Part shown: one piece after another, positions 1 to 49,501 of the stretch | Numbering within the stretch: the first letter of the stretch is position 1 | Layout of the letters: each line of letters starts with the position of its first letter | Assembly: GCA_024688225.1 (NCBI GenBank) | Contig: JAILEI010000204.1 | Coordinates: 1-49,501 of the forward strand | DNA length: 49,501 nucleotides | Direction: 5' to 3' | Source of the DNA: Succinivibrionaceae bacterium | GTDB lineage: Bacteria; Pseudomonadota; Gammaproteobacteria; Enterobacterales; Succinivibrionaceae | Made by a program: the position numbers and the translations under genes | Notes under the pieces: model-generated | What the model saw: the letters and a program-made list of their open reading frames with translations, nothing else | Database searches by the model: none | Told to the model about the DNA's origin: nothing

Positions 1-2
1 GC

Positions 3-206
3 GGCGCGGGCCTGCCGTCCCCCGGCTTCCAGCCGGGGGCCCACACAGACTGTCCTTGGACTTCCATTTTCAAAGCGCGCGCGGTGGCGCTGGGCCGCCG
101 CTTCGTCATCCCCATTGAGGGGCGACAAATGGGTATGCTACCTTTTGATTTACCTTCTGGCAAGCAATTTTTTCATGATCCGTTTTTTTTAGATACTTTT
201 GACTGA
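3..206 (+). other. Left-edge stretch, possibly the 3' tail of a plus-strand gene
   Basis: The frame beginning at base 3 stays open from the window edge to a TGA at 204-206 and would give about 67 residues ending in ...FFLDTFD. The first 130 bases are GC-rich like the coding DNA here, whereas the rest is AT-rich. A perfect 9-bp inverted repeat (CCCCCGGCT, loop TCC, AGCCGGGGG) lies at 19-39 without a U-tract. I do not recognise the peptide. The stretch may equally be non-coding. Otherwise nothing is seen before the ABC exporter stop codon at 246. Confidence 0.2.
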
Positions 207-245
207 TCTTAAAGGAAATAAATAGGCCTTGCTGTCTGCCGCCCC

Positions 246-2096
246 TCAGGCACCGATGAAACCGCCCGCCTGTCGTGACCACATGCGGGCATAGAGGCCA
301 CCCCTTGAGAGCAAGTCGCCATGAGTACCCTCCTCCACGATGCGCCCCCCATCCAGCACCACAATCCTGTCCATCTCCAGCAAGGTGGAGAGGCGGTGGG
401 CAATGGCGATCACCGTGTGATCACCCATGACCTTGCCCAGGTTGCGCTTGATGACCTCCTCACTCTCTGAGTCCAGCGCCGAGGTGGCCTCATCGAGGAT
501 CACGATCTTGGCGTTCCTCATGATCACCCTCGCCAGGGCAATCTTCTGCCGCTGCCCGCCAGATAGTGTGACCCCCCGATCCCCCACCATGGTCCCAAAA
601 CCCTGGCCTCCGCGGTAGTCAGACAGGGTCTCAATGAAGGACAGCGCGCCCGAGAGCTCCGCGGCACGGCGCAGTCCCGCATCCCCAGGTGACAGGTTCT
701 CGCCGCCGCAGCCGTAGGTTATGTTCTCCCCTACCGTACGGTGCATGAGCGAGGGATCCTGAGACACCATCGCAAAGTTCTCCCGCAGCTCATCCTGCAT
801 GAATTCCCGGATATCGGTGCCATCGAGCAGGATCTGCCCCGATCCTACCTCGTAGAAGCGCAGCAACAGGCTGATGAGGGTGCTCTTGCCCGCGCCAGAT
901 GGACCCACGATCCCCACCTTTTCCCCGGGGCTTATTGAAAGGCTCAGGTGGTGCAGGATCTCCCTCCGGCTGTCATAGCCAAAGCAGACATCGCGGAACT
1001 CAATTCCCCCGAGGATATGGTCTGGGGCATGGGATCCCCGCTTGGGATCCGCAATGGCAGGCGCCCGGGCAATAGTCTTCATGCCGTCATAGACCGTGCC
1101 GATGTTCTCAAAAATTGCCCCCAGCTCCCACATGATCCACCGCGACATGTTGACAATCCGGATCGCCACCGCCATGGCAATGGCAATGGCGCCCGAGGTC
1201 ACCACCCCCCTGGACCACAGGAGCAGGGCAATCGAGGTCAGGGAAATGAGCAGCAGGTAATTGAGCATCTGCACTGTCACGTCATAGAGGGTAAGCATGC
1301 GCATGGCCTGGTACTCGGCATCGATATAGCGCTCCATGCCCCCCTTGGCGTACCGGGCTTCCCGCCCCTTCCCCCCAAACACCTTGACCGTGATGATGTT
1401 CACATAGCTGTCCACGATCCGCCCCACCATGTCCGAGCGGGTGTCAGCCTGGCGCTGCGCCCTGGCCCTCAGGCGCGGGATGAAATAGGCCACCGCCGCT
1501 GAGTAGAGGATCAGCCAGGCCACCAGCGGCAGGGACAGCAGCAGGTCGGCCTGGCAGAGCATCCAGTACATCATGACCATGTAGACCAGCATGTGCACGA
1601 ACACGTCATTGAGCTTCATGACTGAGGTGCGCAGCGCCATGGCGGTCTGCATCACCTTGTTCGCGACGCGGCCCGCAAACTCATCACTGAAGAAGGACAG
1701 CGACTGGCTGAGCATGTGGCGATGGGCATGCCATCGCACCTGCATGGGATAGTTGCTGGACAGGGTCTGGTGCAGCAGCAGGGAATGGGCCACGGTGGCC
1801 AGGGGCAGGATCACCCCGGCAAGCAGCAGCATTACCGCCAGCTCCAGCCGGTGGTCAGAGAAGAATTCCTGGGGATCCGAGGAGGCAGTCCAGTCCACTA
1901 TCAGGCCCAGGCAGGTAAAGAACAGGGCCTCACCCGCCGCCATCAGCGAGGTCAGGAGCCCCATGAGCAAGAGGAATTTCCACAGTCCCCTGGTGTAGAA
2001 AAGAATGAACCTGACCAGGCCGCGGGGAGGGGTTCCCAGCTCCGTGGCAGGGAACGGGGGGATTAAGCGCTCAAACCAGCGCCAAACCTTCTCCAT
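246..2096 (-). CDS. ABC exporter, fused membrane and ATPase domains
   Basis: A half-transporter of the ABC exporter type, expected to dimerise in the inner membrane and use ATP hydrolysis to move lipid or drug-like substrates outward. The first ~330 residues are hydrophobic with about six membrane segments (ABC membrane domain). The nucleotide-binding domain follows, with Walker A GPSGAGKS (398-405), signature LSGGQ (511-515), Walker B IVILDEA (531-537) and the switch histidine in AHRLS (566-570). At 616 residues it is normal for an MsbA-like fused exporter. It starts six bases after the stop of the DUF2333 gene, so the two are probably co-transcribed. The substrate cannot be read from sequence. 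It could be a multidrug or lipid exporter, and I do not call it MsbA because no lpxK neighbour is present. Confidence 0.9.
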   Translation of the reverse strand: MEKVWRWFERLIPPFPATELGTPPRGLVRFILFYTRGLWKFLLLMGLLTSLMAAGEALFFTCLGLIVDWTASSDPQEFFSDHRLELAVMLLLAGVILPLATVAHSLLLHQTLSSNYPMQVRWHAHRHMLSQSLSFFSDEFAGRVANKVMQTAMALRTSVMKLNDVFVHMLVYMVMMYWMLCQADLLLSLPLVAWLILYSAAVAYFIPRLRARAQRQADTRSDMVGRIVDSYVNIITVKVFGGKGREARYAKGGMERYIDAEYQAMRMLTLYDVTVQMLNYLLLISLTSIALLLWSRGVVTSGAIAIAMAVAIRIVNMSRWIMWELGAIFENIGTVYDGMKTIARAPAIADPKRGSHAPDHILGGIEFRDVCFGYDSRREILHHLSLSISPGEKVGIVGPSGAGKSTLISLLLRFYEVGSGQILLDGTDIREFMQDELRENFAMVSQDPSLMHRTVGENITYGCGGENLSPGDAGLRRAAELSGALSFIETLSDYRGGQGFGTMVGDRGVTLSGGQRQKIALARVIMRNAKIVILDEATSALDSESEEVIKRNLGKVMGDHTVIAIAHRLSTLLEMDRIVVLDGGRIVEEGTHGDLLSRGGLYARMWSRQAGGFIGA

Positions 2097-2102
2097 GCGT
2101 CG

Positions 2103-3011
2103 CTATTTTTCCATGGAGGCCATCATGTCATTGATGCGATCATTGGCAATGTTGAGGTGCCTTGCCAGCGCCGCCACATGGTTGGGCATCATCGCATCCC
2201 CGGTGGCATTGCCCCCGGCAAAGCAGTAGATGGGGTTGAAGTCCTCAATGTAGTCAAACTGGGCAAGCGCCTCCTTGAGGTTCTCATCCCCGCCCCTGGT
2301 GACCAGGGTGTCATCGACGGCGCCCAGGGCTCGCAGCACGTTGCCCGCCACCAGGCACAGCCCCTTGGTGAAGTAAATCACGTCATCGCTCCTGAAGTGG
2401 CCCACGCCCTGGTCATTGAGGATGCCGATGCCGTAGTCCATGATGTTGTCGAGGCACTTGAGCATCGCGTAGACATCATCCGACTTGACGTTGTACTTGC
2501 CCGCCTTCTTGCTGCCGTCGTTAACGCTCTTGGCCCAGTTGCGCCAGTTCTCAATGCCATTGCGGTACTTGCTCTCGGCATCGTAGATCACCAGCCAGCC
2601 CCACACACTCTCCCCATAGGTGAAATAGCGTGAGGTGGCATCGGCAAGGCGCTGGTCGATGGTGTCAGCGCTGCCGTAGCGCGCCGCGGTCTTGGCGAGC
2701 ATGTCGGACACCGGGCGGGTGGCGTAGATAATCCCGCGCTGGAAGTTGGCGCGGTTGTCGACTATGGAGGGCACAAAGAAGAGGTCGTTGGGGAGCCAGC
2801 CCCAGAATGAGCGCAGCTCCTGGTCCAGGGCGCTGACCAGTGACTCACAAAGGATGGAGGCCCGCTCCTGCTCCGTGGTGGCCTCAGTGACCTTGGGTGG
2901 GGCATAGACAGACGGATAGGCTGAGGAGGCCATGGAAACCACCACCAGCTCCAGCAACCACAGGCCCAGCAGGCCCAGCACCACACCCTTCAAAGCACGA
3001 AACCTGTCCAT
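2103..3011 (-). CDS. DUF2333 family membrane-anchored protein
   Basis: Matches the conserved proteobacterial family DUF2333, whose function is unknown. After the chosen start there is one N-terminal membrane segment (about residues 8-28, GVVLGLLGLWLLELVVV) followed by a soluble region rich in aromatic residues (RSFWGWLPNDLFF, GESVWGWLVIYD) that is typical of the family. The ORF track starts at 3152, but that start would swallow the aspC terminator (3113-3144) and a good promoter (3067-3095). The ATG at 3011 has GGGAG nine bases upstream, so I use it, giving 302 residues. It is followed immediately by the ABC exporter. A role in the cell envelope is only suggested by the anchor and the neighbour. 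Confidence 0.75.
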   Translation of the reverse strand: MDRFRALKGVVLGLLGLWLLELVVVSMASSAYPSVYAPPKVTEATTEQERASILCESLVSALDQELRSFWGWLPNDLFFVPSIVDNRANFQRGIIYATRPVSDMLAKTAARYGSADTIDQRLADATSRYFTYGESVWGWLVIYDAESKYRNGIENWRNWAKSVNDGSKKAGKYNVKSDDVYAMLKCLDNIMDYGIGILNDQGVGHFRSDDVIYFTKGLCLVAGNVLRALGAVDDTLVTRGGDENLKEALAQFDYIEDFNPIYCFAGGNATGDAMMPNHVAALARHLNIANDRINDMMASMEK

Positions 3012-3066
3012 GTCAAGTTCTCCCGAAACCTTCCCGGTCCCCCAGGACCAGCCAAAAACCCATTTA

Positions 3067-3095
3067 AATATAAACCAAAACCCCTTGGCCGTCAC
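3067..3095 (-). promoter_or_regulatory. Promoter of the DUF2333-ABC exporter operon
   Basis: On the minus strand GTGACG, a 17-base spacer and TATATT resemble sigma-70 -35 and -10 elements. They lie about 56 bases upstream of the chosen ATG at 3011 and just downstream of the aspC terminator. This layout supports the shortened start of the DUF2333 gene. Confidence 0.5.
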
Positions 3096-3112
3096 GGCAG
3101 GACAGGCGTCCC

Positions 3113-3144
3113 AAAACAGCAGCGCCCGCATCCGCGGGCGCTGC
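3113..3144 (-). terminator. Rho-independent terminator of aspC
   Basis: A perfect 11-bp stem (GCAGCGCCCGC / GCGGGCGCTGC, loop of four) sits 18 bases after the aspC stop codon and is followed on the minus strand by TGTTTTGG. The U-tract is short, so termination may be incomplete. Confidence 0.65.
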
Positions 3145-3161
3145 ATGACCAAACACCACGC

Positions 3162-4358
3162 CTAGCCGCGGATCACCTTGGCCATGGCCTCCACCAGGCG
3201 GTCCAGGTTGCCCTGGTTGATGCCCGCCACGCAGATGCGCCCGGAGCCCACAATGTAGATGCCAAAGTCACGCTGCAGCGCCGCGACCTGATCCTTGGTG
3301 AGTCCAGAGAAGGAGAACATGCCGCGCTGGCCCTGCATGAAGGAGAAGTCCCCCACCCCCGAGTCGTTGAGGCGCGCCGCCAGCTGGCTGCGCATGTCGT
3401 TGATGCGGTTGCGCATGGTGGCAAGCTCCCCCTCCCACTGCGCACGCAGCTCCGGGTCCGAGAGCACGGTCAGCACGATCTTCTCGCCGTGCGCAGGCGG
3501 GTTGGATATGGAGGTGCGCACCGTGATCTTGAGCTGGGAGTTGGCCCGCTCCGCGGTGGCCTTGTCAGCGCAAACCACGGTCAGCGCCCCAACCCGCTCA
3601 CAGTAAAGGCCAAAGTTCTTGGAGAAGGAGCTCGCAATCAGCGCCTCGGCGTTGTTCTCCAGGATGGCCCTAAGTCCCGCGGCATCCTCCTCAAGGCCAT
3701 CGCCAAAGCCCTGGTAGGCAAAGTCGAGGGCCGGCAGCAGGTGGCGCTCCTTGAGGAACAGCGACAGCTCGCGCCACTGCGCGGGATTGAGATCGAGCCC
3801 GGTAGGGTTGTGGCAGCAGGCGTGGATGAGCACCACATCACCTTCCTTGGCCTTGGACAGCGTGCCCATCATCCGGTCAAACGGGATGGAATGGGTGTCG
3901 GGATCATAGTAGGGGTAGCGCTCAAACCTCAGTCCCGAGGACTTGGCAATCTGCACGTGGTTAATCCAGGTGGGATCGGAAATCCACACCGTCTTGGACA
4001 GTCCCTGCTGGATGATGAAGTCAGCGCCAAAGCGCAGCGCCCCGGTGCCACCCGGGCAATGGCAGGTAACCGCCGATCCATCGGCAACCCTGGGACTGCC
4101 CTTGCCGAACAGCAGCTCACGGGTCAGCCGGCCAAACTCGGGGATGCCCGTAATCGGCAGGTAAGTCTTGGATTTCTCCTCATCAAAAATGCGGCGCTCG
4201 GCCTCCTTGACGCACTTGAGGATGGGGGTGGCACCGCTCTCGTCCTTGTAGACGCCGACCCCAAGGTTAATCTTGCCCGGCCGCTGATCCTGCTGGAACT
4301 TTTCGGTAAGGCCGAGGATGGGGTCGGCGGGAGCCGCCTCGATATGGTCAAAAAACAT
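3162..4358 (-). CDS. aspC: Aspartate/aromatic amino-acid aminotransferase
   Basis: A pyridoxal-phosphate enzyme of the AspC/TyrB type (class I aminotransferase) that interconverts aspartate or aromatic amino acids with their 2-oxo acids using glutamate/2-oxoglutarate in the cytosol. Seen directly are the N-terminal motif GKINLGVGVYKDE, the GGTGALRFGADF phosphate-binding region, the HACCHNPTG stretch, and the Schiff-base lysine in SSFSKNFGLYCERVG. From the ATG at 4358 it is 398 residues, the usual length. This start begins MFFDHIEAAP as in family members and has AGGAG ten bases upstream, whereas the track start at 4379 adds seven unsupported residues. It is a single-gene unit with its own promoter and terminator. 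AspC and TyrB cannot be told apart by eye. Confidence 0.93.
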   Translation of the reverse strand: MFFDHIEAAPADPILGLTEKFQQDQRPGKINLGVGVYKDESGATPILKCVKEAERRIFDEEKSKTYLPITGIPEFGRLTRELLFGKGSPRVADGSAVTCHCPGGTGALRFGADFIIQQGLSKTVWISDPTWINHVQIAKSSGLRFERYPYYDPDTHSIPFDRMMGTLSKAKEGDVVLIHACCHNPTGLDLNPAQWRELSLFLKERHLLPALDFAYQGFGDGLEEDAAGLRAILENNAEALIASSFSKNFGLYCERVGALTVVCADKATAERANSQLKITVRTSISNPPAHGEKIVLTVLSDPELRAQWEGELATMRNRINDMRSQLAARLNDSGVGDFSFMQGQRGMFSFSGLTKDQVAALQRDFGIYIVGSGRICVAGINQGNLDRLVEAMAKVIRG

Positions 4359-4455
4359 GGTGGGAGATCTCCTAAGCAAGCCTCTGGGCAGGGCTTCGGG
4401 TGGGAAAGGCGCATCGCGCGCACTGGGTTTCCGCGGTCCCTGCCAGGCGACGGCA

Positions 4456-4483
4456 AATATAGCACCAGGCGCGTGGCAAGCAA
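4456..4483 (-). promoter_or_regulatory. Promoter of aspC
   Basis: On the minus strand TTGCTT, a 16-base spacer and TATATT form a sigma-70-like promoter about 100 bases upstream of the aspC ATG. It lies in the 247-base gap between aspC and the MATE gene, which otherwise holds nothing I can name. Confidence 0.5.
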
Positions 4484-4605
4484 AACGTGATGGCAGTCAC
4501 GCCACAGAAAAAACTTTCCGGGGAATGGTTTTTCCTTTGGGCATTGCAAGTTAGCGCCCTTGTTCCCGGGGATCACCGCGCTGCACCAACATGGTGCGCA
4601 AGGCC

Positions 4606-6012
4606 CTAGGCCGCCAGGTTGCGGCTGAAGTTGCGCCGGGCCTTTTCCTCCCAGCGCCGGGACCGCCAGCGCAGGACCATGGCGATGCCGCGCACCCACT
4701 CATCGGCGCAAAAGCCCAGCCAGACCCCCACCAGGCCCATGCCCAGGCCCACCCCCAGGAACGTGCCCAGGGGCACGCTGATGCCCCACATTGACACCAC
4801 CGCCATCACCAGGGGAAACCTGGTGTCACCGCAAGCGCGCAGCGAGTTGATGATGATGATGTTGAGGATGCGGCCGGGTTCCATGAACAGCGAGATGATG
4901 AACAGAGAGGAGGCCAGTTCCATGACCTCCTCGCTTGAGGTGAAGATCCTGACCATCAGGCTGCCCAGGAACAGGGGCATCGACACGGACAGCGCCACCG
5001 TGATGCACTCGCCGATCAGCACCGAGCGCACCAGCTGGCGGTAGGCAAGCTCCAGGCGCAGCGAACCCGCGTAATGGGCCACCAGGATCTCCGTGCCCAT
5101 CCCCACCGCGCCGGCAAACATCACCATCATCATGCAGATCTGGAAATAGATCCCGTGGGTCGCCAGGGGCAGGGCGCCAAAGGAGGCAATGACCGAGGTC
5201 ATGAGCATGTACTGCCCATGCCAGGACAGGTTCTCCCCCGCCCCGGGCAGCCCCACCCCCAGGATGGCCCTCAGGGCGCGCCGCCTGAAACTGAAGAAAA
5301 ACCCCGGCATCAGGCGGATGCCAGTGCGCCTGAGCACAATGGGGATGAACATGCCCACCGCCAGCACCCTCCCAATGGCGGTGCTGATGGCCACCCCCTC
5401 CACGCCCATGGCCGGGCAGCCCAGGAGGCCAAAGAGGAACACGGCATTGAGGGACATGGTCACGGCATTGAGGCACAGCGACACATACATCGCATCCCGC
5501 GAGCAGTCATGCGCCCTGAGGATGGCGGCGGACACCATGCAGATGGCCTCCGGGAACAGGCTGAGCGACAGGATGGCGAGATAGGTCTCAGAGCTCGCGG
5601 CTATTTCCGGGGGGACCTGCATCAGGATGGTGATGGCGTGGGCGCCCAGGAAGACCCCCACCGCCACCAGGAGCCCCATCATCAGGTTGATGCCGTACCC
5701 CATGTGCACCACGCGCAGCAGGAGCTTGCGGTTGCCCGCCCCCAGGGCCTGGGCGCTCACCACGCAAATGCCGATGTTGAAGAAGTTAAACAGGATCATG
5801 GCCAGGTCAAAGACCTGGTTGCCCACGGTCAGCTCGGCAACTGAGCTCACCGAGACCATGCCCACCATGATGAGGTTGATGACCAGCGTGGCATGGTGCA
5901 GCGCCAGGTCGATGAAAATCGGCCAGGTAATGGAGAAAAGCGAGTGCTCGGGGAACGCCGGGAGCCCCCCTGCGCCGGGCTCAGTCCTGGCCTGCGGTTC
6001 CTGGTTTCCCAT
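4606..6012 (-). CDS. MATE family efflux transporter
   Basis: A polytopic inner-membrane protein of about 468 residues with roughly twelve hydrophobic segments, belonging to the multidrug and toxic compound extrusion (MATE/NorM-like) family, which exports cationic compounds in exchange for sodium or protons. Family-like features are the first segment SITWPIFIDLALHHATLVINLIMVG and the internally repeated pattern in the second half (GLPGAGENLSWHGQYMLMT...). A GGAGG sits six bases before the second of two tandem ATG codons, so I start at 6012 rather than 6015. Its start overlaps the 3' end of the acyltransferase gene by about 30 bases, implying translational coupling. The substrate is not known. 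Confidence 0.9.
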   Translation of the reverse strand: MGNQEPQARTEPGAGGLPAFPEHSLFSITWPIFIDLALHHATLVINLIMVGMVSVSSVAELTVGNQVFDLAMILFNFFNIGICVVSAQALGAGNRKLLLRVVHMGYGINLMMGLLVAVGVFLGAHAITILMQVPPEIAASSETYLAILSLSLFPEAICMVSAAILRAHDCSRDAMYVSLCLNAVTMSLNAVFLFGLLGCPAMGVEGVAISTAIGRVLAVGMFIPIVLRRTGIRLMPGFFFSFRRRALRAILGVGLPGAGENLSWHGQYMLMTSVIASFGALPLATHGIYFQICMMMVMFAGAVGMGTEILVAHYAGSLRLELAYRQLVRSVLIGECITVALSVSMPLFLGSLMVRIFTSSEEVMELASSLFIISLFMEPGRILNIIIINSLRACGDTRFPLVMAVVSMWGISVPLGTFLGVGLGMGLVGVWLGFCADEWVRGIAMVLRWRSRRWEEKARRNFSRNLAA

Positions 6013-7096
6013 CATCCCCCTCCCCCGCGGGCGCGGGATGGCTCACCCGGGGATCACCTGCCCAGGGACGGCGGCGCGCCGCGTAGTCTATGCTCTTGCT
6101 GCGCCTGAGGAATGACAGCCTCCGGTTGGCATATATGTCCGGGTAGGTGTCGTCCGGCACCGTCTGGTAAAAGCGGAGGAACCACATGTACTGCTCGGGC
6201 ATGCGCCGAAGTTCCCGCTCGATAAAGCCATTCATGGTGAGCAGGTCCGCATCCAGGTCATCGGTGGGGTAGGGATCGAATGGCTCGGAAAAGTGGATCT
6301 CAAAGCTCGCCGAGGAAAAGCTGTATGAGGAAAAGAACTGGATGCAAAGGGCATTGCCCATCTTGGCCAGGCGCGGCAATGAGGATACGGTCGCCTTGGG
6401 AATGCCAAAAAAGGGCACGAAGCGGCTCGAGGCTGCGGCCCCCCGCCCCAGATCCTCATCAGGGAGGAAGAAGCAGTGGTGACCCGCCTTGAGTTCCCGC
6501 AGGATGGCCCTCAGCCCCGCGCTGCGCTCGTAGACCGTCGCGCCAAGCTGGCGCTGGCGGTTCAGGAACCAGTCATACACGGGGTTGCGCTGGCTGTGCA
6601 TCATGGTGCACATGGGCAGCCCCAGGTAGGAGAGGTACAGGCCGCAGCGATCGATGGCAATGCAGTGCGGGGCGACGAAGATAATCGGGCGCCCCGAGGA
6701 AATGGCCCGCTCCAAGTGCTCCTTGCCATGCACAATCCATCGTCTCTTGAGCCAACTGATGGGAAGCACCGACGGCTCGGCATAGGAGAACATAATCGAG
6801 AGCACCAGCGAAGTGGCACGGCGATAAATGCGGCGGCACTCCTTGGGCGAGATGTCAGAAAAGGCGCAGCGCAGGTTGGCATAGGCGATGCGGCGCGGGG
6901 GGATGGGCAGCAACGAGAGCAGCGACCCAAGAAGCAGTGCCAGCAGGTCCCGCACGCGATTGGGAACGTAGGCCAGGATGACTAGCAGCAGCAGGCTGAG
7001 CCAAGAGAGCCAATAGCGCGGCCCGAGCAGGCGCCTGTAACTTTGGGGATCAAAACGCCCGTTCCTTAAGTTGCCCCGGGATTTTTCAGTCGACAT
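5981..7096 (-). CDS. LpxL/LpxM-type lipid A acyltransferase
   Basis: A member of the LpxL/LpxM/HtrB family, which transfers acyl chains from acyl-ACP to lipid A precursors on the cytoplasmic face of the inner membrane. An N-terminal membrane segment (about residues 25-65) is followed by the catalytic HX4D motif HCIAID and by [20 protein letters not shown], a pattern shared with the family. The end is an odd polar, proline-rich tail ([22 protein letters not shown]) that overlaps the start of the MATE gene and may be a family-atypical extension. It starts 12 bases after the ABC ATPase gene in the same direction. The fatty-acid position (secondary lauroyl or myristoyl) cannot be assigned. The Shine-Dalgarno site is weak. 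Confidence 0.85.
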
Positions 7097-7108
7097 TGGC
7101 AGGTGGCG

Positions 7109-7849
<741 letters not shown>

Positions 7850-7869
7850 GGCGCTTCCCCCTGGGATTC

Positions 7870-8520
7870 CTAGTGGTACTTTTTCTCAAGCCACGCCACA
7901 AAGCGGGTGATGGAGAGGGTCATGACCAGGTAGATGATGGCGACGGTGACCCAAATCTCCAGCGAGGCGTAAGTGCTGGCAATGATCAGCTGCCCCTTGC
8001 GGGTGAGTTCCTCAAAGCCGATGACCGACACCAGCGAGGAGTCCTTGAGCATGGCGATGAACTCGTTGCCCAGCTGCGGAATGATTCTCCTGAAGGCCTG
8101 GGGGACCACGATGAACCGCATGTTCTGGTACCAGGTCAGGCCCAGGGAGCGCCCCGCCTCAGTCTGGCCCCGGTCGATGGACTGGATGCCCGCCCGGAAA
8201 ATCTCGGCCACATAGGCCCCGGAATTGATGGAGCAGGCGGCAACCGCCGCGACGTATGGGTCAATGCGCGCCCCAATGACAATGGGCAGGGCAAAGTAGA
8301 TGATGAAAATCTGCACCAGGAGCGGGGTGCCACGGATGAAGTCAACGTAAACCTTGGCAGGATAGCGCAGCCACCAGTAGCGGGAAATCTCGCAGATGCC
8401 CACCAGGAGGCCGATCACCACGCCCAGCGCCACCGAAACCAGGCTGATCTGAAGGGTCACCAGCGCGCCCACGCCCAGGAGGGGCAGGGAGTGCAGGACA
8501 AGGTCGTAGTCAGGAGTCAT
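7870..8520 (-). CDS. Polar amino-acid ABC transporter permease
   Basis: An inner-membrane permease of the HisM/GlnP family. After [33 protein letters not shown] come about five membrane segments. The family signature is seen in [22 protein letters not shown] and in the EAA loop [44 protein letters not shown] start at the ATG at 8520 (216 residues) because the upstream 46 residues of the track ORF are proline/arginine-rich and have no family counterpart. No strong Shine-Dalgarno site is seen. It is the first gene of a four-gene minus-strand run with the ATPase, acyltransferase and MATE genes. Confidence 0.88.
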
Positions 8521-8753
8521 AAGGCTAAGATTGGCACCCCCATGCCGAATGAGCCCCACGCCGCGGCTGCGGCGCAAGGGAGCATCAATTCTAGCATGGT
8601 TTGGCAAGGGCGGCGGGCCAAAAGGCCCGGGGCGGGAAAGGCCCCTAGGCGGCGGCAAAAATTTAGTTCCGGCACTGCCCCACGCCCCCCCAAGGTTGCG
8701 CTATGCTAGGCATTGGGCGATCCTGCCCAGCCACTTAACATGGGAACCTAGCG

Positions 8754-9374
8754 ATGACCATAAAGAACGTAGTTTTTGACTTTGGCGGCGTGCTGCTGGA
8801 CTGGAATCCACGCTATGCGTTCCGGCAAATCTTCAACGACGACGAGAGAATGGAGCATTTCCTTGCCACCGTCTGCACCAGCGAGTGGAATGCGCAGATG
8901 GATGCCGGCAAGCCCTTTGCGCAGGGGGTGGCCGAACTGAGCGCGCAGCACCCTGAGTTCAAGCGTGAGATCGCCCTTTACTGGGAAAAATGGCCGGACA
9001 TGCTCAGGGGCACCATAGATGAGGGCATGAGGCTGCTCGAGGCGGTTAAGTCGAGCGGCAAGTACACCATCTATGGGCTGACCAACTGGTCAGCGGAAAC
9101 CTTCCCCCAGGCCTTTGCCAAGTTCCCCTTCCTCAATGACTTTGAGGGGATCGTGGTCTCCGGCGAAGAAAAGATGGCCAAGCCCGACAAGCGGATTTAC
9201 ATGGTGCTGCTCGAGCGCTACCACCTCAAGGGCGAGGAGTGCCTCTACCTCGATGACAACGAGGCGAATGTGGCGATGGCCATCAACCGCGGCCTCGAGG
9301 CCGTGCGCTTTGGCCCGGATCGCGCCCAGAGCGCCAGGGACATCGCCGCGCGCCTGGGGCTGGATCTAAAATAA
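8754..9374 (+). CDS. HAD superfamily hydrolase (YihX-like)
   Basis: A cytosolic haloacid-dehalogenase-type phosphatase similar to YihX, a small sugar-phosphate phosphatase. Motif I is VFDFGGVLLDWNP with the nucleophilic aspartate, motif II is YGLTNWSAETF, motif III is the lysine of KMAKPDKRIY, and motif IV is CLYLDDNEANV. The length of 206 residues is normal. The cap between motifs I and II (DDERMEHFLATVCTSEWNAQMD) resembles the YihX/dehalogenase-like subgroup. It is a stand-alone plus-strand gene whose stop is only 13 bases from the sigma-28 promoter of the next gene. The natural substrate cannot be read from sequence. Confidence 0.85.
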   Translation: MTIKNVVFDFGGVLLDWNPRYAFRQIFNDDERMEHFLATVCTSEWNAQMDAGKPFAQGVAELSAQHPEFKREIALYWEKWPDMLRGTIDEGMRLLEAVKSSGKYTIYGLTNWSAETFPQAFAKFPFLNDFEGIVVSGEEKMAKPDKRIYMVLLERYHLKGEECLYLDDNEANVAMAINRGLEAVRFGPDRAQSARDIAARLGLDLK

Positions 9375-9387
9375 TCTAAAAAAAGGC

Positions 9388-9414
9388 TAAAGTTAGGGCC
9401 AGGCCTGCCGTTAA
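9388..9414 (+). promoter_or_regulatory. Sigma-28 (FliA) promoter of the small motility gene
   Basis: TAAAGTTA, an 11-base spacer and GCCGTTAA match the flagellar sigma-28 consensus TAAAGTTT-N11-GCCGATAA with two mismatches. It ends 31 bases before the ATG at 9446. The same -10 element GCCGTTAA occurs before the flagellin gene and fliD in this window. Confidence 0.8.
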
Positions 9415-9445
9415 GCAAGCATAGAAGTTCATGCGGAGGTGATTT

Positions 9446-9667
9446 ATGAGCATGAGTGTCGCAAGTGGCTCAAACATGGAGTCCATGGCAATTGCCATGA
9501 GCAAGCGGGCAACGGAAGCGCAGGGCGCCCAGGCGCTGTCGCTGCTCCAGGGGGCTGTCCAGTCGGTGCAGGCCACCTCGAGCATGCACTCCCCTGCCCC
9601 TGCCCCTGCCCCCACCACCTCGCCCGCAGGCGGCGTGGTCGGCTCTAGGATTGACGTTTCCGCCTAG
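9446..9667 (+). CDS. Small YjfB-family putative motility protein
   Basis: A 73-residue protein resembling the YjfB family (putative motility protein), short proteins found near flagellar genes with unknown biochemical role. The family-like parts are the N-terminal helix with many Ala, Met and Ser residues (SMAIAMSKRATEAQGAQALSLLQGAVQ) and the C-terminal ending VVGSRIDVSA, comparable to the usual G-x-x-IDV-x-A ending. Between them is a Pro-Ala linker encoded by a hexanucleotide repeat. The start has a near-perfect Shine-Dalgarno site (GGAGGTGATTT ATG). A sigma-28 promoter upstream and a strong terminator downstream make it a monocistronic late flagellar gene. No signal peptide or membrane segment is visible. 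Confidence 0.75.
   Translation: MSMSVASGSNMESMAIAMSKRATEAQGAQALSLLQGAVQSVQATSSMHSPAPAPAPTTSPAGGVVGSRIDVSA
9591..9612 (+). repeat. CCCCTG hexanucleotide repeat coding a Pro-Ala linker
   Basis: Three CCCCTG units plus a partial fourth encode PAPAPAP inside the small motility gene. Loss or gain of one unit would keep the frame and change the linker by two residues. Confidence 0.7.
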
Positions 9668-9686
9668 TCCCCAGGGTCACTGTTAC

Positions 9687-9723
9687 GGGAAGGGCGCGCC
9701 ACCTGGCGCGCCCTTCCCTTTTT
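9687..9723 (+). terminator. Strong rho-independent terminator
   Basis: A perfect 14-bp stem (GGGAAGGGCGCGCC, loop ACCT, GGCGCGCCCTTCCC) followed by TTTTT lies 20 bases after the stop of the small motility gene. It has no U-tract in the other direction, so it serves the plus strand only. Confidence 0.95.
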
Positions 9724-9744
9724 CATCGCCGCAAGGTGCCGGCG

Positions 9745-10203
9745 TCACTCATTGGGGATAAGTCCCCGACCCTCGAGGTAACGCCTGATCCCGGCCATGG
9801 TTTCCGGGGAGATGACATGCTCGATGCGGCAGGCGTCCCGCTCGGCAATGTTGGAAGGCACCTGCGCCACGTCCTGCAGCAGCACAGTCAGCAACTGGTG
9901 CCGCTTGAAGATGGAGACCGCCAGCGTGCTGCCCGAGGGGGTCAGCACAATGTCACCCGAGTCCTCGATGGTGATGTACCCCTTCTCCCTCAGCAACCCC
10001 AGGCCCCGGCTGACACTGGGCTTGGACAACCCCAGCTCGTTTGACACGTCCACCGCGCGCACCCTGCGCCCCTCGGAGCGCTCCTTGAGGATGAGGATGG
10101 TCTCAAGGTAAGTCTCGCCAGACTCCGCCATGACCCCACTGCGCAGGGGCACCGGTTCCGATACCGCCGACTGCGCGGTTGGCAGCTGCAAGTTGTTGTC
10201 CAT
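9745..10203 (-). CDS. DtxR/MntR-family metal-dependent regulator
   Basis: A winged-helix repressor of the DtxR family, which binds DNA when loaded with Fe(II) or Mn(II). The DNA-binding part is TYLETILILKERSEG...LGLSKPSVSRGLGLLREKGYI, and the metal/dimerisation part holds H102, C125, E128 and H129 (RHQLL and DACRIEHVIS). The cysteine where MntR has Glu99 resembles the DtxR/IdeR site (C-x-x-E-H), while Asp8 of MntR is replaced by Thr. Iron rather than manganese is therefore possible. At 152 residues it lacks the SH3-like domain of DtxR. GGGGAGAG precedes the ATG at 10203. It lies 43 bases after the Fur-like gene and is probably co-transcribed with it. Confidence 0.85.
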   Translation of the reverse strand: MDNNLQLPTAQSAVSEPVPLRSGVMAESGETYLETILILKERSEGRRVRAVDVSNELGLSKPSVSRGLGLLREKGYITIEDSGDIVLTPSGSTLAVSIFKRHQLLTVLLQDVAQVPSNIAERDACRIEHVISPETMAGIRRYLEGRGLIPNE

Positions 10204-10246
10204 AACTCTCCCCTAACTCTCTTTGCCCAGGGAGGCCTTGGCGGCC

Positions 10247-10696
10247 TCAGCCCTGGACCTTAACCTCTATGGTGCTGCCATTGAGCAGCAGCGAGACCTC
10301 CTGGCCATCACGCAGCGCCCCCCTGGCGGCCAGCCCCTCACGCACCAGCTCGGCAAGGGTCAGGCCCGCGGTCCCCTCGATCACATGCCCGCCCGCATCG
10401 GTCACCGAGCCCAGGCGCGGCACGTCCGGGCGCATGTCCAGGGCGCGGGATCTGGAGAGGATCCCAATCTGCTCCAGGCGGTTGATGAGGCGGTAGACCG
10501 TGGCGATGCCCAGGTCAGGGACCCGCTCCTTGGCCTCATACCACAGCGCCTTGGGCGAGGTGCTCTTGCTGTTCATCAGCACGTCGATGATGCGGCGGCG
10601 CTGCACCGTCATCCTCAGCCCGCTCTCCTCGAGCTTGCGCAGGGTATCCGCATTCAGCCTGCCCACGTCGTAGCGCAAATCTTCATCGCTTGCCAT
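10247..10696 (-). CDS. Fur-like winged-helix protein without metal ligands
   Basis: The first ~85 residues match the DNA-binding domain of the Fur/Zur/PerR family: ESGLRMTVQRRRIIDVL, then PDLGIATVYRLINRLEQIGIL, close to the Fur recognition helix motif IGLATVYRVLNQ. The C-terminal half is not a normal Fur dimerisation domain. It has no cysteine at all, only one histidine (GGHVIEG), and lacks the HHxH and CxxC metal sites. Instead it ends in a short charged region with LTLAELVREGLAARG and VSLLLNGSTIEVKV. It should bind DNA but probably not through classical Fe/Zn sensing. It is the first gene of a two-gene unit with the DtxR-type regulator. Alternatives are a distant Fur subgroup or a regulator sensing something else. 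Confidence 0.75.
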   Translation of the reverse strand: MASDEDLRYDVGRLNADTLRKLEESGLRMTVQRRRIIDVLMNSKSTSPKALWYEAKERVPDLGIATVYRLINRLEQIGILSRSRALDMRPDVPRLGSVTDAGGHVIEGTAGLTLAELVREGLAARGALRDGQEVSLLLNGSTIEVKVQG

Positions 10697-10750
10697 TTTC
10701 AGGTTCCTGATCCTGGGTCAATGGTGCCTACATGGAGGCGGGAAAGGCGC

Positions 10751-10819
10751 TTTTCAAGATCACGGCGCTGCGGTTAGCCTATGCAAACCATTTTACAGGA
10801 TCACGGTTCAGGCAAACCA
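10751..10819 (-). repeat. Direct repeats upstream of the Fur-like gene, possible operator
   Basis: Two copies of a composite element occur, read here on the plus strand: TTTTCAAGATCACGG (10751-10765) with GCAAACCA (10783-10790), then TTTTACAGGATCACGG (10791-10806) with GCAAACCA (10812-10819). They lie 55-120 bases upstream of the ATG at 10696, where a promoter would be expected. The second copy runs into the 3' end of the upstream gene. A binding site for one of the two regulators encoded downstream is a reasonable guess. Confidence 0.45.
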
Positions 10820-11533
10820 CTTTGCGTAGGCAAAGCCCAGGGAAAAGGTCAGGAGCAGCGCCGCAGCCAGCCACCTTAACACCACCTTGCCCCGCTCGAG
10901 GTTCTCCTGGGTGCTGGTCTCCCTTTGCAGCGCCCCGGTATCGAGGCGCGAGCGCAGATCCTCCAGGGTATGGGTGCCCGAGGGATCCTTGCGCCCAATC
11001 ACGGCCGGGGTCCCATAGGCCCGGTGGAACCAGAAGGCATAGCCCATGGCCGCCTTCTTGAAGCGCTCCACCCGGTAGCGCAGGATCACGTTCGCCCCAA
11101 AGTCCTCGGCGGCCTTGCGCAGCGCCGCCACAGCCACCTCAGGGCGACGGGCCACCCTGAAGATGTCCTTGCCCGAGCGGGCAATAATCTCATAACCCTC
11201 AGGATAGGTCTCGCGCCTTAGCTCCAGGGACCCAGGAACGCTGTAGGTGCTGTTGAGCTCAAGGAAGGATTCTGGATCGTCAAAGCACAGTCCCTCGGCC
11301 TCCCCGCCAGGGCCGAGGCCAAAGCGGCAGGGCATGCCCACCACCAGGCAGTCGCTGTCCTCCGGCCGCTGCAGTGAGGCCACGGTAAACCTCAGGATCC
11401 GCCCGTCCGCGGCCTGGATATGGCCGTGGGAGGTCTCATGGTCAAAGGAGGAAATGGTGCCCTGCAGTGCCGGGCGCTCAGGGGTGGCGGGGGACTGCCC
11501 CGCGCTCTCAAGGTTGGGCATGGCAAACTTCAC
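10808..11533 (-). CDS. Cold-shock-like domain protein with C-terminal membrane anchor
   Basis: I do not recognise a named family. Residues ~22-80 (ALQGTISSFDHETSHGHIQAADGRILRFTV, ending in VGMPCRFGLGPGGEAEG) have the spacing of a cold-shock/OB-fold domain, which normally binds nucleic acid. The middle (YEIIARSGKDIFRVARRPEVAVAALRKAAEDFGANVILRY) is soluble and mixed alpha/beta. The last ~25 residues (VVLRWLAAALLLTFSLGFAYAKWFA) form one membrane segment, suggesting tail anchoring. The GTG start at 11533 overlaps the stop of the upstream gene (GTGA), but an ATG at 11521 is also possible because the junction sits in a 17-bp tandem duplication. It is last in a four-gene operon. Confidence 0.6.
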   Translation of the reverse strand: MKFAMPNLESAGQSPATPERPALQGTISSFDHETSHGHIQAADGRILRFTVASLQRPEDSDCLVVGMPCRFGLGPGGEAEGLCFDDPESFLELNSTYSVPGSLELRRETYPEGYEIIARSGKDIFRVARRPEVAVAALRKAAEDFGANVILRYRVERFKKAAMGYAFWFHRAYGTPAVIGRKDPSGTHTLEDLRSRLDTGALQRETSTQENLERGKVVLRWLAAALLLTFSLGFAYAKWFA

Positions 11534-11549
11534 TTCATGGCAAACTTCA
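11519..11549 (-). repeat. 17-bp tandem duplication at a gene junction
   Basis: CATGGCAAACTTCA occurs at 11519-11532 and again at 11536-11549 (plus-strand reading), a period of 17 bases. The duplicated segment supplies the C-terminal KFAMK and stop of one gene and the start region (GTG then ATG) of the next, so both proteins share the string KFAM. Confidence 0.85.
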
Positions 11550-12054
11550 GGGCCTCACCGCCCGCGTGGCGCAGGGCCTCCGCCGGGTTGGAGCGTACCG
11601 AGCCGATGGCGCGCAGGCGGTTGGTGACGGCGCGCAGGTCCAGGCTGGGCACCTCGTCCTGGTCGAGAAAGGCGCGCACGCCCTCCAGATCCTCCGCCCC
11701 CTCCGGCACCAGGCCCGCCCCAATCAGGCAAGACGGGATCAGGCACCACAGGCGCTCCTCCGCCTTCATGACCCGCACCTGGTGGCGCATCTGCCCCGCG
11801 ATGAAGGACAGCCGGTCCTCAGCACCCAGCCCGAGGGCATCCAGCGTGGTGAGTCCCTGGCTGCCTTCGGGCATCCCCGCACGGCCGGCTGCCAGCAGGC
11901 GATCCCCCACCCCAAGCGCCAGGGCCAGTTCCCCGGAGTAGCCAAAGGCACTGGACAGCAGCCAGCACAGGTGCGCCAGATCCGCCTTGCCGTCCACCGC
12001 CAGCAGTCGCCAGCATTCCCCCTCAATCAGGTCCACCTTAAGCAAGTATTGCAT
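11530..12054 (-). CDS. pRiA4b ORF-3-like family protein (probable)
   Basis: A 174-residue protein whose first part (MQYLLKVDLIEGECWRLLAVDGKADLAHLCWLLSSAFGY) resembles the plasmid pRiA4b ORF-3-like fold, in which a beta-strand pair is followed by a helix with LAxLHxxIQxAFGW. The segment LGLGAEDRLSFIAGQMRHQVRVMKAEE corresponds to the family's GDxFxYxYDFGDxWxHxIxVE region but lacks most of its aspartates and tryptophans, so the match is divergent. The function of the family is unknown. The track start at 12180 overlaps the upstream gene. The ATG at 12054 has AGGGGG about ten bases upstream and follows that gene's stop by 13 bases, so I prefer it. Confidence 0.5.
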   Translation of the reverse strand: MQYLLKVDLIEGECWRLLAVDGKADLAHLCWLLSSAFGYSGELALALGVGDRLLAAGRAGMPEGSQGLTTLDALGLGAEDRLSFIAGQMRHQVRVMKAEERLWCLIPSCLIGAGLVPEGAEDLEGVRAFLDQDEVPSLDLRAVTNRLRAIGSVRSNPAEALRHAGGEALKFAMK

Positions 12055-12067
12055 TCTGCCATCCCCC

Positions 12068-14650
12068 TTACTGGCGCTCTTCAGCGCTGAAAAGCGTTGG
12101 GTCATCCATATTCCCCACCTGCGGCAGGGCCCTAGGCTGCGGGGGTTCCTCACCCTGGCCCAGCAGCATGCCAAGGTCAAAGCACATCACCAGTCCCGCC
12201 AGGGAACTGCCCGCGGACCTGGCCCGCAGCGCATGCCTCCTCACCAGTTCCGGCACCAGGACATGCCCCAGGGGCCGCAGCGCCAGCAGCATCATGAACT
12301 CATCGAATGAGACATGGCCGGTATTGGACTCCACCTCCAGCCACTCCAGTTCCACCCTCAGGCGCCGCAGCCGCTGCTCGCCGTGGGCGGCGGGAGGGAC
12401 ATACTCACTGGCCAGGAAGTCAACCAAATCCCCGCAAATGTAGGGACTGTCCGCCCCATCCCTTTGCAGCAGCTCAATGGCGCTGGGGATCGACTTGACA
12501 TGCGGGCTGAAGAGCTGCCGGTCAACGGCCCTGATGAGCATGCCCCGCTCTATGTCAGTCTTGCCCGAGGACAGGGCCGCGTACAGCTCGGCGATTAACG
12601 CCCGGGCCTCCTTTTCCTTCGGATCCTGCTCGAGCTTGCGGTTTGAGTAGTAGGATGCCATCCCCGCCATGGACTGGGCCATGGCATAGCCGCTATCGCA
12701 ACCCATGGACAGGCCCCGCTGCCGAGAGTAAATCACTGACAGGCGATAGACCGCATCCCGGTCACCCATCCTTGCCCCACTGAGCAGGTAACTGTTGGCG
12801 CGCAGCTCATCATGGGGGTAAAGCACCCCGCTGGCATCCGCCATGAACAGCGCCGCCGTGGCGCTGGAGGCTGACAAGGCATCGAGCCTGTCGATGAGAT
12901 CAATGCACCGCAGGGGATGGAACTTGCCCCGGGACCTGAGTTCCTGGACCTCCCGGAGCGCCGGGGAGAAATGACTTTGCGCCGACAGGTAGAGATGGCT
13001 GTGGGACAGTTCCACCTGCCCAATCTCCGCATGCGACATCACAAAATAGCCATACTTGAGGCCATCAGCCACCGCCCGCCCGGCAATCCTGGCCCCCTGC
13101 GCAAAGTTGCCCTCGCTGATGCAGGATATGGCCTCATTGAACATGGCCAGGGGGAAGCCATCGTGGGACGAGCGGCCCCACCAGCGCCGCGCCTGCGCCA
13201 CGTCGCCCTTGACCCCGTCACTGCCATTCCAGAAGGCACTGCCGAGGCGGAAGGAAATCCCGGCATGGCCCAGGGCAGCGGCCCGCTCCACATACGGGGA
13301 GCGGGCAAACTGCCCATCGAGCAGGATCTCAAGATCCGCCATCGCCACCACCGACTGCTCGTGCCCGGACCTGAGCCCATTGCCGAGGAATGCCTCGAAG
13401 ATCTTCAGGTCGCCAGGATCTGCCTTGCCCGGCTTGCCTGCCGACACGATTTCCCGCGCGGCATTGAGCACCCGGTCATAGAAGCGGTAGTCCGTGATCC
13501 CCGGGCCGTCAACCGCCGCCAGGCTGCAAAGCGCGGCGCGCAGCCCTGGATAGTCGCCGCAGCGCAGGAGGTCCAGGGCCTGCTCCACGGCCCAGTCACA
13601 GGGAGTTATGCCGGAGACAATGCCATCGTCCCGCTCCTGGGTGGCGACCATGGCCATGAAATTGATGAGCGCCGAGAGCAGCGAGACCGCCAGCTCGCGA
13701 TCCACCCCCGCGTCGCCGCCCATGATCCGCCGGCACTCCTCATAGTCCTCGTCATCAAGGTACAGCGCCAGGGCGCAGGCCGCCTTCATGAAGTCAAAGG
13801 CCACCCGGTAGCCGCCGTCCCCGTCCCTGAGGCCCATGAAGCACAGGAGGTAGATCATCATCGCCCGGGGGTTGCCCACCAGCGCCGCATAGGCTATGTA
13901 GTCACGGGCCCGCTGGCGATCGGGGGGCAGGTCCCTGCCCATCAGGAACGCCAGCCCAATTTCAAGCGCCGCCTGGGGGGGCATCCCAAACATCAGCCCA
14001 TCATTCTTGCCCAGGGTGGTGCGCCGGTACTCAAACTCAAGCGCCACCCGCCCCAGCACGTCCTCAGCCCGCTCATTGGTCTCATGGATGGTGTCATTGT
14101 CGCAAATGCCCAGGAACCCCATGGGGAACATGAGCAAGGGGGGCTGCTCGGCGGCACTGAAGGCGCTGATCAGGTAGTAGACATAGAAAGGCACGCCGCG
14201 GACCACGGCCTGCAGCACGGGATAGAACATCAGGCGGCGGAACTCATCGATGGCCTCGCCATTCACCACCACCCGCTCCGCCGCGCTGCCAGTGTCATCG
14301 GGCAGGCTCTTGCCCTGCGCGTAGCAGACGCTGCTCATGAACTGGTGGATGGCCTCCATGCGCATCCAGGCGCGCAGATCCTCGCCCCCGGTCCCGCCCC
14401 CCATTTCCACCGCCACAAACTGGTGGTAAAAGGCCCGGTCGCGCAGCGACGAGTCAGGCTCACCCCCTTCCATCCCGGACTCGATCTCCTTGCGCTGCGC
14501 CACGAACTGCTCCCGCAGTTCCTTGGCCTGCCTGAGGTGCCAGTCGCGGTCATGCGGCCCCGGGCCCGGCGCCTTAGGGCTGAGAAACCGCCCCTCAAGG
14601 TCGGCCAGGGCGCGCAGGCAGGCCCCAAGACCCTTGTTTTGATCAACCAT
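12068..14650 (-). CDS. Large uncharacterised protein with degenerate Sel1-like repeats
   Basis: An 860-residue protein I cannot assign to a named family. It has no signal peptide or clear membrane segment, so it is probably cytosolic. It is mainly helical, with stretches spaced like Sel1/TPR-type repeats around residues 225-275 (ALEIGLAFLMGRD then RARDYIAYAALVGNPRAMM), 450-510 (YVERAAALGHAGISFRLGSAFWNG then ARRWWGRSSHDGFPLAMFNEA) and in the last third (YLLSGARMGDRDAVYRLSVIY). These point to a protein-binding scaffold. It lies between a secreted Sel1-repeat gene and the pRiA4b-like gene in a packed operon. Base composition is like its neighbours, so there is no sign of recent transfer. Confidence 0.7.
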   Translation of the reverse strand: MVDQNKGLGACLRALADLEGRFLSPKAPGPGPHDRDWHLRQAKELREQFVAQRKEIESGMEGGEPDSSLRDRAFYHQFVAVEMGGGTGGEDLRAWMRMEAIHQFMSSVCYAQGKSLPDDTGSAAERVVVNGEAIDEFRRLMFYPVLQAVVRGVPFYVYYLISAFSAAEQPPLLMFPMGFLGICDNDTIHETNERAEDVLGRVALEFEYRRTTLGKNDGLMFGMPPQAALEIGLAFLMGRDLPPDRQRARDYIAYAALVGNPRAMMIYLLCFMGLRDGDGGYRVAFDFMKAACALALYLDDEDYEECRRIMGGDAGVDRELAVSLLSALINFMAMVATQERDDGIVSGITPCDWAVEQALDLLRCGDYPGLRAALCSLAAVDGPGITDYRFYDRVLNAAREIVSAGKPGKADPGDLKIFEAFLGNGLRSGHEQSVVAMADLEILLDGQFARSPYVERAAALGHAGISFRLGSAFWNGSDGVKGDVAQARRWWGRSSHDGFPLAMFNEAISCISEGNFAQGARIAGRAVADGLKYGYFVMSHAEIGQVELSHSHLYLSAQSHFSPALREVQELRSRGKFHPLRCIDLIDRLDALSASSATAALFMADASGVLYPHDELRANSYLLSGARMGDRDAVYRLSVIYSRQRGLSMGCDSGYAMAQSMAGMASYYSNRKLEQDPKEKEARALIAELYAALSSGKTDIERGMLIRAVDRQLFSPHVKSIPSAIELLQRDGADSPYICGDLVDFLASEYVPPAAHGEQRLRRLRVELEWLEVESNTGHVSFDEFMMLLALRPLGHVLVPELVRRHALRARSAGSSLAGLVMCFDLGMLLGQGEEPPQPRALPQVGNMDDPTLFSAEERQ

Positions 14651-14682
14651 CTTTTGTCCAGTGCTCAGGCGCCAGGCATGGC

Positions 14683-15486
14683 CTAGCGCCGTTTGGCCTC
14701 AGTGCAGGCCAGGCGGTTGCCCAGCCCGCACCCTTTCTTGAACAGGGCGCGGGCCTGGTCCAATGACTTTTTAACCCCCAGGCCCTGGCGGCAAAGGAAG
14801 CCCAGGTTGGTGCAGGCAAAGGCATTGCCCCGCTCGCAACCCTTGCTGAAGATCTCGGCTGCCTTGGCAGGGTTCCTGGGCACCCCCTGCCCTTTTTTGT
14901 ACAGCAACCCCAGGCCGCCACAGGCAAACTGGTTCCCCAGGCGACAGCCCTTGCCATAGAGCCTGGCCGCCGCCTGGTAGTCAACCCGCTTGCCGTGCAG
15001 GCTGAGAAATCCCGCCCTGCTGCAGCCAAAGCCATATCCCAGGTCACAGGCCCGGACGTACAACCGCAGCGCCTTCGCCTGGTCGGGGTCCTGGCGCTCA
15101 TGGTAGAAACCCAGGCTGGCACAGGCACGGGCACTGCCTCCCTCGCAGTCCGCCCCCAGCGCCTGGGGGCCGCTGGCAGCAGGCCGATCCGCCGTGACCT
15201 TTGGGGATCCCTGGCGTGGCGCGGAACTGCCAGGTTGCTGTGCCCCCGCCTCACCCATCATCCCCAGCGCGGCACAGGCATAGTCATCAGCAAGCTCGCA
15301 GGCCCTTTGGTAATAGGAAGTGGCCCCGGCAGTATCTGCGTCTGTGAAAAAAAGGCGATCCGCAATGGCCACGCAGGCCCTGGCATCGCCGCCAGCGCAC
15401 TGGGCCCTGTCATCGCCGGCAAGCGTCAGGGCCGGCACGGCCCACAGAACCGCCAGGCAGGCTGCCGCGCCCCAACAGTACCGCAT
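14683..15486 (-). CDS. Periplasmic cysteine-rich Sel1-repeat protein
   Basis: A secreted Sel1-like repeat protein of the type seen in Helicobacter cysteine-rich proteins (Hcp). The ATG at 15486 has GGGGGTGAG upstream and begins a signal peptide (MRYCWGAAACLAVLWAVPALTLAG), so I prefer it to the track start at 15528. The mature part has a series of repeats with paired cysteines eight residues apart, such as ACELADDYAC, ACDLGYGFGC, GCRLGNQFAC, GCERGNAFAC and GCGLGNRLAC, each fit for a disulfide across a helix pair. Such proteins usually bind other proteins, and the ligand here is unknown. It is the first gene of the four-gene operon and has an extended -10 promoter just upstream. Confidence 0.85.
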   Translation of the reverse strand: MRYCWGAAACLAVLWAVPALTLAGDDRAQCAGGDARACVAIADRLFFTDADTAGATSYYQRACELADDYACAALGMMGEAGAQQPGSSAPRQGSPKVTADRPAASGPQALGADCEGGSARACASLGFYHERQDPDQAKALRLYVRACDLGYGFGCSRAGFLSLHGKRVDYQAAARLYGKGCRLGNQFACGGLGLLYKKGQGVPRNPAKAAEIFSKGCERGNAFACTNLGFLCRQGLGVKKSLDQARALFKKGCGLGNRLACTEAKRR

Positions 15487-15509
15487 CTCACCCCCAGGTT
15501 GTGCGGGTG

Positions 15510-15518
15510 ATTCTACCA
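15510..15518 (-). promoter_or_regulatory. Extended -10 promoter of the Sel1-repeat operon
   Basis: TGGTAGAAT on the minus strand fits an extended -10 element (TG-N-TAGAAT), about 24 bases before the ATG at 15486. No good -35 hexamer is seen at the expected distance. Confidence 0.4.
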
Positions 15519-15549
15519 TAAGTTGCAAGTTGGACTTTTGGGCGGGGGA

Positions 15550-16461
15550 TCACCCCTGGAGCAGGCTCAGGATGAGGTTCTTGCTGGCCATGGCCTGCTT
15601 GAGCATCATCATCGCCACCTGCTGCACCGCCTGCAGGGAGGTAAGGTTTGAGACCTCCTCTGCGTAGTCAGTGTCGCGGATGCGCGAGCGCGCGTCAGAG
15701 AGGTTGGTGGCCATGGTGCCGTTGAGCCTAATCACCGAGTCCAGGCGGTTTTGCACCGCCCCCAGCTCCCCGCGCTTCTCCGACACCTTGGCAATGAAGT
15801 CATCAACCATCCCCAGGGCAGCCTGGGCATTGGCGGCGGTTGATACCGAGAACCGCGCCCCCTCGTCCTCGCCGAAGACCAGCCCGGGGGCGGTGGCCGC
15901 CCCGTGCCCTGCCCCAAGGCAGATGGCGGAAAGCGAAAACCCGGCACTCAGGTCAATGCCGATGGTGTCATTGGCATCGGCCCCCACCTGGAGCGAGATC
16001 CGGCCCTGCTCATCGAGCAGCCCGCCACTTTCCCGGTTGGCGGTCCCACACAGGATCTTGGCGCCGCCAAAGGTGGTCTTGCAGGAGATTCTGGTAATTT
16101 CCTGGCACAGCTGGGACACCTCAGAGCCCAGCGCCTTGCGGTCCCGCTCAGTGTTGGTGCCGTTGGCCGCCTGGTTGGCCAGCACCCGGATGCGCTGGAG
16201 CATGCTGGTGATTTCGTCCAGCGCCCCCTCGGCAGTCTGCGCCAGGGCCTGTCCATCGGCCGCATTGCGTGCCCCCTGGTTGAGCCCGTTGATCTGGGCA
16301 GTCATGCGATTGGCGATCTGCAATCCCGCGGGATCGTCCTTGGCACTGTTGATGCGCAGGCCCGAGGAGAGGCGCTGAAAGCACACATCAATGCCTGAGG
16401 TGGCGCCACTGAGGGATCTCATGGCGGACATCATCGGCAGGTTGGTCAGGTATAGCGCCAT
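15550..16461 (-). CDS. fliC: Flagellin (divergent, cysteine-containing)
   Basis: The filament subunit, exported through the flagellar type III apparatus. The N-terminal D0/D1 part includes RLSSGLRINSAKDDPAGLQIANRM, the flagellin hallmark, and the C-terminal part ends in ...LILSLLQG like other flagellins. At 303 residues it is short, with a reduced D2/D3 region. The extreme N-terminus (MALYLTNLPMMSAMRSL) departs from the usual MAxxINTNxxSLxAQ. It has five cysteines (27, 119, 127, 138, 181), unusual because flagellins are normally almost free of cysteine. I choose ATG 16461 over the TTG at 16467 because flagellins begin MA. It has a near-consensus sigma-28 promoter and no fliS or fliD beside it. 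Confidence 0.92.
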   Translation of the reverse strand: MALYLTNLPMMSAMRSLSGATSGIDVCFQRLSSGLRINSAKDDPAGLQIANRMTAQINGLNQGARNAADGQALAQTAEGALDEITSMLQRIRVLANQAANGTNTERDRKALGSEVSQLCQEITRISCKTTFGGAKILCGTANRESGGLLDEQGRISLQVGADANDTIGIDLSAGFSLSAICLGAGHGAATAPGLVFGEDEGARFSVSTAANAQAALGMVDDFIAKVSEKRGELGAVQNRLDSVIRLNGTMATNLSDARSRIRDTDYAEEVSNLTSLQAVQQVAMMMLKQAMASKNLILSLLQG

Positions 16462-16496
16462 GGGCAAGGGGTCTCCGCCAAGATCTCTTCACTTTC

Positions 16497-16523
16497 TTAA
16501 CGGCAGCATGCCCATAGACTTTA
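16497..16523 (-). promoter_or_regulatory. Sigma-28 (FliA) promoter of the flagellin gene
   Basis: On the minus strand TAAAGTCT, an 11-base spacer and GCCGTTAA match the consensus TAAAGTTT-N11-GCCGATAA with one mismatch in each half. It lies about 36 bases upstream of the flagellin ATG. Confidence 0.88.
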
Positions 16524-16536
16524 TGCGCATTTCCCC

Positions 16537-16572
16537 AAAAAAACCGCGCCAGGGCCGGCACGGCCCTGGCGC
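16537..16572 (-). terminator. Rho-independent terminator of purC
   Basis: A perfect 12-bp stem (GCGCCAGGGCCG / CGGCCCTGGCGC, loop of three) is followed on the minus strand by GG and seven T residues. It closes the glnS-to-purC run and insulates the flagellin promoter just beyond it. Confidence 0.93.
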
Positions 16573-16606
16573 TGCTGACCCGGTAGGGGCGCCCGCCCAG
16601 GTTAGG

Positions 16607-17572
16607 CTAGGCGCGGGAACTGAGGAACTCCCTGACATTGCGCCCAATGCGCTCGCGCAGGGCATCCTCAGAGGCAGCCCCCTGCTGGGCGTCGAGCGCC
16701 TTGCCAGTAATCCGCCCATAAAGCTCAAGGTAGCGATCCGAGATGGCGGACACAATCTCCGGGGTCATCTCCGGGACCTGCTGGCCGGCCTTGCCGCTGA
16801 AGCCGTTCTCCATCAGCCACTCCCTTACGAACTCCTTGGACAGCTGGCGCTGAGGCTCACCCTTGGCGAGGCGCTCCTCATAGCCATCGGCATAGAAGTA
16901 GCGGCTCGAGTCCGGGGTGTGGATCTCATCCATGAGGTAAATCTCACCATTGTGCACGCCAAACTCATACTTGGTGTCCACCAGGATCAGCCCCTGCCTC
17001 GCCGCCATCTCGCAGCCCCGCCGGAACAGGGCCAGGGCATAGCGCTCCAGCGTGGCGTACTGCTCCTCGGTGGCAAGGCCCCGCGCCAGGATCTCCTCAC
17101 GGGAGATGTCCTCGTCATGGGTGCCAATCTCGGCCTTGGTAGTCGGGGTAATGATGGGCTCGGGGAAGCGCTCATTCTCATGCATGCCCTCGGGGATGGG
17201 CACCCCGCAGATGGAGCGCACCCCTGACTTATATGCGCGCCAGGCACTCCCGCACAGGCAGCCCCGCACAATCATCTCCAGGGGGAAGCCCTTGCACATC
17301 AGGCCGGCAGTCACCATCGGATCCGGGGTGGCCACCTTCCAGTTCGGGCAAATGTCCGTGGTGGCGTCAAGGAAATGCGCCGCAATCTGGTTCAGCACCT
17401 GACCCTTCATCGGGATCCCCTGCGGCAGGATGACGTCAAAGGCACTGATGCGGTCAGTCGCCACCATAACCAGCAACTCATCGTTGATGTTGTAGACGTC
17501 ACGGACCTTGCCGTGGTAAACGCCCTTCTGGCCCTCGAAACTGAAGTCAGTCCTGACCAATGCCGTGCTCAT
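16607..17572 (-). CDS. purC: SAICAR synthase
   Basis: Phosphoribosylaminoimidazole-succinocarboxamide synthase, which joins aspartate to CAIR using ATP in de novo purine synthesis. Clear motifs are [34 protein letters not shown], the [21 protein letters not shown] region and [32 protein letters not shown]. At 321 residues it is longer than the ~237-residue E. coli enzyme and resembles the long bacterial form. The ATG at 17572 follows GGAGG by seven bases, whereas the track start is a TTG. It is preceded by bamC, a gene order shared with E. coli (bamC-purC), but a terminator-like hairpin separates the two. Confidence 0.95.
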
Positions 17573-17621
17573 GCCCAAACCTCCAAAGAAAGGCGGCGCG
17601 GGCTGCCGCCCCCGCCGGTGG

Positions 17622-17653
17622 AAAAAACTGACGGCGCGCCATGGGGCGCGCCG
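17622..17653 (-). terminator. Rho-independent terminator between bamC and purC
   Basis: A 9-bp stem (CGGCGCGCC / GGCGCGCCG) 10 bases after the bamC stop is followed on the minus strand by AGT CAG and TTTTTT-like sequence (plus-strand GAAAAAACTGA). It may act as an attenuator, since purC follows within 50 bases. Confidence 0.7.
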
Positions 17654-17662
17654 TGCTTAGGG

Positions 17663-18832
17663 TCACTGTCCGCCAGGCTGCAGCGCCTGGGAGCGGTACG
17701 ACTCAATCTCCCGGGCAAGCGCCTGGGAGAAGCCGCTGTAGATCCTGCCAACCTCCGAGGGACTGAGCGGCTTGTCATCACCATTGTAGAAGGTGATGGT
17801 GGCCTTGCCCTGCAGCTCGCCAACCCGGAGCTTGTAGGTGCCATCCTCAAGGGAGAAGGGCTGCACGCCGCGCTGGCGGAAGAACTCCGCTTCCTCCTCC
17901 TCGGCCTCCACAGTGATGGTGCCGCTGGACAGCGAGTACTCCTTGACCTTGAATGAGTACTTGGGCAGCATGGACTTGACGGAGTCCCACACCACCTTGT
18001 AGGGGGCGGTGACCACCAGGCAGTCCTGGTTGTTGTTGTCCCGGCCCAGGGTCACGTCCACGTAGTCAACCGACTGATCGCCCTCATGGGCACGCTTGTC
18101 CAGCATCCTGATGACATTGTTGGCAAAGCCGGTGCTAAAGCGCTGCAGCTCGATGTCGGACAGCAGGTTCTCAAGCATGTAGCCGGAACTCAGCATGGTC
18201 ATGGAGCCAATGAGCTGGGTGGCAATGCCCACCTCGCCGTAATCATTGCGGCCCACCCTGATCTTGTAGATCTGGTGGTAGCGCAGCGCGTTGCTCGAGA
18301 GGTCGGCCGCGTTGTATGGCGCCCCGTACTCGTTGTAGTCAGCAGACATGGTAGTCAGCTCGTAGGCGCCATCGGTGACCTTGCCTACCCCCACGCGCAT
18401 CTGCTTGAGCAGGCTGTCAAGCAGCGCCCAGGCCGACTCCTCGTCAAAGATGCCATGGCTGCCGCCCCGCTCAAACCAGACAATGGCCTCGCCTGCGCCC
18501 CACTGGCCACGCAGGCCAAGGTCCGAGCGCAAGGGGACGATGGGCGGGCGCACGTCCATGGACTCACCCACCGGCCCTGAGGCGTTGCCCGGGACCGGGA
18601 CATCCATCGAGTTGTCCACCGGCGGCTCATCCAGGCCGGCGGGAACCACCAGGTCATGGGTCTCGTTCCTGGCCTCCGCATGCTCATACCAGCCCGTGGG
18701 CTCACGGAGACTGGTGTCAACATGGCCATCCCAGCGCTGGTAATACTCACGTACCAGTCCACAGCCCCCCAGCAGCGAGGCCAGGAGCGACCCCACCGCG
18801 AGGGCCAGGGCAGTCTTTTTGCAACACTTCAT
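17663..18832 (-). CDS. bamC: Outer-membrane assembly lipoprotein BamC
   Basis: A lipoprotein of the BAM complex that folds beta-barrel proteins into the outer membrane. From the ATG at 18832 it begins with a lipoprotein signal (MKCCKKTALALAVGSLLASLLGGC) whose lipobox is LGGC. The conserved unstructured 'lasso' region contains VGESMDVRPP, comparable to VGKALDIRPP in E. coli BamC. Two helix-grip domains follow, the second ending in GTYKLRVGELQGKATITFYNGDDKPLSPSE. At 389 residues it is longer than the E. coli protein (344), with an acidic insertion (EAEEEEAEFF). The track start at 18898 would precede the lipoprotein signal and overlap the upstream gene. Confidence 0.9.
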   Translation of the reverse strand: MKCCKKTALALAVGSLLASLLGGCGLVREYYQRWDGHVDTSLREPTGWYEHAEARNETHDLVVPAGLDEPPVDNSMDVPVPGNASGPVGESMDVRPPIVPLRSDLGLRGQWGAGEAIVWFERGGSHGIFDEESAWALLDSLLKQMRVGVGKVTDGAYELTTMSADYNEYGAPYNAADLSSNALRYHQIYKIRVGRNDYGEVGIATQLIGSMTMLSSGYMLENLLSDIELQRFSTGFANNVIRMLDKRAHEGDQSVDYVDVTLGRDNNNQDCLVVTAPYKVVWDSVKSMLPKYSFKVKEYSLSSGTITVEAEEEEAEFFRQRGVQPFSLEDGTYKLRVGELQGKATITFYNGDDKPLSPSEVGRIYSGFSQALAREIESYRSQALQPGGQ

Positions 18833-18878
18833 CTGAGGAGATCTTCCCACTTCACAAACACGGGCATAGCCAGGCACG

Positions 18879-19349
18879 TCACTTGGCAGACTCCCCACCG
18901 GTATGCAGCAACGGTTTCTGGAGATAATTGAACAGGTTCTGGCTCACCATGCCCAGCACGTCCTTGATGCTGTTGAACTCAGGATCATAGGCGTTGACAT
19001 AGGTGGGCTCGCCATCGGCCTCGTAGTAGCAGATACTGGAGAACACCGCGTCCACATCCGTGTCCGAGAGGGTCAGCGAGCAGCGGAAGTCGATGAACCG
19101 CTCCACTCCTGCCTGAATCAGCAGGGGATCGCGCATGACCTTGCGAAAGTTGATGACGCTCATGTTGCGGTCATCGGAAAACAGCCGATCCGGGCGCACC
19201 CCAAACTTGACCCAGTGCTCAGCCTTGTCAAAGGCGCGCTCCAGGGGTTCCTGGGAATGGTAGGTAAACGGAATCTCGTAGTCACTGCCAGGCGGGGGCG
19301 CCAGATCCTCAGTGCCCTTGCCCATCCCGTCGTCAGTCTCGTCAGTCAT
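18879..19349 (-). CDS. Hypothetical protein between glnS and bamC
   Basis: A 156-residue soluble protein I do not recognise. It has an acidic N-terminus (MTDETDDGMGKGTEDLAPPPGSDYEIPFTYHS), then a region rich in aromatic and acidic residues (RAFDKAEHWVKFGVRPDRLFSDDRNMSVINFRKVM) and a C-terminal part with SSICYYEADGEPTYVNAYDPEFNSIKDVLGMVSQNLFNYLQ. There is no signal peptide or membrane segment. A clear Shine-Dalgarno site (TAGGAGCAGCTT ATG) and tight spacing (38 bases after glnS, 46 before bamC) argue that it is a real, expressed gene of the glnS-bamC run. No function can be inferred beyond that context. Confidence 0.75.
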   Translation of the reverse strand: MTDETDDGMGKGTEDLAPPPGSDYEIPFTYHSQEPLERAFDKAEHWVKFGVRPDRLFSDDRNMSVINFRKVMRDPLLIQAGVERFIDFRCSLTLSDTDVDAVFSSICYYEADGEPTYVNAYDPEFNSIKDVLGMVSQNLFNYLQKPLLHTGGESAK

Positions 19350-19387
19350 AAGCTGCTCCTACTCTAGCCGCGGAGGCGGCAAAAACA

Positions 19388-21076
19388 TCAGGCCGCGGCA
19401 GCCTTCTTGCTGTCCCGCAAAGCCACGGTCAGGTTGAACACAGGACGCCCCTCCTTGGAGTAGCGGCTGTCCACGCAAAAATATCCCTCGCGCTCGAACT
19501 GGAAGCTGTCCAGTGGCCGCGCCGCGGCCAGTCCATGCTCCAGGGCCGCGCCCTCCACCACCTCAAGGGAGGCCGGGTCCACCGTGGACATGAAATCGTC
19601 CTCGGCGCCCGGGTTGGGCACCTTGAACAGGCGGCCCAGCAGGCGCACCTCAGTGCGCAGGCAGTCGGCGGCATTGACCCAGTGGATGACCCCCTTGGGC
19701 TTGTGGCCCTCGAGGGTGGCGCCCACTGAGCCCGGGATGGCCTCGGCATGGACCGCCACCACCCGCCCCTGCGCGTCCTTCTCGCAGGACACGGCACGGA
19801 TGACAAAGGCGTGGCGCAACCGCACCTCCTTCCCCAGCACCAGCCGCTTGTACTGCTTGTTGGCTGCCTCGCGGAAATCACTCTCATCAATGAAGAGCTC
19901 CCGCCCAAAGGTAATGGTGCGCTCCCCCATCTCCGGGTGCTCAGGATGGTTGGGAACCCTAAGCTCGGTGAGGGTTACGCCCTCCGCGCCATAGTTGTCA
20001 ATGATGAGCCGAACCGGCCTCAGCACCGCCATGGCCCTGGGGGCATGGTCGTTGAGATCCTCACGGATGCAGGTCTCGAGCGCCTCCATCTCCACGTTGT
20101 TTTCCTGCTTGGTCACGCCAATGCGGCGGCAGAACTCGCGGATTGACCTCGGGGTGTAACCCCGGCGCCTGAGGCCGGCGATGGTGGTCAGGCGGGGATC
20201 ATCCCAGCCGTCGACCACCCCCTGCTCCACCAGTTGCGTAAGCTTGCGCTTGGAGGTGATCGAGTACTCGAGGTTGAGCCGGCTCATCTCGTACTGGTGG
20301 GAATGGTGGGGTATGGAAATGTTGTCCAGCACCCAGTCATAAAGGCGCCGGTTGTCCTGGAACTCCAGGGTGCAGATGGAGTGGGTGATGCCCTCGAGGG
20401 AGTCGCTGATGCAGTGGGTGAAGTCATACATCGGGTAAATGCACCAGCGATCGCCAGTCTGCTCATGGCTGGAGAAGCGCACCCGGTAAAGCACGGGATC
20501 GCGCATGCAGATGAACGGCGAGGCCATGTCGATCCGGGCGCGCAGGCAGGCCTTGCCCTCCCCAAAGTCCCCGGAGCGCATTTTCTCAAACAGTGCGAGG
20601 TTCTCCTCAACGCTGCGGTCACGGTAGGGGCTGTTGCGCCCGGGCTCGCTGAACGAGCCGCGGTACTCCCTGATCTGCTCTGGGCTGAGCTCGTCGACGT
20701 AGGCCAGGCCCTTGCGGATCAACTCAACCGCATAACCATAAAGGATCTCAAAGTAGTCAGAGGAATGGCGGACCTCCCCGCTCCAGGAGAAACCCAGCCA
20801 GTTCACATCGCGCTCGATGGCCCGGACATACTCCATGCTTTCCTTGACGGGATTGGTGTCGTCAAGGCGCAGGTTGCACTCACCGTGGTAGTCACGCGCA
20901 AGCCCAAAGTTAAGGCAGATGGACTTGGCATGGCCAATGTGCAGGTAGCCGTTTGGCTCAGGCGGGAAACGGGTCACCACCTTGGAAACCGTACCGGCCT
21001 CAAGGTCATGATCGATGATCTCGGTGATGAAGTTCCTGGGGATTCGCTCCTCAGTGCCAGTTGCCTCAGCATCCAT
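19388..21076 (-). CDS. glnS: Glutaminyl-tRNA synthetase
   Basis: A class I aminoacyl-tRNA synthetase charging tRNA-Gln with glutamine in the cytosol. The ATP-binding HIGH motif is in [22 protein letters not shown], and the GlnRS residues DDTNPVKE and the [22 protein letters not shown] region are present. The KMSKS equivalent is ITSKRKL, where E. coli has VMSKRKL, so one methionine is replaced by threonine. The C-terminal anticodon-binding beta-barrel domain is complete, and 562 residues is near the E. coli length (554). It has an upstream promoter and heads the run glnS, hypothetical gene, bamC and perhaps purC. Confidence 0.96.
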
Positions 21077-21141
21077 GCTCTGCGACGCTCCCTGAACCTG
21101 ACAACAATACGCCCCGGCACCTGCTCGGCGCCGCCACGCCT

Positions 21142-21170
21142 ATGTTATCAAAGTGTCTGAAAACCCACAA
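21142..21170 (-). promoter_or_regulatory. Promoter of glnS
   Basis: On the minus strand TTGTGG, a 17-base spacer and TAACAT lie about 65 bases upstream of the glnS ATG, inside an AT-rich patch (21160-21225) that contrasts with the GC-rich surroundings. Confidence 0.5.
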
Positions 21171-21337
21171 TTTTTTATCATTTTTTTTAAATAATACCTT
21201 GAATATACGCCCGTTTTTCCCCACCCTGGCAAAAAGCGGGCGCCCGCCGCGGGGACATTTGGTAATATATGCGCTCGCACTGGGCTTCAGGGCGGCGCAT
21301 CGCCGGGCCTGGCCAGGCGCGGCACGAGGACTAGGCA

Positions 21338-21688
21338 ATGAGTTTCGAATCTGACAAGGCTTTCAACGATTTCAACCACTTCCCCCGCGGGATCCGCCGC
21401 AGCGGCGAGTTCTCCATCCGCGAGGCGGATCTCCTCGAGCAATGCGGCTCGGCGATGATGGATCTCAAGAATGGCGTCCGCAAGCCCAAGGATGAGGCCG
21501 AGCGCACCTTCGTGGCGCAAATCAACGGCAAGGGGATCATCACCGACAGCAACGCCAAGATCTTCAGCAAGTACCTTGCGGTGATCAAGCCCCGCCGCCA
21601 GCACCGCCTGGGCGCCGGCGGCAGCGACGACGGCGGCTCAAGCTTCATGGGCGGCGGCAGCTCAGGCGAGGAGAGCTCGCTCGACTAG
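21338..21688 (+). CDS. maoP: MaoP/YifE (DUF413) family protein
   Basis: Homologue of YifE, renamed MaoP in E. coli, where it works with the DNA site maoS to organise the Ori macrodomain. The diagnostic segment is FNDFNHFPRGIRRSGEFSIREADLLEQCG, close to the E. coli [23 protein letters not shown] region, followed by a KYLAVIKPRRQHRL segment. The C-terminal tail is low-complexity Gly/Ser/Asp rich, as in the family. It has 116 residues and GAGG about nine bases before the ATG. Its stop codon overlaps that of convergent azlD within a shared CTAG. I did not identify a maoS-like site nearby. Confidence 0.85.
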   Translation: MSFESDKAFNDFNHFPRGIRRSGEFSIREADLLEQCGSAMMDLKNGVRKPKDEAERTFVAQINGKGIITDSNAKIFSKYLAVIKPRRQHRLGAGGSDDGGSSFMGGGSSGEESSLD

Positions 21689-22005
21689 CCCACCGGGGGG
21701 AACTGCAGCACCCCCCAGACCACCGCCACCGCCACCACCACGGTCAGGGACAGCGGGGCCCGGAGCGCCGCGCTCAGGATGGCGGCCACGGTGCCCGCCG
21801 CCGCCGCGGTGGGGGAGCTGGGCACACAGTCAAGGATCGATGGGAACACCAGCGCCGTCATCGCCGTGTAGGGGATCAGGTTGAGCACCCGGTTCAGGTA
21901 GGGGTTCAGCCTGATTTTGCCCATGAAGGTGGCCGGCAGCACCCGGGGCAGGTAGCTGACCAACGCCATCACCAGGATGATGGTGAGATTGTGCGACCAG
22001 CTCAT
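21685..22005 (-). CDS. azlD: AzlD-type branched-chain amino-acid exporter subunit
   Basis: Small partner of a two-component AzlC/AzlD (YgaH-like) inner-membrane exporter for branched-chain amino acids. It has 106 residues with about four hydrophobic segments and the family pattern VMALVSYLPRVLPATFMGK and NLIPYTAMTALVFPSIL. Its ATG overlaps the azlC stop by four bases (ATGA), so the subunits are translationally coupled. The 3' end overlaps convergent maoP by four bases. Confidence 0.88.
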   Translation of the reverse strand: MSWSHNLTIILVMALVSYLPRVLPATFMGKIRLNPYLNRVLNLIPYTAMTALVFPSILDCVPSSPTAAAAGTVAAILSAALRAPLSLTVVVAVAVVWGVLQFPPVG

Positions 22006-22763
22006 TGCCCCTCCCCCGCCTGCCTGCCAGGCACCTTCCGATCCTTTCCTCCCTCGCCATCACCAATGAACAGCCCACCCAGGGCCGCGGCCGAGAGGGT
22101 GGAAATCACCACGGCCCAGCTCAGGTCCAGCCAGCGGGAGAGACCGGTGTTCAGCACCGCGGTGAGCAGGACCAGCAGGAAAATGCGCCAGTTGCCCCGG
22201 CACCCGGGGGCCACCAGGGCAATGAAAAGCGCGTACAGGGCAATGCCCAGCGCCAGGGTGACGCTCCCGGGCAGCAGGGCATGCGCCTCCACCCCCAGCC
22301 AGGCACCCAGGATCCACGAGAGGTAGGTCAGTGCCACCAGCCCCAGGATGAGCGGCAGCCTCGCAATCCGCTCCTCGGCGGTGGTGAAGATCGCAAAGGT
22401 CTCATCGGTAATGTAGAAGGACAGCCACAGCCTGAGGGACAGGCGCTCATTGGGCAGGCGCCTGAACACGCACATGCTCATGATGAAGTAGCGGAAGTTG
22501 ATGAGGAAGGTGCCGATGGCAATGGCCAGGAGCCCCGCACCCTGCGCGGTCATGGCCAGTCCCAGGATTTGCCCGGCCCCGGAGTAGACCAGGACTGACA
22601 TCAGCACCGCCTCGGTGGGGGTGTACCCCACCTCAAGGGCCGACACGCCAAAGGCAATGCCCACCGGGACATAGCCAAAGACCACCGGCACCCCCATCCT
22701 CATCCCGAGGAAGAACAGTTTCCACCCCACCTGAATAGACCCCCATGGGAAGACAAGGATCAT
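22002..22763 (-). CDS. azlC: AzlC-type branched-chain amino-acid exporter subunit
   Basis: Large subunit (YgaZ-like) of a branched-chain amino-acid exporter in the inner membrane. Family motifs are GMRMGVPVVFGYVPVGIAFGVSAL near the N-terminus, MSVLVYSGAGQILGLAM, and FLINFRYFIMSMCVF followed by FYITDETFAIFTT. About seven membrane segments and ~253 residues are normal. The track start at 22775 is a TTG. I use the ATG at 22763, though the G-run directly before it is too close to be a good Shine-Dalgarno site. It shares a 125-base divergent region with lysC, which may link amino-acid synthesis and export. Confidence 0.88.
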   Translation of the reverse strand: MILVFPWGSIQVGWKLFFLGMRMGVPVVFGYVPVGIAFGVSALEVGYTPTEAVLMSVLVYSGAGQILGLAMTAQGAGLLAIAIGTFLINFRYFIMSMCVFRRLPNERLSLRLWLSFYITDETFAIFTTAEERIARLPLILGLVALTYLSWILGAWLGVEAHALLPGSVTLALGIALYALFIALVAPGCRGNWRIFLLVLLTAVLNTGLSRWLDLSWAVVISTLSAAALGGLFIGDGEGGKDRKVPGRQAGEGQ

Positions 22764-22778
22764 CCCCCCATACAAATG

Positions 22779-22807
22779 TTGGTTGTTTTTTTAGAGTTTG
22801 CTAATAT
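22779..22807 (+). promoter_or_regulatory. Promoter of lysC
   Basis: TTGGTT, a 17-base spacer and TAATAT lie about 80 bases before the lysC ATG. The leader that follows is too short for a lysine riboswitch, so lysine control would have to be at the enzyme or by another mechanism. Confidence 0.5.
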
Positions 22808-22887
22808 ACATCATTTTTCCAGAAGATGAATTTTGCCGGGCATGGGCGCCGCCGGCTGGCAGCAGGCGCCCCCACGGGAGGTAACTT

Positions 22888-24246
22888 ATGCTTGAGGACT
22901 TAGACATTGCCAAGTTTGGGGGGACCTCGGTCGCCAACTACGCTGCCATGGAAAACTGCGTCAAGGTCGTGACCGCCAACCCCGCCACGCGCCTGGTAGT
23001 GGTCAGCGCCTGCGCGGGCGTGACCAACATCCTCGTGGAGCTGGCGTCCGGCTCCTGCCGCAGCGAGCGGCTTGAGGAGCTCATCGGCAAGCTGCGCGAG
23101 ATCCACTACGCGATCACCGCCTGCCTGCCCAGCCCCGAGCCCCTCAACCAGAGGATTGAGGAGCACCTGAGGCTGGTGAGGGACATGGCCAACTCCGCCA
23201 GCATGGAGCGCTCCGACAACCTCACCGACTACATTGTGTCCAACGGTGAGCTGATGTCCTCGTTCCTCATCACCGAGGTCTTCAGGCAGAAGGGATACCA
23301 GGCGGAGTGGTTTGACGTGCGCAAGGTGCTGCGCACCGACAGTTGCTATGGCCGCGCCAACCCCATCGTCGAGGTCACCGCCTCGCTTTGCCAGGAGCAG
23401 TTGCGCCCGCTGATGGAGCAGGGATCCATCGTGGTGACCCAGGGCTTCATCGCCTCCAACTCCGAGGGGCAGACCACCACCCTGGGGCGCGGCGGCTCCG
23501 ACTACAGCGCGGCGCTGCTCGGCGAGGCCCTCGCCGCCAAGACCATTTCCATCTGGACCGACGTGCCCGGGGTCTACACCACCGACCCGCGCCTCGTGCC
23601 CCACGCCATGCCCATCCCGGAGCTGACCTACCTCGAGGCCGCGGAGATGGCCACCTTCGGGGCCAAGATCCTCCATCCCTCGACCCTGCTTCCCGCAGTG
23701 CGCCGCGGCATCCCCGTCTATGTCGGCTCCAGCCGCGAGCCCGAGCGCGGCGGCACCTGGGTGCGCCCCTCCACCGACTCGCACCCGGCCTACCGCGCGG
23801 TGGCGCTGCGCAAGAACCAGACCCTGATCGTGCTCTCCAGCCCCAGGATGGTGGGAGTCTCGGGGTTCCTCGCCCAGGTGTTCTCGGTCTTCGCCAAGTA
23901 CCGCCGCTCCGTGGACCTGGTCTCCACCTCCGAGGTGTCGATCGCCGTGACCCTGGATGCCGGCACCAACACCTCCGGGATCCCGGACATCTCCGAGGAG
24001 ATGCTCAACGAGCTGAGGGCCTTCTGCCACGTCAAGGTTGAGACCGGCCTCTCGCTGGTTGCCATCATCGGCAATGACATGTCGCAAAGCGCTGGCATTG
24101 TCACCAAGGCCTTTGACTCCATCGATCACTATGCGGTGCGCATGATTTGCTACGGGGCCTCGAGCCACAACCTCTGCTTCCTGCTGGACTCCAAGGTTGC
24201 CGAGCAGGCGCTCAAGGAAATCCACCAGCACCTGCTTGAGAACTAG
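22888..24246 (+). CDS. lysC: Lysine-sensitive aspartate kinase III
   Basis: Phosphorylates aspartate in the first step of lysine, threonine and methionine synthesis. The kinase domain starts at DIAKFGGTSVANYAAME and contains the catalytic segments TQGFIASNSEGQTTTLGRGGSDYSAALL, IWTDVPGVYTTDPR and AAEMATFGAKILHPSTLLPAVR. Two C-terminal ACT domains follow (LVSTSEVSIAVTLD and LVAIIGNDMSQSAGI), ending MICYGASSHNLCFLLD, very like E. coli LysC. It has 452 residues and no homoserine dehydrogenase fusion. The start has a strong GGGAGGTAACTT site. It is a single-gene unit followed by the fliD promoter. Confidence 0.96.
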   Translation: MLEDLDIAKFGGTSVANYAAMENCVKVVTANPATRLVVVSACAGVTNILVELASGSCRSERLEELIGKLREIHYAITACLPSPEPLNQRIEEHLRLVRDMANSASMERSDNLTDYIVSNGELMSSFLITEVFRQKGYQAEWFDVRKVLRTDSCYGRANPIVEVTASLCQEQLRPLMEQGSIVVTQGFIASNSEGQTTTLGRGGSDYSAALLGEALAAKTISIWTDVPGVYTTDPRLVPHAMPIPELTYLEAAEMATFGAKILHPSTLLPAVRRGIPVYVGSSREPERGGTWVRPSTDSHPAYRAVALRKNQTLIVLSSPRMVGVSGFLAQVFSVFAKYRRSVDLVSTSEVSIAVTLDAGTNTSGIPDISEEMLNELRAFCHVKVETGLSLVAIIGNDMSQSAGIVTKAFDSIDHYAVRMICYGASSHNLCFLLDSKVAEQALKEIHQHLLEN

Positions 24247-24272
24247 CCACACAAAAATATTGGATTGGTTAC

Positions 24273-24300
24273 TAAAGGCTCCCCTGCCCACTGCCGTTAA
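24273..24300 (+). promoter_or_regulatory. Sigma-28 (FliA) promoter of fliD
   Basis: TAAAGGCT, a 12-base spacer and GCCGTTAA resemble the sigma-28 consensus with one extra spacer base. The leader to the fliD ATG is about 110 bases. The -10 octamer is identical to that of the flagellin and small motility genes. Confidence 0.7.
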
Positions 24301-24416
24301 GTGAGCAAGGGAGTTTTTACTTGCCGTTGCCTTTTGGGCATGCAGATTGCTTTGCTTGCCTGTGGAAAGACCGGATCGGGAATTGGCGCGCCTAAGGCGC
24401 GCAAGGGAGACAGGAC

Positions 24417-25916
24417 ATGGGATCAACAATTACATCTACGGGCATGGCCTCTGGCTATGACTTTGACTCCATCATCTCCGCCATGGTCTCAAGTCGCCGG
24501 ACCAGCATGAACTCAGCCCTTCAAACCCGCCAGGCACTCAAGCAGTCCGAGATCAGCGGCGTGTCGCAATTAAAGAGCGCCCTCTCAAGATTTGAGTCCT
24601 CGCTCAAGGCCCTGACCGAGGACAACGCCTTCAACGCGCGCAAGATCACCACCTCCCAGACCGATTACACCTGCTTTGGCGTCACCGCCGAGGAAGATGC
24701 CGCCAACCTCGAGTGCACCGTGGCGGTCACCCAGCTGGCGGGCACCGAGAAGCTCAAGCAGAAGATTGCCATGGAGAGCGATGAGGAAAACAGCTTCTCG
24801 GCCGGCACCCTCACCTTCAGCCTCGGCACGGATGATGAGGGCAACGAGAAGAGTTTCTCCGTGGAGGTCGAGGAAGGGGACACCATCGAGCTCATCCGCC
24901 GCAAGATTAACCAGGCCAACGACTATGGGGTGTCCTGCAACCTGGTCAAGTCCTCCTCCGGCTACACCCTGTCCATTGACGGCGGCGTGACTGGAGATGA
25001 CAACAACAACCTCTCCATCACGGTTGACGAGGCGGAGGGCAGCACCGCCGCCCAGTCGCTGAGCATCTTTGCCTTCAACCTCGATGAGGCAACCGAGGAC
25101 GGGGACGGCAACCTTACCGCCGGCTCATGGGATGTGACCAAGGCCCAGGATGCCAAGATCCTGGTGGACGGCGATGAGGTCTCAAGTTCCACCAATGCCT
25201 TTGAGGACGTGGTCTCCGGCCTCACCATCAATGTGCAGAAGCTCAGCGAGACCGAGACCGACAGTGAGACGGGCGAGGAATCCTTTAAGGCCTACGATGT
25301 CAAGGTTGAGGAGGACTACAGCAAGGTGACCTCCAAGATGAGTGCCTTCGTGTCCGCCTACAACAGCCTGCAGGACACCCTCACCGCCCTGACCCAGCGC
25401 GACACCTACTCAAACGGCAAGAGCAACTACGACGGCGGCTACCTCGCTGGCGACAGCATGGCGCAAGGCATCCAGAACTACCTTGCCAGCTTCATCTCCT
25501 CCTTCACGGGCAGTGACTCCAGTGGCAAGACCATCTACAACATGGGCATTGGCTATGAGGACGACGGTACCCTGACCTTTGACTCAGGTGACTTTACCGA
25601 GTCGCTCAAGGAGAACTTCAACTCGGTGGTCAACATCTTCTCCGGGGACGAGGGACTGCTCACCACCATGCAGAACTATGTCAGTGATTACACTGAGTCG
25701 AGGGGCATCCTGGACCAGCGCACCACAGAGCTGCAATCCGAGGTTGACGAATACCAGGCCCGCCTCGATCGCAATGATGAGAACCTCACCAAGTATGAGG
25801 AGTCGCTCAGGGCCAGGTATGCGGCAGTTGACTCGCTCATCGCTGGCTACAACAGCTCACTGAGCGCGCTCACCAGCGTGATGTCCTCGATCAAAGCCAG
25901 TAACAGCAGCAAATAG
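24417..25916 (+). CDS. fliD: Flagellar filament cap protein FliD
   Basis: Forms the cap at the tip of the growing filament and helps flagellin fold there. The FliD N-terminal domain is visible in GMASGYDFDSIISAMVSSRRTSMNSALQTRQ followed by a coiled-coil stretch to about residue 65. The central part is acidic and low in cysteine, and the C-terminal FliD domain begins near VTSKMSAFVSAYNSLQDTL and ends in a long helix (LDRNDENLTKYEESLRARYAAVDSLIAGYNSSLSALTSV). At 499 residues it is normal. It lies away from the flagellin gene, with no fliS or fliT downstream, and has its own sigma-28 promoter and terminator. Confidence 0.94.
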   Translation: MGSTITSTGMASGYDFDSIISAMVSSRRTSMNSALQTRQALKQSEISGVSQLKSALSRFESSLKALTEDNAFNARKITTSQTDYTCFGVTAEEDAANLECTVAVTQLAGTEKLKQKIAMESDEENSFSAGTLTFSLGTDDEGNEKSFSVEVEEGDTIELIRRKINQANDYGVSCNLVKSSSGYTLSIDGGVTGDDNNNLSITVDEAEGSTAAQSLSIFAFNLDEATEDGDGNLTAGSWDVTKAQDAKILVDGDEVSSSTNAFEDVVSGLTINVQKLSETETDSETGEESFKAYDVKVEEDYSKVTSKMSAFVSAYNSLQDTLTALTQRDTYSNGKSNYDGGYLAGDSMAQGIQNYLASFISSFTGSDSSGKTIYNMGIGYEDDGTLTFDSGDFTESLKENFNSVVNIFSGDEGLLTTMQNYVSDYTESRGILDQRTTELQSEVDEYQARLDRNDENLTKYEESLRARYAAVDSLIAGYNSSLSALTSVMSSIKASNSSK

Positions 25917-25936
25917 CTTTTAGATGGGTCGAGAGG

Positions 25937-25963
25937 GACCGGGCTGTTGCCCGGTCTTTTTTT
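25937..25963 (+). terminator. Rho-independent terminator of fliD
   Basis: An 8-bp stem (GACCGGGC, loop TGTT, GCCCGGTC) is followed by seven T residues, 20 bases after the fliD stop codon. Confidence 0.93.
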
Positions 25964-25990
25964 ATGCCTGAACATAACGGCCCCGCTTAT

Positions 25991-25999
25991 TGCTAGAAT
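25991..25999 (+). promoter_or_regulatory. Extended -10 promoter of sodB
   Basis: TGCTAGAAT fits an extended -10 element about 33 bases upstream of the sodB ATG. No clear -35 is seen, and no convincing Fur box is visible. Confidence 0.45.
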
Positions 26000-26032
26000 A
26001 GTCAGGCATGCAAGCAAAAATAGGAGAAAAAA

Positions 26033-26608
26033 ATGAACCTTGTCCTGCCCCCCCTGCCCTTTGGCCCCAGCGACCTTGAGCCCTTCATCAGCGCCAAGAC
26101 CCTCACCTTCCACCACGGCAAGCACTTCAAGACCTACGTGGATACCGCCAACAGCCTGCTCCACGGCAGCGGCCTTGAGGATCTCAGCATCGAGGAAATG
26201 CTCACCCGCGCCCAGGGCCCCCTGTTCAACAATGTTGCCCAGGCATTCAACCACGGCTTTTACTTTGAGGCCCTGTGCGCCGCCTCTCCGGCGGTGCCCG
26301 AGGCGCTGCTTGGCAAAATCAATGCCTCCTTTGGCGACATGCTGACCTTCACCGAGCTGTTCAGGCAGAAAGCGGTGGGCAACTTTGGCTCAGGCTGGAC
26401 CTGGCTGGTCGAGAGCTTTGACGGCAAGCTGTCAGTCGAGAACACCCCCAACGCCGCCAACCCCATCAGCCTGGGGCTGGGCAAGCCGCTGCTGGTGGTG
26501 GACGTCTGGGAGCATGCCTACTACCTTGACTACCAGAACCGCCGTGCCGACTACGTCAAGGACTTCCTCGGGCACGTGGACTGGAACCTGGTGGCCTCCC
26601 GCCTCTAG
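26033..26608 (+). CDS. sodB: Iron-type superoxide dismutase
   Basis: Dismutates superoxide in the cytosol. The metal ligands are in LTFHHGKHFKTYVD (His), FNHGFYF (His), and DVWEHAYYLDYQNRRADYV (Asp and His). The glutamine in FNNVAQAFNHGF corresponds to Gln69 of iron-type enzymes, so iron is favoured over manganese. Compared with E. coli SodB, two tryptophans near the metal (AQVWNHTFYW) are phenylalanines here (AQAFNHGFYF). The 191-residue length is normal. AGGAG precedes the ATG by about eight bases. It is a single-gene unit convergent with fba, and its presence shows some contact with oxygen. Confidence 0.93.
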   Translation: MNLVLPPLPFGPSDLEPFISAKTLTFHHGKHFKTYVDTANSLLHGSGLEDLSIEEMLTRAQGPLFNNVAQAFNHGFYFEALCAASPAVPEALLGKINASFGDMLTFTELFRQKAVGNFGSGWTWLVESFDGKLSVENTPNAANPISLGLGKPLLVVDVWEHAYYLDYQNRRADYVKDFLGHVDWNLVASRL

Positions 26609-26620
26609 TTCACCGCTTAA

Positions 26621-26655
26621 TAAAAAAACTGCCGCGCAATGCGCGGCAGTTTCCT
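26621..26655 (-). terminator. Terminator shared by fba and sodB
   Basis: An 11-bp stem (AACTGCCGCGC, loop AAT, GCGCGGCAGTT) lies between the convergent stops. On the minus strand it is followed by a run of T residues and serves fba well. On the plus strand only TTCCTT follows, so it is weaker for sodB. Confidence 0.88.
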
Positions 26656-26670
26656 TATGGGCAGGGAAGA

Positions 26671-27750
26671 CTAGAGCTGATCCTTGCTCCCGAGTTGCTC
26701 CATGGCCTCGATGACACGCTCCACCATGGTCTCCTCGCCCCTGCGCAGCCACACGCGCGGATCGTAGTACTTCTTGTTGGGGGCGTCAGCGCCAGTGGGG
26801 TTGCCCAGCTGGGACTGCAGGTACTCCTCATTGCCCTTGTAGTACTCACGGATGCCGTTCCAGTTGGCCCACTGGGTATCGGTGTCGATATTCATCTTCA
26901 CCACGCCGTACGAGACCGCCTCGGCAATCTCGGCCGCGCTCGAGCCCGAGCCGCCGTGGAACACCAGGTTGACTGGCTTGTCGCCCGTGTTGAACTTGTC
27001 CTTGATGAACTGCTGGGAGTCACGCAGGATGGTCGGCTTGAGCTTGACGTTGCCCGGCTTGTAAACGCCATGCACGTTGCCGAATGAGGCGGCAACGGTG
27101 AAGTTCGGGGAGATCTTCATCAGGCGCTCATAGGCATAGGCCACGTCCTTGGGCTGGGTATAGAGTGCGCTCTCATCCTTGTCGGAGTTGTCAACGCCAT
27201 CCTCCTCGCCACCGGTGACGCCCAGCTCAAGCTCGAGGGTCATCCCCATCTTGGCCATGCGCTCGAGGTAGCGGCAGCAGATGTCCACGTTGTCCTCAAG
27301 GCTCTCGGTCGAGAGGTCCAGCATGTGTGAGGAGAACAGCGGCTTGCCATTGCGCTTGAAGTACTCCTCGCCGGCGTCAAGCATGCCGTCGACCCAGGGG
27401 ATCAGCTTCTTGGCGCAGTGGTCAGTGTGCAGGATCACCGGCACACCATAGGACTGGGCGACATTGTGGACATGGAGCGCGCCGGAGATGGCGCCCAGGA
27501 TGGAGGTACCCTGCGGGCGCTCCAGCTTGAGACCCTTGCCCGCGAAGAAGGCTGCGCCGCCGTTAGAGAACTGGACAATCACCGGGGAGTGCGCCTTGGC
27601 GGCAGCCTCCAGCACCGCATTGACGGTGTTGGTGTTAACGCAGTTGACGGCAGGCATGGCGAAGCCATTGTCATGGGCAACCTTGAAGACCTTCTGCACA
27701 TCCTCGCCAGTCACCACGCCAGGCTTAACCACATCTAGAATCTTGGTCAT
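26671..27750 (-). CDS. fbaA: Class II fructose-bisphosphate aldolase
   Basis: Zinc-dependent aldolase interconverting fructose 1,6-bisphosphate with dihydroxyacetone phosphate and glyceraldehyde 3-phosphate. The class II signatures are YGVPVILHTDHCAKKLIPWVDG (zinc histidine) and LELELGVTGGEEDGVDN, and the phosphate-binding LVFHGGSGS is near the C-terminus, followed by VVKMNIDTDTQWA. At 359 residues it is like E. coli FbaA. AAGGAA precedes the ATG. It is the last gene of the talC-to-fba run, downstream of pgk, as in the common pgk-fba order, and has a good terminator. Confidence 0.97.
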   Translation of the reverse strand: MTKILDVVKPGVVTGEDVQKVFKVAHDNGFAMPAVNCVNTNTVNAVLEAAAKAHSPVIVQFSNGGAAFFAGKGLKLERPQGTSILGAISGALHVHNVAQSYGVPVILHTDHCAKKLIPWVDGMLDAGEEYFKRNGKPLFSSHMLDLSTESLEDNVDICCRYLERMAKMGMTLELELGVTGGEEDGVDNSDKDESALYTQPKDVAYAYERLMKISPNFTVAASFGNVHGVYKPGNVKLKPTILRDSQQFIKDKFNTGDKPVNLVFHGGSGSSAAEIAEAVSYGVVKMNIDTDTQWANWNGIREYYKGNEEYLQSQLGNPTGADAPNKKYYDPRVWLRRGEETMVERVIEAMEQLGSKDQL

Positions 27751-27771
27751 TTGTCATTCCTTAAGTTTTGC

Positions 27772-27792
27772 GGGGCAGCGCGCGGCTGCCCC
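27772..27792 (-). other. Hairpin between pgk and fba
   Basis: An 8-bp GC stem (GGGGCAGC / GCTGCCCC, loop of five) lies in the 50-base intercistronic gap. On the minus strand it is followed by GCAAAAC, not a real U-tract, so mRNA stabilisation or a processing boundary is more likely than termination. Confidence 0.5.
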
Positions 27793-27800
27793 TGTACTTG

Positions 27801-28964
27801 CTACTTGGCCTCGGCCGCACGCTTCTCGAGGATCTCCACCGCCGGGAGCTTCTTGCCCTCGACGAACTCGAGGAAGGCGCCGCCGCCCGTTGAGATGTAG
27901 GAGATCTTGGACTGCACGCCAAACTTCTCAATCGCGGAGATGGTGTCGCCACCACCAGCCACCGAGAAGGCGTCAGAGTTGGCAATCGCCTCGGCCAGAG
28001 CCTTGGTGCCGCCCGCGAACTGCTCAAACTCGAAGACACCCACCGGGCCGTTCCACAGGATGGTCTTGGCGTTCTTGATCACCTCGACAATGTTGGCAAT
28101 GGACTTGGGGCCCAGGTCGAAGATCATGTCATCGTCCTGCACGTCCGCGAGATCCACGGTCTTGGCGGGGGTGGACTCGGAGAACTCCTTGCCCACCACC
28201 ACGTCCACAAACTCCGGGACCTTGCCGGAGAGGCGCTTGGCCTCGCCGATAAACTCCTGCTCGCACAATGACTTGCCCACCTTGTGGCCGCCAGCGGCCA
28301 TGAAGGTGTTGGCAATGCCACCGCCCACCACCAGCTGGTCGGCGATCTTGAGCAGCGAGTCGAGGACGGTAATCTTGGTCGAGACCTTGGAGCCGCCGAC
28401 AATCGCCACCATCGGGCGCTGCGGGTTGTCCATGGCCTTGCCCAGGGCCTCCAGCTCCGCCGCAAGCAGCGGGCCGGCGCAGGCCACCGGGGCATACTGG
28501 GCCACGCCATAGGTGGTGCCCTGGGCGCGGTGGGCGGTGCCAAAGGCGTCCATCACGAACACGTCGCAGAGGGCGGCGTACTTGCGGGCCAGATCCTCGG
28601 CGTTCTTCTTCTCGCCCTTGTTGAAGCGGCAGTTCTCAAGGATGGTGATCTCATTCTCCTTGGCCTCCACCCCGTCAAGGTAATCCTTGACCAGGCGCAC
28701 CGGGACATCGACCTTGGAGGCGATGTACTCCTGGACGGGCTTGAGGGAGAACTCCTCGTTGTAGACCCCCTCCTCGGGACGGCCGAGGTGGGAGGTCACC
28801 ATCACCTTGGCACCCTTCTCAAGGGCCAGCTTGATGGTGGGCAGGGTGGCCATGATGCGCTTGTCGGACGCCACCTTGCCATCCTTGATCGGCACATTCA
28901 GGTCCGAGCGGATGAGAACGCGCTTGCCCTTAAGATCGAGATCAGCCATCTTCAAAATAGCCAT
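27801..28964 (-). CDS. pgk: Phosphoglycerate kinase
   Basis: Transfers phosphate between 1,3-bisphosphoglycerate and ADP in glycolysis. The N-terminal substrate signature is [18 protein letters not shown], with [12 protein letters not shown] and [10 protein letters not shown]. In the C-terminal nucleotide domain are [22 protein letters not shown] and [13 protein letters not shown]. At 387 residues it is full-length. An AAGGAG site precedes the ATG by about nine bases. It sits between tkt (76-base gap with a hairpin) and fba in the same direction. Confidence 0.97.
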
Positions 28965-29009
28965 TGATGCATCTCCTTGTGCAATAAGAAAAAGTTATCC
29001 AAAATGGAA

Positions 29010-29032
29010 CCGGGATGGCGCTGCCATCCCGG
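29010..29032 (-). other. Hairpin between tkt and pgk
   Basis: A perfect 10-bp stem (CCGGGATGGC, loop GCT, GCCATCCCGG) eight bases past the tkt stop. On the minus strand TTCCATTTTGG follows, a poor U-tract. It could be a partial terminator or an RNA-stability element. Confidence 0.55.
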
Positions 29033-29040
29033 AAAGTTGG

Positions 29041-31035
29041 CTAGCGGAGGACTTCCTCGGCCGCCTTGACCACATTCTCGACCGTGAAGCCGAACTTGGG
29101 GAACAGCTCCCCGGCGGGGCCGGACGCGCCGAAGCAGTCCATGCCCACGACCTTGCCGTCCAGGCCGACGTACTTGTACCACAGGCCAGTCGAGCCGGCC
29201 TCAACCGCCACGCGGGCGCGCACGGCCGGGGGCAGCACACTGTCCTTGTAGGACTGATCCTGGCGATCAAAGGCCTCGAAGCAGGGCATCGACACCACCC
29301 GCACCTTGCGACCCTTGCCGGCGAGCTCCTCAGCGGCATGGAAGGCCAGCGCCACCTCGGAGCCAGTGGCCAGCAGGATGACGTCGGGGGTGCCGGCGCA
29401 GTCCTTGAGCACATAGCCGCCGCGGGCGATGTTCGCCACCTGCTCGAGATCGCGGGGCATCTGCTCCAGCCCCTGGCGGGTGCACACGATGTCACTCGGC
29501 CCAGTGGTGCGGGCAATCATCTGCGCCCAGGCCGCGGCAGTCTCGACCTGGTCGCATGGGCGCCAGGTGTCGAGGTTCGGCACCAGGCGCAGCGTGGAGG
29601 TCTGCTCCACCGGCTGGTGGGTCGGGCCATCCTCTCCCACGCCAATGGAGTCGTGGGTGAAGACGTAAAGGGCGGGGATCTCCATCAGCGCGGACATCCT
29701 GATGGCATTGCGCGCGTACTCGGAGAAGATGAGGAAGGTGCCGCCATAGGGGCGGAAGCCGCCATGCAGCAGCATGCCGTTGTTGCCGGCGCACATCGCA
29801 AACTCCCTCACGCCCCAGTGGAGGTAGTTGCCATCGAACTTGCCGGGCAGGATCTCATGGGACTCCTTGTTGATGGTCAGGTTGGAGGGCGCCAGGTCGG
29901 CGGAGCCGCCCACAAACTCAGGCAGCATCTTGGCAAAGAAGTCGAGGGCGTTCTGGCTGGCCTTGCGGGTGGCCACCTTCTGCGGGTTGGACTGCAACTG
30001 CGAGAGGAAATCGGCGGTCTTCTGCTCAAATCCCTCCGGCAGGCGCCCCTCAAGGCGGCGCTTGAACTCAGCGGCAAGCTCAGGGTACTTCTCGGCATAG
30101 GCGCCAAAGAGCCCTTTCCACTCCGCCTCCAGGCGCTCGCCCTGCTCGACCGCGCTCCACTCCTTGTAAATCCCCTCGGGGATCTCAAAGGGCGGGTAGT
30201 TCCAGCCCAGGGCCTCACGGGTCAGCTTGATCTCGTCATCGCCAAGGGGCGCGCCATGCGATGCGGACTTGCCGCCCTTGTTGGGAGATCCAAAGCCAAT
30301 GGTGGTGTGGCAGATGATCAGCGAGGGATGCTCGGTGTCAGCCTTGGCGGCGGCAATGGCCTCGCGGAGCTTCGCCCCATCGTGACCGTCAACCTCGAGC
30401 ACCTGCCAGTGATAGCCCTCAAAGCGCTTGCGGGTGTCATCGCCAAACCAGTTCTTGATCTCGCCGTCAATGGAGATGCCATTGGAGTCATAAAGCACCA
30501 CCAGCTTGCCAAGGCCCAGGGTGCCGGCAAAGGAGCAGGCCTCGTGGGACAGGCCCTCCATCATGCAGCCATCGCCCATGAAGGCGTAAGTGTAGTGGTC
30601 AACCACCGGGAAGCCCGGGCGGTTGAACTGGCTGGCAAGCACCCGCTCCGCAAGCGCCATGCCCACGGCGTTGGCAATGCCCTGCCCCAGCGGGCCGGTG
30701 GTGGTCTCCACCCCCGGCACCCACCCATGCTCAGGGTGGCCAGGGGTCTTGGAGCCGCACTGCCTGAAGCGCTTGAGCTCCTCAATCGGCAGGTCGTACC
30801 CGCTCAGGTGGAGGAGCGAGTAAATCAGCATCGAGGCATGGCCGTTGGACAGGACAAAGCGGTCCCGGTTGGGCCACTTGGGATCCTTGGGGTTGTGGTG
30901 CAGGAAGCCGCGCCACAGCGCCTCCGCCATGTCCGCCATGCCCATGGGGGCACCGGGGTGGCCGGAATTGGCCTTTTGCACGCCGTCCATGCTCAGGGCA
31001 CGCACTGCATTGGCAAGTTCGCGATATTCTGCCAT
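29041..31035 (-). CDS. tkt: Transketolase
   Basis: Thiamine-diphosphate enzyme moving two-carbon units between sugar phosphates in the non-oxidative pentose phosphate pathway. The N-terminal signature is [20 protein letters not shown], the cofactor motif begins [10 protein letters not shown] and continues to [12 protein letters not shown], and the pyrimidine domain contains [20 protein letters not shown]. At 664 residues it is the same size as E. coli TktA. GGAGAG precedes the ATG. It lies next to pgk, as in the tktA-epd-pgk-fbaA order of many gammaproteobacteria, but epd is absent, so pyridoxal phosphate synthesis by that route must be encoded elsewhere or not exist. Confidence 0.97.
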
Positions 31036-31077
31036 TTTTCTCTCTCCTTACGTTGTTGCTATGGTTGCCGGCCGCGC

Positions 31078-32289
31078 CTAATCCAGGGGCTGGCCGTTAA
31101 TCTTCACCTGCAGGCCCTCGATGGCAATGTCACAGTCATAGCCATCGCCGGACTGCTTGAGGTACTGCGCCAGGCCAAACATGGCGATCGCATCCTGCGC
31201 GCTCTTGGACAGGTCCGAGAGGTGGGCCTTGAATGCCCCCTTGCTCTGATCCTCATGCGCAAAGTTCAGGGTGCCGGAGCCCGAGGAGGTAAGCTTGAGG
31301 CCCAGATCCTTAATCATGCCGCCGGCGTCCTTGAGGTTTAGCACCACGTCCAGCTGGTCAAGCTGGAGTGACACCTGATCGTTGGCCCAGTACTTCTCAA
31401 AGGGGGTGTCAGGGGACACATTGGAAAGCATCTCCCGCTTCATTTCGCCAATGGTGCCCTTGGACCTGAGGCTCTGGGCCTGGCCCTTGTCCTCGAGGCT
31501 CACGCCAAAGATCAGTGGCACCCCATCCCCCTTGGACTCACCGGTCCTGAGGCTAAGGTCAAGCTCATCGAGGAAGGAATCAGCCTCGACCAGGTTGATG
31601 TCATCCATGCCGATGTCAATGTCAAAGGACTCCACGGTCTTCTGATCAGCCTGGGTCAGACCGGTGGACTTAACCTCCACCTTGCCGATGGAGGCCGCCT
31701 CGGACCGGATCCCGGTGAGCTCCAGCTCAACATCAACCTTGCCACCATTGTTGTTGCCCTTGGCCTCAATCTCAAGTCCCAGGGCATCCTGCACTGGGGC
31801 CTTGGCCAGGCCCTTGTCGCCGCGCGACATCACCTCGGGGAAGCCCGAGACATACCCATCCTGGTAGAGGAGCTTGCCGCCCAGGCGGCCCTTGAACTCA
31901 CCGGACAGGACATTGACATTGATGGCAGACTTGAGATCCGCGGACTTGAACTGCTTATTGGGCTGGTTGAGCACACTGAGGTCCGGGACCATCTCCACGC
32001 TGCCGAGACCGGCCTCGCTGTGGATCTTGATTTCCTGCTGCTTGTCCCCGTTGCGGAGCAGCAGCACCCCGTCCTCTGTTGAAAATCCCTTCTCACGGGC
32101 CTCGTAGGTGACGCTCAGGCCCTTCAGCGACTCATCAGTGGCCGCCATCTTCTTTACCTGATCGTTGAGCCCAGAAAATGACTTTTGCAGCGAGGGCTCA
32201 ATCTGCGAGGCGGTGTACTTGATTCCGCCCAGGTATGCGGCGCCCAGCAGGACTGCCAGGCCACCCACCGCCAGGGGCAATTTGTTCAT
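31078..32289 (-). CDS. DUF945 (YdgA-like) family protein
   Basis: A 403-residue protein of the DUF945/YdgA family, inner-membrane-anchored periplasmic proteins of unknown function. The N-terminus has one hydrophobic segment (KLPLAVGGLAVLLGAAYLGGIKYTAS) that could be an anchor or uncleaved signal, then the family-like QIEPSLQKSFSGLNDQVKKMA. The rest is soluble, beta-rich and repetitive in GEFKGRLGGKLLYQDG and KGDGVPLIFGVSLEDKG type strands. AAGGAA lies about 11 bases before the ATG. It sits between talC and tkt, an unexpected place for an envelope protein, and may simply share their transcript. Confidence 0.82.
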   Translation of the reverse strand: MNKLPLAVGGLAVLLGAAYLGGIKYTASQIEPSLQKSFSGLNDQVKKMAATDESLKGLSVTYEAREKGFSTEDGVLLLRNGDKQQEIKIHSEAGLGSVEMVPDLSVLNQPNKQFKSADLKSAINVNVLSGEFKGRLGGKLLYQDGYVSGFPEVMSRGDKGLAKAPVQDALGLEIEAKGNNNGGKVDVELELTGIRSEAASIGKVEVKSTGLTQADQKTVESFDIDIGMDDINLVEADSFLDELDLSLRTGESKGDGVPLIFGVSLEDKGQAQSLRSKGTIGEMKREMLSNVSPDTPFEKYWANDQVSLQLDQLDVVLNLKDAGGMIKDLGLKLTSSGSGTLNFAHEDQSKGAFKAHLSDLSKSAQDAIAMFGLAQYLKQSGDGYDCDIAIEGLQVKINGQPLD

Positions 32290-32317
32290 GGGTTACAGGT
32301 TCCTTGTTTACTGCGCG

Positions 32318-32367
32318 TGGGCCGCGACTGGCGCGGCCCATTTCAGGAATCCCCATATCCTGGGGAT
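32318..32367 (-). other. Two hairpins between talC and the DUF945 gene
   Basis: Two inverted repeats lie in the 92-base gap: TGGGCCGCG / CGCGGCCCA (32318-32340) and ATCCCCA / TGGGGAT (32349-32367). Neither is followed by a U-tract on the minus strand, so they may tune the expression of downstream genes rather than end transcription. Confidence 0.5.
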
Positions 32368-32381
32368 GAGACAGGATCCAA

Positions 32382-33035
32382 TCAGCCAAAGACCTTGCGG
32401 TAGTCAGCCTGGAACTTCTCGATGCCCTGGTCGGTGAGCGGGTGGTGGGTCATCTGCTCAATCACCTTGTAGGGGACCGTGGCAATGTGGGCGCCGGCGA
32501 GGGCGCAGTCGGTGACATGGATGGGGTTGCGCACCGAGGCCGCAATGATCTGGGTGTCGATGTCGTCAGCCATCATGAACATCTCGGAGATCTCCTTAAT
32601 GAGATCCACGCCACGCTGGGAGATGTCATCCAGGCGGCCCAGGAACGGCGAGACATAGGTGGCGCCGGCGCGGGCAGCAAGCAGGGCCTGGTTGGCGCTG
32701 AAGATCAGGGTCACATTGGTCTTGATCCCCTCGAGGTGGCAGCGGTGGCAGGCCTTGAGCCCCTCCACGGTCATCGGGATCTTCACAATCATGTTCTTGT
32801 GGATGGCGGCAATCTCACGCGCCTCGCGCATCATCCCCTCGGCATCGAGGGTGGTGGCCTTGACCTCACCGCTGATGGGACCATCGACAATGGAGGCAAT
32901 CTCCTTGATCACTTCCTTGAAGTCGCGCCCTTCCTTGGCAATCAGGGAAGGGTTGGTGGTGACGCCGCAAATGACGCCCATGTCATTGGCCTTGCGAATG
33001 TCCTCAACGTTGGCAGTGTCAATGAAAAAACGCAT
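32382..33035 (-). CDS. talC: Transaldolase, small TalC-type
   Basis: Transfers dihydroxyacetone units between sugar phosphates in the pentose phosphate pathway, through a Schiff-base lysine. The sequence [36 protein letters not shown], the lysine-containing MIVKIPMT and [32 protein letters not shown] closely follow the 212-220-residue TalC/MipB group known from Bacillus, rather than the ~317-residue TalB of E. coli. Fructose-6-phosphate aldolase is a relative, but the F in SPFLGRLDD favours transaldolase. The ATG at 33035 (217 residues) has AAAGGAGAG upstream. The track start at 33104 adds residues without family support. It is the first gene of the run ending in fba. Confidence 0.9.
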
Positions 33036-33181
33036 AGATCTCTCCTTTCCAAAAGGCATCCAGTGGCAATCCCTGCACTGTGGGCCCGCCTCCGGCCATT
33101 CCATGGCGGGAACAGGCGCCAGGCAGTCATGCCCAAACGCATCCCGGGCAAAACGCCTGGGGACGCAAAAACCCAGACCGC

Positions 33182-33211
33182 ATTATGAGCCGAAAAAAGC
33201 GCCTTACGCAA
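33182..33211 (-). promoter_or_regulatory. Promoter of the talC-tkt-pgk-fba run
   Basis: On the minus strand TTGCGT, an 18-base spacer and CATAAT lie about 147 bases upstream of the talC ATG. The spacer holds a run of six T residues. Confidence 0.5.
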
Positions 33212-33467
33212 GGTGTTTAAGGGCAATGGCGGGGGCGGAAACCCGCCTGCGGCACTGCCCCGCCCAAGGTCTGCCCCCGGCCTGCGCGGGATGCCTGCGC
33301 ATATACCGCCCCCGCGCTTGGGCAGGGGTCTGGGCCAGGATGGTCTTATTTCATAAAAATTGATATATAACAACCAGTAGCATAGGCATAAGTCTCATCA
33401 CCCGAAATGGCGGCGACTCCCCTGGGGGGCCACCACCCCACCGCCCCAGCCACCCTGCCCAAAAACT
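33212..33467. other. Intergenic region between talC and metK promoters
   Basis: The whole gap from talC to metK is 513 bases. This middle part is GC-rich on the talC side and AT-rich around 33350-33380. I see no ORF with a convincing start, no tRNA, and no SAM riboswitch-like leader in front of metK. A small RNA cannot be excluded. Confidence 0.4.
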
Positions 33468-33495
33468 TTGCCCCCCCTGCTTATTGGCTTATAAT
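33468..33495 (+). promoter_or_regulatory. Promoter of metK
   Basis: TTGCCC, a 16-base spacer and a perfect TATAAT lie 53 bases before the metK ATG. I could not make out a MetJ-type met box (AGACGTCT repeats). Confidence 0.65.
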
Positions 33496-33548
33496 CAACC
33501 CGCTACCCCCTCCACAGAAGCGTACTTTTTTCATCCGAGAACGAAAAC

Positions 33549-34700
33549 ATGACGAGACTATTCACTTCAGAGTCAGTGTCTGAGGGGCATCCTGACAAGG
33601 TCGCAGACCAGATTTCCGACACCGTGCTTGATGCCATCATTGCCAAGGATCCCAACGCCCATGTTGCCTGCGAGACCCTGGTCAAGACCGGCATGGTGCT
33701 GCTCGCCGGAGAGATCTCAACCACGGCGGAGGTAAACCTGGAGCCCCTGGTGCGCAAGGCGGTGTGCGACATCGGCTATGACAACACCGAGGTTGGCTTT
33801 GACGGCCGCTACTGCGCGTTCATCAACGCCATTGGCGAGCAGTCCCCGGACATCAACCAGGGCGTGTCCCGCGACAAGCCCGAGGATCAGGGCGCAGGCG
33901 ACCAGGGGCTGATGTTCGGCTACGCGGTCAACGAGACCCCGGTGCTGATGCCCGCCCCCATCACCTATGCCCACCTCCTGGTCAGGCGCCAGTCCGAGGC
34001 CCGGCGCATGGGCACCCTGCCCTGGCTGCGACCCGACGCCAAGAGCCAGGTGACCTTCGTCTACGACGATGACGGCAAGCCGGTTGCGGTGGACACGGTG
34101 GTGCTCTCCACCCAGCACGATCCCGGGGTGTCGCTTGAGATTGTCACCGAGGGCGTGATGGATGAAATCATCAAAAAGGTCATCCCGCCGCGCCTGCTGA
34201 CCAAGGAGACCAAGTACTTCATCAACCCCACGGGGCGCTTCGTCATCGGCGGGCCGGTGGGCGACTGCGGGCTCACCGGGCGCAAGATCATCGTCGACAC
34301 CTATGGCGGCGCGGCCCGCCACGGCGGCGGCGCCTTCTCAGGCAAGGATCCCTCCAAGGTCGACCGCAGCGCCGCCTACGCCGCGCGCTACGTGGCCAAG
34401 AACGTGGTGGCCGCGGGACTGGCCGGGCGCTGCGAGATCCAGATCTCCTACGCCATTGGCGTGGCCCGCCCGGTCTCAATCAGCGTCAACACCTTTGGCA
34501 CGGGCACCGTGCCTGATGAGCGGATTGCGGCGGCGGTGGACAAGATCTTCGACCTGCGGCCCTATGGGCTCATCAAGATGCTCTCGCTGCTGCGCCCCAT
34601 CTATGCCCCCACCGCCGCCTACGGCCACTTCGGCCGCGATGGCTTCCCGTGGGAGCAGACCGACCGCGTCGAGGCGCTTAGGTCCGAGCTTATGAGCTGA
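33549..34700 (+). CDS. metK: S-adenosylmethionine synthetase
   Basis: Makes S-adenosylmethionine from methionine and ATP. Seen are the N-terminal [34 protein letters not shown], and the phosphate-binding [29 protein letters not shown] loop. The 383-residue length is the same as in E. coli. It is a single-gene unit whose stop lies 17 bases from that of the convergent DUF5718 gene. No riboswitch is visible upstream. Confidence 0.97.
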
Positions 34701-34717
34701 TCCCAGGCAGGCGGCCC

Positions 34718-35560
34718 CTAGGGGGCCACCACCTCCTGGTCAAGGGCCGAGATGTCCGGCTCGCCGAGCGCGCCCTCCAAGGCGCGCTCCCTTATTTCCG
34801 CATGGCTGTAGCGATCCCCTGGGTAGAGCGCCACCACCGCGTGATCCCCGTGGGCAAGGAAGTTTTCCTGCCCATACCTTGTATAGCGGGTGGCCCCCAC
34901 CGACAGCAGGATCCCTGAGGGCTGGCCGGCCTCGCGCAGGTACAGGCCGATGTCCTCCGCCGGCCCCTCGTCGCGCTGCGCGGCAAAGCGATCTAGGCAC
35001 CACTCCAAAAGGCGCCCGTAGATGTAACTGTAGTCACTGACTGCGCTGTCCTCGCCATAGTCGTGGATCTCATTGCCCCGCCTCAGGAAAGAGGCAATGC
35101 GGTAGCGCCCCAGGATGCCCCCCTCGTCAAAGCGGTCAATGCCCAGCGCCTGGGCGGCAAAGCCCTTGCTGGAAGGTCCCCAGTTTTTCTTCACCGAAAT
35201 CTTGGGCGCCCCCGCCTTGCGGATGGAGCAGTCATTGGAAGCACCAAACCAGCGCGGGGCCAGGCCCACCAGCGCCCCGCCCTCATAGGTGGCGTCACAG
35301 ACAATGGCGCACTCAGGCTCAATTTGCAGGCGCTGCTCGCCCGCAGGGAAGACAATCTTCCCCTCATCGAAGGGGAATACCCCCAGGAATCCCGGGGCCG
35401 ACCCGCCCAGGCGGGGCAGGTATGTGGGGAAGATCGCCTTGGGCGCCCCGGCGGGGACCGCCCCCATGCGGGCAAAGTCCGCGGCCTCGCCGGCCTGCTC
35501 CAGGTGCCCCGTGAAATTGCCGGCCACCCCGAACGTGGCCATGCCCTGCAAGTCAATCAT
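34718..35560 (-). CDS. DUF5718 family protein
   Basis: A 280-residue soluble protein matching the uncharacterised DUF5718 family. Its N-terminus (MIDLQGMATFGVAGNFTGHLEQAGEAADF), the APKAIFPTYLPRLGG segment, the PECAIVCDATYEGG region and the ISVKKNWGPSSKGFAAQALGIDRFDEGG stretch follow the family pattern. Its overall look (acidic residues around a central strand, FGASNDCSIRKAGAPKISVKKNWG) recalls fumarylacetoacetate-hydrolase-like folds, but that is only an impression. The ATG at 35560 has a perfect AGGAGGAGG site seven bases upstream, so I start there rather than at 35578. It is alone between metK and endA. Confidence 0.7.
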   Translation of the reverse strand: MIDLQGMATFGVAGNFTGHLEQAGEAADFARMGAVPAGAPKAIFPTYLPRLGGSAPGFLGVFPFDEGKIVFPAGEQRLQIEPECAIVCDATYEGGALVGLAPRWFGASNDCSIRKAGAPKISVKKNWGPSSKGFAAQALGIDRFDEGGILGRYRIASFLRRGNEIHDYGEDSAVSDYSYIYGRLLEWCLDRFAAQRDEGPAEDIGLYLREAGQPSGILLSVGATRYTRYGQENFLAHGDHAVVALYPGDRYSHAEIRERALEGALGEPDISALDQEVVAP

Positions 35561-35621
35561 AAAGGACCTCCTCCTCATCTTCGCAAGTCCCCGGATGGCT
35601 CCGGGCGACGCTCTGGGCCTG

Positions 35622-35630
35622 TGCTAAACT
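35622..35630 (+). promoter_or_regulatory. Extended -10 promoter of endA-queF-ppnN
   Basis: TGCTAAACT fits an extended -10 element about 52 bases upstream of the endA ATG. No good -35 is seen. Confidence 0.35.
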
Positions 35631-35681
35631 CATTTTATTTTAAGGGTGAAGCGGCCACAGTTGGCCGCCCTGGGGAAGAAA

Positions 35682-36482
35682 ATGCGCAAGCAAATGGCCA
35701 TGGCGGCCCTGGTGATTGCCTTTGCCACACTGGCTCTGGCCATGGGCGGCGCCCAGGCGCACAGCTTTGCCACCGCCAAGAAGTACCTGCCCCTCATCTA
35801 TGAGGCCCTGCCTGAGCCCGCCACCCTCTACTGCCGCTGCCCCCTGTCCTTCCGCAACCACCGCTACGCCCCCGATCTCAGGCACTGCCCGGGCTACCGC
35901 CCCCGCCCTGACGTCCCCCTGCGCCTGCTGAGGATCCAGGCTGAGCACGTGATGAGCGCCTGGGAATTTGGGCACACCCGCCCCTGCTGGCGCGATGACA
36001 GCCGCCGGGCCTGCAGCGCCGAGGATCCGGAATTCAAGGAAATGGAAGGGGACCTGCACAACCTGTTCCCCGCCATCGGCGAGATCAACCTCAGGCGCTC
36101 CAACTACCAGTTCTCCCAGTTCAATGCCCAGGCCGACGCCAGCACCTGCCACATGGGCATCGACAGCGAGCACCGGCTGGTGGAGCCCCCCGCCGCGGCC
36201 CGGGGCGCCATCGCCCGCGCCATGCTCTACATGGCGGCCCGCTACCAGATCCGCCTCGATGGCACCTATGAGCGGATCCTCACCGCCTGGAACCGCCTGC
36301 ACCCTGCCACCCCCGGGGAGTGCCTGCGCCATGAGCTCATCCGCCTGGTGCAGGGCAACCCCAACCCCTTTGTGGAGAGCAGCTGCGCGCTCCTTCCCTA
36401 CCGCAGGGAGCAGGATCGGGATAGAATTGAAAACTTCCTGAACAGCATAAGGCAGGGCGGACTCGCAGATGGACAACCATGA
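35682..36482 (+). CDS. endA: Endonuclease I, secreted
   Basis: A periplasmic or secreted non-specific DNA endonuclease of the EndA/Dns family. From ATG 35682 (GGGGAAG upstream) it begins with a signal peptide MRKQMAMAALVIAFATLALAMGGAQA, and the mature form starts near HSFATAKK. The family signatures are LYCRCPLSF, RIQAEHVMSAWEFG (the histidine and glutamate region), GDLHNLFPAIGEINLRRSNYQFSQF and HRLVEPPAAARGAIARAMLYMAARY. Several cysteines (CRC, PCWRDDSRRAC, SSC) fit disulfides. At 266 residues it is normal. The track start at 35646 is a GTG with a less likely signal. Its end overlaps queF by 14 bases. Confidence 0.9.
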   Translation: MRKQMAMAALVIAFATLALAMGGAQAHSFATAKKYLPLIYEALPEPATLYCRCPLSFRNHRYAPDLRHCPGYRPRPDVPLRLLRIQAEHVMSAWEFGHTRPCWRDDSRRACSAEDPEFKEMEGDLHNLFPAIGEINLRRSNYQFSQFNAQADASTCHMGIDSEHRLVEPPAAARGAIARAMLYMAARYQIRLDGTYERILTAWNRLHPATPGECLRHELIRLVQGNPNPFVESSCALLPYRREQDRDRIENFLNSIRQGGLADGQP

Positions 36483-37269
36483 AACAGTGCTGGGCAAGGT
36501 GGTGCCCTACATCGAGGAATACAACCCCGGGGTGCTCACCCCAATCCAAAGGGACCATGGGGGGCTGGCCGCCAGGGCCGCCCACGGCGGCGACCGCTGG
36601 CGCTGCTACGAGATGACCTGCCTGGGGCCGCGGGGCATGCCCATGTCCATGGCCCTCACCATCGACATCCCCGCCAGCAGCGAGTTCCTGGTGGAGTCAA
36701 AGTCACTAAAGCTCTACCTCGGATCATTTGCCCAGACCAAGGTGGGCTCGGCAAGTGAGCTCGAGGAGGCCATTGCCTATGACCTCGGGGAACTGCTCCA
36801 CACCAAGGCAAGCGTCTCGGCGCTGCCCATTGGGCACCCCAGCCTCAACCCCCTGCCCCCGCCCGGGGCATGCATTGACGGCGTGGACCTGGACCGACCC
36901 AGCACCCAGGGCCGCGACCCCGGCCTGCTCCGCGGCCAGGGCGGGCACTGCCGGCAAGCCCTGCACACCAACCTGCTGCGCACCCTCTGCCCCGTCACCG
37001 GGCAGCCGGACATGGGCACGGTCATCATCGACTGCGCCGGGGAGCGCATTGACCCTGAGGGCCTTTTGGCCTACATCGTCTCGCTCAGGCATGAGCACTG
37101 CTTCCATGAGCGCTGCTGCGAGCAGATCTTCTCCGATCTCATGGAGCGCCTCACCCTCACCGAGCTGACCGTGTCCTGCTGCTTCCTAAGGCGCGGCGGC
37201 ATTGACATCAACCCCTGGCGCTCCACTGAGCAAAGGGATGCCGCGCCCCAGCGCACCACCAGGCAATAG
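36469..37269 (+). CDS. queF: NADPH-dependent preQ0 reductase, long form
   Basis: Reduces 7-cyano-7-deazaguanine (preQ0) to preQ1, a step of queuosine synthesis for tRNA wobble bases. The QueF motif ESKSLKLYLGSF, the active-site cysteine in TLCPVTGQPDMGTVIIDC and the YIVSLRHEHCFHERCCEQIFSDL segment with the catalytic His-Glu are visible. At 266 residues it is the unimodular-repeat long type (E. coli-like) rather than the ~150-residue Bacillus type. It overlaps endA at its start and precedes ppnN by 18 bases. The queF-ppnN adjacency is also found in E. coli. Confidence 0.93.
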   Translation: MDNHETVLGKVVPYIEEYNPGVLTPIQRDHGGLAARAAHGGDRWRCYEMTCLGPRGMPMSMALTIDIPASSEFLVESKSLKLYLGSFAQTKVGSASELEEAIAYDLGELLHTKASVSALPIGHPSLNPLPPPGACIDGVDLDRPSTQGRDPGLLRGQGGHCRQALHTNLLRTLCPVTGQPDMGTVIIDCAGERIDPEGLLAYIVSLRHEHCFHERCCEQIFSDLMERLTLTELTVSCCFLRRGGIDINPWRSTEQRDAAPQRTTRQ

Positions 37270-37287
37270 ACAGGCAAGGAAACTTAC

Positions 37288-38664
37288 ATGAGCATCAAAA
37301 TCATTTGGCCCGAGGGCCGGCTGGCGCAACTGACCCAGTTTGAGGCCGAGATCATCACCCGGTCTTCCCAGGACAAGGAAATCTACTCGCTCTACCGCAG
37401 TTGCTCCCTGGCGGTGCTCAACTGCGGCAGCATCACCGACAACGCGCGGCTGCTGCTCGACCGCAGCCAGGACTTTGACATCGAGGTCATCCGCAATGAG
37501 CGCGGGCTCAAGCTCGAGCTCATCAACCCGCCTGAGAGCGCCTTCATCGACGGCGAGATCCTCACCGCCATCAAGCGCCACCTGTTCGCGGTGCTGCGCG
37601 ACATCGTGCAGATCAAGCTGCACTCAGAGGAACTGGCGAGGATTTTTGACCGCAACCACATTCCCTCAGGGCAGCGCTCGGCAAACCACATTTTCTCCAT
37701 CCTGCGCAACGCCGACGCGCTGCAGTCCTCCGACATGCCCAGGATTGCGGTGTGCTGGGGCGGCCATGCCATTCCCCAGGACGAGTACGACTATGCGTAC
37801 CGGGTTGGCTATGAGCTCGGGCTGCGCAAAATCGACATCTGCACCGGCTGCGGCCCGGGGATCATGGAGGCGCCGATGAAGGGGGCGCTCATGGGGCAGT
37901 CGATGCAGGACAGCCACATGGGACGCCGCATCGGGCTCACCGAGCCGTCCATCATCATGTGTGAGCCGCCCAACGCCATGATCTCAGAGCTGGTGATCCT
38001 GCCGGACATCGAGAAGCGCCTCGAGGCCTTTGTGCGCCTGGGGCATGCGCTCATCGCCTTCCCCGGCGGCCCGGGCACCATCGAGGAGCTGCTGTTCATC
38101 CTCGCCATCCGCCTCAACGATGAGAACCGCGGCGACCCGCTGCCGCTCATCCTCACCGGGGGGGAGCAAAACCGCGACTACCTGATGTCCATCGACGCCT
38201 TCTTCCGCCAGTGCTTCGGCGATGAGATCGCCCGCTGCTACAGCATCATCATCGATGATCCCAAGGCGGTCGCCACCCGGGTCAAGGAAGGGATCAAGGA
38301 CGTCTACGACCACCGCACCCTCACCCACGACAGTTACAGCTTCAACTGGAACCTCTGCATCGACGAGGAACTCTCACGCCCCTTCGAGGCCACCCACGAG
38401 AGCATGGAGGCCCTGCGCCTCTACCACAGCGAGGCACCCGCCGACCTGGCCATTGCCCTGCGCCGGGCCTTCTCGGGCATCGTGGCGGGCAACGTCAAGG
38501 AGCAGGGGGTCAGGCAGGTCAGGGAGCGCGGCCCGTTCCGGCTGCATGGCGACCGCGACATCGTGGAGGGCATTGGGAAGCTGCTGGAGGCATTTGAGCG
38601 GGCCAAGCGCTTCTCCATCGGCAACCGCCACTATGAGCCCTGCTACGTAATCTGCCCGGACTAG
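37288..38664 (+). CDS. ppnN: Nucleotide 5'-monophosphate nucleosidase
   Basis: PpnN (YgdH) cleaves purine and pyrimidine nucleoside monophosphates to the base and ribose 5-phosphate and, in E. coli, is activated by (p)ppGpp. The central LOG-like Rossmann domain has RIAVCWGGHAIPQDEYDYAYRVGYELGLR, the GPGIMEAPMKGAL motif and the catalytic-type LIAFPGGPGTIEELLFILAIRL. The N-terminal (PEGRLAQLTQFEAE) and C-terminal (SFNWNLCIDEELSRPFEATHESM) domains match the long PpnN form, and 458 residues is normal. It is last in the endA-queF-ppnN unit. Its stop is shared, through CTAG, with the convergent fliR stop. Confidence 0.93.
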   Translation: MSIKIIWPEGRLAQLTQFEAEIITRSSQDKEIYSLYRSCSLAVLNCGSITDNARLLLDRSQDFDIEVIRNERGLKLELINPPESAFIDGEILTAIKRHLFAVLRDIVQIKLHSEELARIFDRNHIPSGQRSANHIFSILRNADALQSSDMPRIAVCWGGHAIPQDEYDYAYRVGYELGLRKIDICTGCGPGIMEAPMKGALMGQSMQDSHMGRRIGLTEPSIIMCEPPNAMISELVILPDIEKRLEAFVRLGHALIAFPGGPGTIEELLFILAIRLNDENRGDPLPLILTGGEQNRDYLMSIDAFFRQCFGDEIARCYSIIIDDPKAVATRVKEGIKDVYDHRTLTHDSYSFNWNLCIDEELSRPFEATHESMEALRLYHSEAPADLAIALRRAFSGIVAGNVKEQGVRQVRERGPFRLHGDRDIVEGIGKLLEAFERAKRFSIGNRHYEPCYVICPD

Positions 38665-39467
38665 AGCGGTCCCTCGCAGGAGAGGCCCACCAGGCGGCAG
38701 GTGCTCTCAAAGATGGCGTTGAAGTCGTGGGTGAAGTTGCCCATGTAGGCAGGCAGGATCGCGGACAGCACCGCGATGCCCGCAATCAGGGTGATGGCAA
38801 AGCCCAGGGAGAAGACGTTCAGCTGCGGGGCGGCCTTGGTCATCACGCCCAGGGTGAAGTTGATGACCAGCATCGAGCAGATGGCGCTCATGGACAGCGA
38901 CAGCGCCCCCTCAAAGATCAGCCCCCCCAGGTCAATGAAGACCATGAGGTTGTCAGGGCCAAAGGACGAGACCCCCACGGGGATGGAGGTGAAGCTCTCC
39001 AGCAGGAGGCGCACAAAGATGAGGTGGCCGTCCAGCGCAAAGAACACCAGCGTGGTGAGGATGGTGAAGAACTGGCCGACCACCGGGGTGTTGGTCCCGG
39101 ACACGGGATCGACCAGCGAGGCAAAGCCAAGGCCGGTCTGCATCGCCACTAGCTGCCCGGCCATGACGAAGACCTGCGAGAGGAAGACCGTCATCAGCCC
39201 CACCGCCGATCCCACCAGGATTTGGGAAATGGTGGTGAGCGCCCCCTCGAGGGACAGCATCGGGTAGGGCAGCGACACGCTGCCAATCATGGGCAGGATG
39301 GCCAGGGTCACCGCCAGGGACAGCCCGGCGCGCACCCGCATCGGCACGCCACGGCCACTGATCGCGAACATGCTGAGGAAAAAGGCGCTGATCCTCACCA
39401 GCGGCCAGAGGAAGCTTGACAGCCCATCAAGGACCAGGGTGTCAAGCAGCGCCCCGCCCTCGCCCAT
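38661..39467 (-). CDS. fliR: Flagellar export apparatus protein FliR
   Basis: Membrane component of the flagellar type III export gate, forming the FliPQR pore in the inner membrane. About six hydrophobic segments begin with LSSFLWPLVRISAFFLSMFAISGRGVPMRVRAGLSLAV, and the family stretch LLLESFTSIPVGVSSFG is present. 268 residues is typical. The ATG overlaps the fliQ stop (TGATG). It ends the fli operon here. flhB, often next, is not present, since a convergent gene follows with no terminator between. Confidence 0.94.
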   Translation of the reverse strand: MGEGGALLDTLVLDGLSSFLWPLVRISAFFLSMFAISGRGVPMRVRAGLSLAVTLAILPMIGSVSLPYPMLSLEGALTTISQILVGSAVGLMTVFLSQVFVMAGQLVAMQTGLGFASLVDPVSGTNTPVVGQFFTILTTLVFFALDGHLIFVRLLLESFTSIPVGVSSFGPDNLMVFIDLGGLIFEGALSLSMSAICSMLVINFTLGVMTKAAPQLNVFSLGFAITLIAGIAVLSAILPAYMGNFTHDFNAIFESTCRLVGLSCEGPL

Positions 39468-39736
39468 CAGCCCACCGACTGCGGGATGAGCTCAACCATG
39501 AGCCGGAAAAAGGACATCAGTTTCTCAAGGCCCCAGTGCGCCCCCAGCGTCAGCGCCGCCAGGGTCACCAGCAGCCTCGGCAGGAAGGAGAGGGTCTGCT
39601 CATTGATGGAGGTGGCGGCCTGGAACACCGCCACGCACAGTCCCACGGTCAGCGAGGGCACGATAGTGGCTGCCACGAGGATCGCCACCAGCTGCAGCGC
39701 CTCGCGCACAATGTCGATGAATACCTCAGGTTCCAT
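39467..39736 (-). CDS. fliQ: Flagellar export apparatus protein FliQ
   Basis: Small component of the FliPQR export pore. 89 residues with two membrane segments, matching the family pattern (REALQLVAILVAATIVPSLTVGLCVAVFQAATSINEQTLSFLPRL). AGGGGG precedes the ATG. It lies 9 bases after fliP and overlaps fliR. Confidence 0.95.
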   Translation of the reverse strand: MEPEVFIDIVREALQLVAILVAATIVPSLTVGLCVAVFQAATSINEQTLSFLPRLLVTLAALTLGAHWGLEKLMSFFRLMVELIPQSVG

Positions 39737-39745
39737 GCGCGCCCC

Positions 39746-40564
39746 CTAGGTGGCAACCCCAATGCCATAGCTTGAGACCAGCGTCCCCATCACCAGCGCC
39801 CAGCCGTCAACCATCACAAACAGCATCAGCTTGAACGGCAACGAGACAATCATTGGGGAGAGCATCATCATGCCCATCGCCATCAGGATGGAGGCCACCA
39901 CCAGGTCAATGATGAGGAAGGGCAGGAAGAGCATGAACCCCATCTGGAAGGCCGTCTTGAGCTCACTCATCATGTAGGCGGGGATCAGCACCCGCATTGG
40001 GGCGTCCTCCGGCTTGTCCACACTGAGGTTGGCAAAGTCCAGGAACAGTCCCAGGTCGGTTGCCCGGGTCTGGGAGAGCATGAAGCGGTGCAGGGGGCGC
40101 TGGCCGCGATCCAGGGCCTCGCGCGCCTCAATCTGGTCATTGGTGTAGGGCTCGATGGCCTCGGTGTAGATCTCATCGAAGACCGGGGACATGATGAACA
40201 TGGTGAGGAACAGCGCCATGCCAATGATAATCTGGTTGGAGGGCGAGGTCTGCAGACCCATGGCCTGCCTGAGGATGGCCAGGACGATGGTGATGCGGGC
40301 AAAGGAGGTCATCATCACCACCACGCTGGGCAGGAATGACAGGAAGGTCATCAGCAGCAGCGCCTGGACCTTGATGCCGTAGTCCTGGGTCCCGTCGGGG
40401 TTGGTCTTCACCGTGAAGGCCTCAAGGTCGAGATCCGCACCCAGCGCCAGCGGGGTCAGGCAGAGCAGCGCCCCCAGCAGGGCCGCCAGCGCCGCGCTCA
40501 GCTTGAAGGTGCGCAGCAGGCGGGGCAAAAGGGCCCGCAGCGCGGCCGGATCACGCCTTCCCAT
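39746..40564 (-). CDS. fliP: Flagellar export apparatus protein FliP
   Basis: Core of the flagellar export pore. From ATG 40564 (272 residues, GGGGGAGG upstream) it has a cleavable signal-like N-terminus ([24 protein letters not shown]), then four membrane segments with the family signatures [42 protein letters not shown] and [46 protein letters not shown]. The track start at 40678 would add 38 arginine-rich residues overlapping fliO. The chosen start overlaps the fliO stop by 14 bases. Confidence 0.93.
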
Positions 40565-41006
40565 GCGCTTCCTCCCCCGGCTTGTCATCCTCGGCCCCCT
40601 CGCCATCACCAGTCCCTGGTTCCCTGGGGGCCACGGCCGCCTCGCCCCTGAGCAGGCGACCAAACTCCGCGGCGTCACCCGGGCGCGGTGACAGGTCGCA
40701 GACCAGCGAGATGCCGCCCGCGGTCACCCCGACCAACAGGTCCCGGTCCCGGATCCGCACCTCCACCAGGCGCTCCTTGGGCCCCAGCTGCAACTGCGAC
40801 AGGATGGACATGCTGCCGGAGCGGCGCTGCACGAAACGGGACTTGCGCAACAGGTACGCCGCCGCAAAGAGCAGCAGCACAATGCCCAGGGTGGAGAGGA
40901 TCCACTGCAGGAACCCCGGGGCGTCAGGGCGGGCAGGCGCCCCCTCGGCGAGGGCGGCAAGGCATGATCCCGGCGCCATGAGGAGCGCCAGCGGCCAGCG
41001 CCACAT
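40551..41006 (-). CDS. fliO: Flagellar biosynthesis protein FliO
   Basis: A small membrane protein that helps assemble the FliP ring. From ATG 41006 (151 residues) there is a signal-like N-terminus, then a membrane segment ([27 protein letters not shown]) and a cytoplasmic domain with [36 protein letters not shown], the family hallmark. The tail is acidic and low-complexity. The ORF track start at 41096 lies inside fliN and would add unrelated residues. The start is two bases beyond the fliN stop, and no strong Shine-Dalgarno site is seen. Confidence 0.88.
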
Positions 41007-41007
41007 G

Positions 41008-41415
41008 CTAGCGCAGCTTCTTGATGCGCTCAATCTGACTGATGACGTCAGTGAGGCGAATGCCAAACTTGTCATTGACCACCACCACCTCGCCATGGGC
41101 GATCAGGGTGCCGTTGACCAGCACGTCCAGCGGCTCGCCGGCCAGGCGGTCCAGCTCCACCACCGAGCCCTGGTTGAGCTGCAGGAGGTTGCGGATGGCA
41201 ATCTTGGAGTGGCCCACTTCCATGGTGATGGTCACCGGGAGGTCCATGATGGCGTCGAGCTTCTTGCGCTCCTCCTTGGTGATCGGCATGCCCGCGACAC
41301 TGGTCTCGCCAGTGAAGTCCTGGATCTCCGCAACCTCGGTGCCAGTGGATCCGCCGCCGCCCTGCTCACCCAGCGCCGCGGCCCACTCATCGGCCAGTTT
41401 TTGATCATCAGACAT
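41008..41415 (-). CDS. fliN: Flagellar motor switch protein FliN
   Basis: Part of the C-ring that controls rotation direction and docks export cargo. After an acidic low-complexity N-terminus, the FliN/SpoA domain is clear: IMDLPVTITMEVGHSKIAIRNLLQLNQGSVVELDRLAGEPLDVLVNGTLIAHGEVVVVNDKFGIRLTDVIS. 135 residues is normal. TAGGAGGCA precedes the ATG. It follows fliM by 11 bases. Confidence 0.97.
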   Translation of the reverse strand: MSDDQKLADEWAAALGEQGGGGSTGTEVAEIQDFTGETSVAGMPITKEERKKLDAIMDLPVTITMEVGHSKIAIRNLLQLNQGSVVELDRLAGEPLDVLVNGTLIAHGEVVVVNDKFGIRLTDVISQIERIKKLR

Positions 41416-41426
41416 GAGAGTGCCTC

Positions 41427-42470
41427 CTAGTCATCGTCAAAGATCTCCATCTCTTCCTCCTCCTCGACGCGCTGGCCGCCAATGATCGCCGAGAGATCCG
41501 TCTTCATCGACTTCGGGCGCTCGAGCACCTTGCTCACCTTGATCGCCATCTTCTTCTCAGTATGGCCGAGCTTGGCGTGGAAGGAGGGAAGATCCTCAAC
41601 ATAAACCAGCAAGTCATCCGGCATTTCAATGGGGATCACGTCGCCGGGCTTGAAGTTCAGCACCTGCTCGAGGGTCACGTCAGTGTCCAGGAGCTTGGCG
41701 CGGAGATCCACCTTGACGTCCATGACCTCCTCGCGCAGGGCCCGGTTCCACCGCACGTCGGTGTCACCCTTGTCATTCTGCACGCCCGAGTCCAGCAACT
41801 CGCGGATAGGCTCGATCATCGAGTAGGGGAAACAGATGTGCATGTCACCGCCGCCCCCATCGAGATCGATGTGGAACTGGTTGATCACCAGCACCTCAGT
41901 GGGGTTGACGATGTTGGCCATGGCCGGGTTGACCTCGGAGTCGAGGTACTCGAACTCCACGTCCATCACCGGGGCCCAGGCCTCCTTGTAGTCACTGAAC
42001 ACCATCTTCAGGAGCTTCTGGATGATGCGCCGCTCAGTGGGGGTAAACTCGCGGCCCTCAATCTTGGTGCGGAAGCGCCCCTCGCCCCCGAAGAAGTTCT
42101 CCACGAGGATGAAGACCAGCCGCGCCTCAAGGGTGATGAGGGCCGTGCCCTTGAGCGGCCGGAAGCGCACCATGTTGAGCGAGGTGGGGACAAACAGGGT
42201 CTGGGTGTACTCCCCAAACTTGCACATCTTGACCCCGGTCCAGGTCACCTCCGCCGAGTGGCGGAGCATGTTGAAGAGGCTGACGCGCATGTGGCGGGCA
42301 AAGCGCTCGTCCACCAGCTCCAGGGTGGGCATGCGCCCGCGGACAATGCGCTCCTGCGATCCAAAGTCAAAGGACTTGACCGCGCTGCGCTCCTCGGTTG
42401 GCTGCTCTGGCTCCGGCTCATCGGCATGGAGCAGCGCGTCAATCTCTTCCTGGGACAGGAACTCGGTCAT
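41427..42470 (-). CDS. fliM: Flagellar motor switch protein FliM
   Basis: C-ring protein that binds phosphorylated CheY and switches rotation. The N-terminal CheY-binding peptide is MTEFLSQEEIDALLH, and the middle domain contains LELVDERFARHMRVSLFNMLRHSAEV and NFFGGEGRF. A SpoA domain follows (DVKVDLRAKLLDTDVTLEQVLNFKPGDVIPIEMPDDLLVYVEDL). 347 residues, normal, with an acidic tail. It lies between fliL and fliN. Confidence 0.97.
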   Translation of the reverse strand: MTEFLSQEEIDALLHADEPEPEQPTEERSAVKSFDFGSQERIVRGRMPTLELVDERFARHMRVSLFNMLRHSAEVTWTGVKMCKFGEYTQTLFVPTSLNMVRFRPLKGTALITLEARLVFILVENFFGGEGRFRTKIEGREFTPTERRIIQKLLKMVFSDYKEAWAPVMDVEFEYLDSEVNPAMANIVNPTEVLVINQFHIDLDGGGGDMHICFPYSMIEPIRELLDSGVQNDKGDTDVRWNRALREEVMDVKVDLRAKLLDTDVTLEQVLNFKPGDVIPIEMPDDLLVYVEDLPSFHAKLGHTEKKMAIKVSKVLERPKSMKTDLSAIIGGQRVEEEEEMEIFDDD

Positions 42471-42504
42471 GGCCTCACATCCCCCTCACGTCGCGTGCCA
42501 TGCG

Positions 42505-43044
42505 CTACTGGATGATGAACGAGGTGAAGAGCACGCGGTCAACCAGCGGCTGGTTGAGCACGTCCGCCATCTTGTAGCGCACCGCGGAGAGGATCTTGGA
42601 CTTGAGCCCCTGGCGCCCGAAGGGGCGGGTGAGGATGGCGAAGCTCTCGCTGCTCATGGCCTCAAAGACCGTGCTCTCAAGCAGGGACTTGTGCTTCTCG
42701 GCAAGGTCGCTGTTCTCCTTGCCGCGCACCACCAGCACCACCTCGATCTGCGCAAAGTGGCGGTGGCTCTGGTTGTCCTTGAGGTTAAAGTTGAACGGGT
42801 TGCTGAACTTGACGAAAAAGTCCTCGTCGACCACCGTCGCGATCTCCTTCTCCTCCGCCTGCATGGCCGCCATCTCCTCGAGGGTCGGCCCCTCCTTGGC
42901 AAAGGGGGGCAGGTTCAGGAAGAAGGCCGCGCCGAGATAGCCGCCGGCGAGCAGGATCAGCAGGATGAGGCCGATCACGATGTAGAAGAGCAGGCCCCGC
43001 TTCTTTTTGGGTACCGCTGTGGGATCATCGATTTCGGCGGGCAT
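42505..43044 (-). CDS. fliL: Flagellar basal-body protein FliL
   Basis: Inner-membrane protein of the basal body that helps the stator work. One membrane segment near residues 15-40 (GLLFYIVIGLILLILLAGGYLGAAFFL) is followed by a periplasmic domain with FFVKFSNPFNFNLKDNQSHRHFAQIEVVLVVRG and a conserved end LNQPLVDRVLFTSFIIQ. 179 residues. GGGGGAA precedes the ATG. It is 73 bases downstream of fliK. Confidence 0.93.
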   Translation of the reverse strand: MPAEIDDPTAVPKKKRGLLFYIVIGLILLILLAGGYLGAAFFLNLPPFAKEGPTLEEMAAMQAEEKEIATVVDEDFFVKFSNPFNFNLKDNQSHRHFAQIEVVLVVRGKENSDLAEKHKSLLESTVFEAMSSESFAILTRPFGRQGLKSKILSAVRYKMADVLNQPLVDRVLFTSFIIQ

Positions 43045-43117
43045 GGCACAATTCCCCCTTTCTCATTAAAGACACTGGCAATTATGTCACAAATGCCCGC
43101 CATATTGAGGTTTTTTG

Positions 43118-45172
43118 CTAGGCGTACATGCTCAGCCCACCCTCATCAAGGGCCTCGCTGGCCACCTCCCCGGGACTGGTTCCGTCACCCTCGCCGGCCC
43201 CATCGTCCCCAGAGGCGAACAGCGTGCCCTCGCCGTTGCCCGCAGGGGCGTCGCCGTAGTCACCGCCATCTCCGCCCTCCTGGGCCAGGGCGCCCTCGCC
43301 CTCGGCATCCTGGTAGTCAACCACCACCGGGTCGAGCTCGAGTCCCAGCCGCGCCAGGCTGACCTTGAGGTCGGACAGGGCCCCCTCCAGCAGCTCAGCG
43401 GTGGCGGGGTTCATGGCGGCGATGGTCAGCCGCGTGGCCTCATTGCTGGCGTCAAGCCCAAAGGAGAGCTTGATCTTGCCGAGGTTGGCCGGGTTGAGCT
43501 CCAGCTCCATCTGCTTCATGTTCCTGGCAGCCATCGACAGCACCTTCTCAGCGAGCGCGCGGGCATTCTCGCTGTCTGACGCCGAGAGTGAGAGCTGGCC
43601 CTGCGCGCCCGCCAGGGTGGCGGTGCCACTGCCGCTGGTGGTGCCCAGGCCCTGCTGCAGCCCCTGCATCAGGAAGCCCTGGGAGAACTGCTGGGAGGCA
43701 AGGCCCGAGCCCTGCTGCCCCAGCTGCCCATCAGCAGACGTTGCCAGGGCCGGAAGCGCCGCCCCCTGGCGCTGGGCGGTAGCCTCAGCCACCGTCATCA
43801 CCTTGCCGCCGGAAAGGGTTTCCCTCAGGGTGGCAAGCGCATCGCTTAACTGTGACCTCACCGGCGCGGCAGCCGAGGCCACCGTGGCGGCGGCGCCGGC
43901 ACTCCGGGCCGCAAGCTCTGAAATCTTCCAGGACTGGGACTGGGCCAGGTCAAGGCCCTTCTCAACCTGCCCTTGCTGCCTGGCCATGGCCAGGGCATCC
44001 TTGACCGTAATCTTGCTGGCGCCCAGCTGGTCCGCCAGCTGGTCCACCCGCCTTTGCAGGGCATCCCCAGTGGGTTCCTGGGCAACCGCCTGGCGCAGCG
44101 GGGACTGGGCATTGAGATCCCTAAGGCGCGAGACAATCTGCTCATCGGCAGGCAGGTCGCGCTGTGCCTGCTGGGCAAGGTCCAGGGCCTTGCCTGAGCC
44201 CTGGGCCTGCCGTCCCTGCTCACGGGAGAGGTAGCGAGAGAGGGGATCCTGCCCAGCGTCCTCACCGCCATCCTGGGGGGCCAGGGCAACCGCCCGGGGA
44301 GCCAGGACCGCTTCCTCCCCAGTGGACTGGGCAGAATCAGTGGGGAGATCCCCAAGGACCGGGGCCTCCGCCACCACCTGGGTCTCCGCCACGGCCGGGG
44401 CGGGCACCGCCTCAGCGGCAGCCATCACCAGGGCCTTGGGATCCACCACCTTCTCGAGCGACTCCCCAGCGCCATCCAGGCCTGGGTAAACAGTGGGCTT
44501 GTCCCCAGGCCAGATCAACTCCCCGTTATCGAGGATAGCCATGGGATCCGCCTCTGCCCTTGCCTCCTCAGGCAGCAGGCGGGCGATGGCCTCCCCGGAC
44601 TCAGCCGGGGCCAGGTCCATCACCGGATCCGCCTGATCCACCGCCTCAGGCACCAGTTCCACCGGACGGGCGCCACCCTGGGAGGCAAAATCCTCCAGGG
44701 ACTGGGACAGATCCACGTCCGCCATGGTGGCCTGCCCCACCGCAACGGTTCTGTCCAGTTCCTGCCCGACCTCCGGGGCGGAAACCCGGGCGTCCCCCCG
44801 GCCAGCGTCCTCGCGGCTGACCTCAGCCGCACCGCGCCCCTGCCCCTGGCGCGGGGCCTCGCTGGCACTGGGCCTGGCCTCAGGGCGCCCCTTGCCGGCA
44901 CGCTCGGGCGCCGCCTGGTCCTTGCCGCCGCCGGCACGCTCCCAGGCAATGGGCCTTGACTCCGGCCTTGCCTGGCGGGCGCGCTCCATGCGTGACGATG
45001 ATGCCTCCCTTGAGGTGCTGATGATACTGGACATGAAGTCGCCCTGGAAAGAGTTCCCCTTGAGGCCGCTTAGCAGCGAAGAGAACTCCATCCCGCCCTT
45101 GCCGGCTGAATCGTTGCCGCTGGCGGCAGCCTTAGCCGTGCTTGCCGCCTGAACATTCATGCAAACTTGCAT
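43118..45172 (-). CDS. fliK: Flagellar hook-length control protein FliK
   Basis: Secreted ruler that stops hook growth and switches export to filament proteins. The first ~550 residues are low-complexity, rich in Ala, Gln, Glu and Pro, as usual for FliK. The C-terminal hook-length domain is clear in LELNPANLGKIKLSFGLDASNEATRLTIAAMNPATAELLEGALSDLKVSLARLGLEL. From ATG 45172 (684 residues) GGAG lies nine bases upstream, whereas the track start at 45187 is a TTG. It is larger than E. coli FliK (375), so a longer hook is conceivable. It has its own sigma-54-like promoter. Confidence 0.92.
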   Translation of the reverse strand: MQVCMNVQAASTAKAAASGNDSAGKGGMEFSSLLSGLKGNSFQGDFMSSIISTSREASSSRMERARQARPESRPIAWERAGGGKDQAAPERAGKGRPEARPSASEAPRQGQGRGAAEVSREDAGRGDARVSAPEVGQELDRTVAVGQATMADVDLSQSLEDFASQGGARPVELVPEAVDQADPVMDLAPAESGEAIARLLPEEARAEADPMAILDNGELIWPGDKPTVYPGLDGAGESLEKVVDPKALVMAAAEAVPAPAVAETQVVAEAPVLGDLPTDSAQSTGEEAVLAPRAVALAPQDGGEDAGQDPLSRYLSREQGRQAQGSGKALDLAQQAQRDLPADEQIVSRLRDLNAQSPLRQAVAQEPTGDALQRRVDQLADQLGASKITVKDALAMARQQGQVEKGLDLAQSQSWKISELAARSAGAAATVASAAAPVRSQLSDALATLRETLSGGKVMTVAEATAQRQGAALPALATSADGQLGQQGSGLASQQFSQGFLMQGLQQGLGTTSGSGTATLAGAQGQLSLSASDSENARALAEKVLSMAARNMKQMELELNPANLGKIKLSFGLDASNEATRLTIAAMNPATAELLEGALSDLKVSLARLGLELDPVVVDYQDAEGEGALAQEGGDGGDYGDAPAGNGEGTLFASGDDGAGEGDGTSPGEVASEALDEGGLSMYA

Positions 45173-45264
45173 TGGCAAAATCTCCAACTCAAACTTTAAT
45201 TTATTGTTTTAATAATGTTTTTTAGGTGGTCCGGGCATTTTGCCCGCTTTCCACCCCTTGGAGT

Positions 45265-45280
45265 TGCAATTTGCTTGCCA
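45265..45280 (-). promoter_or_regulatory. Sigma-54 promoter before fliK
   Basis: On the minus strand TGGCAAGCAAATTGCA matches the -24/-12 consensus TGGCACG-N4-TTGCA, with GG and GC ten bases apart. It lies between the fliJ stop and fliK, about 90 bases upstream of the ATG, in a non-coding gap that also contains an AT-rich stretch. Confidence 0.8.
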
Positions 45281-45308
45281 TGAATTCGCGTGCAGGGGGT
45301 GATGCCGC

Positions 45309-45758
45309 TCAGCGCGCCTTGCGCCGGCCCATCCGCGCGGTCACCACCTCATCGAGGAGCTTGGCGTCGCGCTTGTCCTCAAGCTTGCGCTGCTCCTCGC
45401 GGTGGTGCTGGATGAGGGTCTCGATGATGTTGCGCTCCTGGCGGCGCTTGATGAATTCCTGCCTGCAGGCCTCGGCACGGTCCTTGAGCATCAGGAGCTC
45501 ACGCTCCTGGCGCTGCTCAATGCCCTCGAGCTTGGCGATGAAGTCCTGGTAGGAGAGGTAGGCGCCCATGCTCATGCCGCCCGCCTCGGACTTGGCCTGC
45601 ATCTCGGCAAGGTAGGACTTGCGGAATTCCCGGACCTGCTCAATCTGCTGCATGAAGGCCTGCACCCGCTGGGTGGCCCCGCTCCAAACCTCGAGGGCGT
45701 TCTGCTCGGCCTTCTCACGCTGCTCAAGCACCAGGCGCAGGGTACGCTCATTGGCCAT
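45309..45758 (-). CDS. fliJ: Flagellar export chaperone FliJ
   Basis: Coiled-coil protein that links the FliI ATPase ring to the export gate. 149 residues, almost wholly charged helix, with the family pattern RTLRLVLEQREKAEQNALEVW and RRQERNIIETLIQHHREEQRKLEDKRDAKLLDE. AGGAC precedes the ATG and the start lies 9 bases after the fliI stop. Confidence 0.92.
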   Translation of the reverse strand: MANERTLRLVLEQREKAEQNALEVWSGATQRVQAFMQQIEQVREFRKSYLAEMQAKSEAGGMSMGAYLSYQDFIAKLEGIEQRQERELLMLKDRAEACRQEFIKRRQERNIIETLIQHHREEQRKLEDKRDAKLLDEVVTARMGRRKAR

Positions 45759-45767
45759 GGGCTAGTC

Positions 45768-47207
45768 CTATGACTTGCGGTTGAAGGTGACCTTGGCCGC
45801 GGGCTGGCGGCTGGGTGGCGGGCCCGTGCGCGGCTGGGACTGCTGCTGCATGCTGTCCACCTTCTGTTGCGCGTCGTTGATGAGCAGCATGGCCAGGTTC
45901 TTGAGCCCGTCCAGGCTCTGCTTGAAGGGAATCACCGCCTTCATCTCCTGGGTGGTGAAGGCGTCGAGGTGCGGCTTGATCATGATGGCCTGGTCAATGG
46001 CGGGATCGGATCCTTTCTGGTAGGCGCCGATTTGGATTAGCTCACGGCTCTGGTTGTACTGGGCCAGGCACTGGCGCATGGTGCGCGCCATCATCATGTG
46101 CTCCTGGGTCACCACCGCCGGCATCACGCGGCTGACCGACTTCTCGACATCGATGGCGGGGAAGTGGCCCGCGTCCGCGAGCTGGCGGGAGAGCACGATG
46201 TGCCCGTCAAGGATGGCGCGGGCCGAGTCGGCAATGGGATCCTGGAGATCGTCGCCCTCGACCAGCACCGTGAAGAAGGCGGTGATCGATCCCTCGCCCT
46301 GCGCCCCATTGCCCGCCCGCTCCACCAGGGCCGGCAGCTTGGCGAACACCGAGGGGGGATAGCCCTTCTGGGCCGGTGGCTCGCCCACCGCCAGCGCGAT
46401 CTCGCGCTGCGCCATTGCGTAGCGGGTCAGGGAGTCGATGAGCAGCAGCACGTTGCGCCCCTGGTCACGGAAGTACTCGGCAATGGCCAGGGTGGTCTCA
46501 CAGCCCTTGAGGCGCATCAGCGCCGAGGTGTCCGCCGGGGAGGCGATCACCACCGAGCGGGCCCGCCCCTCCGGCCCCAGGATGTCCTCAATGAACTCCT
46601 TGACCTCGCGCCCGCGCTCGCCGATGAGTCCCACCACCACCACGTCGGCGCTGGTGCCGCGGGTCATCATGCCCAGCAGCACGGACTTGCCCACGCCCGA
46701 TCCGGCAAAGAGGCCCATGCGCTGGCCCTGGCCGATGGTGAGCATGGAGTTGATGGCGGCAATGCCCACATCCAGGGGCTTGCGGATGGGGGTGCGGGAC
46801 ATGGGGTTGACGTGGTGGGGGCGCCAGCGGCAGGCGCTGTCCTTGACCACCGGGCCCATGCCGTCGAGGGGGCGGCCCAGGCTGTCAATCACCCGCCCCA
46901 GCAGGTGATCGCCAAAGGGCAGGTCCAGGCCCACCCCCACCGGGGTCACCAGGTCGCCGCTCTTGACCCCGGAGACCTCATCGGTGGGCATCAGGTACAC
47001 CAGCGACCCCTCAAAGCCCACTACCTCAGCGGAAAGCGGCCCTGAGTCGGTGTCAATGCGGCAGCGCTGCCCCACCGAGGTCTTGAGGCCCTCGGCCTCC
47101 AGGGTCAGGCCCACCACCCGGGTCAGGTGCCCGGAAAGCAATGGCGGCTCCTCGCGCTCCGGCAGGGGCAGCGAGCGCAGCCGGGCTGCCAGCCGCCCCG
47201 GGTTCAC
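45768..47207 (-). CDS. fliI: Flagellum-specific ATPase FliI
   Basis: Peripheral ATPase of the flagellar type III export system, related to the F1 beta subunit. Walker A is [15 protein letters not shown], with the export-ATPase features [18 protein letters not shown] and [35 protein letters not shown]. 479 residues is slightly longer than E. coli FliI (457) owing to a polar Gln/Pro-rich C-terminal tail ([22 protein letters not shown]). The start is a GTG overlapping the fliH stop (GTGA). Confidence 0.97.
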
Positions 47208-48406
47208 TGGGCCTCCTGGGGGGCGGGATCCGGGTTTTCCGGGGCGCCATCGCCTGCCGGGGGAACTGGATCCCCCTCCCCGGGCGCGGGCGGTTGCGCC
47301 TCAGCCATCGCAGGCCCCACGCTGGGACTGGGGGGCGGGGACGGGGGCTCATCACCAACCTCATCGCGCAGCGCCCGGTCCACAATCCCCGCCGCCCCCT
47401 CCAGGAAGGAATTGAGCAGGCTGTCAATGCGGTCATCAAGGCGCCAGTTGACGGTGGAGGTCAGGTCAGTGACCATCACCGAGCCGGGCGCCAGCTGCTC
47501 GTCCGGCACCAGCTGCCAGCGCTGCTCCTTGATGTACTCAGCGCCGATCGCCGCCTCCAGCAGGGCAATGTCGTCCGGGTGCAGCGACACGGTGGCGCCC
47601 TTTTGCCCCTTGGGCAGCACCGCCACCGCCTCGCGGATGGTCTTGGCGAGAAACTCGTGATCCCCCTTGATCTCGCGCCGGATGATTACGCTCGCGAGCC
47701 TGCTCACCAGGTACACCAGCTCATCGGTGACCTCCCGGTTGAGCTCGCGCAGGGGGGTGGACAGCTCATCGGCCAGGTGGCGGAAGCGCTCGGCCTGCTC
47801 GAGGACAATCCGCTCCCCGTTGGCAAGGCCTTCCTCCTGCCCCTGGCTGAAGCCCTCCTCCCGGCCCTGCGCCAGGCCCTCCTCATAGCCCTGCTTCGCC
47901 CCGGCGCCCTGCCCCTGGGCCACCCCTTCCTCGTAGCCCTTGGCAAAGCCCTCCTCATGGCCCTTGGCAAGGCCTGCCTCATAGCCCTCGCGCTCGGCGG
48001 CGGCGGCAATCTCCTCAAGGTTCTGCACGGTGGGCGCGCCCGCGGCCTGCCCAGAATCGCCTGCCTCGGCCCCCTCCGCGCCCGGGGCGGGATCCGCCGG
48101 GGCCTCAGCCTCGGCCATCTCCCGCTCCATCTCCTGCCGCTCCTCCTCGGCCTTGCGCTCCAGCGAAAGGCGCAGCTGCCGCTGGTACCAGCCGCCAGTG
48201 GGGGAGCCAATTGCCGTGGTATGCGCCTTGACCCCGTCATCCATCATCGGCCATTGCAGGGGGGCAAACTCCTTTGCCGCCTCATCCTCGGCCTTGATGG
48301 TGTTGACAATGGGGCGCAGGTAGCGCTCATCGGTGCGCTGGGCCTTTTCCTGGGACTTGGTGGAGTCCTCAAGGTCCAGCACCACGTCAGGGACCAGATC
48401 GCTCAT
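47204..48406 (-). CDS. fliH: Flagellar export regulator FliH
   Basis: Inhibitory partner of the FliI ATPase in the export complex. Its middle carries a long Gly-zipper region with repeats [37 protein letters not shown] that fits the GxxxG repeats of FliH, followed by the conserved C-terminal part ([37 protein letters not shown]). At 400 residues it is much longer than E. coli FliH (235), mostly through acidic/proline-rich ends. AGAGG precedes the ATG. It lies 30 bases after fliG. Confidence 0.9.
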
Positions 48407-48436
48407 GATGCCTCTTTGGCCCTACCCGGGTGACCG

Positions 48437-49486
48437 CTACACGAAGTCATCGCCGCCGCCGTGGCCGAGCATGATCTCGCCCTTGTCAGCAAGCTTGTGG
48501 GCAATGGTGAGGATTTCCTTCTGCGCGCTCTCAACATCGGAGAGCTTGGTGGGACCCATGGCCGCCAGATCCTCCTTCATCGAGGCCGCGGCACGCGAGG
48601 ACATGTTCTTGAACATCTTCTCGCGGAGCTTGTCGTCCGCGCCCTTGAGCGCCTTCTCGAGCACGTCGTTGGGCGCCTCGCGCAGGATGCTCTGGATGGA
48701 GCGGTCGTCCACGTCGATGAGGTTGTCGAACACGAACATGAGATCCTTGATCGCGTTGCCCATCTCCTTGTCCTGGGCGCTGATGGCATCCATGATCTGG
48801 CTCTCGGTGTTGGTGTCGAGGAAGTTCATGATGCCCGCGGCGCTCTTGAGGCCGCCAATCTTGGCGGTCTTGGCGCCGGCGCTTCCGGCAAACTGCTTTT
48901 CCATGATTTCGTTGAGCTCCTGCAGCGCCGCCGGCTGGACTTCCTCCAGCGTGGCGATGCGCATGATTAGGTCGATGCGGGTCTGCTCCCGGAACTGGGA
49001 GAGGATCTGGGCGCTCTGCTCGGGCTCGAGGTAGGAAAGCACAATGGTCTGGATCTGGGGGTGCTCGTTCTGGATGATGGTGGCCACCTGGCGCGCGTCC
49101 ATCCACTTGAGCGAGTCGAGGCCCCTGGAGCCTGAGGTAAGGGAAATCTGGTCGATGACGTTGGTGGCGCGATCCTGGCCCAGCGCCGCGGTGAGGGCGT
49201 TGCGCACAAAGTCCGGGGAGCCAAGGCCGATGTTGGAGTGCTTGGTGATGGAGGAGAGGAAGGTCTTGTGCACGGCATTGACCTTGGCCTGGTCCATCTG
49301 GGTAATCTCCGCCATGCGCACGCCCAGGCGCTGCACCTGCTTGGGCTGGAGGTTGCGGAAAATCTGCGCCGCGTCATCCTCGTTGAGCGACAGCATCAGG
49401 ATGGAGGCCTTGTCGATGCCGTCCATGTCGCGGATGGCGGCCTTCTCCTCATCGGTTAATTCAAGGCCGGCCGCCGCGGGGGGCAC
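48437..49486 (-). CDS. fliG: Flagellar motor switch protein FliG, possibly truncated by the window edge
   Basis: C-ring protein that touches the stator and generates torque. The family motifs include IDKASILMLSLNEDDAAQIFRNL, NEHPQIQTIVLSYLEPEQSAQIL, PAALQELNEIM, and the C-terminal torque helix MFVFDNLIDVDDRSIQSILREAP. The visible 349 residues include 18 more than E. coli FliG at the N-terminus, from the GTG at 49486. The frame stays open to the window edge (Ala/Pro-rich), so the true start may lie outside. It heads the visible operon, and the upstream genes (fliE, fliF) would be expected beyond the edge. Confidence 0.95.
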   Translation of the reverse strand: MPPAAAGLELTDEEKAAIRDMDGIDKASILMLSLNEDDAAQIFRNLQPKQVQRLGVRMAEITQMDQAKVNAVHKTFLSSITKHSNIGLGSPDFVRNALTAALGQDRATNVIDQISLTSGSRGLDSLKWMDARQVATIIQNEHPQIQTIVLSYLEPEQSAQILSQFREQTRIDLIMRIATLEEVQPAALQELNEIMEKQFAGSAGAKTAKIGGLKSAAGIMNFLDTNTESQIMDAISAQDKEMGNAIKDLMFVFDNLIDVDDRSIQSILREAPNDVLEKALKGADDKLREKMFKNMSSRAAASMKEDLAAMGPTKLSDVESAQKEILTIAHKLADKGEIMLGHGGGDDFV

Positions 49487-49501
49487 CGCGGGGGCCGGGG
49501 C

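What the first reader, a model, noticed from the sequence alone, without database searches (positions are those of the whole stretch)
10247..10696. Fur-like DNA-binding domain with its metal sites gone
The Fur winged-helix half is clear (IATVYRLINRLEQIGIL), but there is not one cysteine and only one histidine in the C-terminal half, so neither the structural zinc CxxC sites nor the regulatory HHxH site can exist. It should therefore sense something other than iron or zinc, or act constitutively. It is paired with a DtxR-type regulator in a two-gene unit.
Basis: partly seen in the sequence, partly recalled or inferred. Interest (0 to 1): 0.68.

Follow-up and report, generated by a model that had tools for sequence, protein, structure and literature searches.

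The report
Fur with a replaced sensor half
In a family of gut bacteria (Succinivibrionaceae) the standard iron regulator Fur is missing, and in its place is a protein that keeps Fur's DNA-binding half but has an unrelated second half that in this branch shows no metal site; it sits beside a separate metal-sensing regulator of the DtxR type, which suggests that iron control was rebuilt in this lineage.

Summary
ORF 10247-10696 (-) encodes 149 residues with no Cys and one His in the C-terminal half. It matches Pfam FUR only over positions 1-63 of 121.

It is not a lone oddity or a sequencing error. Homologues with the same C-terminal half were found in 44 loci, all Succinivibrionaceae or unnamed bins alongside them. 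No canonical full-length Fur was found in that family; most genomes from other families of the order have one.

The C-terminal half shows no detectable homology to the Fur dimerisation domain and no significant PDB match. In the window's branch it holds no conserved set of metal ligands.

The gene lies 43 bp upstream of a DtxR/MntR-type gene that keeps metal ligands. The pair is conserved in nearly every locus of this branch. An RpoH-like (heat-shock-type) promoter precedes it in about half.

In the sister branch (Ruminobacter, Succinimonas) the homologue carries four invariant Cys, precedes iscS, and is the only Fur-family protein found. There Fur boxes lie before nifU in most genomes tested, and single sites lie near flavodoxin, a TonB receptor and a metal ABC transporter.

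Best reading: a Fur-derived, metal-blind DNA-binding protein whose metal sensing passed to its DtxR partner. Its targets in the window's organism remain unknown.

The parts
10247..10696 (-). CDS of the Fur-like protein, 149 aa, no Cys, one His in the C-terminal half
   Evidence: only PF01475 match in the genome
10445..10627 (-). Fur winged-helix DNA-binding domain, residues 24-84; R28, Y68 and R69 invariant in the family
   Evidence: Pfam FUR 1-63; hhalign with canonical Fur DNA-binding domains probability 98.1; invariant columns
10250..10414 (-). replaced C-terminal domain, about residues 95-149, predicted helix plus beta-hairpin, no conserved metal ligands
   Evidence: AlphaFold2 pLDDT 88; no PDB match below E 1; no Pfam match for the window sequence; not recognisable as Fur dimerisation domain
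9745..10203 (-). DtxR/MntR-type regulator, 152 aa, no SH3 domain, keeps E/H/C/E/H ligand positions
   Evidence: only PF02742 match in the genome
10729..10758 (-). RpoH (sigma-32)-like promoter CTTGAAA-N16-CCATGTA, 5' end 62 nt before the Fur-like start codon
   Evidence: only exact match of CTTGAAAN{14,17}CCATNTA in the 2.05 Mb genome; recurs at a similar place in relatives; same architecture before groES
10769..10787 (-). DtxR-box-like sequence TTTGCATAGGCTAACCGCA (14 of 19), a lead only
   Evidence: scores of 14 or more in 5 of 45 upstream regions against about 1.3% of random windows, composition not matched
10808..11533 (-). conserved upstream neighbour, 241 aa, with a hydrophobic C-terminal tail, no Pfam match

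Best explanation
A Succinivibrionaceae-specific regulator made of the Fur winged helix joined to a different small C-terminal domain. SHOWN by computation: the DNA-binding half and its DNA-contact residues are conserved, all three Fur metal sites are absent, the C-terminal half is not recognisably a Fur dimerisation domain, no canonical full-length Fur was found in the family, and the gene is paired with a DtxR-type gene that keeps metal ligands. INFERRED: the protein binds DNA without a metal co-repressor, probably as a dimer through the new domain. Its activity is set by how much is made, from an RpoH-like promoter that is possibly also controlled by the DtxR partner, while the DtxR partner does the metal sensing. 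The family thus moved metal sensing from Fur to DtxR and kept the Fur DNA-binding half for a subset of targets. In the sister branch those targets look like Fe-S assembly and iron genes and the protein has a possible four-Cys site; in the window's branch the Cys set is gone.
For: Winged helix is that of Fur. Family-wide conservation under purifying selection. No canonical full-length Fur in 57 family genomes, apart from one truncated canonical match in a 74%-complete genome; 50 of 55 genomes from other families of the order have a match at E below 1e-40. C-terminal half: hhalign 0.1-0.3 against Fur and PerR dimerisation domains with working positive controls; no PDB fold match; in 37 sequences of this branch the only C-terminal position with at least 80% Cys, His or acid is position 141 (Asp or Glu in 30 of 37). 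DtxR partner adjacent in 35 of 36 loci, with conserved H, C, E and H ligand positions; a DtxR in 41 of 41 good family genomes, and directly after feoAB in Succinimonas. RpoH-like promoter: score at least 12 of 13 in 16 of 37 loci against 0.75% of random windows. Sister branch: iscS then pepB downstream in 8 of 8 loci, four invariant Cys, Fur boxes before nifU in 5 of 7 genomes of its two best-sampled genera and single sites near flavodoxin, a TonB receptor and a metal ABC ATPase.
Against: No DNA target is identified in the window's genome: 0 sites for TGATAATNATTATCA with up to 1 mismatch and 0 for the 19-bp Fur box with up to 3, so the DNA specificity may have changed. The sister-branch link rests on motif statistics, many of the sites lie inside genes, and two AT-rich genomes (G005, G006) show no excess of Fur boxes over control. 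The RpoH-like promoter is missing in Anaerobiospirillum and several other loci. DtxR-family proteins without the SH3 domain are reported as not Fe-responsive in vivo (PMC7762939), so the partner may sense Mn. Dimerisation is not tested. A foldseek comparison of the whole chain does align it end to end with Fur, but with TM about 0.4 and r.m.s.d. about 13 A.
Confidence: 0.5

Rival explanations
1. The C-terminal domain is a true sensor of a non-metal ligand or of a protein partner, so the protein is regulated allosterically but not by metal.
For: The domain is conserved over the family with invariant Gly and conserved hydrophobic residues and low dN/dS; it is predicted to be compactly folded.
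Against: It is only about 55 residues, helix plus hairpin, with no conserved polar set in this branch and no ligand-domain match in Pfam or PDB. The conserved residues (Gly, hydrophobic) would also suit a dimer interface.
Confidence: 0.2
2. The Fur-like protein and the DtxR act together, as an obligate regulatory pair on shared promoters, neither working alone.
For: Adjacency in 35 of 36 loci of this branch, mostly with short gaps; one copy of each in the window's genome.
Against: In the sister branch the two genes are apart, with DtxR after feoAB in Succinimonas and Fur-like before iscS. Good genomes of two genera (g5, g11) keep DtxR with no Fur-like gene found.
Confidence: 0.15
3. The C-terminal half is a Fur dimerisation domain diverged beyond recognition, which still binds metal through other residues.
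For: By eye VTDAGGHVIEGT resembles the Fur stretch around CLDCGEVIEFT, and MAFFT places the two halves in register.
Against: Profile-profile probability 0.1-0.3 while Fur versus PerR gives 98.6. The fold search with the C-terminal model lists no Fur among the best 50. No conserved ligand set.
Confidence: 0.1
4. A decaying remnant of Fur without function.
For: All metal ligands are lost and no Fur box remains in the window's genome.
Against: Conserved length and sequence over about a dozen genera, dN/dS far below 1 in both halves, conserved gene pair and promoter.
Confidence: 0.05

Closest known systems
Fur of Gammaproteobacteria (E. coli Fur, PF01475)
   Same: Winged-helix domain; GLRMT, IATVYR and Tyr/Arg DNA-contact positions; small regulator of similar length
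   Different: Lacks S1, S2 and S3; the C-terminal half is not recognisable as a Fur dimerisation domain; operon with a DtxR; RpoH-like promoter
Magnetospirillum gryphiswaldense and Pseudomonas aeruginosa Fur
   Same: Also lack Cys of the structural S1 site (PMC11353095)
   Different: They keep S2 and S3 and the full Fur dimerisation domain; the window protein has none of them
DtxR/IdeR and MntR (partner gene)
   Same: Both Pfam domains; C at the DtxR Cys102 position followed by E and H (DACR-EH); H at DtxR H79 / MntR H77; Glu at MntR E11
   Different: No SH3 domain; DtxR M10 / MntR D8 position is Thr or Asn; residues aligned with DtxR E83 and H98 are changed
IscR (Rrf2 family) and Fe-S-binding Fur
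   Same: The sister-branch homologue precedes iscS, where E. coli has iscR, and has four invariant Cys; E. coli Fur is reported to bind a [2Fe-2S] cluster (PMC11353095)
   Different: Different DNA-binding family from IscR; the Cys are at new positions; the window protein has none

Membership tests
Fur family (PF01475) | Fur winged-helix DNA-binding domain | tested here: met
   E 2e-11, 44.4 bits, above cut-off; hhalign 98.1
Fur family (PF01475) | Fur dimerisation domain | tested here: not met
   Profile match stops at 63/121; hhalign 0.1-0.3; no Fur hit among the best 50 for the C-terminal model
Fur family (PF01475) | Structural site S1 (two CxxC) | tested here: not met
   No Cys in the protein
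Fur family (PF01475) | Regulatory site S2 (His of alpha2-alpha3 loop, Glu, two His, Glu) | tested here: not met
   Single His in the C-terminal half; aligned positions not ligands; site definition from PMC11353095
Fur family (PF01475) | Site S3 (His, Asp, Glu, His) | tested here: not met
Fur family (PF01475) | Binds Fur box TGATAATNATTATCA | tested here: inconclusive
   Excess of sites in seven sister-branch genomes (35 against 4 for the reversed pattern), none in the window's genome
Fur family (PF01475) | Homodimer | not testable with these tools
   No complex prediction available
DtxR/MntR family (partner) | N-terminal HTH and metal-binding/dimerisation domains | tested here: met
   PF01325 36.0 and PF02742 53.0 bits, both above cut-off
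DtxR/MntR family (partner) | Metal ligands | tested here: inconclusive
   H, C, E, H (and the E11 position) conserved in 36 aligned sequences; M10/D8 position is T/N
IscR (Rrf2 family) | Rrf2 domain | tested here: not met
   Fur-like protein not matched by PF02082; G000 has no Rrf2 match at E 0.001
RpoH (sigma-32) promoter | CTTGAA(A) and CCCCATNTA hexamer-type elements about 13-17 bases apart | tested here: met
   10729-10758 (-), CTTGAAA-N16-CCATGTA; same form before groES of the family; consensus from own knowledge, activity not tested

The most novel reading that the evidence does not exclude
The Succinivibrionaceae rebuilt their iron regulation. Fur lost its metal-sensing domain and gained a new C-terminal domain. 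In one branch it became an Fe-S-linked regulator with a four-Cys site, standing where IscR stands at the isc locus. In the window's branch it became a metal-blind, heat-shock-driven DNA-binding protein working with a DtxR that took over iron sensing.
Probability: 0.3. Interest if true: 0.78.

Novelty: new variant of a known kind. Interest (0 to 1): 0.62.

Why it matters
Fur is the textbook case of a regulator whose DNA binding is switched by a metal in and around its C-terminal domain. A whole bacterial family in which the Fur DNA-binding half survives with a different C-terminal half, next to a metal sensor of an unrelated family, would show how a central sensory system is rewired. It would also give a natural test of what Fur's winged helix can do without metal. 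Cultured type strains exist (Succinivibrio dextrinosolvens, Succinatimonas hippei, Ruminobacter amylophilus), so it can be tested.

Tried and rejected
Sequencing error or frameshift: rejected, 44 relatives share the C-terminus. A second, canonical Fur elsewhere: none in G000; the other Fur-family proteins of the family that were read are mostly PerR-like with intact metal sites, and one truncated canonical Fur in a 74%-complete genome (G035) may be contamination. Known domain for the C-terminus: no Pfam match shared by members, no significant PDB sequence match (best E 0.15 to acetylglutamate kinase), weak foldseek resemblance to the C-terminal part of Clp ATPases, E 1.6-5 and not significant. 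Canonical Fur box in the window's genome: none. DtxR box upstream: weak, kept as a lead only. Orthology by tree: the Fur-like group is one clade apart from both Fur and PerR (94/75), but 68 columns cannot resolve its origin. The four-Cys geometry could not be measured because model coordinates are not exposed.

Full report
Observation. The ORF at 10247-10696 (-) is 149 aa, with no Cys and one His in its C-terminal half. Pfam FUR matches residues 24-84 only, profile positions 1-63 of 121, at 44.4 bits against a cut-off of 23.1. Its significant PDB sequence matches are Fur and PerR proteins, and they too end near residue 79-94. It is the only PF01475 protein in the 2.05 Mb, 96% complete genome.

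Distribution. All 44 relatives found in 84,980 bacterial and archaeal genomes are Succinivibrionaceae, or uncultured bins that fall with them: Succinatimonas, Succinivibrio, Anaerobiospirillum, Avisuccinivibrio, Ruminobacter, Succinimonas. In the family, 28 of 35 sampled genomes have a match through to the C-terminus, whereas outside the family matches stop at about residue 84. Of the 55 genomes sampled from other families of the order, 50 have a FUR match at E below 1e-40. The family has none of these, apart from a truncated canonical match in one 74%-complete genome; its other Fur-family proteins that were read are mostly PerR-like with intact CxxC and His. Both halves of the Fur-like gene are under purifying selection, the C-terminal half evolving faster.

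The C-terminal half. In profile-profile comparisons it shows no relation to the dimerisation domain of Fur or PerR (probability 0.1-0.3). The positive controls work: Fur-like versus Fur DNA-binding domains 98.1, Fur versus PerR dimerisation domains 98.6, and the two branches of this family with each other 98.1. An AlphaFold2 model of the half alone (pLDDT 88, pTM 0.68) is a helix followed by a beta-hairpin. It has no PDB match below E 1, and Pfam finds nothing in the window sequence. In 37 sequences of the window's branch the only C-terminal position with a conserved acid is 141 (30 of 37), and no Cys or His is conserved there, so a metal site built from other residues of this domain is unlikely. 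The whole-chain model does hit Fur in foldseek, but with TM about 0.4 and r.m.s.d. about 13 A, as expected if only the DNA-binding domain superposes.

The partner. Forty-three bases downstream lies a 152-aa DtxR/MntR-type protein. The pair is present in 35 of the 36 other loci of this branch, and the remaining locus is cut at a contig end. The DtxR keeps H, C, E and H ligand positions throughout the alignment; the Cys is the one found in DtxR rather than the Glu of MntR (residue roles from own knowledge). All 41 good-quality genomes of the family have a DtxR. In Succinimonas a tandem, two-unit DtxR follows feoAB. Counter-evidence: DtxR proteins without an SH3 domain are reported not to respond to Fe in vivo (PMC7762939), so the partner's metal is open.

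The promoter. CTTGAAA-N16-CCATGTA at 10729-10758 (-) is the only match of CTTGAAAN{14,17}CCATNTA in the genome. The element scores at least 12 of 13 in 16 of 37 loci of this branch, mostly 60-70 nt before the start codon, against 0.75% of random windows. groES genes of the same family have the same architecture, including G000 groES (CTTGAAT-N16-CCATTTA). It fits the sigma-32 consensus of E. coli (own knowledge). Anaerobiospirillum and several other loci lack it.

The sister branch. In Ruminobacter, Succinimonas and strain WG-1 the homologue has four invariant Cys in 8 of 8 sequences: one in the first helix, one in the alpha2-alpha3 region, and a CxxC in the wing region. In 8 of 8 loci it is followed by iscS and pepB, with ndk-like and rlmN-like genes further on in several, and in most loci it is preceded by a small ORF with a GxDCxxC motif, one of which matches HMA weakly. 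This is the E. coli isc gene order with the Fur-like gene where iscR would be (own knowledge of E. coli). No other Fur-family protein was found in these genomes. Yet five of seven genomes of the two best-sampled genera have a Fur box before nifU (shuffle p at or below 0.01), while groES upstream regions have none. Genome-wide, sites of TGATAATNATTATCA with at most one mismatch exceed the reversed-pattern control 35 to 4 in these two genera, and single sites lie near flavodoxin, a TonB receptor and a metal ABC ATPase; many others lie inside genes and may be chance. E. coli Fur is reported to bind a [2Fe-2S] cluster (PMC11353095) and to need IscU for activation (title of PMC11001641), which makes an Fe-S-linked Fur derivative plausible. 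The geometry of the four Cys was not tested.

Mechanism. For the window protein the most likely reading is metal-blind DNA binding, with activity set by synthesis and metal sensing left to the DtxR partner. The loss of sites, the replaced domain, the pairing and the promoter sequence are shown computationally; metal-independent binding, dimerisation, targets and the hand-over of sensing are inferred. The main weakness is that no target is known in the window's genome, which has no Fur box.

Novelty. The searches made of the held library found no paper describing it; most subscription journals are not held. It is a new variant of a known kind: a Fur-type winged helix with a lineage-specific C-terminal domain. 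It should not be filed as a Fur metalloregulator, since the dimerisation domain and all metal sites were tested and not met.

Noticed in passing
L179:4836-5789; L180:1770-2582; also G005, G006, G018, G021, G026, G027, G032: Tandem DtxR: two DtxR units in one ORF of about 270-330 aa, both units keeping the C/E/H ligands in the two read in full; in Succinimonas it follows feoAB. Possibly a single-chain dimer.
   Followed up: partly
L096:5676-5927, L100:5606-5908, L103:5685-5918: Small HMA-like ORF with a GxDCxxC motif directly upstream of the sister-branch Fur-like gene.
   Followed up: partly
L063:907-1059, L079:4683-4871, L085:5656-5817: Small Cys-rich membrane ORF resembling FeoB-associated protein (PF12669, below cut-off), upstream of the Fur-like gene in many relatives but without feoB beside it; absent from the window.
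   Followed up: partly
G004, G010, G016, G025, G030: Genomes of two genera (g5, g11) of the family show no Fur-family match at all but keep a DtxR.
   Followed up: no
window 10808-11533 (-): Conserved 241-aa neighbour with an N-terminal stretch that looks like a cold-shock domain by eye and a hydrophobic tail; no Pfam match.
   Followed up: no
window 12917-14686 (+) and 28807-31341 (+): Very long ORFs antisense to a large Sel1-like gene and to a transketolase-like gene, probably a by-product of high GC.
   Followed up: no
L240:1301, L249:1305, L254:1303: A Fur-box-like site about 130 bp before a small secreted protein conserved in three Ruminobacter-type genomes.
   Followed up: partly

Follow-up and report, generated by a model that had tools for sequence, protein, structure and literature searches.

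The fliK gene of this Succinivibrionaceae genome and the co-oriented fliLMNOPQR genes are very probably driven by a sigma-54 (RpoN) promoter of their own, which would give the fli cluster a second, internal transcription unit; we put the probability of this reading at roughly 0.9. The element concerned, TGGCAAGCAAATTGCA, lies in the gap between fliJ and fliK (Table 1); its sequence and setting make it almost certain that this is the type of sigma-54 promoter that precedes fliK in Vibrio. We favor this reading because position, strand, distance to fliK, conservation, the presence of RpoN and activators, and sister sites in the same genome all agree, and together they support the internal promoter before fliK that had been proposed in the original prediction.

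TGGCAAGCAAATTGCA is a 16-mer on the minus strand, which is the coding strand of fliG-fliR; the strand was left unstated when the -24/-12 fit was first proposed. The fit itself is exact for TGGC-N7-TTGCW (0 mismatches), with one mismatch to the longer TGGCACG-N4-TTGCW. The -24 GG and the -12 GC are 10 bp apart, the spacing of sigma-54 promoters, and have near-consensus flanks, while the -12 C lies 94 bp upstream of the fliK start codon, an in-frame ATG at 45172 with a GGAG ribosome site at 45185-45182. The gap (45173-45308) measures 136 bp and is the largest in the fliG-fliR run, the next being the ∼73 bp between fliK and fliL, so its earlier description as the one clear non-coding gap was fair.

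Table 1. Coordinates of the fli genes and of the elements in the fliJ-fliK gap.
Feature	Position	Strand	Basis or remark
fliG	48437-49486	minus	Pfam
fliH	47204-48406	minus	Pfam
fliI	45768-47207	minus	Pfam
fliJ, gene upstream of the gap	45309-45758	minus	Pfam FliJ, E 9e-18
Putative sigma-54 -24/-12 promoter element TGGCAAGCAAATTGCA	45265-45280	minus	GG 45279-45278, GC 45267-45266
Predicted fliK 5' untranslated leader	45173-45254	minus	predicted start 12 nt downstream of -12
Dyad GGGCAAAATGCCC in the predicted leader	45233-45245	minus	possible activator site or hairpin
fliK (hook-length control)	43118-45172	minus	Pfam Flg_hook, E 2e-14
fliL-fliM-fliN-fliO-fliP-(fliQ)-fliR, probably served by the promoter after fliK	38661-43044	minus	fliQ assumed from position
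fliL	42505-43044	minus	Pfam
fliM	41427-42470	minus	Pfam
fliN	41008-41415	minus	Pfam
fliO	40551-41096	minus	Pfam
fliP	39746-40678	minus	Pfam
fliR	38661-39467	minus	NCBIfam

Both strands of the window (the whole 49.5-kb stretch of DNA analyzed) were scored for -24/-12 sites using consensus weights that approximate the Barrios 1999 compilation, so that absolute scores serve as relative measures only. TGGCAAGCAAATTGCA had the highest score in the window; when the gap was dinucleotide-shuffled 20,000 times, this score was reached with P = 0.00045. The second-best site (41329-41344) is located within fliN and ends in G, and was discarded as a chance match in coding sequence. TGGC-N7-TTGCW occurs once in the window, which taken alone is unremarkable, and 62 times in the genome, compared with 20 times for the reversed pattern. 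With a motif this short and degenerate, TGGCAAGCAAATTGCA might be a chance match, with fliK-R depending entirely on transcription that begins upstream of fliE/fliG and reads through; a gap in which a simple scan detected no intrinsic terminator would permit this. We regard this explanation as very unlikely, since a site at a similar distance from fliK is kept across the family and is retained where fliK does not adjoin fliJ.

Conservation among relatives is the strongest evidence for the proposed fliK promoter. Searches with FliI were used to collect fliI-fliJ-fliK regions from relatives (matches in 35 of 41 genomes, of which the best loci were retained) and from 80 named genomes, and a FliK search in 57 family genomes retrieved 40 upstream regions, 39 of them usable with the window included. 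In 34 of these 39 genomes, a score of at least 12 was reached by a site no more than 200 bp before the fliK start. The controls gave 0/39 for the antisense strand, 8/358 for windows inside fliK and ≈1% for shuffles. By this scoring the remaining five genomes have no good site before fliK, and their start codons are uncertain. Most sites in the family are 85–120 bp from the ATG, as in the window, and a second group is found at 35–63 bp.

Where fliJ adjoins fliK, 11 of 12 family genomes have the site. It is also present in 19 of the 23 in which fliJ lies at a distance of over 800 bp or did not turn up in the ∼1–2.3 kb upstream. Most relatives are fragmented draft assemblies, in which single breakpoints may be erroneous, and congeneric species do not count as independent cases. 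As the site stays with fliK when fliJ is distant, the element belongs to fliK rather than to fliJ. The same type of site was found just after fliJ in Aeromonas, which has the closest FliI among the named genomes (68%), and in Vibrio, Pseudoalteromonas, Idiomarina, Alteromonas, Marinobacter, Oceanospirillum and others; among the betaproteobacterial loci that were scored, few have such a site after fliJ.

The proteins expected for sigma-54 transcription are encoded in the genome (2.05 Mb, 208 contigs, 96% complete). RpoN was identified by PF04552 (E 3.6e-65) and carries the RpoN box ARRTVTKYR. AAA+ activators with a GAFTGA motif are represented by FlrA/FleQ-like and FlrC-like proteins. The FlrC-like protein (contig C196) has a receiver-AAA+-Fis-type layout, retains the receiver Asp along with the Walker A and GAFTGA motifs, and among PDB entries matches V. 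cholerae FlrC best, at 359 bits compared with 280 for the runner-up. A protein with a FleQ domain on contig C30 has FleQ/FlrA as best matches. By its layout, a soluble PAS-HisKA kinase on C163 (L227:918-1889) is a candidate FlrB. The FlrC-like gene (L136:4298-5779) follows a tRNA-like cluster, precedes a leucyl-tRNA synthetase gene and has no adjoining histidine kinase gene. A second FliI-like ATPase (C22:3215-4453), 49% identical to FliI, is also encoded here and in many family genomes, and may be part of a non-flagellar type III secretion system.

The suggested search for similar sites before other fli and flg genes was carried out. The genome contains 24 positions with at most one mismatch to TGGCACG-N4-TTGCW, and nine of them are upstream of flagellar genes (flgB, flgE, flgF, flgH, flgJ, flgO, flgT, fliE and fliK). 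One -24/-12 site, at C30:9943-9958, is located in the region separating flgJ from the divergent flrA/fleQ-like gene, and flgJ may thus have its own sigma-54 promoter. The dyad GGGCAAGTGCCC before flgE (C152, L135) lies 37–48 nt from the start of its -24/-12 site, and the fliK dyad GGGCAAAATGCCC is at a nearly equal offset downstream of its promoter. Dyads of the GGGCA-N-TGCCC type were considered as FlrC sites, but with ≈86 copies in this G+C-rich genome and no retention in relatives they were left as a lead.

At the proposed fliK promoter, the RpoN holoenzyme would bind the -24 GG and the -12 GC, and an AAA+ activator would hydrolyse ATP and open the complex. The activator is most likely the FlrC-like response regulator encoded here, or possibly the FlrA/FleQ-like protein; it may not be FlrC, because FlaK, the FlrA ortholog of P. 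shigelloides, binds the fliK promoter there (PMC11242183). Transcription would begin near 45254, giving a leader of ∼80 nt, and the transcript would be expected to cover fliK-fliR. Basal transcription is probably contributed by polymerase that reads through from the fliE-J unit, as the gap contains no terminator-like site; the dyad GGGCAAAATGCCC is not a terminator since it lacks a T run. The expectation that fliK and fliL-fliR are expressed separately from fliG-J is therefore upheld as regards a promoter of their own, while "separately" was too strong.

Two other uses of the gap were weighed against the sigma-54 promoter. Another working promoter could be present, for example of the sigma-28 type, as TAAAGTTT (45198-45191), located in an AT-rich stretch, forms a perfect sigma-28 -35-like octamer. 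Its -10 partner is at the wrong spacing and would overlap the fliK start codon, for which reason the sigma-28 reading of TAAAGTTT was dropped, and no such promoter is evident in the leaders of relatives. A simple scan of the gap for sigma-70-type promoters found none either, and we give an alternative promoter even less weight than a chance match. The gap might instead mainly hold an RNA element of the fliK leader, a hairpin or riboswitch. For the predicted leader, folding gave -21 kcal/mol, and Rfam returned a single match in the gap, SAM-II, which at 19.5 bits is far under the gathering score of 44 (E 0.35) and was taken as chance. Among relatives the sequence between the site and the ATG is not kept, unlike the promoter, so that an RNA element appears the least probable of these explanations.

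A promoter of this class before fliK is established in Vibrio. In V. cholerae, fliK is among the promoters bound by RpoN in ChIP-seq, as cited in PMC9817140, and fliKLMNOPQRflhB is placed in the FlrBC regulon as class III (PMC12607845); both RpoN binding and dependence on FlrBC are on record for this ortholog of the operon (PMC9817140, PMC6504787, PMC12607845). This agrees with the expectation that polar-flagellate gammaproteobacteria use sigma-54 with FlrC/FleR for such genes. Expression of V. parahaemolyticus fliK (VP2244) falls in an rpoN mutant (PMC9817140, PMC6504787, PMC12607845); in EMSA, RpoN bound only some of the predicted flagellar promoters of this species, fliK being outside the tested set (PMC9817140). 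In V. fischeri, fliK is listed as its own unit and a fliK fusion was built (PMC3948606). PMC8753867 is a further source on the known Vibrio cases.

The Vibrio promoter and the one proposed here share the genes served, the position before fliK and the -24/-12 architecture, but differ in the less conserved letters of the site (TGGCGTGATTTTTGCA in V. parahaemolyticus, TGGCAAGCAAATTGCA here). The fliK site listed for V. parahaemolyticus, TTGGCGTGATTTTTGCAAA, has a core identical to the site we found before V. harveyi fliK. Vibrio flrBC is a gene pair, whereas the flrB and flrC candidates here are on different contigs. In Plesiomonas shigelloides the region before fliK is likewise bound by a sigma-54 activator, FlaK; there the activator is an FlrA ortholog, while here FlrC-like and FlrA-like proteins are both candidates. 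Our literature search found no paper joining Succinivibrionaceae, flagellar and sigma54. Given the Vibrio precedents, the fliK promoter is a new instance, in a poorly studied family, of a known promoter class.

In several relatives (for example L199, L208, L211, L216 and L184) fliJ and fliK are ∼0.8–1.7 kb apart, with other DNA between them, and the sigma-54 site is still beside fliK. Many other family genomes have no fliJ found upstream of fliK, and there too the site remains beside fliK. A tentative explanation, which we consider possible but rather unlikely, is that the fli cluster was repeatedly opened at fliJ/fliK in Succinivibrionaceae, and that the promoter stayed with fliK and would have to work before the export gate is made, e.g., under FlrA. 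With fliK away from fliJ, read-through from fliE-J would not feed fliK-R, and the fliK promoter would then have to work before an export gate exists.

If true, this would bear on the question of how the export-gate operon can be driven by FlrBC when FlrBC itself depends on the export gate in V. cholerae. In that species FlrBC is active only if export gate, MS ring and rotor are present (PMC7064773), yet fliKLMNOPQRflhB is reported to be FlrBC-dependent (PMC12607845). Upstream read-through into fliK-R may ease this tension, and genomes with fliK apart from fliJ would offer a natural test for the source of the first export-gate proteins. For the family, the fliJ/fliK boundary is the place of a probable promoter and at the same time often a breakpoint, and the probable promoter extends the sigma-54 hierarchy of polar flagellates, in which the fliK operon forms a unit by itself, to the poorly studied Succinivibrionaceae.
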